Positions 1 to 64,000 of a stretch of 64,000 bases of DNA are shown here, piece by piece. Position 1 is the stretch's first letter. Each line of letters opens with the position of its first letter. The DNA lies in the NCBI GenBank assembly GCA_028532985.1, contig JANCIK010000003.1:196001-260000 (forward strand), written 5' to 3'. Under the pieces are notes generated by a model, which was not told the origin of the DNA, ran no database searches, and saw nothing but the letters and a program-made list of their open reading frames with translations. Made by a program: the position numbers and the translations under genes. The DNA comes from Stropharia rugosoannulata. Lineage: Eukaryota > Basidiomycota > Agaricomycetes > Agaricales > Strophariaceae.

Positions 1-403
1 GTATTGGTACTGGGCAGTGTATCAAGCCGAGCAATGCATGGCCAACAGCAAGCTATGGTGGTCCGCAACGTGTTTGCAAACTTGCGGAAGCGCGCATAGG
101 ATGTATTACGTAATTCGCATCCCCGGTAGACAGCCAGAGAATGGGTGTGACGCAGTTGTTTCTTCTCTAATCCATGCTTGCTTGGCGACCTATCCTCCGA
201 CCACCCAATATCGCACGGCGGGTCATTCAACATCACAGGCGACCTATACATAGTACTTTACCTCGAGCGCAACCTCAGCCGCGGCCCCCAGGTGTGCTCG
301 CAAAGCTTCGCTTCAGGGCAGATGGGCAACCTCGTTCGCGATGGGTAGGCCTAGCCATCGGTATGTACCATTCTCGATCCTTCCATTAGCGGAGCCTGAC
401 TGT

Positions 404-946
404 ATGGCTCTAGGCACATTGTTGGTGTCAAATTATATGACCCTAACGTATTTGGAAGACATAATAGAGGAGAGCGAAAACGCTTTAGGCGTCCTAACTG
501 GTGTAGTCTGCATGAACAAAGCTGACATAGACTACGGGCCTGTCGACCTGGATAACCTAATGGACACATACACTTACTACAAGCGGATGTATCAAGCCTT
601 CTCCCAGTTCTCTGACGCGGAGTTGGTCCCTCTCTTCCAACTTTTTACCCGGCTTCTGGAGTCCTCAGACGAAAATGACACAGAGGCGAAGGCCCGGCTA
701 CATCAGATCACCCGGAAAGCTGCTGAAGAAATCCGCAAGGCTCTTCATGAGCTCGGCGACGACTCCCTTCTACCCACGGCCAATTATATTCTGATGATCA
801 TGCTGGAGTCTTTACAACTAATGCTCGAACTGGTACAAGACGAAGAAGACGACGACAGCGATATCAAGTACCCCTTCCAGCTGATCAAGGGGCACCCCAG
901 GAAAGACTCGGGGTCATCGCCGAAGGACTATGAGGTGTTGGGATAA
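404..946 (+). CDS. hypothetical helical protein with acidic tail
   Basis: I do not recognise a family. From the Met at 404 the frame codes about 180 residues. It is Leu/Glu-rich and probably largely helical, and it ends with an acidic run (EEDDDSD) followed by a short polar, Lys- and Ser-containing tail. There is no signal peptide or membrane segment. The frame is open upstream to 341, so the true start may be at 341 or in an upstream exon; I chose 404 because the preceding residues look like untranslated sequence. Splicing cannot be excluded. The gene lies at the edge of the accessory region, ahead of a UstYa-like gene on the other strand. Confidence 0.4.
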   Translation: MALGTLLVSNYMTLTYLEDIIEESENALGVLTGVVCMNKADIDYGPVDLDNLMDTYTYYKRMYQAFSQFSDAELVPLFQLFTRLLESSDENDTEAKARLHQITRKAAEEIRKALHELGDDSLLPTANYILMIMLESLQLMLELVQDEEDDDSDIKYPFQLIKGHPRKDSGSSPKDYEVLG

Positions 947-1603
947 ATGTAAGCGCCCATACTTGCACTATTCAGATCGAAGCTCAAGGAGGACTAGCTT
1001 TTTAATTCGACTTCATACACATACTATTCCATTAATATTGCATGCCCCTCTGTTAATCTTATCGTGCTGATATCTAATGTACGTGTGAACGTGCATGTCG
1101 CCTGTTGTCTATGACTCCACGCTGACCTTCTACTTCAGTATTATTTAAAAAGGCCTTGCGTAATAGCATATGGACCTGGACCATGGTATTGGGAATAGAT
1201 TGCGCAACCTGCTTGAGCCATAACTTGACTCGATGTATTATACGAATAAGTTACGGCTGCTAAACGTTGAGTTTTGCCCAGATAGTTTATGGCGGGCATT
1301 TCATGTCGTGTGACCTAGAGGATGATGCTTCATCCATACGTTTCGAAATGATCGTCGATTCCATTCCTCAGCATGAAGTTTCTGCAGGCATGCGTACACG
1401 AACCCTCGCCTATTCCTTGCTACTGTCTATAACAGCAATCCGATATGGACGAGTCTCCGTTTTCATTTAGTGAAGTCTTCTCCATCGCCGTATTACAGTC
1501 AGCTGAATAAATAGGTTCGTCTTTATTACTAATTCTAAATCATATATTTACGACATGCCTTCACCAGAAATTAGCTTATCTCCAGCTTGCCTCCAACACA
1601 GCC
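947..1603. other. intergenic, nothing recognised
   Basis: This AT-rich stretch between the hypothetical gene and the 3' end of the minus-strand UstYa-like gene has only short frames with no family resemblance. Confidence 0.5.
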
Positions 1604-2323
1604 TTATGTCACATCGTCATGCCATGGTATATCGTGCTCGACGCGGAAATTATCCCACTCATGCCACTTATCATTCATCATCTGGTATGCTGGCGCCCAA
1701 TCCACGCAAGTATGTGTCCCCCCGCTTCTTTCCCTTGTGAAATTCCGTTTCATAAAATCTCCGGGTTCGAGGGTCACATCTGCAGCGCAAAGTGTCCACT
1801 GACGCAGGTAGTTGAAGCAATGCAAGATATGGGCCTGTCGTGCATGACCAATGGTCCCCCAGCCTTTTTCGATTGATCCTCGAATACTGCGCAGACAATG
1901 CAACTCGTGGAACATGGCGACTGCGAACATGCGTTCTTCTTGTCCGATGCGGATGTGCCCGTCTCCTAAAGTTGCCGTCCACAACCATTCAGCTTCAGCC
2001 TCGGGGGCAAGGATATCATAGTGGACGCTCTCCTGCACAGTCATCTTGACTAGTTTTTCCTCGATTGGCAGTCTTACTGGATGATCAGCTCCGATGTATG
2101 CTATTAGAGGCATATAAGCATTTGAACAGGACCGGTGGATTGGAACCTCACAATAAGAGTCAATCGGTCGCACGACGGGACTTCTTCGTTGCTGTAGTTG
2201 CAACAGATGCGTTAGGTCCTTGGAGAACATTAACAAACTCCATGTTAAATAGAATGAAGCCGCCCCTAGCAGACATAACGCAAAGAGATGAGGATTAACC
2301 ATCCTCTCTTTACGACTCTGCAT
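1604..2323 (-). CDS. UstYa-like (DUF3328) oxidase, copy A
   Basis: The 239-residue product is intronless from the Met at 2323. An N-terminal membrane anchor (about residues 11-32) is followed by a lumenal DUF3328 domain carrying both family motifs: HELHC at residues 139-143 and HILHC at 165-169, with FNYLRQ after the second and a conserved THTCVDW segment near 206. In ascomycetes, UstYa/UstYb-type proteins carry out oxidative cyclisation of ribosomal peptides such as ustiloxin, and the two HxxHC motifs are thought to bind metal. Here the motifs are intact, so activity is plausible; the substrate is inferred from the repeat-containing secreted protein about 5 kb away. An upstream in-frame extension of 27 residues exists but would precede the anchor and looks untranslated. 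Confidence 0.85.
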   Translation of the reverse strand: MQSRKERMVNPHLFALCLLGAASFYLTWSLLMFSKDLTHLLQLQQRRSPVVRPIDSYCEVPIHRSCSNAYMPLIAYIGADHPVRLPIEEKLVKMTVQESVHYDILAPEAEAEWLWTATLGDGHIRIGQEERMFAVAMFHELHCLRSIRGSIEKGWGTIGHARQAHILHCFNYLRQWTLCAADVTLEPGDFMKRNFTRERSGGTHTCVDWAPAYQMMNDKWHEWDNFRVEHDIPWHDDVT

Positions 2324-2916
2324 AGCTTCTGGTGTGGAGGGAGACAGCAACGACAAAGATGAACGAAAATTACGCAGGTGATGAAATCCCTGACATTCAT
2401 TCAAATATTCAAACTATTCGCCGCGCCTTCCTGCTATTCTCGTACGCTTCTTTGTCCAGAGCATCCCACCCATATCAAAGTGCCAAATGCATATGGTTCC
2501 TTCTTTGTACTGAAGGGCTTGGCTATTTTTGAGATCTCTAAGGCACGAGATTGGGTGCAATGGAATACAAGTTTTCACAAGGGCTTCGGGAGCTGCCCGA
2601 CACTTACCCACTGTCAGTATTTTATATAGATTTGTTTCGAGTCTGACTTGACCTATCACAACATTAAACCCGCTTGACATCCTACTTATCGACGCGTCGT
2701 CCTCGACACATATGTCATCCGAGGTCAAGCTCCCGATACTCTCATCGAGGTGCGAGAAAGCTGCATCGCGTAATGTCCAACAAGGTAAGCCGTGTAGCCG
2801 ACCCACAGACATTAAAATGATTCTCTTTCGTCATTGATATAGCACTCAGGCATCCACATCGCAGCCGCTCTCAGCGTTCAAGAACAGCAAGCCTCGCCTC
2901 AACCATATACAGAACG
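2324..2916. other. divergent promoter region between UstYa-like A and GNAT
   Basis: This gap separates two divergent start codons. On the minus strand there is a TATA-like run (TATATAAAA, about 2619-2627), roughly 300 bp ahead of the UstYa-like start. Open frames in both directions here have no family resemblance. Confidence 0.4.
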
Positions 2917-4018
2917 ATGCCCCATTCTTTTCACGTACAACGCGTCCTGAATCCCACAGGTGAATGATTAATTCTTCTCTACCTAGAGAACAGATGAGGT
3001 AAATTTCTCATTCTGTGTTACTTCCAGAGGCCCGACTCGCCGAGGCCGCGAACTTATTCACAGATCTCATGAAGAATAGTAAATGGTTCTGATATGAAAG
3101 GAAGATATCTTCCTGATACCCTGATTCGAATAGATTTAGGCGCTCTTAGTCTGGCTGGCGGGGAAGTCGGTTTAATGAATTATCAGGCACTGGCTCTTCT
3201 GCGCGCTGGATCTACATTCGGAGAGTATTATGAGGCGACAGACGACCATGGCAGTTTGGTAGGCTACACCATGTGGATGCCACCTGGCCAGGAGATGTTC
3301 AGCACGTACGTAGATTTAACATTTTATTTTAACTCGGATATTAATCATTTGCTTACTGTTTAGAGAGGAACAAAGACGTTTAGGGTTTAATGAATTCATG
3401 GGGATGTTATCTACCGAGGCTGAGAATTATTTCAAGACGAAAGTAAGTCACTATTCAAGCTGCTATCCTTCAAAGCTAGGCCTTACTTTAGGCAGTATAT
3501 TGCCCAATTTCCAGGTTTTGTAGCTAGTTTGATCGGCTCAAGAGTATAGATTTATTATATCCGGTAGCTGAAAAAAAACTCATATTCGGTGATCTCTAGG
3601 GAAAGATAGATTCATGGTGGCTTCACATGGCCATGATACGCCGGGACTATCAGAGACAAGGCGTGCTACGCTCTCTGGTTGACTTAGTCCGAAGAAAGGT
3701 AAGTTGCGCCATACTACATAAATTTATGTGAGCTTAAAACTATTGACAGGCTGAAGATGCCGGAGAATACTTAGCTACTTGCACAACTAACGACGATAAT
3801 GTATATTCTTCCAGAGATAACTTGATGAAATACAGCTGACGACCCTTCAGATTCGCGTTTACACAGGCCTCGGATTTGCCTACATGGGATCTACAGAGAT
3901 GGATTCCCCATGGGGTAAATGGCCTATACATGTTTTTAAGATGGATTTGGGAACTACTGAAGACGACAATGAAAATGTTCTGCTTGAACATTGGCAGCGT
4001 CTAATTCGACGCCGCTAG
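2917..4018 (+). CDS. GNAT-family N-acetyltransferase
   Basis: Eight exons give about 239 residues: 2917-2959, 3028-3078, 3140-3305, 3364-3442, 3496-3543, 3600-3698, 3750-3800, 3836-4018. All joins keep phase. The acetyl-CoA binding core is visible in exon 6 as WWLHMAMIRRDYQRQGVLRSL: a beta strand followed by the R/Q-x-x-G-x-G/A-like turn (here RQGVLR). The C-terminal strand with GLGF and the conserved ending FKMD fit the basidiomycete GNAT group. The acceptor substrate is unknown. The last intron is only 35 nt and the third exon's acceptor could instead be six bases upstream. In its setting the enzyme could be a tailoring acetylase of the neighbouring peptide locus, but that is inference; such GNAT genes are also common as stand-alone genes. 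Confidence 0.75.
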
Positions 4019-4352
4019 ATGTTTGTTAGATATAGTACCTTTAAGATTCTGGTAGTTATGAGACTCTTATATCAGCGTTAAGATCGTTTCTCTGAGATTG
4101 AGAGTACTTGAGGCACATAAAATAAGCCATCCCACACACAGCGAAGTCAGTTATGGTGCATCGTAGTCTACCTCTGCATACATCGGTTGTGCAAAGTGGG
4201 TCAGCTCCCTTGAGTCAAATAGAGCATCATAATGAGCTGTAATGTAGTGTGCGATTTTAAATCTACTATAGGATAAATTCATTGTCGAGTTCAATGTAAC
4301 CGCAGTAACCAGCAAAATCAGGTACCGCACGGTTTCTAAGGAGGTCGATACC

Positions 4353-4668
4353 ACGTCCTCTCAAGAAGAATTCGAAGCAAGAGTAATGGAGTAGGTAATT
4401 CGCAGGGTTTGGAGACCTCACACACATTTCACTCTGCAGGAAAAAGCTGAGGCAATTAAGCTCTACGGGGAATCTTTATCTACTAATTTTGTTTATGATC
4501 TACCCACAGCTCCGTTAAACAGCACAATTATATCCCTGGTTCCTCACACACGCTTGCCGTCCTGCGTCTTGGCAGATAATTATCTGCTCCGAAGCAAAGC
4601 AGTTGAGGCTGCGATTGTTAAGCGACTGAAATTAATGGGAGGACATTTCCGCTTTTGGGTAAAGTAAT
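4353..4668 (+). pseudogene. possible coding relic
   Basis: Two coding-looking pieces lie in sequence: one ending in EEFEARVME near 4390, then a donor-like GTAGGT, an acceptor-like CTGCAG at 4434-4439, and about 76 open codons beginning EKAEAIKLYGESL and running to a stop at 4666-4668. Joining the two pieces with the visible splice sites shifts the frame. I recognise no family. It may be a frameshifted remnant or a gene whose exons I cannot place. Confidence 0.25.
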
Positions 4669-5157
4669 ACTAAATATAGCTTAGCCCACTTTAGCATCAA
4701 AGCTGTGCTACACAGCCACCACCTTTCCTCATATCGGCTGCAACGACACAAGTTCGACATCGAAAATTAAACAAGCTCTTCGCGTATTAACGGTCAAGCA
4801 GTGCTAGGTGCTAACACACAAAAAGGATGCGTGCTCAGTTGCATACCTTGTCATCATCTCTAGGAGGTCCCGTTCAGGTGCAGAGAGAGTATAACATGGT
4901 ACAAATGTATGAGCGCTCTACTGGCTATACCATCATATGTTAATTATCAATCGTGGCAAATCAAAGCCTTACACAAGCCTCAAAGATGTTAATCACGTAT
5001 GGCTTGGGGCGGATTATTTCCGTCTCTCAAGGCGTTACGCGGACGGGGTTAGTAAGGGGACGAAAGGTAAATGATCAAATTACTCGTGTCAATTTCTTAT
5101 ATTATTCTCTGACCGTCTGTTGCAGATTAGGATTGATACGCACTAGCTCTCACAACT
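4669..5157. other. intergenic, nothing recognised
   Basis: Only short unsupported frames occur here, directly upstream of the But2-like gene. The wider gap from 4019 is broken only by the possible relic listed separately. Confidence 0.4.
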
Positions 5158-6175
5158 ATGCACCAACAAAACAATGAATTCGAGTCTTTGGAGCTGCTTT
5201 TGAAGGACAGAGACTATGCCGAAGTACAAGAAGGTACGGAGATATCATATACCAACACATTCGAGTCTGTCCTACAGTAACGTCTAGGTCGCTTGAAGAA
5301 CTTCAAGAATTTAAGAAAACCAGTCACCAAATTTCCCTTCATGACTGTCGGCATACTTCTCTTCTTTGTTCTGGATATTGCCGCATTTCTTGCAATTGGA
5401 AGACTCCTTTTGGACGCCAAAAAAACCATTTCTGACATCGACAAGCTAGAGTTTAGGAGCCCATACGTAGGACTAGACGAACTGTATAGGAGTCGCAGGA
5501 TCAACGTCACTCACTATGACGCGGTTATCAACGAACCACGATTTGCGACGCAAATTAGTCCAGGACAGCCGGATGAGATCTTTCCTATCGACGCTCACCG
5601 TTGGCTGAGCGACTTTGGACTCCTTTCTCCTCCAGATAGGCATTTCCAGGTCTCCAGTAAGAATGAAGTAGGTGAACTCGCCTCTTATTATGACACAACA
5701 AATGTAACTCCTTGTTCAGGTTTTAACTATCACCCAGTTCCATATCCTTGACTATGGGATGGAGAGCTGTAGTCTGAAAATTCGGCTTCCTGGATCTGAC
5801 GATGATTTACCTCACCCTTACTTGATCCCCTCGACGGCAGAAACTGTCCCCCTTACGATCTGTGAGATTGAGGCGAAGCGGCCCTTGAAGGAATCCGTTA
5901 TTTCATGGTCGAAGCGTCCGAGATGTATTCGTGACTTAGGCACCATACAAGCTAGAATAGGCGGAGAGGTAGAGCTTGAAAACTTCTCTTGCAAGTCTGG
6001 CTCCTTCATTGGATACCAAATTTCTTGCAACAACGATTCGCCTCATTGCGAAATCGACGTGTGGACAAATCAAAATGCTACGTGGGGTAAGTGGTTTTAG
6101 CGCTTTCCGATAAGAGCGTCTCTGAATAACAATACATTAGGCATCTTCATTGAACAGCAGCAGACCCTACTGTAG
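5158..6175 (+). CDS. membrane-anchored But2 C-terminal-like protein
   Basis: Four exons (5158-5233, 5288-5667, 5720-6086, 6141-6175) keep phase and give about 285 residues. A cytosolic head of about 35 residues is followed by one membrane helix (about residues 42-65, rich in Phe/Ile/Leu), making a type II anchor. The C-terminal half starts VLTITQFHILDYGMESC and contains further Cys residues; this layout matches the many basidiomycete proteins annotated as 'ubiquitin 3 binding protein But2 C-terminal domain'. Their function is unknown and ubiquitin binding has not been shown for them. Asn-x-Ser/Thr sites in the C-terminal part fit lumenal exposure. It sits between the GNAT gene and the repeat-containing secreted protein. 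Confidence 0.7.
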
Positions 6176-6711
6176 TAGTCATACGACTTACTGGTACATA
6201 CGGCGACTGGGAGGGTCTCCATTTATTCTATTCATCAAATAATCAGATATTTTGAGCCACTCCGATGACATGTAAGAGTTTCCCACGTCTGCCTTGAATG
6301 TTATCACCGCGCATCACGAAGGCCTTTGTGGCACGATGGGAATGCCTTGTGGTTATGGCATACGCTTGGTTCACACTTTATCGCATGGATAATCATGTTC
6401 ATAAACTGAGGAGTAAGCTTAGCCCAGCTCATGTTCCGCCTCTGTTTATGTATGACAACAGGAAAGGCCCGTAACTCACCGCGCACACGCACTTCGGATA
6501 CGAAAACAAAGCGATACCAACACTTATGTCCACCCACGAAGTCCATTTATACAACGCTGTCACTACTAATAGTTTACTGCAGTATAAAGTATAACTATAA
6601 TACAGTCAGTTCGGGGAAATGACAGCGCTCGCTGTACCCACTGTGTCGTGAAGTCGATCACTCTACGGCCGTTTAGGAGAGCTTGCCCAAATACATTAGG
6701 GATAATCATTT
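6176..6711. other. intergenic, nothing recognised
   Basis: Frames of 60-80 codons occur on both strands but show no motif or family resemblance. Confidence 0.4.
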
Positions 6712-7007
6712 ATGCGCTTGCTCTATGCGGATGTTACCACATGGCCCTATCCTTTTCTAAATGCTCACATGGACATTAGGCAGCATTCGGCCCCTAGCTT
6801 TGCATCCGAAAGCTATGGTGAGTAACTTAGTTATCCTCGGAGATCGGAAAATCAAAGGTCTACAATGTGGTTTATAATTTAGAGTATAACTCTGCCAATA
6901 AGCCATTTTGCAATGTACGTATAGTATCCACCGATGTATGGCAGCAACTACCTGAGCCTTTTAAAGACTTACACACTCAAGTGAAGCGCATAAAATATCT
7001 GTCTTAG
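6712..7007 (+). CDS. putative two-exon mini-gene, unknown
   Basis: An ATG at 6712 opens 35 codons ending in a perfect donor (TATG|GTGAGT at 6817/6818). The acceptor AATTTAG at 6876-6882 restores the frame for 41 more codons to the stop at 7005-7007, giving about 76 residues. The second exon (YNSANKPFCNV..., then VWQQLPEPFKDL) has the composition of real coding sequence. There is no signal peptide and no known domain. It could be a small gene of the peptide locus or a fragment of a longer degraded gene. Confidence 0.3.
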
Positions 7008-7256
7008 TGAGTAAACTGGGGTTTGCACGCTTTAAATCAATTAGAATATATATTGATGATCTGATTATAGTACTAGTACGCCCAAATCCCCAAAGTGTAA
7101 TAAATAGAACAATAGCTCCAGCTATCGCATTTCAGTCGCTTGCATTAGTTGAGCTTTGAATACTGACAGTGAATATTAGCTGTTTTCGCAATCAAATGGA
7201 TTGTACAGCCACTTACTTCAAAAATGAACGTTTAGAGCTGTGTATACTCCAATGAG

Positions 7257-7718
7257 CTAGTGCTCAGGGAGCGCACGCAACCAAGCGGTATCAACAGGCA
7301 CGTTTTCCGCAACGGAGCGCAAGAAAACAGTATCGGCCGGAGCGCCGTTATCAGCGGTCGTTCCCGTTTGACCATCACGGCGAAGCCACGCAGCGTCAAC
7401 AGGGGCACTCTGTTCGTCAGAACGTAAGAATACGGCGTCGACAGGGGTTCCTTGTGAATCAGAGCGTAAAAAGATTGTGTCGGTCGGATTCGTCTCTGGC
7501 TGAAGGGCACGACGCAAAAATGAAGTGTCTACTGGACCGTTCTCTGGCTGGAGGGAACGTTTAAGCCACGCAGTGTCGACCAGCGTGTCTAAAAAAAAGT
7601 ATAAGTGAAGTGTATGAAAAGGTAGGTACCTGGTCTTACCTGCAGGACTCTCGGTAATTGGCCTTGCAGTCACGGAAAGAAGGACAAGGCTAGCAAAGAG
7701 AGTGTAGTACTTGAACAT
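7257..7718 (-). CDS. secreted multi-repeat peptide precursor (candidate RiPP/KEP)
   Basis: Two exons (7718-7640 and 7588-7257, 51 nt intron) code 136 residues. Residues 1-18 are a clear signal peptide (hydrophobic core LFASLVLLS, then VTA). The rest is seven diverged copies of a unit whose conserved part is [P/L][V/T/A]D[T/A]x[W/F]L[R/K], with the aromatic at residues 34, 50, 66, 80, 94, 115 and 129. Spacers are polar (SLQPENG, ALQPETN, DSQGT, DEQSA and similar). Units 1, 2 and 5 end in KR, RR and RR, classic Kex2 sites; the others end in a single Arg followed by Ser or Ala. Secretion signal plus repeated short cores plus dibasic sites is the architecture of fungal dikaritin precursors and other Kex2-processed repeat proteins. 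Two UstYa-like oxidases flank it at about 5 kb. A non-modified repetitive secreted protein is the main alternative. Confidence 0.8.
   Translation of the reverse strand: MFKYYTLFASLVLLSVTARPITESPAGKTRYLPFHTLHLYFFLDTLVDTAWLKRSLQPENGPVDTSFLRRALQPETNPTDTIFLRSDSQGTPVDAVFLRSDEQSAPVDAAWLRRDGQTGTTADNGAPADTVFLRSVAENVPVDTAWLRALPEH
7260..7588 (-). repeat. seven-unit in-frame peptide repeat
   Basis: Within the precursor's second exon, seven units lie 14, 16 or 21 residues apart, counted between aromatic positions. Asp, the aromatic residue, Leu and the basic residue are kept in all seven, while spacers vary freely. The aromatic is Trp in units 1, 5 and 7 and Phe in units 2, 3, 4 and 6. This pattern suggests selection on the short core rather than on the spacers. 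Confidence 0.85.
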
Positions 7719-7760
7719 GTTTTATCTGTGGGTCTGGATTCTGGGAGGGGAAGATGAACT

Positions 7761-7769
7761 CCTTTTATA
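7761..7769 (-). promoter_or_regulatory. TATA box of the peptide precursor gene
   Basis: A strong TATAAAAGG lies about 43 bp ahead of the precursor start codon on the minus strand, implying a very short leader and a regulated, potentially highly expressed gene. A matching TATAAAAG precedes the seven-helix gene at 11517. Confidence 0.65.
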
Positions 7770-10305
7770 CCCGGTGAATGAGTCGAAGTAGAGCCCTACT
7801 GTGATCTCCATCACATATGAATATCTATTAACATCTATTGGTCGTAATCAAAGTATCAAAATGATCACCGTAATACGAAATAAATGCAGATTGACATCTC
7901 AGAAATGCCACCTATGTAAGAAGAGAGTCAATCGCCGTGATGCGCAAGTCAGCGTCTCTTTCCGGATGCCGTTAAGAATCAAGTAACACCTGTTTGATGC
8001 ATGCGTTGATTACACGGAAAAATCTTTCATGTTTGATTCATAGGAAGAATAACGCCTTTCGAATGATCTAAATCAAGCATAATGCTATTAAATCTATCTG
8101 AGCAAGGGTCGGTTACCTGTGAGAGCGTAGTTGAATAAACACTTCCATGTTTTACATTAATTTCAACGCAGTGCCGGGCAACAATATTCATATATTGACA
8201 TAAAGAGAGTAAGATCTGCTCTCACACTCATTTATTTTTGTCTGCAAAGTAGACTTAACTCCAATCCAGTCAGGCTACGGATACTGACCGCTTTCAAAAT
8301 GAGCTGTCAGACTTGTTCCGTTTTACAACGGATTTGTCCAAAGTACAGCAGATAAAGTACCAGAATATTTTACCAGTTAATATTTTTAGTCTAATAGCCT
8401 TCTTTCTGGCCAATGGAGGCTGGTACTTCTTATCCTTTTAAGTCTACAGACTTGAGCAAGTTGGCAACTGCGTTAGTACTATTTTTGTCTGTATTTATTT
8501 ATAGCTCACTTATACTTACACTTGGCGGTGAGGCTTGGCCTCTTGGCTTTGAGTCCCTGATAGCCGTTGGATGCCTTCGGCCCTTTTAGCTCCCAGTGCA
8601 CAATTAGTTTATTTGTGCACAATATACTTTGAGGCAGTCTCGAAAAACAGCTATTACCTTTGTCAATAGCTTCATACTCTGGTAGAGAGACATTATAACC
8701 ATTCCTATTTACCAGAACACCTTCCCATTGAAATTCCAAACGTTGTGTGCAAGAAAAGTCAGTAGTAAACATAGTGATCTATCATGTATCCATATGAGTT
8801 GTTCGCTTCAGAAATGGCTGGAAAGATAAGATGTTGAAGAAATACAACACTTAATGAAATGTACATAAATCATGACAACGTGTTAGTACATTTATCACTA
8901 TGTACTCGCTGAATTGCCGTAGAAAAACGGTGGCGATTTTCTCATGTATAAAGGGGATAAATATATACATACCTCATCCATCATTTCCCGCCGCTGATCT
9001 TTACATGTCATATACTTATGTAGGCTGAAATAAGACAGATTGCTCCTCGGTCCGCGGACTTGAAGTCTTCAGTTTACTACCCATTTCACCGCGTAAGAAT
9101 GAGACTGGTCATCTTGAAGCCAGTGCCGCTGGGAAGATCACAGAAGCTTTCGGTCCGACTCTAGCAGAGAATGGTCAGCGCTCAGCCATTACCACATGAC
9201 TGTGTGCTGGCACGCGAAAAAATAGCAGGCCATAATTACTTCTGACTCCTTCACAATGCCGTACAGCAGAAGTAACGATCTACAGAGAGTATACAGTGAT
9301 TAGGAAGATTCTTTTGTCATTAAATAACACCGTACGAAAAAAAAAAATCTGGGCAGAAGCTCAAGACAGTAATTTACCGATTGCTGAACGTAGGACTCTT
9401 AAATCGTTTCCTTTTACTTTCTCCATCGAAACGCTGACTGCGCATAGAATATCTCTATATAAGGCTACAGATACTTGACTTCCTTTGATCGACGAGAGTT
9501 TTGAACGGAGGGAAAGCGAAGATAGAGCCTCATTTAAATCTTTTCAGAGAAGTGCTGTCGTACCCGCTTTGAAACCTCCACTGACATATGCATTTATCGG
9601 TCATCAACAGGCACAAGTAAAAATGTTTACATAGATGACATTGCAGAACGTAATCCAGCAGGAAGTAATCCAGATTAATTTGCAGTATATCTTGTTGCCA
9701 TACCGTTGCCATGCCAGGTTTTTTTTTTTTAGCGCTCCACGACAAGTGGTGTGCAACTTAGTATGTTTGATTCACGCTGATCTACCGTCGTTTGGGCTTT
9801 CTCCCCTCAAATTTCTATTTTCCCGCAACAATCACCTTGAATATATTTCTCTGACATAATGCTGTTACATTGAGTAAACAGAATGGACCCTTTCAGAGGA
9901 ACGTATCAGGAGTATGACAATACTTTCTGTGTCCTCATACCCTGTTTTGAGTATAGTCTGCAATATATCTTATAGTAATTATCTCTGCGAACAACGCAAC
10001 TAAAAAATAAGCCGACGACTAGCATCATAACAGCCCTATAACCTTTTCTTTAATTAAAAAACATATGGTCCACTGCCATTATGCTGGAGTATAAATTGAA
10101 AGCTTAAACAACTACGAATTTATTATTGCCAACAGGTTAACAAGGGGCGAATAATTTACTTCTAGTATTATCCCTGGAAGGCATTCCTCATCCGAGCATA
10201 ACACTACGTATATGTGGAATAGTGAAATGCTATACGCGATATTATAGTCCTCTCTACCGGTGAGAGAAAAGAGAAGTGACTTGAGCGCTTAGAATTTTAA
10301 AACGT
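7770..10305. other. AT-rich gap with coding scraps only
   Basis: No gene could be supported in these 2.5 kb. Two items stand out: a minus-strand frame of 88 codons at 8506-8772 without any recognisable motif, and a plus-strand TATAAAGG near 8946 followed by a 41-codon coding-looking piece (LLPISPRKNE..., ending at a stop at about 9199) that has no start codon. Poly-A and poly-T runs (9339-9348, 9720-9730) are present. Confidence 0.4.
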
Positions 10306-11517
10306 TTACGATGATCCAAGGCTCTTAGTGCTTCCGTTCCATTTCTCTGTAGCGGCCTCGCCTAGCGTTGCTGAACCGTGACTGTATCCACCTTGACTTT
10401 GAAGCTCGATACCCGACGCGTGCGCAACTGGCCTCCCATTGATAAGAAATTCCACGTTGCTCTGTGCCTGGGTTATCACTTCCCTACCCCAAGCGCGCCC
10501 AGTAACGACGCGAAGAACTATGAGCTGAGGCGAAATACACTGCAAAGAATAAGTTAGTTAAAGTCTGCATCTACGTTGGTTCTGAGGGACGTACTGTAAG
10601 CTTCGCCCAAACCTGACCAAAGGAGATGGAGATAGGGTTTCCCAGAGCGTATGGAATCAAGAACATGATCCCAACGAAGCTGTAGGGGGCTGCCGACTCG
10701 ATCAGCATGGACGCAACACTGGTGTACATTCTGGCACTATCACGACCGAGTGCCCTCGACACTGCTTTTCCGAGCTTCATAAGACGACTGACAATCAGAA
10801 CAGTCGTAATGATGTTAAGTGCGATCGTAATGGTGTAATACGGAGTGCCAAAGTTGATCGTTTTTCCGTGGAAAAAGTTGCCACCGGGCTTTCCTGCAAG
10901 GATGAGCTCTATGATGGCCAATGCTATCAAGGACGTCAGCTCTGAAAGTCTACATGGACTATACGCTAGTACTTACAGAAAGCAGTAAGATATGCAAGCA
11001 CGGGCAGGACTATAACACTGTAGCGCGAACCGTAAATGACATAGAGGCGGTAGAGCTGTAGTACTAAATTAGATTTACCCTGAAAAACTGTGGTATCTAC
11101 ATACCAATAAAGCGTCGCCCATGAATATCATGCATACGACTGAAGCGGACCCCATAGTTTGATACCAGACAGAGGTCTGGGTGGCGATAAATCCTGGAAC
11201 GCCTCCCGGGCCATTGCGACCAACGATCCACATGAGTTCACCCCATACGGCGTTGACAGAGATATCAACGGTAAGGAGTAACAAAAGGATGGTACTATAG
11301 ATGGCGAAGAATTTTCGGCTCTTGGCTGAATTGTGATTATTCCTCCGAAGCAAACCCTGCAGCGTCAGAAAGTACATGACAAGGTTTACTCCTACATAGT
11401 TCCAAGGTAATTAGCTGATGGAATAGGGTGGATTAATAGAATTTTACCATAAAGGATGCCGCTCATGTAGCTTCCAATATAGAAAGAGTGTTCAAATTCA
11501 GTGAGCGCCGATGCCAT
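10306..11517 (-). CDS. seven-helix membrane protein, DUF6534 type
   Basis: Five exons (11517-11448, 11391-11105, 11055-10977, 10923-10595, 10539-10306) give about 332 residues. The layout is that of the very common basidiomycete seven-TM family (DUF6534 and relatives): a start near EFEHSFYIGSYMSGILYG, then helices with SKSR..., a WxQxMG-like segment, GDALLLYRLYVIYG, and a last helix with LIPYALGNPISISFGQVW before a soluble tail. Function is unknown; receptor or transporter roles have been guessed. In intron 3 the nearest AG would create a stop codon; using the next one, after a good CTGAC branch point, restores the family sequence. The gene lies between the peptide precursor and UstYa-like B and shares a TATAAAAG promoter with the former. 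Confidence 0.8.
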
Positions 11518-11563
11518 GATGATAGAAGTATGTTGGTGGAGGAAACAGAGGGGGCTTCTCTTG

Positions 11564-11571
11564 CTTTTATA
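11564..11571 (-). promoter_or_regulatory. TATA box of the seven-helix gene
   Basis: TATAAAAG on the minus strand lies about 47 bp ahead of the start at 11517, the same motif and spacing as the peptide precursor promoter. Confidence 0.55.
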
Positions 11572-12043
11572 CGAGTCCACAGCGCGGATTTATGCCTCCT
11601 CAAAACCGCGAGAGTTGTGCTTCGAAAGACAGAGAGCAGTCTAGTGTCGTAATCCAGTATAATTTTTTGGGAACTTTCACGAGAGCCAGCTTTGCCAGTG
11701 TGGGGAACCACAGAAGTTTGAGTGGAGATCATGCATAAAAATAATGGTGGTATTCATTCGTAGTGACCCAAGACCATGCGAGAAACACAGGGATAGAGAC
11801 CAAGTCGCCCGATTTAGTCTCGAGGTCACTATGTCGGTAATTGACAAAATTCGAAAATAGCAATCCCGTCATACCTCTTGATGGGTGAGCCTCTGGGAAA
11901 AGTGCTGTAAATGTAAATATACGCATGCAAAGCATACAGATATAATGGCCACATTATGACCGAACAGTGATTTCGTCCTGTGTTTATCAATCGAATGGAA
12001 GCTAACGCACTGCGGAATACCTAAGGATATCAACACCCCCGAC
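11572..12043. other. divergent intergenic region
   Basis: It separates the divergent seven-helix and UstYa-like B genes. Minus-strand frames here are short and unsupported. Confidence 0.4.
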
Positions 12044-12711
12044 ATGCCACCTTTCTCTCGGCTCAAGGCGATACCGCTCACTGGCATAAGCCTGGTCTTC
12101 ATCGGCCTCAGCGTGTTAATCAAGTTCGCGGGGACAATATGGATTCACAATCAAATCGCGGAACTGACACGGGAGTACAGTGAGTAAATCTGCTGGTAAA
12201 AAGTCTATGTTTTCTTAGCCGTCGTGGGATTTTGTTCCCAGGTTATGCTGGGGATGATTATCCTGAAGTCTGGCCTATAGAACGGAAGAGCGTGTTGATG
12301 ACTTTCGATAATCCCAAACACTTTCGTCTGGATACCAGGGACGGTGCAGCAGAATGGAACGCCATCGTCCCCGGCGACGGAGTCATACATTTGGGACCTC
12401 ATCACCAGCCATACACGATTTCTATGATGCATCAGCTCAAATGCCTTGACATTATACGCCAGGAGATGGTCCGCGGAGATCACGTCAGCGAAAGACCATC
12501 GACGCTCGCCCGACACTGTCTCAACTATGTCAGGCAAATGGTCATGTGTCACGGTGATATAGAGCTCGAATCTTTTCAGTTCGCCTCTCACAAAAATCCG
12601 ATAGACTGGCATGGAGTTTATGAGTGTAAGGACTGGGAAGCAGTGTACAGGGAGGTTCAGCGGAATCAAGCAGAACATGTGAAGTGGCTGGCTAGTGGAA
12701 ACCGGAATTGA
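12044..12711 (+). CDS. UstYa-like (DUF3328) protein, copy B
   Basis: Two exons (12044-12179, 12242-12711; 62 nt intron) give 201 residues. Exon 1 supplies the N-terminal membrane anchor (about residues 10-33) and exon 2 the DUF3328 domain: MMHQLKCLDIIRQ at 107-119, ARHCLNYVRQ at 135-144 and YECKDWEAVYR near 172-182. Both metal motifs are degenerate compared with copy A. The first reads H109-x-x-K-C113 (second His replaced by Lys). The second keeps only H137-C138 (first His replaced by Leu134). Similar reduced motifs are common in basidiomycete members, so function cannot be ruled out. A pair with one complete and one reduced member resembles the UstYa/UstYb pairing seen in dikaritin clusters. 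It converges on the siroheme gene, 263 bp away. Confidence 0.85.
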
Positions 12712-12974
12712 ATTGGTTGGGTATTCGGTGTTTGTTTGTCCGTTAAGATAGCCTATTTTCAAGTGTTATTGCGTAACATCGAGATATCTGCGAGGACTAT
12801 GATCGATGTGTCTGCTGCGGACCTGCAGAATTGCTGGTGATATTACGTTGACAATCAACAATGATAAGACAAAAGTACATGGCGAATGCATTTTTATCGC
12901 GGTTCTGAAAAAGCATAAGTGTACCAATTCAATTCCAAGCCAGGACATGTCCGGTACCTGATAATCCACGGGCG

Positions 12975-14860
12975 TTACAAGCTTTCCCAGCCCACATCTA
13001 GTCCCTCTCGCATTTTCCACTGATCCCCGCCCAACCAACTGCTGACTCTCGATTCGTCCTGACTTTCTCCATCCTCATCTAGAATTCCCATGTCCCCTCG
13101 CCCGTACAAAGCCAAAACAGACCAGCCGACAACCATCATGCCAGGGGGACGTTGCTCACCACTGCTTTCTAGGGCCCTGACTATGTTTTGCAATGTCGAG
13201 GAGATGACGCGCTGATCTGGCATAGAAGCCCTCTCTATGATTGCAATGGGGGTGTTGAGGGGGTACGCCTGTCCATCGCGACGACGGCCCTCGTTCACCT
13301 CATCGACAAGAGCGCTGACAACTTGTTGTATGCGCGCTACGCCCATAAGGATTACTATTGTCTGCCCGCGTCTGTATCCGGGAAGCTGAACTTCTTTGCC
13401 TTTTCTTCCTACGCCAGTGCATATGGTGAGTGATTCTGCAGCCCCACGCTGGGTTACAGGTATTCCGGCAAACGTCGGTGCAGCGAGTGCAGAACTGACG
13501 CCGGGTATCACAAGAGGTTCGAAGCCGTGTGAACGGAAGTATAGCACCTCTTCGCCCGCCCGACCATACACAACCGGGTCACCTTGTTTCAACTATGATG
13601 GACAGGTATGAGATTGGATCGATAAAAAGAGTTTAATAACGAGAATGATATACATACCCGAACCACGGTCTGTCCCCGCTTCGCAGCCACGATAGCAGCT
13701 TCCATCATCTCTATTTGTGCACCTTCAGCATTGCCCGGAAACTTTCTCGCAATGCGGACTTCAACGTGCTTCGGTATGAGCGATAATACGGCATCTGGTA
13801 CCAGCTTGTCAGAAAGTACTAAATCTGCCAGTTGCGTAAGCGCAGTATGAGTAGCAGTCGTGAGGAGCGACGGGTGTCCTGGGCCTGATCCAACTAACAG
13901 AATGCGACCGACTTTGGGAAATGGTTCAAAGTGCAAAGAGGCCAGTTGAGATTGAGGGGCTGGATGCTGGTTTGAGATAATATTGGGTAATAGAGCATTG
14001 GAATCCGCCAGAATACTTTCAACTTCGGCCCCCGACATGGATGCAAGTTTAATGATGGGCCAATATTCGCTAACTTGAGCGACCCATTTGATACGTCTGC
14101 TTCTAATTTCCAAAGGACTTTCCGAGTTGCTTCGAGGCGGAACAGGACGATTAGGCGTTATGATATCGCCTTCTTCGACAAATTCCTCATCATCTGCATG
14201 TTCTACAACAGAGCTTGCCCCTGTTGTCTTCGCCATGGCGCGCATATAACCGACATTCTCTACAGCTGCACCAACTTCCCTTGGTAATTTGGATACGATG
14301 TCTCGACGCAATCGCGCAGCCATACGACAGCCTTGACCATTTGTCGTAATGCCTACTTGGAGTGACGTTTTTTCGCCAGTCTCGTGGTGTATGAATCGGT
14401 GGGATGAGGTAAAAGAGAAGTCACAGAGGTCGGGCATGTCCGTCGTGTTGACCGGGATATTTCGTGCCTTTAGAATACGATAGATAGCTTCCGCAGAGGA
14501 TCGAGTACGCTTAGACGTTCCAGAGAGCGTGTCTGTGACTGCTGCAAGGGCTATGCCTGGGTTCGCCTGCAGAAAGGCGTCCAGGCGGTTTGCTTCATTT
14601 GCAGGCGATGATGAACTCGGCAAGTCTTCCCAATCGAAAAAGCTGACTTGTTGTTGTTGGATTCTCCATTTGAGCTCCTCGCATGCAGATTTTACTCCTC
14701 CGTTCGCTAATACAAGCACTGTAGAGTTTGCTTCAAGGGCTGCAAAGGCGCGCGAGGCAGCAAGTGTGCCTGAGCCAATGATCAAAATGGCCTTGCTTTG
14801 GAGCTTAAAGGACAAGATAAGAGACGCCCCTCCGGTGGGTGCAGGATATAGATTGCCCAT
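12975..14860 (-). CDS. MET1: fused precorrin-2 dehydrogenase / uroporphyrinogen-III C-methyltransferase
   Basis: Two exons (14860-13658, 13592-12975) give about 606 residues. The N-terminal third is a MET8/CysG-type siroheme synthase NAD-binding domain (AILIIGSGTLAASRAFAAL near residues 23-41, then an NTTDMPDLCDFSF segment). The C-terminal half is a SUMT-type SAM methyltransferase: VGSGPGHPSLLT near 320, then LKQGDPVVYGRAGEE right after the intron, and IPGVSSALAAPTFAGIPVTQRG, the family's SAM-site signature. The enzyme methylates uroporphyrinogen III twice with S-adenosylmethionine and probably oxidises precorrin-2, supplying siroheme to sulfite and nitrite reductases. In budding yeast these steps are on separate proteins, Met1 and Met8. 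I infer the dehydrogenase activity; the ferrochelatase residues were not checked. Confidence 0.9.
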
Positions 14861-15449
14861 GACGAGGTTGTAAGGAAGAATGCAGATACTGGAAAGGCAT
14901 GCTTGTCATTGAGAAAGGCGATGAAAAGGATTGCTCATGAGCACGACAACCAAACGCAAAGCAAACGACAACTTTCTCGGACCGGGAATTTCCTTTTCGG
15001 GTCCATCGAACTTGCCTGCTGCTGGACCAGCCCATGACCAGCGACAAGTTATTCATCTACTTCTGACTCAAGAATTATTCACAAAGTATTAACAGAATAA
15101 GCTCATTTGAATTTGTTATAAGCCACATAGATCACTAGAATGATTTCTCAGTATGTCGTGGATACAAAGGCGCTGTCGGTATCAGTTAAACATCATAAAC
15201 GTAAAGGGCATGAAGTGCAGCACAAACGGTACATTAACTATATAGTGTGCGGTCGTCAAATGTTTTTAGCTGTATAGGTGGTATCTAAGGAACGGTGGTA
15301 TGAATAAATATGGTAACGAAAGGTGGCAGAAATATTCGGGAGAATAGTGCTGATAAGCTGTGAAGCATTGGTGAAGCATGTACAAAGATGAAAATACAGA
15401 AGCCTTGCTTTGTGCAAAGGAGGCAGGAATGGATGAAATGGATATATAA
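14861..15449. other. upstream region of the siroheme gene
   Basis: It contains the 5' flank of the siroheme gene and the 3' flank of the LAM-type gene, both on the minus strand. I saw no gene or repeat. Confidence 0.4.
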
Positions 15450-18400
15450 TCAATCTAGTGCATGCTCTTTCAAAGCAATTATGCTTTCCCGGATAGCTTT
15501 TACTCTTTCCTCAACCATGTCGAGCGTTTTAGATAGTTTTTCGACCTCTTCAACCCATACTTTTGACTCAATAATGGGCTCAAGGATTTGCTGAGCAGGT
15601 TGCTCTACCACTGGCTGCGGTGCTGGAGGTGCAACTAGAGGAGGAGGGGAAAGGGACTGCCCTGCCCCCCGGGAAACTGAAGGCACCCGCTTGCCAGCCT
15701 CCAACTCGTCCCATAGCGCGGTGACGATACTGTGTACCCATTTCTCTCTTTCTTCAACCTTGCGCAACTCTTTCTTCCTTACTGCTTCGGCATGTCCCGA
15801 GTTGACGCGTAGTAGCGTCCACAGATTGCTGATGACGAGGACAACGATGACGAACCAGAGAATTGTCGAGGAACTGCTTTGGTCCCATGCATCGCGAAGG
15901 AGTTCGATGGCACCCTTGGCGCTGCGCATGCCGACTTGCCACGCGCCATCGAAAGTATCGTAAGCCCATTGGAGCCCACGCGCGTTGCGTTCCCGCTCCC
16001 GCTGCTTAGATTGTTCTTGCGTCGTGTCCTTTTCGCCAGTTGAGACGTCATTGGTTTCGGCGGCGGGGCCTGCAGCCACAGCTTCGGGAGGAGCTTCAGA
16101 AATGACTGCGGCATCGATGCCCTCGGGTAGGAACTCCGATTTGTGCTCCTGGATATACGATCGCATTGCCTTCTCAAGCTCATTGTGATAAACCTTTTGA
16201 CCGTCGATAGCGGATCGTTCAATAATACCTGTAACGTAGATAGACATGGTCAACATAATGTATAAGCCCAAACGGAGGATGAAGGGCAGATGTGGAGACA
16301 TATGATTGCCTTTCATCTCATGGCCATGCAAGGGACACGTTGTGTTGACCCCAGTAATTAATCGTAGTACATACCTTTAATGAAGCTTCGTCCAGTCCAC
16401 TCCACTTGTGTCGTGACGATCACTTTCGAACTTAATGGGCCTGCCCACATTATACAAGTCCGGGTCTTCACGGAGAACACGCCTCCGCTAGGAACGTCTG
16501 GAGTCCGTGTTGTCGTCACAGTTGAGACATACTGGTCAAAATCACAAGATGCAACCTCATCTTTGATCTCGCACTTAGTCTGCTTCGGACCGAGAGAACC
16601 ATTCAATGGTTTAATGTAGGACATATTTCGCATCAAGAGTTTCGAGTTAGGTGATACGGGCGACCAGTCTGACATCTGGATATCTATGTAAAAAAAGAAT
16701 TTAGACAATGCGGCCACTAGCTACGCTAGGGAACTTACCAAGCAGCTTTTGGTTCACCGACATGAAGTCCTTCATGAACCCACTAGCGAACATCAAGTTG
16801 TGTATTTTCTCAGGAGTTCCAGGAATAACAATCTCAAGGGCTGTCTCTGAATAATGTTTGTTCTCCTTTCCACAAAGGCATTGCGTCGGTTTCCGTACCG
16901 ACGCTGCAATGGTTGCCGGGGGAGCAGAAGCAGTGGAATTGGCCATACTGACTGCACCACCGGTGATGCTGCCAGTATTCGGTAGGCCGTCAACGGAGGC
17001 ATGACCACTGGAAGGACCACTGCCGCCGTCTTCTGGGCGAGCAAGCCGCCAGATGTTGTAAATGACATCGAAGGTAGTGTCTCGAGAAAGGAAAGAGGCA
17101 AAAGTGTATTTGTTCTGTCGCGTGGTGATTTGGATGGCGTTAGGAATAAATAAAGCCGTCATTTTCTTCTCCAGAGAAGTGATTTCATAAATAGGAATGG
17201 AGAGCTGGTCGGGGTGATGTAAGTCAGTGGATTGTTTAGCGTCACCTCTAAGAGAAGGGGAAGTCGAGAAAGGGTATTCCATACGGAAATGAAATGAAAC
17301 GAGAGAAAAAATAGGGCTTCAGGAGACTAAGCTTCTCAACTCTAATGAAAATAAGTAATAACAGGTATTTCAAAAAAGCCTAACACCAATGAAACTGCGA
17401 CGTCTTGATGATCAGGCAGAATATTGAAACCTGATCTTCAATTTGAGATAATGTGAAAATGTTGCGACAAATTCACACAGGACGTCGCATTAGTAAAAAT
17501 ATCAGGAGTAAAAACTCACATCTGTTATCCAACCAAAGATATTTGCATGGAAGCATATATGATTTTCAGATATATAGATACGCCCTTGAATGAGGATTTC
17601 ACGTTGCAATGCACATCCATAATCTAGAGGAAGGTTACTATGAGCATCTGTGGCTGTTCAACCATATAAAGTTTAAGTTCACCTTCAATTAAATAATCAC
17701 CCTCTGGCACCGTTGGGAACAGATCGTGAAAATCGGCATTCCTCTTATTACTAGCCACCGCGAAGCCAGTTACTGGTATATCCTCCTCCCCAATTCCCAA
17801 ACTGTCGCTGTCACTGTCCGTCTCATCTTCATCGGAGCTATCGTCGCCCAACCCATTATAGTAATCTGGTCGACTCCCTTCCGGGTCAACTGAGGTGGCA
17901 TCGCTAGTACGCCGTGACCGTCGGCCTTTGGATGAACCCTTCCGCGACTTGTTAGAGCGGGGGCTCAGCTCCCCACTGCGTGTCTTTCCATGGCTGCGTT
18001 GGCTGACACTGCTCTGCGTCGGCGACCTAGACATATATGGTTGCTTTCCGTCCATGCCACCCTTCGAGTTCCCAGGGGTTATAACAGTTGGCGGGGGCAT
18101 CTGAGCCTGTTGCGCGGCGGATAATGTGGGGTTCGCCATGGCTAATCCTGAAGCTGCGATGGCACTGGCAAGTCCAGTTGGCTTACGCGTGGTGGAACGT
18201 CGCCAAGGTCGCTTCCCTCCTTTATCAGGCGCAACAAGGGTGGCATTTGTGTTCTCCCGCGCGACACTAGGAATGGAACCATTTCCGTTGCTTGTTGTAG
18301 AAGAAACTGTACCTGGCGGTGAGGTTCCATTTGCTCCAGGAAACTTGACGTCAGTAGGCGACTCCACCATTGGTCGTTGGACGATGACACCATGCTCGTT

Positions 18401-19192
18401 TACTTCCGCAGGTGCAGTTGCTGCTCGAGCGTGACTCGACCCGTTGGTTGTTGTCGTAGCAGGGGCGACGGTAATGTCAGGAAGACCTCCTTTCTTGCTA
18501 CCTATAGATTTGTTTGAAGGTTGTTTTCGGAGCTGGTATGTACCAGGGGCAAGAGTACTGGACATGGGCGGGCTTGGAGTGGCGGAGTTTGCTGGAGAAT
18601 TGACTGTTGTAGTTGAGGTTTGAAGCGAAGATGGCTTTGCCGCAGTAGGTGTGGGTTCAGGAGTAGTGTCGGCTGTATTCGCGGATTCCGCAGTTCCCTG
18701 GGCGCTATGGCTGCTCTTTGTTTCGTCGTCGTCCGAGTCTGATAAATCCGCGCTACGATTAAGAGGACTCGGTGGTATAACAGTGACGTTCGGCTGAGTG
18801 CTCAACGAAGTACCGACGCTTTCTAAGCTCCTCCGGTCTGTGCTCCTGCTCCTGCTACGATTGCGAGACTTGCTCTTCTTCTTTCCAAGGTTCTTAGTAC
18901 CGTTGCTGATAGTAGTGATTATGCTAGGGATACGGTTTTCCCCGGAAAAAGATGTGTTTTGACGCCCGGAGCCTGAGAGTACGGCCGACTGAGTGGGAGT
19001 GGTCGGGGTTGAAGGCGAACTTCCCGGCGGGCCTACTATGGAGGCGGATTGGGAACGGGCGCGGTGGTCACGAGAGCTGGCAGACGAAGAGACGGCAGAG
19101 TCTGACGAAACGGAAACACGCTCGCGGTTTGTATCGCGGTTTGTGCTGGGCGAGGCTACTTTGGCGAGTTTCTGGAAAAAGTTAGGTGCCAT
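15450..19192 (-). CDS. LAM/Ysp2-type sterol transfer protein (GRAM + VASt)
   Basis: Five exons (19192-17683, 17623-17520, 17204-16739, 16683-16375, 16228-15450) code about 1055 residues. The first 480 are disordered, Ser/Thr-rich and basic, with an RNRSRSRS stretch. A GRAM (PH-like) domain follows (about 485-610: FHDLFPTVPEGDYL, then ENHICFHANIFGWITD, then IPIYEITSLEK...FASFLSRDTTFDVI). A VASt/StART-like domain lies at about 650-815 (FMKDFMSVNQKL...MSDWSPV...TRTCIMWAGPLSSKVIVTTQVEWTG). One membrane helix (about 918-936) and a C-terminal coiled coil close the protein. Yeast Lam/Ltc proteins move ergosterol between the ER and plasma membrane at contact sites; the same order of parts supports that role here. 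Intron 2 is unusually long (315 nt). The BAR-like and first PH modules of some LAM proteins are absent. Confidence 0.9.
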
Positions 19193-20199
19193 ACACGCCG
19201 GTGGTCCGAGTTGATGGAATCAGAAAGGCACGGTTATGACCGTGGCAGGCGATGCAGCGCTCTTAAGACAAGACCATGGACTGGCCAGGCGGTGGTGGTG
19301 GGGAAAGGAAGAATGAGATGGATTTGTTTTGATCACGTTGATCATTGTCCTCGAGGCCGACTTGAACAGAAACCGACTCCTTCCTTGTCGGACTCCTTCC
19401 ACAACAGCATCACCTTGGCCGGTCTATGATGCCCATAGGTTGCCGAACCTTTGCCTACCTTTGCTTGGCTTCCCTCAGGAAAGACGCCTGTATGTAAACA
19501 CCTTAGTACATAATAGGTAAGTTGGGTTTGTCATCAAGATATTCAATGGTGGACACTGCCATCAGCAAGCCATCAGTGTTGCAGGATTGACAGTCGATAC
19601 GGTCAACACCACGGTATTGCCTTCGTCAACCTACGTTGTGATTGGCATGTTTGCTTCGCCCTCGAATGCCAACTGATAATCTCAAACGATCAAATCACCG
19701 AGCGACGAGGCACTGACGGCACTGCTGATGTCGATGAATACACACGTTCAACGTTTAATGGCTGTCGATGCGTGTCGCAAATGACCTGAGACCTCTACTC
19801 TCAGCTCTATCGGTATGTAGACTGTGACCGGCTACTCAGAAGTGCTGTCAGTTGCCTGTCCGAGAAGTATGCCAAAGTTGAATGTCTATTTTATGAACAG
19901 ACCTACGACCAAGTTAGTCGTTAATCTGAGGCTGAGTCCCCCCAGTGGAGCAACCCATACTCGAGAACTAATTGAATCCTTCAAACGGTGAGGTTACGTG
20001 CATTCACTTGGCTTGGTATGTTCTTGCTTGGTTTTTACCTTTCATTTCTTTGCACGATTGGTGCAGTGAAATCAATTAATGAAGACGCGGGGTGATGGGA
20101 GCAAGCATGTGACTCCGCTCACTGCCGCCTGTTATTAATAGCATTCATGTCAAATTCAGTCCTTCACGCCCATCTCAATCGTCCTCCCAGCAGCCTCTG
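19193..20199. other. divergent promoter region (LAM / GT61)
   Basis: A 1 kb gap between divergent start codons with no convincing frame, repeat or RNA gene. I assume it carries both promoters. Confidence 0.4.
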
Positions 20200-22130
20200 A
20201 TGTGGTCTAGGAGGCGTCAGGCAGTTGTCGTCCTTGCTATTTTGGCGATCATCTTGTATCTTTCCTATCTCATTCCAAGCGATCTGCGGGTGCGCATAAA
20301 CGAATACACTGCAAGTCAACAATGGCCGTACCTCTCAAATTCCATCCAACCGCCAACGCCAGTGAAACCTAATACAACCATAACGAATACGACCATAGCT
20401 GGATGGGACCATGTCCCAGGATTTACCACATTCAACAGACTCTACGTCTGGAACGGCACGCTATACGTCGTTACTCCCCATCCTGCCACAATTCCTGAGC
20501 TCAAGAGCATCATATCGCAACCAAAGAACAGAGAAAACGGCGTAAATATTGACCCTACTCCTCAGGTGAGTATGTATTATTATATTCGCGCATTAACTTT
20601 ACACAGCGCACCAGGACATGCAAATTCTCTCCCCAGAAGACGCAAAAACCCTCTTCGGCGAGCGCGCCATTGTTCTCTCAGGCATGTCGTTCATATTTTG
20701 GGACACTGAGCAATTTATGGCGGTACGAGCTATATCGCTGATGCGCGTAATTGACGACTTACATTAACCCCAGCATTACTATCACTGGTGGGGCGAGCTT
20801 ATTCTAGGCGCAATACGCGTATACTCGAGCCTCGCTCTATTTCCTGGCATGCCATCACCCCTTCCTGAGCCCAGCAGGTTTATTCTTCCAGTAAGAGCTC
20901 TCCTTTTGAGAAGAAAGGTCCCGCTAACACCGATTGGCATAGAACATTGCAGACCATAGTTGGCGCGATCGAGCGGGTGTAAACGGCCCGCTCATGCGCG
21001 CTGCTTGGCCTGACGCATCCATTGAACGCGCCGATCTGTGGAATGACCTCAAGGGTTTAAATAAGACATTTGTTTTCGAGCGCGCAATGGTAATCTCAAG
21101 GACGGCTGCCCACACGAGGTAATTACTTTATGCACAAATCAATCTTTCTACTGCAGTTAAGGCGGTCTAATTAATTAACTCCAACTTCCAGTCCACTATC
21201 TTCACTGTGGTACAAAATGATTTCAAGTACGATGGACATTTCGGTTCCCGAGAGATTTTGGAAACCAATTCAACGTCGCGTAACTGAGAATACCGTTGGT
21301 TATCTCCCAGTTATGGACAACTCCGGAACTGTAACTTCGGAACCGCCGTCGAGCGCACCTGTTGTCACGTACATATCGAGGCAAGGCGGTGGCCCGCGCA
21401 GACTGTCAGAGGAGGCTAATCAAAGTTTACTTGATGCTCTGAACTTGCTCCAGGAAGAGGGGCTATGTGAGGTAAATGTGGTAGCAATGGAGAAGTTGAC
21501 CTTTTCGCAACAAATTGAGGCAGTAGCAAGGACAACGGTATGCATCACTACGTGTGTACTCAAGCCTTCAAATATTGAAATTCATTTCTAGGTTATTATA
21601 GGAGTACACGGAAATGGTTTAACGGTAAAACTCGATTCTCTGATTGTATCGGCTTTCCCTAAAACTTATATCTCAGCATCAACTATGGATGCCGTCCAAC
21701 CCGCGTTCAACAATTATCGAGATATTTTATCCGGAGTGTAGGCTACAAAGTGAATTTGGTCTGCCATTGATCTGATATTTTCTAAAGCGTACTTGCATGA
21801 CTATGAATTGCTTGCAAGAAACATGGGGCACAAGGTATGTCTCGAATGATTACCCTTATTTTTTTGAAAGAAAAATGCTCATCATGGTCTCGAAAACTCG
21901 TAACAAAGCATTATGCAGTATGGAACGATACCTTCGTGACGTACCCTCCTGGACAGTGGTTCAATGGCGTTGAACAAGGAGATAGGAACAATTTCCATGG
22001 TGGTAAGTAACGAAACCGTGCCATAAATTAGTACCAAATTGACCGCTCTGGGTCTACTCTAGTGGCCATACCTGTGTATGGGCCTACCGTCGCAAGCATA
22101 ATCCGTGAACGCTTGACAACAAGAGATTAG
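20200..22130 (+). CDS. GT61-family glycosyltransferase
   Basis: Ten exons (20200-20565, 20615-20722, 20774-20890, 20943-21118, 21192-21537, 21592-21624, 21677-21737, 21788-21834, 21909-22002, 22063-22130) keep phase throughout and give about 471 residues. A type II signal anchor lies at residues 8-26, so the enzyme should face the Golgi or ER lumen. The DUF563/GT61 signature is present: HYYHWWGE, then VIIGVHGNGLTHQLWMPS, then STIIEIFYP and later VWNDTFVTYPPG. GT61 enzymes in other organisms transfer xylose, arabinose or GlcNAc onto glycans; the sugar used here is unknown. Exon 9 needs the AG ahead of CATTATGCA rather than the later AG, which would hit a stop. N-glycosylation sequons occur in the stem region. 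Confidence 0.88.
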
Positions 22131-22435
22131 TGACGAGTCAACAGTAGACAATATTATCCCGTTCGCAAATCGCATTCGCATTAGTTTTCCTGTAATTTAT
22201 GTAGTTTTTAAACCTTGTATAACCTGTGGATTTTATATGCGATGAACTGGATGTATGCGTGTTGCTTGTTGCTTGTTCTAGTGTGTGATATATAGATAAC
22301 AGTATATCTTACAATACAGGTATGTCGTATAATAATGAAGGTATCTAACAATACAGATAATATGTGTATGATCAAACAATAAATAGGTAATGGGAACGTC
22401 CATGGGTAGCTTAGGGAGGCTAGTCGAATATCAAC
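22131..22435. other. convergent intergenic region
   Basis: An AT-rich spacer between two 3' ends with the repeated motif AACA/GATAT-ACAATACAG-like (about 22308-22360). Presumably it holds both polyadenylation regions. Confidence 0.4.
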
Positions 22436-25400
22436 TCAAAACTTCGACCAGAACGATATAGCTGAGCCTTTCGAGGTCGCAGTTGAGTAATCGCGTTCTT
22501 CTTCTCTAGCGTTGTTATCTTTGATGACTTTAAGGAAGACGCTCTCAAGTGACCCGCGTTCGACGGTATACTCCACGCCGTCACCATGTTCAGACAGTGT
22601 ACGGAACAAGTCTGCAAGGCAGTAGGAGGTTCCATTAGAGGATGAAATGGGGACCTCGAAGCGAGTCGCCACATCATCCGCCATGCGGGATCCAGGAATA
22701 TGCGACATGAGATTTCTGGCTTTGATAACTTCTTCACGTGTGCGGCAAACAAATTGAACCTCGTAGGTACCGTAGCGACTCGCCAAAGAAGTTGAAGTAC
22801 CAAGAGCCAACATTTTCTTAGAAAGGATGCCCACGTTAGTGGCCAGCGCCGACGCCTCTTCCATGGAATCTATGTAATAAATGAGCAGGCACCACTTAAT
22901 AAAATGTACTGAAGTACTCACGCGTGGTAATAACGATAGCCTTACCAACAGCTACTCGCCGTAATGTTTGCCACATGTCCCGCTTCATTTTGGGATCAAC
23001 TCCTGTGGAGAATTCGTCGATTAAGATGACAGGAGGATTGCCAAGAAGAGCGATAGCAAGGGACAGCTTCCTTTGGTTACCCCCTGAGAGCTTGCAAGCC
23101 AACCGATCCGCATATCCTGTCAAAGCGGTCCCTTCAAGTACAGCCTCGACACTACTGTCGAGTTCCAACCCCCTTTCTAACCCTTTAAGGCGCCCATATA
23201 TGATCAAATGTTCTCGAACCGTGAGTTGATCATCAACAGCAGTGAATTGAGGACAGACTCCTAAGGACGTACGCGCCAGTCGAGGGTTGGTGACGATAGA
23301 ATGACCATTGATAATGACATCGCCAAAGTCAGGTATGACATCGCCACGAATGATCTTGAATGTCGTCGTTTTACCGGCGCCATTGGGTCCCAGCAACGCA
23401 AATATACTATTTTTTTCAATACTCAGATTGATGTCATCCGTGACTTGTTTTCCATGGAATGACTTAGATATGCCAATAACACGGAGCAAGCCAGGATTAG
23501 ATGAGTCGTCTTGTAGGTCTGCCACGTCGTCACTGAAGGTTAGTGAAGAGGTGGAAAGAAGTCTGCGGTGAACATGGGGTTTTCTCTTTCGTCGTAGAGG
23601 GCGAGGACGTTGGGACCCGGAATCGATCCACACAAGTATGCCTAGGATGATGAATGCATGTACAACAAGATAAAGGATAGGCCCCCCAAATTTGCGGATG
23701 CTTAACAGCGTTCCAACTGTGATATCGGCGCTCCCTTGACAAAGTAGTGAAAATAAGTTGACGGAAACGAGCGTGGCCCGGACCTGTATTCATTTTAGCA
23801 CATATAAGCACCTTTCTGGCAAAACGCTTACAAGACTATCGATTGGGGCCAAGAATGAGATAGAGAAGTGTATTACAGTCGTGAGCCGTTGAGTGGAATC
23901 GACATTTGCAAATGTGAAAACTAGCAAGTAAGACGAGAGGTATAGCTATGCAAGTTTCTTTCGGTGCACATGTCTGCAGAATCGAGAGATTACTCACCAC
24001 AAGCATGATAAACTGATAACCAGCGACGATAGCAAAGGCGGCCAAAGCCGAAGAAGCCAATAAAGACAGACAGTAAGAAAACAATGTCGCTGTAATTCCA
24101 TACAGTACAAAAACAATCCACTGTGCGGTAAGAAGTGAGCTAATGAAAGTCCGCGAATAACAGATTGACTTACCAGTAAGCCCAAACCGTGAAACTGGTT
24201 TGACACAGCAGAAAATATTATAATGATGATTGTTGAAATTATCACTGATGTGATAGTGTCGAACATAAGATGTCCCAACCAAAGACCGACTGGATTGGTT
24301 AAACCGTTCGAAAGTTGCATGGCTTGTACATCCGAACGGCGTTCCTTCGAAACGTAGAGTGCAAAAAAGGCAGGGTAGACGGCCTATATGCTAGTCAGAA
24401 AATAAAGCATAAAGAGATAGTTCAATACACACCATGACCGCGCCGAAGAAAAATATCCATCTGAGATATTTAATGGTGGCCTTTGCCACCTTTGCAAATA
24501 CCCCATAGTTTGCAGCGATGATAAGAGGTGGTGAAGTCTGAGGCTCCTGAGTTGAAGACATGTTGATTGCCCTTTGAAGTAGGACATTGCTCGCCATATT
24601 CAGCATCGCAGGTGCTCTAACTCCAGGAGGACTTGCCTCCCATGCTACTGTGACGCCTCCGTTGGTCGGGTCAAGCGATATTCCGCCAAGTGCGAGGTTA
24701 TGGCGATCTGATACCACCGTGTCCGCGAAAGCCGTTCCATCCGCCAGATTGTCAACCGTCAGGTTGGAAGTGAGATTCCCAAAACTAGAAAGCAGATTGG
24801 GCGGGGAGACAATCATACGCGGGAATAGATTTTCTGACGCGTTGGGCATTGCAAATGGCGCATCCGGTAGAAATAAGGGTATAGCAGTGATGTTAGCTAC
24901 CGCAGGAATGCATCGTTGCTCGAGACCGGCGGTGAAAGTAAGTGGGATAGTTGCACCTGTGACTGCTACAAGGATAGCAAGCAGAGGTGTCATCCACCCA
25001 CGTCGAGCGATGAGTACGCGCTTGTGAAAAATCGTGAAAGCCTGTCGATAGGGACTAACGGCTTTGCCATTAGGTAATTCCGTAATCTGGGAAGGCTTGA
25101 TAATCGTATTGGATGAAAGGTCGTCGAGGGAAGATGTAACACTATGGGATTTGATACTGGGGGATTCGAATTGTGCTTGTTCTTTGTTCATGACTTGCAG
25201 AAAAACATCTTCAATGGTTGTGGCCAGAATATCGTAGCGTTCTATCCGTTGCTGTCGCTCCTCCTCTTCGAGTAAGTACAGAACCCGTCCTACGGTAGAG
25301 CAGTCACGCGTCTTCAAGTGGTAGGTCGAAATTGATGGGGAAGGTTTGGTGACGTATGTTTCCGGAGCGATAGCCTTGATACTGTGAAGAAGATCGTACG

Positions 25401-28117
25401 ACGAGGCCGCATAATCGTACACTTTGTCATGATCAGAGGCCAGAGACAAAGACCCAAAAGTTACTTGCACTGAGTAACCTTCGCCTACTTCCCTCTTTAG
25501 GGAAACAGGGGACCCATATGCAACAACCTTTCCAGGAGCCGCTAAAACGGCAATGTTGTCCGCTAAAAGATCGGCTTCGTCAAGAAACTTGAATAGAAAG
25601 ATCAGTTGTATATTAAGTTGTTTTGCGAAAGACTCTCTTACATGCGTTGTAAATACTATACATCGATCATCACGGAATCTTGAAATCGTTTTCCAAAGAG
25701 CCCTGCGACTCAAAGGATCAACACCTGATGTGCATTCGTCGACCAAGATAACTAAATGTAACGTTGTATTGGCATCGTTCGAACTCCCACTAGAGAGAAT
25801 AGCTTACCTTTGGATCCGCCTAGAAGTCCAATAGCCAATTGTAACTTTCTTTTTTGACCGCCAGACAAAGTATCAGCATTGGCATGGATCTTCTTTTCGA
25901 GGTCGCAGTCCTTTAGGAGCGTCTCTAAATCAGCGTCAGTTTCATACCGGTTTGTCGACCATTTTATGGCCCGCCACACTTGTAGCGTTTCCATACACGT
26001 AAGATCTGGAAAAAGAACGTTTTTCTGAGGGACGATGCCCAAAACACCGCGTGGTGGACGCTCATAACCACCGTCGAATGTGACTGTGCCAGTGGTCATA
26101 CTAGACAAGCCAGCCATGATAGCCATCGTCGTAGATTTACCTGCTCTGAAACAGGCCAGATTGAACGATGAAACGGTATACGATGATGCATATACGCACC
26201 CATTTGAGCCCAGCAAAACGAATATACCAGTTTTCGGGATGTCCAGGTTTAAGTTGTACACTGCAGTGACATCGCCCCTTCGGCTCCAGAAAGATGGGGT
26301 GTAGACCTTTGAAAGGTTGCGAACAGAAATCGCGGTATTTGCGGGCATGGGCTCCAAAGGATAAGATTGGACTTTTGTTGACTTGAACATGGTGTTAACG
26401 CCATACATATATCTTTCTAGCGCAACAGCAAGGAATGGCCAGAGTATGATATCAAACTATTCACCATCGTGAAAGTTAGGGCAAAAGAACAATCTGGAGT
26501 CAGAAAGAAGACTTACAATGGCAACAGTCAATAAAGGAGCCAGTTGTATACCAGAATCAGGGTCTCCTCTTATTGGATCTGTTGGGAGTTGATGATTTTC
26601 ATAGCCGCAAATTGCCTTTAATGCGAAGATATAGAAGGCCGGGGGAAATAAAAGAGAGAAAAAGGACATGATGAACGTCGAGGATGTGTTTATGACCATC
26701 CCGAAGATGGCCAATATTACAGACAAGAAAGTTGCCACTGCCCCAGCAAGCTGCGGACTACCTCCAAATGGAACAGCGACGGCTAAGGACCAGCTGGCGA
26801 GGATCAGCCCCAAAAGGATGTGAAGGAACACAATGAGTACCCCACTTGTCTCCGTGAATATGCGAATTTTCCAGAGAATTCCAACGATGAGCCAGCCAGG
26901 GAAGTACGTCAATGAGATGCTGATATGCCAAGACCTTGAATAACTTAATTAGCTCTGCAGAATGACAACCCCAAAAAGCGGAAAAAGTACAATATCCTGG
27001 CCGAGTCGTAGAGACCCATAGCTTGCATATGTTCTGTGATTAAAAGAGCACGTTCGCTGGCTATCGAGCCTGATGTCTGGTAGGTGATACTAGCAAATGC
27101 CAAAAATCTTGTAAAGCGTAAATATCATATCAATTGTCTATGGTTGACTGGGACTCACAAAGCGAGTCCTATGATTGCTCTTATTCCCCTCGCGTAGCCT
27201 AAGCCATGACGTTGCTCAGGCCAAATTGGCAAAGATGCAGTAGCTTGGGTACTCACTCAAGCGGATTGCTGTGTCCTGTTGCGCATTCGTTTGATTTGAA
27301 TAGCCCCATTCCAAAGGTGTAACTTGAGAAATATTCGTTTGCAATTCGATTATAGCCTGATTTGGCCGAGCACATACATAAACCAATGAAAAAAGTATAG
27401 TCAAAGGATCTGGCACTCGCCTTGTCTATAGCCCATTGCAGTGGTAATATCCGTTGCACCACATCACTTGTATGCCTGTCCACATCGATATGATTAATAC
27501 CTGCATCAGCGAAGATGGTATAATTGACGCCTTGCGGTGTTGGCCCGTCAAGGTCCATATCTGTGAACGCCACAGCAGCATAACACCGTGAGTAGCCGTC
27601 AAAGTTTTGAGGACATAACTGCGGTATGTCAAGTGGATTCGCTAATTGAACTGCTGCAGTTTGACGGTCGGTAAAATTTGACAATGCACGTATCATTATT
27701 TCTTTGGGACTTGGGGTAGTGGAAGAGTTGCGAGACGTTGCATCTGCAAGGTATAATGTTTTGGTACCGTCAAATTGGGTGCTTAAGGAGGGAATGGGAG
27801 CAGTAGAGCCGGTTCCATACTGTTATCCTTAGTTAAGATGTGATTCATATAAAGAACAAGTTATATATGCACGTACATTGTTCAGTCGGTGTAGCATGAA
27901 TTGAGCATACGATAGGAAAACTCCATATGCTATCGGTAGCAACAAACACCGTAATATTGAGAGCTTTGGGGGTTGCAGGGCGGGGAAATAGGAGTGAGTG
28001 ATCAGAGGAATACCTAGGGCACTCCAGACTTACAAATGGCGTTTTCGATATAACCACCCAATTCTTCCATGTTAACACGCGAAACTGAAGCCAAAAGAGA
28101 CCAAGGACTTTGGGCAT
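22436..28117 (-). CDS. full-length ABC-A family lipid transporter
   Basis: Sixteen exons give about 1609 residues: 28117-28034, 27963-27877, 27819-27421, 27356-27257, 27198-27159, 27089-26991, 26934-26517, 26456-26200, 26145-25808, 25751-25642, 25587-24433, 24383-24174, 24120-23998, 23945-23832, 23783-22922, 22869-22436. The order is TM1, long lumenal loop, TM helices, ATPase 1, TM, second large loop, TM helices, ATPase 2: the ABCA layout. ATPase 1 has LLGSNGAGKSTT (Walker A), LSGGQKRKL (signature) and VILVDECTSGVD (Walker B and D-loop). ATPase 2 has LLGPNGAGKTTT, LSGGNQRKL and VILIDEFSTGVD with a TTHSMEEA switch His. Both sites look competent. Animal ABCA proteins move lipids; the fungal substrate is unknown. 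Intron 3 appears to use a GC donor. Confidence 0.92.
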
Positions 28118-30629
28118 TATCGCAAAGCGGAGGAAAGTGGTACAGGAGTATTGGTGCCACCTGGGCAATAATTAATAAGAGTCAGACCGCTGCGGAATCG
28201 GCGCGACTGGCAGTCCAGTCAGTGCGCCCGTGGAGTGGTGGTTCGTATAAAGAGGGGATTTGTATTACTATCATGCTGGGCGCGACTGAATGGCCAATTA
28301 CGCGCCGAAGGAAGTGATGGCGATGGCTGTGCATTTGTCGAGCGGTGGGCTAAAAGTAAAGGTGTGAGGCTTGTGAACCAGATTCTGTCACGCGGTTTGT
28401 CATGTCAACGTATTCACGGCCTCGCTACCGCGCTGCGGTTGATTCTAGTTCTCCTCTTTTCGACCCCGGCAAGGGTAGCAGTAACACAACACTAACGACC
28501 ATTGCAAAGTGTAAACTGGTCAGCTCTTAACTCTCCAAATTCTTCGAATACAGTAATGCCAGACCTTAGTTTGTTCCGGGGCCGGCGGTGGTCTGTTTGA
28601 TTGTTGAAATTTCAATCCTGTGATGTCAAAGACTCTGTGTACATATAATAATCACATCCCCCTCAAAGGTAGGACACACTCAAATTATACAACTACATAA
28701 TGATGGCTACCAGACGGCTACAAGTCGTCGTCTGGATCTGTTGCCGACGCCTATGGCAACCTACGGCTCACTAAACATAGTGCACACTGCACAGTACAAC
28801 ATAACAAAATCAGTTTCGTGATGCATATAGCTTCAGGAAGTCGAGAGAGAAGTAACAATTATGTTTGTAACCAACTGCGCCGCTGACACGTATGATGGGG
28901 TGTAACATGATGCAGGTTGGCATTGAATCATTTGGATGCATAATGTGTGCCTAAGTGGGATCGTGGTAAGACTCCTAGCCAAAGTGTGTACTCTACCAGC
29001 GCTCACCTTTCCCAGAGTATCGCTTACACAACTTCCGCTGACTGACTGACAATGCTGCAAAGACTTCCGGACGTTGAAAAAAGTTGGTGTGAAGGCAATA
29101 AAGGGTCGTTGCATAAATCGCAGCGTTCGGTAGAATATTATGCTGATATGCCATGGCTATAGGTGAAGGCGGATGATAAAAAGCATGAGGCAGTGCCGGA
29201 AATGGTGCATCTGGTAAAAGAGAGGCCAAAGGCAACTTTCATACTTTCTGTAATCAGATCGCTGCCAGAACCGCCAAAACTAACCGCATATACTTATAAA
29301 CTATGTCAAAGAGCCTCTGCAAGATGTCAAGTGCGATAGCGGGGTCGGGGAGCAGCTCGGTGTCACTGAAGGGTAGTAGACAGATTTCGAAGCCAGTGGC
29401 ATCACGTCTGATATTTTTATATCTAGTGACGATTAAGGCTTGAAGCTTGAAGTGTGAAGTGAGGCAGTGCGTTTCATACCAAGTTGATGATTATTCGGCA
29501 AATCTACTCCGTTGAGCGAGTAATTCAAGTAACACACTGACAGACATTAGTGAAAGTGGCGGCACCCTTGGTCGGAGGTTTGAGTGGAAGGAAGACCGCC
29601 ATCTTGCTGCCATTTTAGAAAGTATGAGGCAGATGCAACATTCATCTGGCGGAAGGAGTGCAGATGAATAACCGTTATTGCTTTTGTTGGAGGTACTAGC
29701 TGATCCGGTGTCCAGACAGGCATGACAGAATCAACATACCATGAATTCGGAGGGACTTGCAGAACCGAGATATTAGTATGGAGCGCAGATTTACAAGACT
29801 AGGGCCCATAGACCCAAGTTCCTGTGATTGACTAGCAATTTCTAGTCGACAGATGTTCAGAAAGTTATGACAGTCTGAGTTAGGCCGAGTGAAATGGCAA
29901 TGAAATGGGTACATACATAGTAAGTAAGAGTAAAACCCATCATCGGCTAACTCCTCGTCCAATGACTTTCGGTCTTTACATAACTGGTCACTCAATCCCG
30001 TGCGCATTCCTCACTCTGATTAATACACCTGCTACAATCAAGTTACCATCCACCGTGGTCCGCCTATTTCTGAATCTGTTTCCCCATTAAGTCTGGTAAA
30101 GACATCTTCCTGCTGTGGTCTTGCGGTTAGTGCGTACAAAAGCAATGACATCCGTTCGGCTGGGAGTATGCAACTGGTAAGCTTGCTGTAATCCGCTCCT
30201 CGACCGTGCCCGAGGGTAACCATTCAATGCTCTTTTAATAGCTAGTCGTCCCATGTGCGGAAGGCGCCTCGCCAGGGCCTTTTCCGAAACACATAAATTA
30301 CATGGACGAGGCCAGAGTGCGATAGCTAGCCTGATGTTATGAAGCACTCGCATGGAGAGTTTCCTACCTAGGCAAGAGAAAGATGTCTTTCGCAAGCTCT
30401 CATATCGGGCACAGTTCACCCAAGTACAAGCTGATGAGAGCTGATGCTATTCTAATTGACCAACCGAACTCCGTGCCGATGTCAAACCTGAAGATCTTAT
30501 TGAATCCATTAATAAGTGAGGTTGAAGTCACTCGGCAGGAACCCCTCATCCATCCCCGGCTGACTATACTGTGGTGCTATAAAGCGCTTTGACGCTTGTT
30601 GTGATCACAGCTACCCGTACCTCTCTATT
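28118..30629. other. 2.5 kb divergent gap
   Basis: The gap lies between the divergent ABC-A and A-T-R genes. Minus-strand frames at 28833-29235 and 30087-30419 are 80-110 codons long but lack motifs, and I do not call them genes. No transposon ends or tRNA were seen. Confidence 0.4.
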
Positions 30630-33600
30630 ATGACTTCGAACACCAAAGCGCCGGTCTTCCCTCCCCTTGACGAAAGCCTCGTCGAAACCATCCGCTTTCA
30701 CGAGCAACACAATGCAGACATCCCCATGTTTGTCTTCAGCAAGGGCGACAGCCAGGACGCGACCGAAATATCTTACGGCCAATTCGCAAAGGCGGCCCGT
30801 CGTGTTCCTGCTCTAGTCGACATAAACGCCTCCCCGTCCTCTCCTCCAGTTGTAGCCATGATAGCCCAGGCTGACGCACTCGTTTACAAAGCCGTCGAAC
30901 TGGGGTTGATGATCGGCGGTCTTGTTGTAAGAAAATATTTGGAAAGTACACCCATCATTCTCACTATCATATTCATAGCCATTCCCCATTTCACCGCGTA
31001 ATACGGCAGCGGCTGTCATCAACTTGCTAAAGAAGACCAATTCTCATCATATCCTGACTACTAATGCGACTCTCAAGGAGCTCATGGAGAGCGTCCAAGA
31101 TGAACTGAAAGCCTCCGATCCGGAGTATCATCTGACCATCAAGGAAATCCCGTCCGTTTTCCAAGTGTTCCCTGAACTTTCTGATGCGCCGGCATCCGGC
31201 AAGCCCGACGTTCTGGCCGACTATCCTTCTCAGAAACCGAAACCAGATGATGTTGCCCTTTACCTCCATTCATCCGGAAGCACCGGACTTCCAAAAGCCA
31301 TTGCAAAGACGCATAAGCAATTGGAGCATATTGTTGCTTTCCGTGAGTATCTCATTCGTCATTTATCAAGGAAGGGCATATATCGAATAAAATTGCAGCG
31401 TCTTTCCAGGAATTCAAGAAATGGTCTCCTCGCGTCAGGATGTTGGGCGTCCAACTTCCACCCTTTCATGCTATGGGAGTTTGTATTCAGCTCGTCTTGC
31501 CGCTCTACCTTTGCGCAACTATTGCCATCTTCCCACCGGTGGTGACTGCACCACATCTACTGCCCATGCAACCCACACCAGATAACATCCTTGAGCATAC
31601 TCAGAAAACCAAGTCTAGTTGCGCGCTCACTATCCCAGCTTTCCTCCAAATCTGGGCGCAAGACAAGCGCGCCCTTGAAATCCTCAGCGGTATGGACTAT
31701 GTTGTATGTGTCTCCAATTATTTTATTACTCTGTTATTGATTGTCCCTTCTCAGAGCTTTGGTGGAGGAGGACTTAGCCCTCAAGCCGGTGCTATCCTTA
31801 GGGAACATGGCGTTCGGCTCCATTGTTCGTACGGCGGCACAGAGTTCGGTGCCATCGCAACATCCAGTCTCAGAGAAGGGGATGAGGATGATTGGGATTA
31901 TATCGAATTCGCAGACATTTGCACTCCTCGCTGGGTACCTCAAGGTGATGGAACTTTCGAGTTGCAGTTCCTGGTAAGTCACTTTACAACGCGAAATAAC
32001 AACAGCAGATAACACTGCCTTCAGACCAATCCCAGGCACTCTCTGTCTGTAGAGAACTTACCCGACGTTCCGGGATATGGCACCTCGGATCTGTTCAAAC
32101 CTCATCCCACTAAACCTGGGTTCTGGAAAATGTAGGTTTCAAAAGTCGCCGGCTAGCCATTGTCTAAAGCTATGCTACTACAGTGTTGGTCGTGTCGACG
32201 ATGTCATTATTCATTCATCTGGGGAGAAGACAGTTCCCGCGCCCATGGAAGGCCTGATGGCTAGTAGCCCCCAGTAAGCATACGGTTCCTTGATGAAATA
32301 ATTACCGGCTAATGAACTCAGGATCAACGGGGCGATCATGTTTGGCCAGGGCTTTGACCAACCCGGGGTTCTCATCGAGCCAACAGCAGCCTACGAAGTC
32401 GACACCAAGGATCAGGCACAAGTTGCTCATTACCGCAACCTTGTATGGTAAGGACATAGCCAGTTTTATTTTGTGCATGTTCTTACGTATTTTCTAGGCC
32501 GACCGTCGAGAGAGCTAACCAGATTGCTCCGTCCTTCAGCAAAGTTTTCAAGGAGATGATCCTTGTTGTTGATAAGGACAAGCCTCTTCCTCGTGCTGCA
32601 AAGGGCACTGTCCTCAAGAAAGCTGCATTGGCTTTGTACCGTGACGAAATTGAAGCTCTGTGAGTAGCATTAACTTGTCGGCAACCTCAATATTCTGAGA
32701 TCCACAGATACGCGACAATGGCCTCTGTAGATTCAGCAGAGCACATCGACCCTCCTCAGACATGGGACCAGGAAGGCATATCAAGCTGGCTCCTCGAACA
32801 CGCTCGTGACCTCACTAACGGAAGGGCCATCAAGCCGGAAGATACACTCTTCGAACAAGGATTAGACAGGTGAGATATAGCTGAAGTGAATTATGACATT
32901 CTCATAACATTCCAATAGTCTTGGAGCCACCATCCTGAGACGTCGAATCGCCAGTGCCCTGCAATCGATTGACACAGATGCCGGGAAGGCTGCTCTGGCC
33001 TCGGTTTCTCAGACATTGATTTACAACTACCCCAGCATCAACGCTCTTACCTCCCGCATTCTCGACCTTTTGTCTGGCTCAGAGTCTGTATCCAAGACGC
33101 AAGCCGAAATTCTGGAAGAGATGATCGCCAAATACAGCTTCTCAGGCGAAGTCGTCAACGCGAGCAACCGCAAGGAGGATGGTGTTGTCGTCATTCTTAC
33201 TGGCTCGACAGGTTATCTCGGCTCTCAAGTACTAGAGGGTTTGTTGAAAGATGAACGGGTCACTAGGGTGTATGCCTTGAACCGACCTGGTAGAGATGGC
33301 GATTCGGTGGCTGAGCGACACATCAAGCGATTCGTTGAGAAAGGACTCGATCAGACCCTCCTTCAGTCAGCAAAACTGACTTACCTTGAAGCCGACGCGG
33401 GAGCTGACAACTTGGGACTTGACGGGTCTACATATGCAGAGGCAAGTCAAAAATACTCTTTTTTTTTTGTAAGTCAGTCATTGACTCATCCTGTTCTATA
33501 GTTATCTGCATCTGTCAATGTCATCATCCATATTGCCTGGAGGCTCGATTTCAATCTTTCCTTGGCATCCTTCGAGTCCAACATTCGGGGAACCCACAAC

Positions 33601-34555
33601 CTTATTAAGCTTGCCCGCACAGGCGGACATGCCCAGGATGTGAAATTCGTGTTTACTTCCTCGGTCGGCATTGCGCAAGGCTGGGACCAATCTGTAGGCC
33701 CATACCCCGACGATGTTCTCCAGGATACCAAGTTTGCAGTTGGAAGTGGTTACGGGGAGAGCAAATATGTAATCGAGCGCGTGAGTATAGAAGCATGCCC
33801 ATTCGATTGTCAGTAACTGACTAGGTCTCAGGTCCTCGCTGAAAGCGGTATCAATGGCACTTCTGTCAGGTTGGGGCAGATTACAGGTGGTGCTGAGAAT
33901 GGTGCTTGGGCAACTTCTGACTGGGTTCCCATCCTGGTGAAGTCTAGCATTGGACTCGGCGCTCTGCCCACTGCGAAGGGGGTCAGTCCTTTTCCTATCC
34001 GAATTCCATATGCTGGTTCTGATCTATAATCCGTAGACTGTAACCTGGAGCTCTACCGACGCTGTTGCTGGATCGGTTCTCGATGTCGCCTTCCATAGCG
34101 GGCGCTACCCTGCTGCAATGAATCTCGTTCATCACAGCCCAGTGGAGTGGAACACCACTGTCGAGTACATCAAGGACGCCTTGGAGAAGGAGCGTAATAT
34201 CTCGCTGCCCTTTATCCCATTCCAGGAATGGATGGAGCGCCTTGGAAAATTATCAGGCTCTACGGACACGCAAGAGATGAACAGAATTGTAAGCCTTGCC
34301 CTGTTGAACATGTCTAATTTATTTTTACTTATCAATCATTCACAGCCTGCCATCAAGCTTTATGGCTTCTTCCAAGCATTGGCCCAAGGGGACAAGAACC
34401 TTACTCAATCTCAGACTGAAGCATTCGGTACAACAGAGTTCCAAACGAACAAACTCAAGACCGTCAGCAAGACATTCGCGGAGATGTCTCCCTTGTCCAA
34501 ACAACATGCCTACGCCTGGATCAAATACTGGACGGCTGCCGGGCTCTTCGATTGA
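30630..34555 (+). CDS. NRPS-like adenylation-thiolation-reductase (A-T-R)
   Basis: Fourteen exons give about 1081 residues: 30630-30926, 30979-31342, 31399-31703, 31755-31973, 32025-32131, 32184-32273, 32322-32447, 32498-32659, 32708-32869, 32919-33441, 33502-33780, 33832-33981, 34037-34288, 34346-34555. The adenylation domain shows LHSSGSTGLPK (about 195-205), SYGGTEFGA and VGRVDDVIIHSSGEK. The thiolation domain has FEQGLDSLGA, with the phosphopantetheine Ser near residue 611. The reductase domain has LTGSTGYLGS (about 704-713) and the YGESK Tyr/Lys pair near 868-872. Such enzymes activate a carboxylic acid as an AMP ester, load it on the carrier and release it with NADPH as an aldehyde or alcohol. 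There is no condensation domain. It resembles the basidiomycete A-T-R group rather than Lys2; the substrate is unknown. Intron 10 seems to use a GC donor. Confidence 0.92.
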
Positions 34556-34819
34556 TGCAGTTTCTTTTTTCATACCCTGCATATAATATTATGATCCTAT
34601 TGTAAATTCTATCTTATAAATCTTGTCGCGTAAAATTGGTTGTATTATTGTATGTAGTCCCAAAGCTGTTGTAATAGATGTGATTTGAACATTTTTCACA
34701 AACCCAAGATCTCTGATCGTCAGATGGGCCATCACTGGCATCAATAGGCGTAGCTATGCGTCCAATTCCGACTCCAAGACAGCTTACCACCCGACGACGA
34801 CAACCACCACTTCAGTCTC

Positions 34820-37406
34820 ATGAGTGATCGCAACCTCAAACAATCCAAGAACAAAAAAAGTAAAGCTGCCTCACAAAGACATAAATACGTGAGGATCATG
34901 TCTTTGCTAAGGATGTCAGTTGCTAGCAGTTTCTCATGACAAGATCTATTTTTGTCCGTCTTACAGAGCGCGCCGGCGAGTCCTGGTGACCCATCTCTCT
35001 CAACCACATTCGTTTGGATTCCTATTTTAATTTCTATCGCACTATATATCTACTTAGTATGTTGGCCAAATGCAGTATCTCTCGTTGTGTTCTGACAATT
35101 GAATCCGCAGAACCCTACCACCCTTAAAAATATTGTTAATGAATGGATCGGATTCTCTGAACACTTCGATGTTATACCCACAGCGCAGCAATATGCTGCA
35201 TCTGAAATTACGACAGATCTTGAGAGAAGGGACGCGATAGTTGCAGCATTCAAGGTGACACTTTATTCCAAGACATACGGGCATGTAAGGCTGACAATGC
35301 ACTTAGCACTCCTGGCAAGCGTACGGTGGGATAACTTGCTTCACGTAGGGGAATAAACTCATTCAATGAATTCATACCAGTTCGCGATGCAATGGGCGAC
35401 GACGAATACCATCCTATAGACAAACGAGGCTCAAATCTTACCCATGCTGGGGGCATTGGGTATATGGTCGTCGACGTACTGGATACGATGCAGATAATGG
35501 GACTCGAAGATGAATATCGGCATGCCAGGCAGTGGGTGGCAGACAAGCTCTCATTCGACCGTGATGGTAGATTCAGCACATTTGAAGTAAGCATGCTGCT
35601 TTTATCAGTAGTACTAAGTACTCTTCTCAAATGCCCCAGACTACCATACGAATTCTTGGTGGCTTGCTGTCAGCATACCACTTTTCAGGCGGTGACGAAC
35701 TTTACCTGCACAAAGCCAGAGACCTCGCAGATAGGATGATGCCCGTATTTGATACCCCAGTAGGGATACCTCTGCCTATCATCAACCTGGCCGAGCACAA
35801 AGGATACCACACTGAAGATTTCCCTGGAGTGAACAGCATAGCCGAGATAGCCACTCTTCAGTTGGAATTTCGCTACTTGAGCCAGTTAACAGGAGATACC
35901 GATTACTGGAAGGCAGCGGTTAAAGTATGTTTTCTTTCTCGCCTCTCTCGTCAGGTTTCTTAAACTTGGACCTCTAGGTTATGCAAGTAATCAGGGAGAA
36001 TCGCCTTCCTCATGGCTTGGCATCGGCATTTGTGAGGTATGCACATGCAGTACAACGCAAGCCTCACTCTGAGGCGCTTCCACAGGATAGACAATGGTCA
36101 ATACGAGCCTACAGTTATACGCCTTGGATCACGGGCGGATTCCTACTATGAGTATTTGCTGTAAGTCTTCGGTAAATAATGTTTTTGTACCTTATGGTCA
36201 TGCTGATTAAATGAATACAGTAAGCAATATCTTCAGACTGTAAGTTACGTCCAAGTACAGGCAATTTCTAGATCTCATGTCAAATAAGAATAATACGGAA
36301 GAGGTCTATCGCGAAGTCAGTCATCGTTGACCATATCAAAAGATAGGTTGACTCAAGGCTGACTGCTTTACAGATGTACGCTGTAGCTATGGATGGAATT
36401 CACGCACACCTCATTCAGAAGAGCATGGCAAGTGGCTTAACCTATACGTCTGAGCTAGTGCCAGAGGAAGCCTCTAATGGTGGGATGTAAGTCCTTTTGA
36501 CCTTGTGTCTGTTCTTGGCTTGACCTCGAATACCCACCCAGATCATGGCGACTAACCCCTAGACAAGATCACCTCGCATGCTTCCTGGGCGGATCACTTA
36601 TGCTCGGCGCAGTACAAACAGGGGCGCTGAGACACCCTATTTCTATGCCTCCGCGCGCCGAAGAGTTCTCAGAGAAGGGCAAGCGTGACTGGAAGACCGG
36701 TGTCGAGCTTATCAGGACCTGCATAAACATGCACGATACAGCTACGTGCGCTTCTCAATTCTGGCGGAGTAGTAATATGTACTGACATGTTCAATTTGTA
36801 GTGGTCTTGCTCCCGAGACTGTTTACTTTCGAGTACGCAGTGATGGCATGGATGACACTCTTCCTAATGCCCCTCAAGACTGGTATATCAAGGGCGCAGC
36901 GTGAGTGAGATACTGCACATCATGTTTTGAATTCTCTGAATTGTTTTCCAGTGCCTCTGAATTCCCCCCTTACGATGCAAGATACATGTTGCGACCTGAG
37001 ACAGTCGAGTCCTTGTTTTTGGCCTACAGATTGACTGGGGAACAGCGCTATCGCGACCACGGCTGGAGGATATTCCAATCTATTGAAAAACATTGTCGAG
37101 TCGAAAGCGGTGGATATGCCACAATTCTCAACGTTGATGAGAATCCCCCACGACAGGAAGACAAAATGGAAACATTTTTCTTGGTGCGTTGTTATGTTAT
37201 TTCAATGGATACTGTCGATTGACCATATACAAAGAGCGAGACGTTGAAGTACTTGTATCTGCTTTTTTCTAGCTCAGACGTGGTACCTTTGGACAGTGAG
37301 TAATATGGTTACTCAAGGAAAAGGCATACTGATCCATAGCTACGCAGAATACGTGTTTAACACGGAAGCACACCCATTCCCCATTTTTAAAGCAGGCCAG
37401 TCTTAA
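34820..37406 (+). CDS. GH47 class I alpha-mannosidase
   Basis: Sixteen exons give about 586 residues: 34820-34888, 34967-35056, 35111-35254, 35307-35325, 35381-35586, 35640-35924, 35978-36036, 36086-36160, 36221-36239, 36289-36315, 36374-36486, 36542-36745, 36802-36900, 36952-37183, 37235-37295, 37348-37406. A short cytosolic tail rich in Lys leads into one membrane anchor (TFVWIPILISIALYIYL). GH47 landmarks follow: HSWQAYVRDAMGDDEYHPI, YMVVDVLDTMQIMGL, IRILGGLLSAYHFSG, IAEIATLQLEFRYLS, HLACFLGGSL, YMLRPETVESLF and, near the end, FNTEAHPFP whose Thr normally helps hold the catalytic calcium. The enzyme trims alpha-1,2-mannose from N-glycans in the ER or early Golgi. Three exons are under 30 nt. 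Confidence 0.92.
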
Positions 37407-37541
37407 CTCGATACTCATGATGTCGTGTGTTCTATGTAGATTGCGTTAAAATAAATAGATGCAAAGGAAAGCGCGAATAAGATGCATGCGACATGATGGC
37501 ATATAATCGGAGGCATACAGTACAACAGGCGAGCGAGTAGA

Positions 37542-38374
37542 TTACTCCTCATCCTCTTCATCACCACCCTCCTCCTTCTTGGCGGCAGCGGCAGCGCGCT
37601 TGCGCTTAACGCGACCCGGGCGGCCTCCACCGTATGGCGAGGTAAGGGCGAAGTCGATGTGTTTTTGGGAGTCGAGACGAACGACGAAAGAAGGGACGTT
37701 GACAATTTGCTTGCCGACGCTGTAGGACAGTGGACTGTTACGACTGGTTCATTTTTCAGCTTGCAGGAAGTACACACCGAATGTGCCTTTGCCTGATAAG
37801 GACACGAGCGTGGTGAATGCTCCTGGCCAAGCCACTCTTGAACACCTGAGTCTGGAGCCTGCGCTCCAAGAAATCCTCGATTTTGAGGGCAAGCACGTAA
37901 TCGAGACGCATGCGGCTCTCATCGAGCACGCCAATGCGCACAAGACGACGGATGAGAGCATTACCCTCGAAAAGACGCTTAGGGTCCTTGTCATCGAGCT
38001 TGAGCAGTTCACGCGCAGCACGACGAATCTTGGACAGAATGAGGGCGATGCGCCAAATCTCGCGCTTGTTGCGGAGACCGTATTCTCCAGCGAGCTAGAG
38101 TTGAATGTCAGCTATGTATATAAATATATATTTTGGATCGCTACGACCTTCAGCTCAGCATCGAGGCGGGCCGACTCAAATGGGCGACGGGGGACCTTGT
38201 AGCTGTTAAGTTACAAAAGTAACATGGGGAGCATTGGCTTGTTAGCACAACTGCTACACCCTCCACTAAGTGGATCTTGAAGACTCACGTCTTGCTGTGG
38301 TTCCTCGGAGCCCTAGAAAGGCCGTTAATACAATGAGTAGTTGGACGGGATTATCGCAGACATTACCTGGGCAT
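37542..38374 (-). CDS. RPS9: 40S ribosomal protein S9 (uS4)
   Basis: Five exons (38374-38367, 38312-38289, 38202-38148, 38094-37778, 37719-37542) give 193 residues, matching the family length. The start reads [29 protein letters not shown] across four exons, and the S4 RNA-binding core [34 protein letters not shown] is unmistakable. The tail ([17 protein letters not shown], then an acidic end) is longer and more acidic than in yeast. Exon 1 codes only two complete codons and two bases. The gene is divergent from eL21 and converges on the GH47 gene with 135 bp between stops. Confidence 0.97.
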
Positions 38375-38642
38375 GTTGACGACGGCGACTGGAAGAGGTT
38401 AGTACGACGAAAACCAGACTCGCCCTGTTCCAATTGGGTGGATTCGCCAAAGGCGGACAAACAGATTAAGCTCCGTTGTACAGCCACAACTATACAGACG
38501 GCACCAGCCACTCGGGAATAGCCGGTCGATATCCAATTCTGCCTCTGGACATCGGAGAGGACACCGACAACGCCTGATGTAAGTGTCTTCACGCCGCTAC
38601 CATCGATGACAGGACTCATGTCGACATTCTACAGCCCTCAAG
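38375..38642. promoter_or_regulatory. shared divergent promoter of S9 and L21
   Basis: Only 268 bp separate the two divergent ribosomal protein start codons, so the core promoters of both genes must lie here or inside their short leaders. No TATA box is obvious. The arrangement would couple expression of one small-subunit and one large-subunit protein. Confidence 0.7.
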
Positions 38643-39284
38643 ATGCCTCACTCTTTCGGTTACCGCGCGCGTACGCGCCATATGTTCAAGCGGGGCTTCA
38701 AGGGTACGTCTGGACCTATTATTTACTTATTAAAACAACCTCTGATCTTGCGCAGAGCATGGCCCCGTTAAGTTGTCCACTTTCCTCATCAACTACCATA
38801 TCGGAGACATTGTCGATATCAAGGCCAATGCTGCCCAACAAAAGGGTATGCCTCACAAATACTATCATGGGTGCGTTTTATTGGGTCGCATTTAAAACGT
38901 CCGTATCTCAATTGGCGACCTCCAGACGCACTGGAATTGTGTACAACGTCACACCCTCGGCTGTCGGTGTCATCGTGTACAAGGTTGTCGGTAACCGATA
39001 CCTGGAGAAGCGAGTGAACCTGCGTGTTGAGCACATTCGTCACTCGAAGTGCCGTCAGGAATTCTTGGATCGGGTGAAGGCTAACACCAAGGCACATGCC
39101 GTTGCAAAGGAAAGGGGCGGTGAGTAGTGTTTTTCTGTTTATCGCGACAATTATTTTACATAGCTTCCCAGAGCGCATCAACCTCCGCCGCATTCCTTCC
39201 CTCCCTCGCGAAGCCCGCACTGTCTCGACTTCCGGGAATGCTCCCCAAACGATCGTCCCTGTTCCTTACGAGACAACAATCTAG
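38643..39284 (+). CDS. RPL21: 60S ribosomal protein L21 (eL21)
   Basis: Four exons (38643-38703, 38756-38870, 38926-39119, 39172-39284) give 160 residues, the usual length. The start MPHSFGYRARTRHMFKRGFK, the middle [34 protein letters not shown] and the C-terminus LPREARTVSTSGNAPQTIVPVPYETTI are diagnostic. The fourth exon needs the acceptor TTCCCAG; an AG ten bases earlier would shift the frame. Confidence 0.97.
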
Positions 39285-39570
39285 ATGGAATACGATATAT
39301 GTTTGATTCCGTTTAGTTGTTCCACCCTTCATGCTCAGATGCCGGCTATGTGTATGTCCACGCTATATTGCTCTATGCTGCGGCATTGTGCCTAAAACCA
39401 TGAATTGTATAACGCTGTGTGAAACAAGGACTTAGAAATGATACCCAGATCGGATTAATAACTTGCAATGCTGAACTCAGTTGAAGTTTGAAGTCAACAA
39501 AGCCCTTTCAACAACTTGTGAAGCCGATTACTTGGGCAGTTTAACCCTTAGGCCTTAGGTATTGAAGTAT

Positions 39571-39708
39571 CGATAAGGCCAAATGAAGAACAACCTAGAA
39601 CAAGATCTTATCGCTATTCCGCGTCTTGGCAAATATTTGGCGCCCACTGAGACCTTCCGTATCTCATCATATCTCTCGTATCTTCAGCGTTGTGATATTA
39701 CCTGATAA
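39571..39708. promoter_or_regulatory. cluster of GATA-factor motifs upstream of the xanthine dioxygenase
   Basis: Three HGATAR matches lie within 300 bp of the start: CGATAA at 39571-39576, CGATAA on the minus strand at 39608-39613 and TGATAA at 39703-39708. AreA/NIT2-type GATA factors bind such sites to switch on nitrogen-scavenging genes, which fits a xanthine-degrading enzyme. The motif is short, so chance occurrence is possible. Confidence 0.4.
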
Positions 39709-39862
39709 TAGGTTCATTATCAGCCTTTATTGAAGATGACAGGGGTCCGCCACATGGAGCCTCCCGTCCGCCCCATGTTGCTCCGGGGAATAAATAGCCA
39801 ACGCATCCGTTGTACTTGCAATTCGGATCTTGCTTACTGCCCCTTCTTCCTTACTCACATAA

Positions 39863-41341
39863 ATGGCCATTGAATTAGTTCCACTCCCTCTCCCAGCTTC
39901 TGCCGACCCTTCTAAGTTCGCTGACTTCGGACGGGAGGTGAGAGGTGTCGACCCTGCGAATTTCACTCCAGAGGAATTCAAAGAAATCGAAGATGCATTA
40001 TACAGGGTATGTCGATCCACCCCTTCCTATGATGCACGGGCACCCATATATTCCTTTCGACTAGCACGGTGCATTGCTATTCAGAAACGCACATGTCGCC
40101 CCCGCTCAACAGTATGCATTGACCAAGGTAAGTTACCGCATTTCTGGAAACTCTTTACTTCAATGTTGATGGGAAATCAGGCTTTCGATCCCCTGTCAGA
40201 AAACTATGGTCATGGTAACAACAAAACGGGAGAAACAAAGAAGTCCATTCTTCACCCGGACCTCAAGACAATTCCCTCTGTTCCTCAGGTACAGCTTATC
40301 GGCAATGGCATGGTCTACAATCACGAGGGCATAGCAGAGGCACCCCTCAAACACCCAAATCATACAACCTTCCACAAAACTGTGGTGTCACCAGAGGACT
40401 CCGACAAAGGTATCACCCGCTTCTACCGGTGGCATATCGACGCCGCGCTTTACGATCTGAACCCACCGAAGGTGACGACATTGTACGGTCTTACTGTGCC
40501 CGCCGGCGAAAAGCAGACATGCCGCTACGACGATGGCACTGGGGATGAGCTCGAGGTCCCTTTAGGAACGACGGCATTTGTCTCAGGGAAGACAATGTTC
40601 GATATCCTCCCGAGGGAGCTCAAGAGCCTCGCAGTGCGCTCGAGGGTCAAATACGCACCCCACCCTTATGTATGGATGGCGCCCGCTCATGCAATGTCAA
40701 CTGGTCTGGGGATTGAATCAGAGAGTCTGGAACTCCCTCTTGAGGAGCTCCCGGAGTGGAGCGAGGATAAAGTGAAGATTTTCCCAGTCGTACGTGCTGC
40801 TCTGTCATCATGAGTCACAGAGTTACAGCTAATCAATAATATCATTTGTAGCTATGGAAGAATCCTGTCAATGGCGCTCTTCACTTCCAGGTGCATCCTT
40901 GCGGTGCGAGAGAACTTATTGTCGCGCCACTGCCTGAAGGAGCCAGCCGTGAGGGGGCTCTATATCCAGATGGTGCCCATATTACAGAACTTCAGTTGGT
41001 CCGGGAACTCCTTTATAAGATGCAACGACCTGGAATTGCTCCCGAGGTACGCCCATTGTCCACACATTGTTGGCCAGGCCTCTAATTAATCTATAACACA
41101 TCATAGCTGGTCTACCCTCATGATTGGTGAGCATTTTGTAGCAATTCCAGTGTATAACACATGTCCTAACGTCATTATCAGGCGGGAGAATGATTTTGTT
41201 TTATTCCACAACCGCGGCGTGCTGCACACTGTCGTCGGTGCTTTCAAGCCTGACCAAGTCCGTGCATTCCACCAATGTAACCTTGCGGCATCGGACGAAC
41301 CAACCGGTCCTTCAGCAGAAGACTATCAAACGTATGCTTAA
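39863..41341 (+). CDS. xanA: XanA-type xanthine/alpha-ketoglutarate dioxygenase
   Basis: Six exons (39863-40006, 40065-40127, 40181-40789, 40852-41046, 41107-41126, 41182-41341) give about 396 residues. The product belongs to the TauD/TfdA Fe(II) and alpha-ketoglutarate dioxygenases: HID at about residues 154-156 and the distal His in LFHNRG at about 353 form the iron site, with an Arg in QVRAFHQ near 371 for the cosubstrate. Segments such as DAALYDLNPPKVTTLYGL, KQTCRYDDGTGDELEVPLGTTAFVSG and KYAPHPYVWMAPAHAMSTGLG are typical of fungal XanA, which hydroxylates xanthine to uric acid. That specific activity is inferred from resemblance. Upstream GATA motifs suggest nitrogen control. Confidence 0.92.
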
Positions 41342-41577
41342 AGGGGTAGTTTCCTGTAATTTATATCATCGCCCTCGAGCTGAAATGGACAAATACCACA
41401 TGTAAAATCATCCAACGTGAAGTTTAAGAATTACTATGTATTTATCTGGTACATAACCTCTGATGGAAGGCATAAATATCTCTTGTAAGTATAACTTAAG
41501 TGTCGTCCTTCGCTGCATTACCCGCGCTTTACCCACAACCACCTAAGGTCTAAGCTTAGGATTAAAAGGAACAACAG

Positions 41578-42882
41578 CTACACTGGGTCGCCGCAGGTTT
41601 CAATTACAACTTTTGACTCCGATGCTACTTCCGACGCTGCTAAGTTGGTCTCGTTGATGATTGATGCAGATGCGACGATGTTGTCTCTCACGCTTGTATC
41701 CTTAAATGTCGAACGTTCTGCACAGTGCCAACTGTGAGTCGACGCCCACTGATGCGGTGTGATGTGAATGTCATTTTCTTCCATTGGGTGCTTGTCGGAC
41801 GTGCAATGGTGTCGGGCCCAGCATGTCAGTACAAGTAAATTGGAGGTGATTATTCCAAGGGCTGTCTGTATTGGAGAATACACGGGAGATTTCAGTTGAA
41901 CAAGTTTATGGGTGAAAGTTGAAATCCTACAGCAATATAGCAGACCATTAGCCAGACTACGAGTCCTCCGGGACCCGTGAAATAGTGACCGTATGAGATG
42001 TTACAGAGCAGAAGAGAAGAGACAGCAGTAATGGCGCTACATGAAAAGACCAAGCGCACAAGGAGACGCTCATTTGGTCGACGGCTGACATTCCACAACC
42101 CTTGCAGGGGAACCACAAGAAGGGCAACGTCCCCGCATATCTCTACTATATTATAATAGTTGAACATTTATGAGCATATCTTCTACAGGATACAAACTTA
42201 CTAACTGTTACAGCAGTCTCATAACCTTTCCTCGGAGTACAGGCCATGATTTCAAAAGACGTCTTGAGCTGCCATTCAGTGTGAAGAACACAAGCAGCAA
42301 TCGCCGCGGTAGACAGAGAGAACCAAAAAATGACGAAAATGATGGGTATGGACATTGCAACACATCTCATTCGGGGGTATTGTATGGGGGTAACCCTCAG
42401 TACTGCGAGTGATATGCTTATGCGTGACCACCTGCAGACGATGGATAAAGATTCATGAATGTAGTACAGGTTTAAGACGTACCAGTTGATGGTTGGGTAG
42501 AAGAACTGATTTGTGTAACTCAGCAGAATCTTTTCGTGGTCTGGCACTGGATACGTCACGATACAGATAAATGAACCAATGTTCCGAAATGCTTTTTTAG
42601 AGAAGTAACCATTGTACTGACCCATATGTCTATATCGCAACCACAGAACAGCCATGTTTGGAAGTTCAAGTGCGAGAGGTATTATTGTCGCATAATCGTC
42701 CCACCATAGCCGCTGTGTTCGCCGGCGGTGTTCTAATCGAAAAATAGTTGATAGGATAGCAATTGCGTGAATTATTGAAACGCCAACTGACGATTAGGCA
42801 CATCGGTTCCACATCAAGAAAGGTGACAGAGCAAGGAAAACACACTTTTCCAAGGCAAAAAAGGCTGTTCGCTAGTAATCAT
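41578..42882 (-). CDS. fungal rhodopsin-domain-like integral membrane protein
   Basis: Six exons (42882-42846, 42786-42622, 42546-42483, 42431-42202, 42145-41931, 41865-41578) keep phase and give about 332 residues. The N-terminus (PFLPWKIGVSIIHAIAILSTIFRL..., then RLWWDDYATIIPLALEL) and the following helices (WWSRISISLAVLRVTP, VEICGDVALLVVPL-like, VFSCSAITAVSSLLL, ITSNLLVLTCW) match the basidiomycete group related to the ascomycete PTH11-type rhodopsin domain. The C-terminal 80 residues are soluble and polar. Role unknown, perhaps sensing. The acceptor of exon 3 is the least certain; an earlier AG would add about 18 residues. Confidence 0.75.
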
Positions 42883-45800
42883 AGGTACAGAGCGGTGTAC
42901 AGGTGTGGAGATGGAATTGCAGCCTCGCTCGCAGAGCAAGGCTAAATATAGGGAGGAAAATCAACAAGACGGGCCTCGGAGGACCTTTACCTTTTAAACT
43001 TCGATGTTTCCAATCTTACGCGCTCGGCGTACCCTTGCCAACTGAAAATACTTCAGTCACTTTAGTAAGGTAAGCCTATACATTATTTCCGAGCGCAGGC
43101 CATCAGCAACTTGACCATTTAGTATCCGGGTTTTGCCAGTTTTGTTCCGTTTTTCAGTTTCAGAAAACCATACTTACATTTCAGATTAAGATTAGGCTTC
43201 AGAAACACGACAACTTGAATTGACATGATAATTATCAGGCTTGATTCCTTCCTAGGTTTCCAGAAAAACATACATACGTTTTCAGATAGTATATCAGTTT
43301 GCTGGTTTTTGCAGTTTAATTGCTATTTCCGGGGTGAGAAACCACAAAAAATTAAATGGTAAAGATGCTGATGTAAGTGCACACTATGTAATGCATAACT
43401 CTATCCTTCCTTTGTTGTTGATGTATATGGCTCCCCCATGGGGCTGTTGGAATTCTAGACGCACTGTCACGCGTGCTTTGCGAGCGTACGCAATGAGTAC
43501 TTTCCAAGTGTCTTCCATTCATTACCCAATCATTGAGTTATTGCCCATTTAATCTATCTTTGTTACTTACTTATTTGTCATTCGCGTTTGTTCTCTATTA
43601 TTACTGTTGAGTATTTAATAGTTCCTCAATGTAATTTTCCTACATCCGTTTGTCTCTCGAGTTCACCAAGGCCAAACTTGAATTCACTAATTCCTCTCTC
43701 ATATGTTGATCACGCGGTGCTACGCTTATTTTAACAGGGGCCTCTAATGCTTGGTTCAGGGAAAGCGGGGATCAATCGAATAGGCGCCCGACATGATGTC
43801 TTGTGGCACCAGGTCCAAATCACTCGCCTCCAAAGCAATGAGTCAAGGAGTTAGACGCGTCATTGATTTACTTGTCTGATGGCACAACGTTTCAAATAGA
43901 CAAATTTCTCACATCAGTTTTTATTTTCTCGAGTTGGCACCTGTGAAAATGCAACGATGCTTGCGGATACATGTCAACGCCGGCCCCAAGAAACGCTGAA
44001 CACTCTCGTCTACATACAAGCATGCTTCTCTAAACGCCCAAAAGCGAAGAAATAAGGAGCGGGAAATATAGCAACTGTAAGGCTTAGACAACGTACTGCG
44101 CAGTAGTAAATTTCTGAAATACGATGATGGTGAATTATGAGTACCGAGCGAAACACTCAGCTCCTGGATGGCTTGCGAGAAGCTCAGGCGATGATGGTTT
44201 CTGACGAGCACATTGGACTGTAATTTTAAAATTGTTTCCATTCTATTCTATAGAGTGAGTTCCCACCGCCTGTCTGATGGACTTTGTTTGCATGCATATG
44301 CATGACTGCATATTGACGCGAGTAGTTGGAATCAATGAATTAGAAAGATGTAACCACTTACTGTATTGATGTATGGCATTTGAAACAGTACAGGGTGGCC
44401 CGTGACAGATCATCCACTACTAAATACTCAATGGGGTATTAACCTTGAGAACACAGCCTTAGTTTACTAAATTTAAAAACATTTCATTTTTCTTATGAGG
44501 TGTTTGAGTGAAGGCCATTATTCTCTCCAATTCTTTATCTGCAGCCTTTTGCAATGAGGAGTTAGTACATATCGCTCAAATAGCTACAAACTGCTGCTGC
44601 AGATAGGCATAATAGTACGTATGCGAGCAAAGTATCCTACGTAAAAAAACTGATCTGCATGCATACTTACGTACTCAACGTTCAATATAATTACTCAAAG
44701 GAGATATCAATATAATGCGTCAATGTTGAGTTGTCAAAAGTACCTTCAAATGGACGGAGGCTTCTCATAAAGAATGACAACATTGAAAATGGAAAATTGT
44801 TGCTGATACATACTGAGATAAATTATGGCGACAATATTATCATATTTTTCGGAATAAATGCAAGTGCGAAGTAGCGTTGTCATCTCCAAAATCAGATCCC
44901 GTGTATCACTGAAACAAGCTGAATAATGAATATATGTCTAAAGGATTCTGAGTATGATGCCCAAAGCTCTAGCGCTCAAGCTCAAGAGCGCTATTAGACA
45001 ATGTTATTAAGAAGCGAGACTCAGAAGCCTCTAAAACATACTACCGGCAGTATCATGGCTGAAATAAGGCTGCATTGAGATATCATCATTATTCATCTCA
45101 CGTTGAAATTAATGCTGGTTTGAAGCAGGTTGATTACAGCTTTTATGCTAGGATAATGCGCATGGCTTTCTCGGTGAGATGTTCAGAGTTACTCCCACAC
45201 ACTTCACAATCATACATATAGAAATTCTGCCTATAAAATCATAGATCAAGCTTCAAGCTTCAAGACAGATTAGACGTTGATTTTTGTGACTAGTGCACTT
45301 AGAAACCCTACTACATACTTAGTATGCCTGCACTGTGCCTTGTGTGACTGAGACGCTTCAGGTTTTACACAGGTTTATGCTATAGGTTTACCGGATTGGG
45401 AATTCGGGTCGAAACCCGGTAGAAAAACGTAGCGACAACCGTGTTGGGCAATTCCGAATGCGCGTCGCTGAACGCCACTGAACACCAGATGTCTAAGCCC
45501 GTCATTCAACGTTCAACGGTTAACCATCTCTTCATTATGCCGAACGATAGTACCTACTTGACTGATGTTTTAGTTCAGAAACAGGACAACCGCTGTGGCT
45601 TTAGCGGCGTCAGTGCAAAGCAATCATGTTCCATCGGTATATATATGCTCAAAGTCATTGATTCATAGAGGGATTGCGGTGTCTTTACCATTGGGTTCCT
45701 GAACAGATCCTCGAACACCCAGCATGGTTAATTGAGCTTGTGCATCATGGAGTGGCTGTTAGTACTACTACATAGTCGTACTAGAAGCTATTTCGGCCTC

Positions 45801-46782
45801 TTTTTTCGCTGACATTATAACAGCAAGAACACTTTCAGGAGTAGCCTTCTCATTGAGACGAGTCATTGAAACGGAGAAATGAGAATGCCGCAGATCATTA
45901 GAACGATTGAGCACGCGGCAACTCGGCACAGAAAATAGGCATCGCGTTTCTAGAGCAATCTCGTACAGTTGTGTACAGTAAGCAGCAGCTTTAGACCGTG
46001 GAGATATGAATTACCGCCGTTGCCTTTCAAATGTCAACGCAACGAGTAACGGAGGTAACAGTCGCGGGGAGCTCCAATCGACTCATCGTGGTTTCATTTC
46101 TTGGCCCAGTAATGTGTCCGCAATTGTATCCCACTGTCACTGCTTTGGATAGTATCATTGGATGGTCTTGAAGTCATCTCTTACTAGGTAAGAAAATCGG
46201 ACGTAAGGAAGGGATAATATTAAACGTTTTTCTAAGTGAGAGTCAGTGTACAGTCTTTCCTTTTATGGATTGTGTGTACGGGCCGTGCGACGGTTTGTAT
46301 GGCAACATCTGCTCGTGCTGTTCTCAACGATAAACCTCTTCAATAACAATAACAGGTACTCTTACCTTTTCGTGCGTAAGTCACATCAGCCCTCATTGTG
46401 TATCATGTGACTCAAAATTCCTTAGAAGGTCAAACACCAGCGACTTAACCAACATTCCAAATCGAATCTAGAGCATAAATACCATCGAGCGGGAGGTTGT
46501 GCACCCACTAAATCTTGGGAAGGACTGCACAGGTCAAGGTGAGAGATACGACTAGTAACATGACTAAACATAAATTTGTTATGTGCAGGACATTATAGGC
46601 GATTGTGACAAGAAAGTAAGTTGAAGACTAAGCGTATTACATGGTGTGTTAAAGTTATTGAAAGCATCTGAGTCAACCAGTAGCAAGAAATAGGGCAACA
46701 TATGCGGTTGCCGGGGGCATTAGGGCAGAGCGCATCCCAGAATCCTCACTGGGATCATGAAAAGTATCAGCGATTGGCCGTA
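42883..46782. other. 3.9 kb gene-poor AT-rich gap
   Basis: Apart from the solo LTR at 43445-43736 no gene is supported. The frame at 43921-44241 (minus) and several short frames have no motif. A small hairpin, CGGGT-CGAA-ACCCG, lies near 45403-45416. Low complexity and many A/T runs suggest decayed mobile DNA. Confidence 0.45.
43445..43736. mobile_element. solo LTR of a retrotransposon with 5-bp target duplication
   Basis: A 292 bp element begins TGTTGGAATTC and ends TTTTAACA, so its ends are TGTT...AACA, the short inverted ends of LTRs. It is flanked on both sides by GGGGC (43440-43444 and 43737-43741), a perfect 5-bp target-site duplication. No internal coding region or second LTR is present, so it is a solo LTR left by recombination. 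The TGTTGGAA start is typical of Ty1/copia-like LTRs, but family assignment is a guess. The strand is undetermined. Confidence 0.8.
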
Positions 46783-49700
46783 TTAGAAATCGAAAAGGAA
46801 CAACGTACCCGTGCCATCAGCGCCTCCGTTTGCGTATATCATCTGCGTGGGGTGGAATACGAAAGATGTAGCCCTTGGTATGAATGGTGAGGGGAGTCCG
46901 CGGATCGGCGGCGTTGTAAGACCAGTGGGGATATTGAACGTAGATAGCTTGTCTGAGAGCCTCAAAGATTGAACCTGGATGCGCTGTTGTCGCCAATGTG
47001 TGTGACTGATCGATGAATTACTGTGGTCCGCGTTAGCCTACATAGGGACGGAACTATGAAGGAAAGTCAACTTACGATCCAAACACGCCCGCCACTGGGT
47101 GCACGTCAAACGAAGCTAAGCCATTTGGCTGGGCTGTCCACGTCCTGCTTGCATAATCCGCACCACGAAGGTCGAACAATTTAACCAGGCCATCGACACT
47201 ATTGGGCGTTGTCAGAATCTGAGTCTGGCACAAGTCAACTAGATACCCACCTCGCAGAAACAAATTGACCGCCTAGGGTAGGATGCCAATGCACATTCTG
47301 AACCCATGATGAATGATCAGCGTAGGTGCGGACGATGGCGTCGTCGTCTTCAAGCCGACGATCAAACACTTTCACAACACCATCTGCAAAGCTAGCTAGG
47401 AATGTCTGTGACGATCCTGAGTCCGACGCGATGGAGGTGACTGGGCTATCCGCGTTCGTCGAGAGATCCTATAAAGTACGTCAGAAAAATAAAGTGGGGA
47501 ATGCGGTGTGATACACACCAATCCCTGTGTCTCGGTCTGTGCATCCCACACTTTGATAACGCGCGAGTCACCTCCGAGTAACAAGATGCCAGAAGTTTGC
47601 TTCCAATCCATTACAAGACCACTTCCCTGCCGAGTTTGGACGATCTCATTCAAGCCTCTGAATGCGCTGACCATTTGCAAAGGACCTTGGTCAAGAGTTG
47701 GGTCGTAATTTCGGAATAATCGGACAATCCCGTCAGCTAGAAGAAGCGTATTAGCCTGAAATCTCAAATCAAATAGGGAATAACGAACCTGAGCCTGTCA
47801 GAATTATGCCGCCCACGTCTTGGTTGATGATCTCCAACGAAGTGATACTTGTGCCCTTCGGATTTCCGTTGCAGAAAATGTTGAGTCGTTTACGAGTGCT
47901 CCAGTCAAAGATACTAAAAACAGTAAATACCGGCGACTTGCAAATTCGGCTTCAAATACACACCTTATCATGTCGTGTTCGTTGGCAACAGCCAGGTGCT
48001 TATCGTAAGCATGGAATGCCATAGTAAGCGGATGTCCTGCAATGGCGACCGACCCCAGAGCTCGATCCCACCTCGTCTTTTCCGCCAACGGTGCCTGGGT
48101 CTCTGTGTCTTTGACAACCTGGTCATTGCGCACTTGCCTCCATACTTGATAATTATATTGCACACTCCCTGGTTCATCAGCCTCGGCTTGCTAAATATAA
48201 ACCAAATGTGAGTGCAAGCTCCCCAAAGATACGGCGAACGCACCCTCATCTGTGGCTCCTTAAAATACTCGGCACACCAGTCAAAGAAAGTACTTTTCAA
48301 GGGCAACACATCTCGGATGCCCGTTCCCGTCCCCAAGCCCAAGATAACGCTCCCGTTTGAGTCCACAGAAAAGGTGCTGTTGCTCGGGCTCGGCAAGGCG
48401 CCAGACGACGCCGAGTGCGCATGTACGCGGTGGCCCGCCTTGCGTCGCGCGCGCAGGCGCTCCATATCCTCCTCCATTAGCGCCTCCATGACATCGCACG
48501 GCAAAAAATCCATCGGTGGGTTTTGAAGCGCTTGCGAGTGGTATGACCGCGGCGACGGGGGCGCAGTGGCTGGCCCGGACGGGGAAGCATCCTTCCCTGC
48601 GGATGGTGGGCGCGAGTAAGGCGAGGAATATTGCGCAACGTTCATATTCGGGGACGGCGGGCGGGAAACATCTGCAGCTGCCCTAGTTGTTTCCGCGTGA
48701 TGGTGGCGGTCGGGGCGGAGCGTGCTGGGTAAGATGGAGCCTGCGAGGCTGGGCGAAGCGCGCCCGTCGTCAGAGCCGCCAGAAGACGGGAACGCGATGC
48801 TCCCCGTGAAAACTTTGAGCGCATTGGCGAAAGACGATGTACGCTTGAGCGTGTTGGTCACGCTACCTGCGAGCGAGGTCGCCATACTATCTGTCCGGGA
48901 GATGATCGGGCGGTTATTGTCAACGGGCGGCGCGGGGAGGTAGCTGAATTGCGGCGAGGACTGCAAGGAAGAAACGCGCGTGCGGCTCGAGCCTAGCTGG
49001 GGTGAGCCACGCTTATCGCTGGGGAGTGTTGGAGGGATGTGCAGGGAGGACGATTCTAGGCGTGTGAAGGGAGATTCTAGCAGGAGAGCCATTATGTAAT
49101 CTACTATAGTCTGTGCATTTGTTGCGACCTCATTATAAGGGTCCACCGAGAGATCTAATAAGAGCACGAAGATGGTGAAGAATGAAGAAAGCAGAACCCG
49201 GTTTTCTTCTCGCATAAAGTCATCGTCCCCGAAGCGGTCGAGCCACTCAGCCACAGCTTGGTTGGTTATGTCGTCTTCATTGAAGTGTGACGAGGATGTA
49301 GAGAAATGACCATTCGTCCCAGCACGCCAGCGACGGTCTTCCTCCCAATAAATCCACGCACACACAACAAAGTACCCACGCCATTCCTTAACAAGGCAGC
49401 TAATGACAACAAGGAGCTCCTTGCGGCACATGGGACTAGCATCCTCTTTAATCGCCAGAGTCGCTCCCGTGGCAACAGCGACCTCCATCCTGAAATGGAC
49501 TCGCTCCTCGAGCTGGTGCATCGTCCCCGTCCCTCCTCCTCCATGCTTGTCAGCATTGGCAGAGCCACTCGCTCCCATGAACGTTCCTAAAGCATAGAGT
49601 GCCGCTGCCCTAACTTCTGCCGAATCATCTGACAACATGGAGATCAACTTATCCTGTGTTCCACGATCGACCCCATACACTTTAATTTCATCGTGCGCAT

Positions 49701-51882
49701 CCCACATTTGGGCAATACACAGAGCAGTCCACTGCCTGAGTAAAAAGTCGTGCTCTTCCAGGCGGTCGTAACAGTTGTCGAATACCTTCTCGTGCCAGCA
49801 CGCAGATTGTCCATGGGGGAAATCGCGGCAGATGGACGCGAGGATGAAGGAGCACATTGCTTTGTGCTCGCTGCTATTGGGGAGCTGGTCCTCATTGCGC
49901 AAACCCAGCACATTCGAAAAGTACCTGTAGCCGGAGGAATTATACAGATCTGTCTGCACAGACGAGTCCACTGCAAGTATGCGGGACCAGATGAAAATGA
50001 GAACCGGACGTAAATCAGGTCCCGCAGCTTGTAAAAGCTTGGAAATGTACGGGAAAATACCAATAGTGAGGACGAGGTGAACTGCCCACGGCCCAAGATC
50101 TACGAATTGGGACAGGAGAATAAGCGCGCGTAGCCGATGCGGCTGCGAGAGCAGAACCTGCAGTACAATTGGCAGTTGGTCAGGGGGCTTTCGCGGAACA
50201 AGATGCTGCCCTGGAGATGTCGCGTTATTCGCAACATCGTTGGTTTCCGGTGTGCTGACATCAGTTGGTTGAGGGGGCAGCGACAGTGGGCCTTTCTTAG
50301 TCAAAGCAGATCCTCCTCGAGAAATCCATACCTCAAATGCTGTGAGCTGATCGGCGAAAAAGCGACTGGGGGTGTACGGGCCTGTTTTCCTGGGGACTGG
50401 GTTGTCTCCGTCCGGACGGGTCTGGCCTATGCGGCCTGGGGGCAAAACACTTGTTGAACTCGGGGTGACGGGAATACCTAATACTCCGGTTGCATCTTTG
50501 ACCATTCCCAGCAGCGTGGGGAGCTGGCGGAGGCAAGTGTCTACTGCGAGATCCCAAGTCGCCCAAAGGGGATGTGTGTTGGTGGGAGGGAGGGGAGGCC
50601 AGGTGTGTGGTGTGCAATGATAGTTTTTCATTATGCGTTCCGCAAGCAAAAAATTACGGAAAAGGGAGGCAATGAGCAAGTCGCAGCGGTACAGGCGCGT
50701 AAATACGTCCCTCGAAAATGTCGTCCAAGCAATGGTGTCTGTGACAGCGGTGAAGATCCAGTTGAGCTCTCCCAGGGGAGTCCGTCGATCTTTGAGGTCG
50801 CCGGGAAGCTGCATCACCATATCGGCGGTAATATTATTTGGCAGCTGGTGATTCATGATGAAAAATCTAAGTGCAATATCGAGGGGTGAGGTTAGACAAG
50901 CGGTAAAAAGATCAGCTGGGAGTTCTGGACAGGTGGGGAGAGTTTCGTTGGCACCACAGGCTGCTAGCTGGAGGGAGTTCATCATAGGCTGGTATCCTTC
51001 GACCCCCTGGACCCGCGCCTCCTGGTCGCGTCGCTGGCCGTAAGCATTGAAATTTGTCAACAAATTACCTGCTGCAGAGCAGTCCCAGATGTAGACGCCT
51101 GGTGAGCCAAGCCATCCCTGGACCTCCTGGAGGGAGACAGGGATGTACTGGGTGTAGTTTCTGTTGAAGCACCAGAGCTCACCGCTGGTGGTAGGCTTGG
51201 GGACGCCGTGACCGTTGTAGTAAAAGAGGATGGCGTCCTCCTTTGCCGATTTGCGCAAGGTCTGGCAAAAGCGCCTGAGATCCTCGAGCGATGGATCGAG
51301 GATGGGCTTGTATGAAATCTTCTGGCTAAGGCCCTCAAACTGGTGCTGAAGGTTGGAGCCGATTGCCTCAAGGGCCTTGTGGGAGGGCATGGTGTGTGGA
51401 TCGACCCAGCACTCGAGGACCGCGCAAGGGTTGGTTTTGACGACATCTGGAGGTTCGACGTCGATGTTGAGGCAGATGACGAGGGCTGCTGTCGCGGTTT
51501 TGAGCTTCCCTGGCGCCGCGCCGCGCCATGCGAGGTTCTTTGTGGACCAGTGGGGGTCGGGGGTGGGGTTGCCGCAGGTGAGATGGCGCTTTGCGGACCA
51601 GTAGGGGACGGGGGGCGCAGGTTCGGGGGTAGTCTCTATTGAGGCGCTGATTCTGCCCTCTGGGCTGCGATGACCGTTGGCTGCGCGATAGTGGCGGGAG
51701 TGGGAGACGGAGGAGGGATCTGAGCGCGATGTTGAGCGGTAGTCCCGTTCTGTGTCCGAGTCTGAGCTGCGGCGTCTGCTGCTGCTGGGGGCATGGCGGG
51801 GCCAGGGGCGTGAGTCTGTGGGGGGTTGGCGTTGGCGAAGCTGGGGATGGGAGGAGGGAAGACGTACTGGTGTTTCCTGCAT
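46783..51882 (-). CDS. KOG1: Raptor/KOG1, TORC1 scaffold
   Basis: Seven exons (51882-48244, 48190-47964, 47913-47789, 47736-47519, 47468-47251, 47198-47076, 47020-46783) give about 1595 residues. After a disordered N-terminus come PYWSAKRHLTCGNP and the RNC/caspase-like domain (ALVICLNIDVEPPDVVKTNPCAVLECWVDP, FYYNGHGVPKPTTSGELW, VYIWDCSAAGNLL). HEAT-type repeats follow (QPHRLRALILLSQFVDLGPWAVHL...). A long Ser/Pro-rich linker holds TSSFANALK and RPPSPNMN. The C-terminal WD40 propeller spans six small exons (AIAGHPLTMAFHAYDKHLAVAN, then WHPTLGGQFVSAS, then TSFVFHPTQMIYANGGADG). Raptor brings substrates to TOR kinase in nutrient signalling. The 1213-codon first exon is exceptionally long for this window. 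Confidence 0.95.
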
Positions 51883-51959
51883 TTCCTGGAGGCCCGTTGT
51901 TCATGGCTACATGCGAGGAGGAGAGGGTGACACCGGTCACGCCCTCTCTTTTCTCTCCC
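51883..51959. promoter_or_regulatory. ultra-short head-to-head interval between Raptor and dynactin
   Basis: The Raptor start at 51882 and the dynactin start at 51960 are 77 bp apart, or 20 bp if dynactin begins at the in-frame Met at 51903. Core promoters or 5' leaders must overlap the neighbouring gene. Confidence 0.55.
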
Positions 51960-54900
51960 ATGTCGTCAGACAGCACGCTGCCCGACCCCCCGCTCGGCGC
52001 AATCGTCACCACCTCCTCTGGCAGGGGCGTCGTCCGCTTCAAGGGGCCCACCTCCTTCAGCACCGGCAAGTGGTTTGGCGTCGAGCTCGACGACAACTCT
52101 GGCAAGAACGACGGCTCTGTCAACGGCGTCCCTTACTTCACCTGCGAGCAGGGCTATGGTATCTTCATACGCGCCAGTGCCATTAGGGCTGTTCACGGCT
52201 TGGAGCGCGATACTGCGCCCCCGCCCCAGGTGTGTGCGCACGGGCCACCTGTGTTGATCTCCGCCGCTCATCGTTGACCCACACAGCGACCAGCCCCGGC
52301 TTCCCGCCCGACGCCTGGCCACCAGCGCGTCCCCAGCACCAGTACCAGTACCCTCCTCCGCCCTGGTCCGTCTTCTGCGCGCGGCCCGCCGTCGTCGAGC
52401 GGGTCCGCAGCCTCCACCCGTTCTGCCAGCCCCGCAAAGCCGTCCATCGCGACCGCCACCCTTGCCCCTAGTTCCAGCTCGTCTAGCACCGCCGCTCTCG
52501 GCCGCTCCTCTTCCACCCGCGCGTCTCCCACAAAGCCTGGCCTGTCCGCCATCCGCAGGCCGTCCGCCACTAGCAGTCGCGCCCCGCCCGCACAGGACTC
52601 GCCCCTCTCCCCACCTGCCGCTAGCCGGGGCGCGTCCGCCCCTACGCACGCAAAGCGGGCATCGCTCTCGATGTCTATAAGCGCGTCTGCTGGTGGGACG
52701 ATTCCCCCAAGGCGAACCTCTTCACCGCTTAGCCAGGCTCCAATACAGGCTACGGCATCCCAGCCAGCTCCCCGACCATCCTCGCGCCTCTCCTCCCAGC
52801 CCTCGTTACTCCCAGCTGAGGTCCAGGTATTATCTTTGTTGCATCGCAAAAAATAATACTAAAATTGCTATAGATGCCACCCCCACCCCCACCTGCTCCC
52901 ATAGCAGACGAAACAGAGCTACACGAGCTGCGCGCCAAGATTCGTGTGCTCGAAGCGAAGCGCGCGGACGACTCCCGACACGTGCGCGAGCTGGAGACGC
53001 GCCTCTCCGACGCCGAAGCCTTCGTTGCTCTGCGCCCCAAACTTCAAGCAAAGCTCAATCAACTGCAGACTGACCTCATCGCGACCAAGCGTGAGTTGGC
53101 GGACGCCCAGCAGATCTCACAGCTCGCAGAAGGCCGCGTGATCGATGCGCAGGAGCAGCTTGAGATGGTCCTACTTGACAAGGAGGTTGCGGAGGAGCGA
53201 GCTGAGCTGGCAGAGACAGAGCTTGAAGATGTTAAAGAGAAGCTGGCCATTCTCGAGGTGGAAGTAGACGTGCTCAAAGAAGGTGCGCGCCCTACTGCCT
53301 TTGCGAGGGTGATACTGACGCATATATCCAGAGGGACATATCGCCGCAGACAATCCCGTGGCGAAAGATTCACTCGCATACATACAGCTTGAAAAACAGA
53401 ACGAACGCCTCAAGGAGGCTCTTATCAAGTGTGTATTACTCCTCCCTTATCTTCTCTGCACCAAACAAATTCTAAACTCTTTAGGCTTCGAGACATGTCC
53501 CAAGAAACGGAACAAGACCAGCGCAGGCGCATATCAGAGATGGAGCGAGATGTTTCAGAATTCGAGTCTCTGCAAGGTAGCTATAACCCTCTTTTACCTG
53601 GCACTAAACTAACTCATCCACCAGCCCAATATGACGAAACGTCGATCAAGCTTAGCAACGCTGAGGTCCAGATCGAGGATCTCAAGTTGCAGCTCGACGA
53701 CGCGCTCGGGGCAGAGGACATGCTTGTACAACTAACCGAACGTAATCTAATGCTCGGCGAGGTATACAAATATCTTTTGTATTTGTTCCATATTAACTGT
53801 CAGTATTACAGAAAATTGAAGAAATGAGGATTACAATCGAAGACCTCGAGTCACTTAAAGAGCTTTCGGATGAACTGGAAGAAAATCACGTAGAAACCGA
53901 AAAGCAGTTACACGAAGATATCCGTATGTTCTTTCCGAAGTCTTTTATGCATCATACTCACTGCGCGCAGAGGCAAAGGAGATGCAGATCCGGGAACATG
54001 CGCGCCGCATCGAACAGCTGGAGGAGACGTGCACGGATTACGAAAACACAATCACCCAGTTCCGCGAGCTGGTCATGCAGTTGCAAACGTGAGTCCTTCC
54101 CTAATGGTAAACAACATTATACTGATATAATTTAGGGAGCTCGACCAGTTGCGCACGCAGACCCAGACAGCGCAGACCGAGTCGGCAACCGCGGCGTCTC
54201 AAGCAGCGAACGTCATGTCGCTCAACATCAAGCTCCAGTCATCGGCGCAGAAGAACCAAGCACGCACTATCGATCTCGAGGTGAAGAGCATCGAGGCGAA
54301 AGAGTGTCGCGAGCTGCTAAATATTGTCCAAGTATGTCTCCATCTCAAAAGCTGTTTACCGTGTTAACTTTGAGAACAGCCGTATCTGCCCCAACTGTAT
54401 GTCGAGTCCGACTGGGACGCGACAAGCTGCTACTTGTTCTTCCGCCGAATGGCTTACAAGGCTGGCCTGATCAACACCGTTGTGGCGCAGATGCACAACC
54501 TGCCCGAGGCGCTCAACGGCGATGTGTCAGACGTTCTTGTCGGCGTGTGCGAGGTATGTGCTTCTATTACCGTATAGATTAAACCTGACATTGTCAAGAT
54601 GCGCGGTCGTATTACTGGGCTCGCCACACTATGCAAACGCTTCGCTGCCGTGCTTAGACATTGCGATGTCGAGGCATTCTTGAACATCGGCCGTCTGTTC
54701 CCCGAGATCGCACCGCTCGAAAAGCGCATCGACATGCACATTGACTTGCTCCGACGCGACGAGTTCCGCGACATGGAGTGCGTAAGCGACATCGCCAAGA
54801 TCCAAGCACAATTCGAGCATCTTGCCGAGACATACTTTGACGGATTCGACACGGACCTGGCAGAGCGTGAGCTCGGTTACATTGCCGCGTTTGACCACGA

Positions 54901-56429
54901 CCTGGACATGTTCGCCGCCTCCCTCAGTCTCACACGCACGTCGGTTGCTGGGCTGATTGGCGAGGATGACGTGGAGGTTGAGATGGGCGGGTATGATGTC
55001 GAGGCTGAGCTGTTTGCGCCTATTAGTGCACTGCTTGGGCGCTGCAAGAGTGCGAAGACGGCGTCGAGAAGGATGATGAAGCGCCTCGAGGAGCTGGCGC
55101 AGGAAGGGGCAGCCGTAAAGCCGCACGTGGTGCCGCAGATGAAAGCGATGAGCAATCACATTTCTGAGCTGGTGGACTTTGGTATTACGGTGCGTTCTTC
55201 TACTGTCTAAATTCTGGCAGCGAAGCTTACGGATTGTATAGTTGGCGCAGCAGGTGATGCCGCACTTGCGGGACGCACGCGCGTCGAAGACAGCGTTCCA
55301 GTTGCCGACCGTGTTGGCTGTGATGAAGCAGGCTGCGACTGGAACTGTAGCAAAGGACATGAAGCCCGGTGCCTCTCCTTGGGAGGCGATCAACGACGCC
55401 GTGTCCCAGTTGATCGAGGAAAGCAGCAAGTTAATTCAGCCGCTCATGGAGGCAGAGAACGTGCTGAAGAGTATGTCCTATCCTTCCATTCTGTGCTAGT
55501 ACTGATGAGTCTACAGTCAGCGGCACTGCGCCGTGGGTGGCGCGCATTAGCGAGATCAAGGCTGCACTAGCCGTGAACGTCGAGGCGGAGCGCAAGGTGG
55601 CTACGCTGACAGATGAGATGCAAGGCTTGGCCCGTACGCTTCGTGCTAAGGAGCAGACGGTGCAGGAGGCTGGCGTGAAGATCGAGCTGATGGAGCGCCG
55701 TCTGGAGGCGGTGAGGAAACAAGCCGAGACAATCAGCGAGCTCGAGGGCGAGCTTGTGAAGGCCAGGAAACAAGAGCGTGCCTACGAGGAAGCAATGGAG
55801 CAACTACAGACGGACCTGGATGGTCTGGAGCAAGAAAACGCAAAGTTGAAGACGATGACGGCCGGACAGGAGCGCCAGGCTGGTGGGCCGCAGGCTGTGG
55901 AGCCAGAGAACGTGCCTATTGAGGGCAGCCTGGAGACGACGCACTTGGTCGAGCAGGTACGTATTGCACATTCAAGTGTGAACCTTTCTAATAAATATTT
56001 CAGATTGAGGCGCTTCGCGGAACGGTGCGGTTCTTGCGCACGGAGAATTCGTACCTGAAAGGATACGATCTGCTGAAAGAAATCGAAGAGCTGCCGCCGC
56101 TTGTGGTGCCGCGGGAACGGGCGCCTACACCGCCCCTTGCTCCCTCGGGGCTTTCTGACACGGACGAGTCTGAGCCCGATGAGGGATTGTCACTGGCCGC
56201 GCTGCGGACAGAAACGAAGCGGCTGTACCGGGACGTGCTGCGGTACTCGTCGGCGCCGCGGGTGGTCGACCTGGGCAAGCTGAACGAGAAGCGGGCTGCT
56301 GCGGGCGGCGGGAAGGTGTGGGTGCGGCGGGCTGAACAGCCTGGCACGCAAGTGCTGATGCGCCGGCAGGAGGGGACGCGGCTGCAACGCCGCGTGAGCG
56401 AGCTCGTCGCGCGCACGCGCGATTTGTAA
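51960..56429 (+). CDS. dynactin subunit p150Glued
   Basis: Fourteen exons (first ending 52229, then 52287-52826, 52874-53282, 53332-53428, 53485-53576, 53625-53761, 53812-53923, 53971-54088, 54136-54331, 54380-54553, 54599-55189, 55242-55470, 55517-55956, 56004-56429) give about 1276 residues. The N-terminal CAP-Gly domain has FKGPTSFSTGKWFGVELDD and GKNDGSVNGVPYFTC, the microtubule and EB1-binding motif. A Ser/Pro-rich basic linker comes next, then a long coiled coil, then the conserved dynactin domain (YLPQLYVESDWDATSCYLFFRRMAYKAGLI), and a second coiled coil near the end (EAERKVATLTDEMQ...). It links cytoplasmic dynein to microtubules and cargo. An upstream in-frame Met at 51903 would add 19 residues; I chose 51960 because it leaves room for a promoter. 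Confidence 0.93.
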
Positions 56430-57376
56430 AAGTATGGGCGGGTGTTCCTAATTTTTATATACCACTGATATGATATATCTACGAGCGACACGGGTAATGT
56501 ATGGTAGAATAATACTGGGCTTAAAAGGAAATGGATATAAGTTTCAAGTTATAAACCTGTACCGTTGACTGAATAAAATTTAGAGCAACCGTTTATATAA
56601 ATGGTCGTTGCGTTAACTTTGAATTCCCCTAATGTTGCGTTAATGGTCAGTTCAAGATCATTTCTCTACTATTTGAACGCACTTTCCTGCACTTAAACTC
56701 AGGCAGAACCCAGCTAAGCGAGGGAGCGGCGAGCAAAGCTCAGCGCGCATCTATCATTACTTTTATCCAGTTCTTCAGGATTACAATCTTAAATTATATA
56801 ATTTTAACAATAAATGCTCAACCAAAGGGAGGCAGATAAAAGTAAAAGCGGGGCAGAGCCTGGTAGAACTTCTAAGTACAGTAGCGGGCTTCGTCTGGCT
56901 GTACAAATAGGTCGTATTCCTATGATGATTTCATATGGTCTTTGTCAGGGGGAGCATGGACCTTCCAAAGGTAGAACAAGGACAAGGCAAGCATCAACTG
57001 AACGGACAGAATGTTATTCAGATTCATTCAATATTCACCATCAACATTGAGCGAATAACCCTTGAAGCTTCAGATCAAGGTCGCGACTGTAGGAAAGTGT
57101 ACACGGTAGGGAGGCGGTAACTTAAATAACACGTTCACTACTTGGACCCGAATCAGGGCAGTTCCCAGGAATCGGTCATGCAATAAAAACAAAGCAACAG
57201 AGATACGTATTCAGGAAAATACAAAAAGTGCTATGTGGATTAGATTAGATTGCGAGTTTGATTCACGATGATGCGATGATCTCGATAACCATTTGCGGAG
57301 ATCTCGTACCAGAGTTCAAATCCTTTCTCCCATTCTCCACCTCTCCACCACCCCACCACCCCACCAAACCCACAAT
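56430..57376. other. intergenic, nothing recognised
   Basis: AT-rich sequence between dynactin and adenosine kinase. The pyrimidine- and CCACC-rich run just before 57377 is probably the adenosine kinase core promoter or leader. Confidence 0.4.
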
Positions 57377-58621
57377 ATGTCGTACTCTCTCTTCTGCATG
57401 GGCAACCCCCTGCTCGACATGCAGGTGCGCGATGGCGAGGCGCTCCTGGAGAAGTACAAGCTCAAGGCGAACGACGCCATCCTCGCTGACGAGACCCAGG
57501 CCGCGATGTGAGCCACAGACGGCCTCGGCCTGTATAGTATGAGCTAACATGTATGTACCGTTAGCTACGACGACCTCGTCGCGAACCACAAGGTGACTTA
57601 CGTCGCCGGTGGCGCCGCGCAGAATGCTGCCCGCGGAGCTGCGGTGAGTCGTCTGATTACACATCTTATCTCAGTGACTGATAACATTCGTTGTGTGTAG
57701 TACGTCCTGCCCGCTGGCTCGGTCGTGTACACTGGTGCTGTCGGGGACGACGAGCTCGCTGAGCAGCTCAAGGCCGCGAACAAGCGCGAGGGCCTCGACG
57801 AGGTGTACCAGGTGAAGAAGGGCGAGAAGACCGGCGCCTGCGCGGTCGTCATCACCGGGCACGATCGGTAAGTGCTCCTTGCGTGTATCTATTTGTGACT
57901 GACGGGTTACCCCCCAGCTCGCTCGTTACCACGCTCCGCGTCGCTGAAAAGTTCGAAAAGGCGCATCTCCTGTCGCCGACAGTCGCCCCGCTCATTGAGG
58001 GTGCCAAGTACTTCTACATCGAGGGCTACTTCCTCACACACGGCCTCGAGTCCGCGCTCGAGCTGAGCACCCGCGCATCCGCGGCGGGCAAGGTGTGTGT
58101 CTCCCATTTTTCCTGCCGTACCCCGGTCTCACTCCGCGGGGTAGACGTTCGTGTTAAACATCTCTGCGCCGTTCATCGCGCAGTTCTTCGGCGAGCAGCT
58201 GAGCCAGATCCTTCCCTACACGGATATCGTGATCGGGAACGAGGCCGAGGCTGAAGCATGGGCAACTGCCAACGGGCTCCCGGACGTGAAGGATCTCGCC
58301 GCGATCGCAAAGACGATCGCGCTCCTGCCCAAAGTCAACGCATCGCGCCCGCGCACGGTGGTGTTCACCCACGGCGCAGAGAGCACCGTCGTGCTGTCCG
58401 CTGACAAGGCCGAGGCAAAGGTGTACCCGGTTACTGCGCTGACCGATGCAGAGATTGTCGACACGAACGGTGCCGGTGATGCTTTCGCAGGTGGATTCTT
58501 GGGTGCGCTGGTCGCTGGCAAGCCGGTCGATGACGCCGTGCTCGCTGGGCACGCCCTTGCGCGTGCATGCGTGCAGCAGGTCGGGCCGCAGTACCCCTGG
58601 CCCAAGGTCAACATCCTCTAA
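57377..58621 (+). CDS. ADO1: adenosine kinase
   Basis: Five exons (57377-57507, 57565-57643, 57701-57867, 57918-58092, 58145-58621) give 342 residues, the usual length. PfkB/ribokinase-family signatures are present: the start LFCMGNPLLDM, the sugar-binding segment VAGGAAQNAARGA, and the anion-hole/catalytic motif DTNGAGDAFAGGFLGAL with the base Asp in GAGD. The C-terminal end QQVGPQYPWPKVNIL is typical. The enzyme phosphorylates adenosine to AMP with ATP, recycling adenosine from the methyl cycle. Codon use is strongly C/G-ending compared with its neighbours, suggesting high expression. The 3' flank (58690-58740) carries an imperfect direct repeat, CTTTTCAACAAGCC and CCTTTCAACAGGCT. Confidence 0.95.
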
Positions 58622-58865
58622 AGACAGAGATGAGGACGCAGGATAGCATACGTTCGTTCAACAGCAACACTAACCTACCTGCCGCGACAGGCGAGGCTTT
58701 TCAACAAGCCCGCCAAAGAGCCTTTCAACAGGCTCGGAAGTGCCGGGGTTGATTCTAGTATGTTGTACGGTGCGCGCCAGGGCGGCGCGGAAGAGTAATA
58801 CATGAATTATTAGGATGGGAGAGTATGTTACAATAAGGCACGCATAAGTGTGATTACAGGGTGCA

Positions 58866-60175
58866 TTATCCGCGACGCCGAATAAAAGATGGAGGAGACC
58901 TGAGAAAAAGATAGTTTAGATAGATGATAAGGAGGGTGCCGGTCACTACCACACGTTGTTGAACCAACCTCCTGTCCTTGGAGATACAAATCTTTCCGAA
59001 GATGTAGTACATGGGTGCTTCATTGTCCGCAAAGCCAAACCAAGATAGAAAAAGACCCCGGGAGAGAGAAAAGGTGGGCGAATTGTCAGGACGGCGGGGG
59101 CGATGCGAGGGATTCCTAAGGCAGGGTGAGCAGACAAGCAGCCTGGGAGAGCGGAAAAGGGGTACCTGTGTGAGGAGTTCTGCAGGATTGAGCATGGGCT
59201 CGCCGTCCTCTGTGAGTATATGCTCCATGGGCTCTGGCCGACGCAGATCGTCGCTCGCGCTCTCTGGCGGTTTAGATGCGGCTGCTACGGCAGCAGCAGC
59301 AGCCTCTGCTGCGCGCTTCTCCTTCTCCTTCTCCTCTTCCTCTGCTGCCTGGGCCTGCAGCAGGACAGCGCGCACGGCGGCCACGACGTCTGCGGCGGTC
59401 ATCTCGCCTGCGTCGAGCTGGGGATCAATGCAGGCCGAGAGGTCGGCGGTGCCTGGTGGGTGGGGCTGGGGCTCTGGAGGCACGGAGGAAGTGGAGGCCG
59501 AGGAGGGCGGGGGTGAGCGGCCGGTGTGGTACGCGTTGGTGTGGGGGCGGTAGTGCGGTGAGTGGTAGTAGACTGGCCATGTGGGTGGGGATGGGTCGGG
59601 CCATGGAGTGCGTACGGACGAGGTGGGGAGGCCGATGGGGACGTAGGCTGTGCGGGGTGAGCGGGGCGGGGCGCAGAGGGGGAGGCACGCACGTGTGGTG
59701 GTCGCCGTGTGGGAGCGGTAGTAGCTCGAGGGCCCGGGCTGGGGCACGGGGGTTGCGCGCTCCTTGCCCTTGAGGGACGGCGTGGCGCTGCGACTGCGGG
59801 GCTGCTCGTCGTCGGGGGGCTCGATGACAAGCCCGTTGTGTCTGTGCTCAGTCAGTTGCGGGTTTAGGGTTCTGATGGACGGCAGACCTGGACTTTTGGT
59901 GGCGGCGGAGGGCGTCTGTCTGCAGGAGATGAGCAGGCGCGTACGAGGCAGTGGAAGGGAAGTACTCTGGTGAAGCTTGCATCGCATCGGGGGCACGGGC
60001 CGTGCGGATCAGCGGGGGTTTGGCGGGGAGGAGAAAAGACATACAAGCTGGGCATGGAGTGCAGTTTGGTGGTGCGCTGGTGCCGCTTGAGGTCTGCCTC
60101 GCACACAAACTGCTTATTGCAGCCGTTCATATTGCACGGCCAGACGCCCGTCGACCCCCTCCCGTCTGCTTCACC
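58866..60175 (-). CDS. two-finger C2H2 zinc-finger protein
   Basis: Recognisable exons are about 60175-59966, 59919-59888 and 59841-59166. Finger 1 reads VWPCNMNGCNKQFVCEADLKRH, then a second His after TTKL (C-x4-C-x12-H). Finger 2 spans the intron: CPRCDASFTR joined to TDALRRHQKSRH (C-x2-C-x12-H-x4-H). A long Pro/Ser-rich region follows, then a helical acidic and Ala-rich stretch (AAEEEEKEKEKRAAEAAAA) and MEHILTEDGEPMLNPAELLTQ. It is probably a DNA-binding regulator. The true N-terminus is unresolved: the Met at 60130 would delete the first Cys, so an upstream exon joined at about 60175 is likely. The last exon between 59165 and 58866 could not be fixed, so the 3' end is provisional. Confidence 0.65.
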
Positions 60176-60559
60176 CTATTCCGCACATCGCGTCTTGCCC
60201 ATCCGCTCTCTAGACAGGACCGGACTGCTACTCTGACCAAGCCCGCGCGTCTCATGTTCGCGCTCAGGTCCGCCGCTGCCGCCGCCGTGCTTCCTCAATC
60301 CGGACTCTCACTCATCGATCTTTAAAATGGACTCACTCACTCATGATCGACCTGCACGCATCCGCGCAGTTGAGTCAGGGCCGTCTGCCCGCATCCTCCC
60401 CCGCCCTTTGCGAGAATCAATCGATGCGTTCTACATCCTGGGGCAAGTGGATCATTGAATCCAAGTTTATTGTACTGACATTAATCCTTCCAGACTTTCG
60501 CCAAATGACAATATAATGACATACGTACAGACATGCCCGCATCGAGGGGGGCCCACACA

Positions 60560-62417
60560 TTATAGTACACTAGTACTACGGACCACGCAATGGAGGGCAT
60601 GGCGCGCGTGTGCGTACATGATTTATGCCGCTCTGCTACAGGGGGCCGTCGAACGCGCGACTGCGCACCCGTGGACGGCTGTCCATCAGAACCGTCTGTC
60701 TTCAGCGCGGGGGTAAGTCCAGACATCGAGGCCATCACTAAATCATTACTCACCTTTCTCCATCTACAGAGGCATGTACAGCGTCCTTGGACCCTGGCCG
60801 CCGTGCAGCGCATTGCCCTTGATGAGCCGCATAGCAGACCTCAATACAGAGCGCGCTGAAGGGAGGGCATAACGAGCCCACGCGCGATCCATCCTCTGCT
60901 ACAGTGGGGCATCAAATGCGCAACCGCGCATCTCGCGCAGTTCGAACTGGACGTCCGTATGCCAGTATCACCCAGACACTCACACGCACAACATTGTCTG
61001 CTATCAGCGCGGGGTAAGCTCTGATTTCGAGTCCATGAGTAAATCATCACTCACATTTCTCCTTCTACAAGCCGGATATAACATCCTTTGGCCGGCATGC
61101 AGCGCAGCGCCCTTGCCCTGCCCTCGACGAGATGTATAGCACACTAGCACTACGGAGCGCGCAAGGGAGCGCATGGCGCAAACGTGTGTGCTCACCCACA
61201 ATCCAGAGCCAGGTGCGATCCATGCTCTGCTACATGGGGACCGTCAAACACGGTCCTCTCTCATGATGGACTCGCGAGCGCGCTGCCCGCATCTGCAGCG
61301 GCGCACTTGACCAGACTCGGAGTTGCTGGACGACCGTCGCTCGGATGTCAGTCAGAGATGGTATGCCCACAGCCGCATGCGGCGCAATGCGGCCAACGAA
61401 GCATCGCCTTCTCGACGAGGTCATGTCCACCCCTTTGTTTCTCAGATGACACTTACCATACTAGCATACCAGTGCTACGGAGCGCGCGAGGGAGGGCCGC
61501 ATGGCGCGCGTGTATGTGCAGGTGCGGCGTGTATGATTTATGCTCTGCTACAGCAAACCTGCATCCGTGGACGGCCGTCCATCAGATGGCACCCAGACAT
61601 CTACAACACCGTCTGCCTTCAGCGCGGGGGTAAGTCCAGCCATCAAGGTCATTACTAAATGACGAGTACTCACATTTCTCCTTCTCCATAGGCATGTACA
61701 GTGTCCTTCAACCCTGGCCGCTGTGTAGCGCATTGCACTCGTCCCGCCCTCGACGAGCCGCATAGAACACCAACAATACGGAGGGCATAAGGGAGGGCAT
61801 GGCGAGTCCACACGCGATCCAGAGGCAGGCGCGACGTGCATGATCCATCCTCTGCTACAGTGGGGCGTCAAACACGCAACCGCGCATCCACGCAGCTTGA
61901 ATATTGCGTAGCCGAACATCCGTACCTCAGATGTCACCCAGAGATCTACAATATTGTCTGCTATCAGTGCGGGGTAAGTCCTGATTTCGAGTCCATGAGT
62001 AAGTCACCACTCACATTTTTCCTCCTACAAGCTGGATATATCATCCTTTGACATTGGCTGCCGTGTAGCGCAATGCCCTTGTCCCAGAGTGCGCTGTCTG
62101 CCCATGCCCTTAACAAGGCGGATAGCACACTAGCACTACGGAGGGTATGGCGCGAACATGTGTGCTCTCCCGCAATCTAGAGGTAGACCGATCCATGCTC
62201 TGCTGCATGGGGACCGTTAAACACGGTCCTCTCTCACGATGGACTCACAAGTACAATGCCCGAATCTGCAGTGACCAGACTCGCTGGACGACCGTCGGTC
62301 GGATGTCAGCCGGACACAGTATGCCCTCAGCCGCATGCGGCGCAATGCAGCTAACGAAGCATTGCCTTCTCCACGATGTCATGTCCACCCCTTCATTTCT
62401 CAGATGACACTTACCAT
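60560..62417. repeat. degenerate tandem duplication, unit about 0.96 kb
   Basis: Copy 1 (about 60560-61459) and copy 2 (about 61460-62417) match along their length at an offset of about 896-960 bp; for example the block around GTATGCCCACAGCCGCATGC near 61361 recurs near 62319, and TTGTCTGCTATCAGCGCGGGG near 60994 recurs near 61954. Each copy also contains two related intron-like modules (GTAAG..., TCACTCAC..., TTTCTCC-TCTACA), at about 60713, 61014, 61630 and 61972; some keep a final AG and others have lost it. GC-rich with no sustained frame. It may be a decayed duplicated gene or transposon. Confidence 0.7.
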
Positions 62418-64000
62418 TGTGACAGGGACCAGTCCGAGAGGACTGACGCAGTTCGCTGTCCTGCGTCCGCACAAATGGTGTCTTCGAGCCTCGAGGCAAG
62501 AGCGCGGACACTGCGAGCTGAGTTTGCGTCAAGGTAAGCAGAACAGCATAGCTCGAGCGGAAGATCAGGCATTAATGGGAAGCCTACGGCCAATATCGAG
62601 TAGCTGGGTGGACTATTACGAGCGGTATGCCACTGTCCAGACAAGAGGACACACACAGTTTCAAGCAGATGTTAGTCCTTTAAACATTATTGTTGACCAG
62701 TCACTTACTTCTTGTTCCAGTCGGTTCAACGCGCCGCACTGGTGTAATAGACATGTACATGTTACACTTACTTGAAATAATAGCAGCATCGTGACGGTAA
62801 TGTCTGTAGCAGTAAGCAAAGCTTCAAAGTTCCAGAGGTGCGTGGTTCACTTACTTCGAGCCCTATCCGTCGTAACCCAGCACGTCCGACCCCTCCTGGA
62901 CGCCCTCGAACATTGCTCCGGTGCCCGCGCTCGCTACAGTGTCCAATGTCCGGGCAACTTCCTCGGGTAACCCATGCTGCATCTTCACTGGGTGATGTCC
63001 GGCCTGGCAGAAGGAGCGTTGTCAACGTTGTAAATTACGCCCAGTCGAGCTCTGCAAATGATACACTAGCTCAGGTCAGTCAAATCCGGTTCAAGACAAC
63101 GACTGTACTCACTGTATAACGAATACCGAGTCAACTGCATCCCGGATCCGTGCAGAACTGGCACAGCATCTCGATACGTTCGATCGTGTCCGCTGGTTGA
63201 CCTTTCCAGTTCGTGTTCAGGCCTGTTACGAGGAGGTTCGTGGACGGCAAGGGACCGCGGCCTATGTTCATGCAAGCGTACCAAAAGAAATGCACGTCAG
63301 CGTCAGACAGCTCATCGAGGTATGTCCTTACTCACCTGGCCTGTACCAGCTCGTGGTCATGCGAACCAGTGCGAATGCGCGGTTTCCAGAGTGCGAAGAC
63401 GAGAAGAGAAGGCAGGGAGCTGGAGGATAGGTCTGGTAGCTGGTCAGCTTATATACATTTTCTTAATGTACTTAAGGATACGTACCGAATAAACCAGTGA
63501 TGGAGGATCAAACCAAAAGTGTGAACGCAGGGTCCTGAGTGTGATGCAGTCACTATGCGAGCGCCGGCCTTATGGACCCGCTCCCTCCTCCCGCTGATTC
63601 GATTGCACCATTCCATTAGCCGCTATTACTACGCTGCTATTACCTATCTATTACTACACCATGTTAATTACAACTATTACTCTGTACATGTATGACTCTA
63701 GTATATAATCTTCTAAAGGTCTACAATAAATTCTGAGCACCGTTTGCTATTGTTAATGTCTATGTAGATTGTTAACTGAAATCTATAGCTGACCATCCCA
63801 CAAATGCTGCAGGACAAACTCTCGGTCCGCATAAGCTCTGGAAAACATGGGGTAATTCAATCGGAATTTACGTGCGTGTGTGGTTTCAGTACGCGCGCCT
63901 GGATCGAGCGCGTACTCTTCGTTTGCCTGAAACTAACTTACAACAGTTAAACCTTGCTAACATCAGTCCGCTAGCACGTACGTAATAGTCAGCGGCAGTA
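62418..64000. other. window end with weak coding scraps
   Basis: Short coding-looking pieces bounded by splice-like sites occur on the plus strand: one with SSLEARARTLRAEFAS before a GTAAG at about 62536, one with SWVDYYERYATVQTRGHTQFQA ending near 62670, one with SVVTQHVRPLLDALEHC near 62868-62965, and one of about 60 codons at 63140-63320 containing FDRVRWLTFPVRVQACYEEV. I cannot join them into a gene or name a family. The last 500 bp are AT-rich with nothing recognised. Confidence 0.3.

Follow-up and report, generated by a model that had tools for sequence, protein, structure and literature searches.

A probable UstYa peptide cassette with a secreted repeat protein in Stropharia rugosoannulata

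The window analyzed here, a stretch of 64,000 nucleotides from contig JANCIK010000003.1 (contig C3 below), probably contains a gene cassette that would modify a secreted peptide and that occurs in four copies dispersed through the genome. The pathway would be a UstYa pathway, a variant of the dikaritin kind, and from sequence we put the probability of this reading at roughly 0.7. The 35 DUF6533 matches found are in keeping with an Agaricomycete. The initial annotation had listed a repeat protein, two UstYa proteins, a GNAT, a But2-like protein, and a seven-helix protein, and profile scores and gene models place each of them where it was reported:

1604..2323, minus strand: UstYa gene A1, a single exon encoding 239 aa (PF11807, 58.8 bits)
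2917..4018, plus strand: GNAT acetyltransferase, several exons in a hand gene model (26.8 bits, cut-off 23.6)
5158..6175, plus strand: But2-like protein, exons placed by hand (PF09792, 30.1 bits, cut-off 24.2)
7257..7718, minus strand: candidate precursor, a secreted seven-unit repeat protein of 136 aa after splicing
7589..7639, minus strand: intron of the precursor gene, 51 nt, phase 1
10309..11519, minus strand: seven-helix membrane protein, approximate gene model
12044..12711, plus strand: UstYa gene A2, 201 aa as modeled (PF11807, 65.4 bits)

The repeat gene does lie between two UstYa (DUF3328) genes, both of which exceed the PF11807 cut-off of 25 bits and are within 5 kb of it. A1 has an N-terminal membrane anchor, as judged by eye, and two intact HXXHC motifs (HELHC and HILHC), whereas A2 has lost both (HQLKC and LARHC). 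The same count of two versus none is found in six of the six UstYa pairs modeled. The But2-like protein has one N-terminal transmembrane segment (by eye), followed by the But2 C-terminal domain. The seven-helix protein, a hand-built model, has relatives elsewhere in the genome and no match in Pfam at E 1. Among the genes identified in 1604-12711, Pfam searches with hand-built proteins recognized no tyrosinase, methyltransferase, P450, or peptidase. Introns were absent from the initial annotation; in our models, the repeat gene and A2 have one each, that of A2 near 12182-12240.

The candidate precursor begins with a predicted signal peptide, based only on hydropathy and visual inspection of its hydrophobic N-terminus, and the intron splits an Asp codon directly after the signal-peptide exon. 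Repeated cores follow, in seven units with the pattern [VTA]D[TA]x[WF]L[RK]. The repetition greatly exceeds what chance would give: when the unspliced frame is aligned with itself, the best alignment (lag 14) scores 21.7 s.d. above 60 shuffles. As far as the comparison of units indicates, the repeated core is under purifying selection, with mostly silent differences between unit cores (0.81 synonymous versus 0.30 non-synonymous per site, 21 unit pairs). No second copy of the repeat precursor was found in a genome search, and a protein database search returned one homologue, P0001. P0001 scores 41.7 bits against the profile of UBM ubiquitin-binding repeats (PF14377, cut-off 23.3), a resemblance that we attribute to chance similarity of FLRALPE repeats because the product of the window gene is secreted. 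UBM repeats were also considered for the window protein, which matched no family at E 0.1. A farnesylated mating pheromone was ruled out, given that the protein sequence has no C-terminal CaaX.

How would the peptides be released? Kex2 cutting, which is implied by the initial dikaritin-like assignment, is poorly supported for this precursor. Dibasic sites follow only three of the seven units (residues 36, 52, and 96), and a single Arg follows the other four; in P0001, dibasic sites follow none of seven. The element common to the two proteins is thus one Arg after [WF]L. The assignment does hold in that the UstYa genes form a coherent locus that includes a gene for a secreted peptide. There are arguments for a different explanation, namely that the repeat protein, whether an ordinary secretory product or a precursor of linear Kex2-type peptides, is left unmodified by the UstYa pair and that the cassette has another substrate. 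First, most units are followed by a single Arg rather than a dibasic site. Second, the core is Tyr-free, with no Tyr beyond residue 18. Third, a 2020 survey reports a DUF3328 gene near just 103 of 1680 Basidiomycota KEPs, or 6.1% (PMC7329392). Fourth, linear KEP peptides are known from Agaricomycetes (PMC9769878). We nevertheless consider this explanation unlikely, in view of what is found at other UstYa loci and in scans of the window locus, both described below.

The initial annotation also allowed that the intervening families were unrelated and their proximity a coincidence. This doubt is now largely removed. The UstYa pair, the But2-like gene, the GNAT gene, and the 7-helix gene recur together, by sequence, at the window (locus A) and at loci B (C1, 1.10 Mb), C (C9, 0.89 Mb), and D (C8, 1.11 Mb), which makes coincidence unlikely. 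The “compact pathway” first proposed understates the case, since the locus is one of four paralogous cassettes. A genome search for the But2-like protein found three non-self copies, each beside a UstYa pair, with GNAT and 7-helix relatives at all three sites and with varying gene orders and strands. All three are within 10 kb of UstYa (binomial P 1.7e-7, with 10-kb UstYa neighborhoods taken as 0.55% of the genome), although binomial values overstate the independent evidence because the four cassette copies share ancestry. Copies C and D were tied to the window copy by sequence search; the But2 profile scores copy B over its cut-off and copy C below it (21.7 bits), and does not match copy D. 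For GNAT, non-self matches lie near UstYa in four of nine cases with a query from locus E and in one of two with the window GNAT. A genome search with PF13673 gave six matches, none at a UstYa locus, and says little because the window's own GNAT exons were missed too. The 7-helix family has members at A, B, C (two), D, E, G, and H; four of 16 non-self matches are near UstYa and 12 are away from it, two places among the latter (C2 and C11) having been inspected. These proximity counts retain C8:1219118 as a UstYa place, although that match was dropped from the 17 modeled UstYa genes for internal stops. All genome-wide copy numbers are lower bounds because the searches score only the best candidates.

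Could the genes be neighbors only through their local duplication history? In favor of this explanation, the loci are paralogs of one another, and the UstYa, GNAT, and 7TM families are multicopy. However, each locus lies on a contig of its own, gene orders and strands vary, identity between cassette proteins from different loci is mostly 24%–42% (with higher values confined to short stretches), and all four But2-like copies found adjoin UstYa. Moreover, when locus A was compared with ten other UstYa loci at E 1e-4, all matches were cassette genes or antisense shadows, and no flanking gene was common to A and the others. Chance neighborhood is therefore disfavored, to the point of being very improbable. 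A UstYa tree has two clades, {A1,B1,C1,D1} and {A2,B2,C2,D2}, with A and B closest in each; supports are 94/92 for both clades and 90/90 and 88/86 for A+B, below the starred level.

Small secreted candidate precursors were modeled by hand at three of the four cassettes (A, B, and C), and the first exon of each is a signal peptide that ends in a phase-1 intron; signal-peptide-exon scans found none at D. Four further UstYa loci (E, F, G, and H) have candidates, whereas none was found by scan at the single-gene UstYa loci I, J, and K. In these models, seven of 11 UstYa loci thus have a secreted small-peptide gene, which argues against an unmodified precursor at the window. By sequence, the E and F candidates are textbook Kex2-repeat proteins near UstYa genes. 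Those at B, C, G, and H mostly have one core per gene and form tandem gene arrays, and those at A, B, and C are too divergent in sequence to show homology. The exon joins were made by hand, and more than one is possible at C3:4026866, C1:533010, and C1:1113203. The shared phase 1 is circular at G and H because the scan that found them required phase-1 introns; this rule played no part in the initial detection of the genes at A, B, C, E, and F. H-type precursors were matched only at their own UstYa locus, which again speaks against a substrate elsewhere, in a search that missed the fourth H gene. The coding signal in the H array is weak because its introns (0.87-0.94) are as alike as its coding parts (0.81-0.89), or more so. 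The protein database search returned no homologue of the C8:1870 precursor. Three other candidates were discarded: a 29-aa ORF at D (C8:1110339), set aside as weak, which may overlap the later exons of the opposite-strand 7-helix gene; C9:883135, which yielded no model when the two-exon scan was extended further into the flank; and C8:1862244, a scan match that looked spurious.

The scans were run at two stringencies, with settings tuned on these same loci and a small real-DNA control. The strict two-exon scan gave 10 matches in 200 kb from ten UstYa regions, compared with two in 600 kb of Markov-shuffled DNA and one in a 94-kb part of contig C3 that surrounds and includes the window; this last match is within the 7-helix gene. 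The strict scan recovered neither the precursor gene of the window nor the B genes, and its splices at C9:894923 and C3:4026866 differ from the preferred ones. The relaxed scan gave 21 starts in 213 kb from eleven UstYa regions (15 candidates and six others), compared with one in 81 kb of other C3 DNA; with all phases allowed, it gave one and four starts in 10 kb each at C2 and C11, judged spurious. At locus A, it returned four signal-peptide starts: the precursor gene and three apparently spurious ones, one inside the 7-helix gene. This also counts against the idea that the cassette acts on something other than the repeat protein.

What might the cassette do? In the cassette reading, the precursor would enter the ER, and the membrane-anchored UstYa pair would oxidize the repeated DTx[WF]LR core at its side chains, presumably those of Trp or Phe rather than Tyr. 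Within this pair, A1 would bind the metal and act as the oxidase, with A2 as a partner that is altered or non-catalytic. Peptides would then be released by cleavage behind the basic residue, with Kex2 acting at dibasic sites and another protease at the others, and exported. Acylation of the peptide is a possible role for the GNAT, and its transport or sensing a possible role for the 7-helix protein. Sensing is central to another explanation, in which the cassette is a signaling module whose UstYa-matured secreted peptide is perceived by the adjoining 7-helix protein. The distribution of the 7-helix family given above fits this, as does the pairing, at each candidate locus except F (no match found), of its own peptide sequence with its own 7-helix paralogue; KEPs with pheromone signatures are reported in Basidiomycota (PMC6339444). 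Against it, most non-self 7-helix matches are away from UstYa, the protein reaches no Pfam cut-off, and it could equally be an exporter or immunity protein. We regard a signaling module as improbable. A broader proposal, possible but doubtful, is that the peptides of these loci form their own class among the modified peptides of fungi. Two UstYa subunits, one with a double HXXHC and one that has lost both motifs, would make up an obligate heteromer that acts, together with a But2-like scaffold, on fast-evolving, mostly single-core precursors multiplied by gene duplication, and each locus would have its own 7-helix exporter or receptor.

Locus A resembles the dikaritins (ustiloxin, phomopsin, and asperipin-2a) in having a signal-peptide precursor with repeated cores alongside UstYa/DUF3328, and ustiloxin likewise has two UstYa genes (PMC7329392, PMC9233826). 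There are also differences. The known UstYa cross-link chemistry is described as using Tyr, with Y in 65.6% of the repeats of DUF3328-linked KEPs (PMC7329392), whereas the window core lacks this usual, though not universal, ether cross-link site. Dibasic sites follow a minority of units, one UstYa per pair has neither of the two HXXHC motifs of the dikaritin proteins, and But2-like, GNAT, and 7-helix genes are nearby. KEPs, including those of Agaricomycetes, are similarly described as secreted proteins with short repeated units and some dibasic sites (PMC7329392, PMC6339444, PMC9769878), but such sites separate the window units in only three of seven cases, and the mostly single-core candidates at B, C, G, and H would fall below the three-repeat minimum of the PMC6339444 pipeline. 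Lichen DUF3328 clusters described as having no recognized precursor also have DUF3328 pairs of one clan (PMC12048977). That source calls the precursor a mystery and suggests that it lies outside the cluster or has a single core. All of its signature genes have two HXXHC motifs, unlike one member of each pair here, and small single-core candidates are visible at the loci described here.

These loci may bear on a wider discrepancy: UstYa-like genes are reported as numerous in mushrooms, yet few Basidiomycota KEPs are DUF3328-linked (PMC8893723, PMC7329392). If the two-exon peptide genes are the substrates, the gap would be explained by one core per gene, tiny exons, and an intron after the signal peptide; if the separate-class proposal is true, most such precursors would escape repeat-based mining. 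A search rule follows, namely to locate a UstYa pair with a But2-like gene and then seek a signal-peptide exon. The loci also offer a testable idea about UstYa chemistry, namely why one partner of each pair seen here has lost the presumed active-site motifs. The genome's 17 modeled UstYa genes and one fragment are similar in number to the 16 UstYa-like genes reported for Pleurotus ostreatus, six of which are developmentally expressed (PMC8893723).

The repeat gene that the initial annotation placed at 7257-7718 (minus strand) was borne out. The gene has a signal-peptide exon and a repeat exon with a 51-nt intron (7589-7639) between them, and the spliced product is a 136-residue protein with seven units of the pattern [VTA]D[TA]x[WF]L[RK]. 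Self-alignment of the unspliced frame gave a best lag of 14, 21.7 s.d. over 60 shuffles. Across the 21 unit pairs, the seven-codon cores carry 0.81 synonymous versus 0.30 non-synonymous differences per site; since the cores differ mostly silently, the amino-acid motif has been kept by selection. Dibasic sites follow only units 1, 2 and 5, a residue check of the spliced protein found no tyrosine beyond residue 18, and the genome search found no second copy of the gene.

A search of 5.8 billion database proteins returned one relative, P0001 (E 1.1e-11, 43% identity), and an alignment query of the protein database found no second. P0001, by our own count, likewise has seven units; none has a dibasic site and six end in Arg. 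The two proteins share the element D[TA]x[WF]LR, with a variable linker. By our reading, from the protein letters of P0001, the splice acceptor that leads its frame into the repeat exon would have the same position, and an Asp codon would be split as in the window gene. Against the UBM ubiquitin-binding family P0001 reaches 41.7 bits, more than the cut-off, likely by chance likeness of its DxxFLRALPE repeats; this could mislead annotation.

The two flanking UstYa (DUF3328) genes, A1 (1604-2323, minus strand) and A2 (12044-12711, plus strand), score 58.8 and 65.4 bits (cut-off 25), and the GNAT and But2 profile scores both exceed their cut-offs. A Pfam search gave no match for the 7-helix protein (7TM), and its paralogue at a second locus (B, below) has only a sub-threshold ceramidase likeness (16.2 versus 32.5 bits). 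Directly after A2 lies a housekeeping flank, a sirohaem synthase/uroporphyrin methylase-like gene (12978-14860). Just upstream of the window is a 495-aa Ser/Thr/Ala-rich low-complexity frame (C3:194232-195716; C numbers denote contigs).

Is this gene set found elsewhere in the genome? The search covered 48.0 Mb in 20 contigs and gave 22 UstYa exon matches, 20 of them over the cut-off; 17 genes at 11 loci were modelled, leaving out one fragment with stops. The window But2-like query found at least three other copies (C1:1110260, C9:886000 and C8:1113661). All three adjoin UstYa pairs, and relatives of the GNAT and 7-helix genes are present at the same places (loci B, C and D). Gene order and strand are not the same among the four cassettes.

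Table. Genes of the four But2-bearing cassettes, in order.
A, window: UstYa1, GNAT, But2, precursor, 7TM, UstYa2
B, C1:1.10 Mb: 7TM, UstYa2, precursor, GNAT, UstYa1, But2, three precursors
C, C9:0.89 Mb: 7TM, But2, two precursors, GNAT, UstYa2, 7TM, precursor, UstYa1
D, C8:1.11 Mb: GNAT, 7TM, But2, UstYa1, UstYa2

When locus A was compared with the ten other UstYa loci (all-against-all, ORFs of at least 40 residues, E 1e-4), all matches were cassette genes or their antisense shadows. Sequence lying no more than 10 kb from a UstYa match makes up 0.55% of the genome, and these neighbourhoods hold 3/3 non-self But2-like copies (binomial 1.7e-7), 4/9 non-self GNAT copies with the query from locus E, a further UstYa locus (1.1e-7), and 4/16 non-self 7TM copies (1.6e-6), where the binomial values disregard the paralogy of A-D, copy counts are lower bounds, and the 7TM genes of D, G and H, found by local comparison only, are excluded. 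With the window GNAT as query, one of two non-self copies falls in such a neighbourhood. The linkage has outlasted rearrangement and deep divergence, which argues for retention. The 7TM family is not restricted to UstYa loci, since it occurs without UstYa on C2 and C11; BLAST of these control places (10 kb each) found no UstYa, But2-like, GNAT or precursor gene. A relaxed scan there gave one and four two-exon starts, judged spurious. DUF6533, another 7-helix family, has one of 35 matches (C3:4035332) within 10 kb of UstYa.

The UstYa genes themselves show a regular pairing. Among the 17 proteins, the tree places A1-D1 in one clade and A2-D2 in another (94/92 for both), with A and B closest within each (90/90 and 88/86); these supports are below the starred level, and the positions of C and D are unresolved. 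Further pairs are found at G (C1:0.54 Mb) and at H (C3:4.03 Mb). G2 and H2 group at 100/100, and G1 and H1 are mutually nearest by BLAST (81%, among the matches listed) but the tree resolves no fork joining them. Each of the six pairs combines a member with two HXXHC motifs and a member without any: A2-D2 have HQLKC or HQLRC, G2 has QQLYC and H2 has HQLYC. At I, J and K, the lone UstYa gene carries two HXXHC motifs. In the UstYa genes of E and F, the second motif straddles an intron; it is HLEHC in F by scripted exon join, and HLEHC in E when read by eye, the script having given no exon join there. The double motif is a suspected component of the active site and, according to PMC12048977, is shared by all lichen signature genes. 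As far as literature searches go, a partner without HXXHC is a new regularity. Single UstYa genes at C12:1900768, C8:104094 and C3:938193 belong to another clade with the double motif, and scanning the 20 kb around each of them for two-exon genes found no precursor.

The locus is referred to the dikaritins and Kex2-processed repeat proteins (KEPs). A 2020 survey found a DUF3328 gene within the 15 nearest genes for 103 of 1680 Basidiomycota KEPs, and across all fungi the mean distance was 3.09 genes (PMC7329392); the window precursor, three and two genes from its UstYa genes, is consistent with this. The initial annotation had proposed a compact pathway in which UstYa oxidases act on a repeat precursor. 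This interpretation is partly supported: gene content, motif pattern and selection on the core are observed, and the main point, a peptide pathway around UstYa genes, is strengthened. How might it work? The precursor would enter the secretory pathway and be oxidised by the UstYa pair, peptides would be freed after basic residues, and the GNAT might acylate them. As the core has no Tyr, oxidation would have to act on Trp or Phe, or on aliphatic side chains. Hydroxylation and chlorination are also known for DUF3328 proteins (PMC12048977). The open-licence literature yielded nothing on DUF3328 together with But2, and the texts consulted describe neither this cassette nor the pairing of intact and motif-less UstYa nor the single-core arrays presented below.

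Candidate precursor genes total 18, at seven of the 11 UstYa loci; none was found at D, I, J or K. First, E (C12:671725-672250; units EYKR/EFKR/EWRR) and F (C8:1869799-1870570; ALGAFGKR units) hold classic Kex2-repeat proteins near UstYa with a common second-exon leader, SKRRIFNYEPDL; a search of the protein database found no homologue of the F precursor. Second, B has four tandem precursor genes with PA[LEM]RL close to the end, and C has two adjoining genes with a common SKRQDGPA and a third with two PDSANxxFRR units. Third, G and H hold arrays of genes, each gene with a single core built around EP[NTDA]R. Precursor type matches UstYa type in the pairs E/F and G/H; precursors in the But2 group are unlike between loci. 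Uncorrected pN/pS (0.46-0.55 for three H genes, 0.54 for the C pair) mildly supports coding; in the H array, introns (0.87-0.94 alike) are at least as similar as coding parts (0.81-0.89); the genes are accordingly young duplicates, which makes this a weak test. H-type genes had no match elsewhere in the genome in a search that also missed the fourth H gene. A relaxed scan, with settings tuned on these same loci, picked up 21 starts across 213 kb of UstYa regions, 15 of which are among the candidates, versus a single start across 81 kb of C3 DNA from elsewhere.

Several other features lie at these loci. A membrane-anchored protein starting MxxxYQKLSQADD stands beside the UstYa pairs of G (C1:538720-539064) and H (C3:4028233-4028559), at 41% identity; the G copy has no Pfam match, and the protein may be the counterpart there of the But2-like protein in A-D. 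Stretches in F (C8:1858920-1859896) and H (C3:4030774-4031684) are 94-98% aa-identical in several frames, among the matches listed, and are probably a dispersed repeat. Upstream of the locus E UstYa gene, three tandem small secreted proteins (C12:662672, 665115 and 667211) carry PMPMAVxPNHVQxGxVFTAKPxHFxP; the second and third are ~60% identical to the first, which has no Pfam match. At locus F, a 563-aa ORF (C8:1867210-1868898) with a zinc-knuckle-like CxxC..H..C, Gag-like by eye, separates the precursor from the UstYa gene and may explain their distance.
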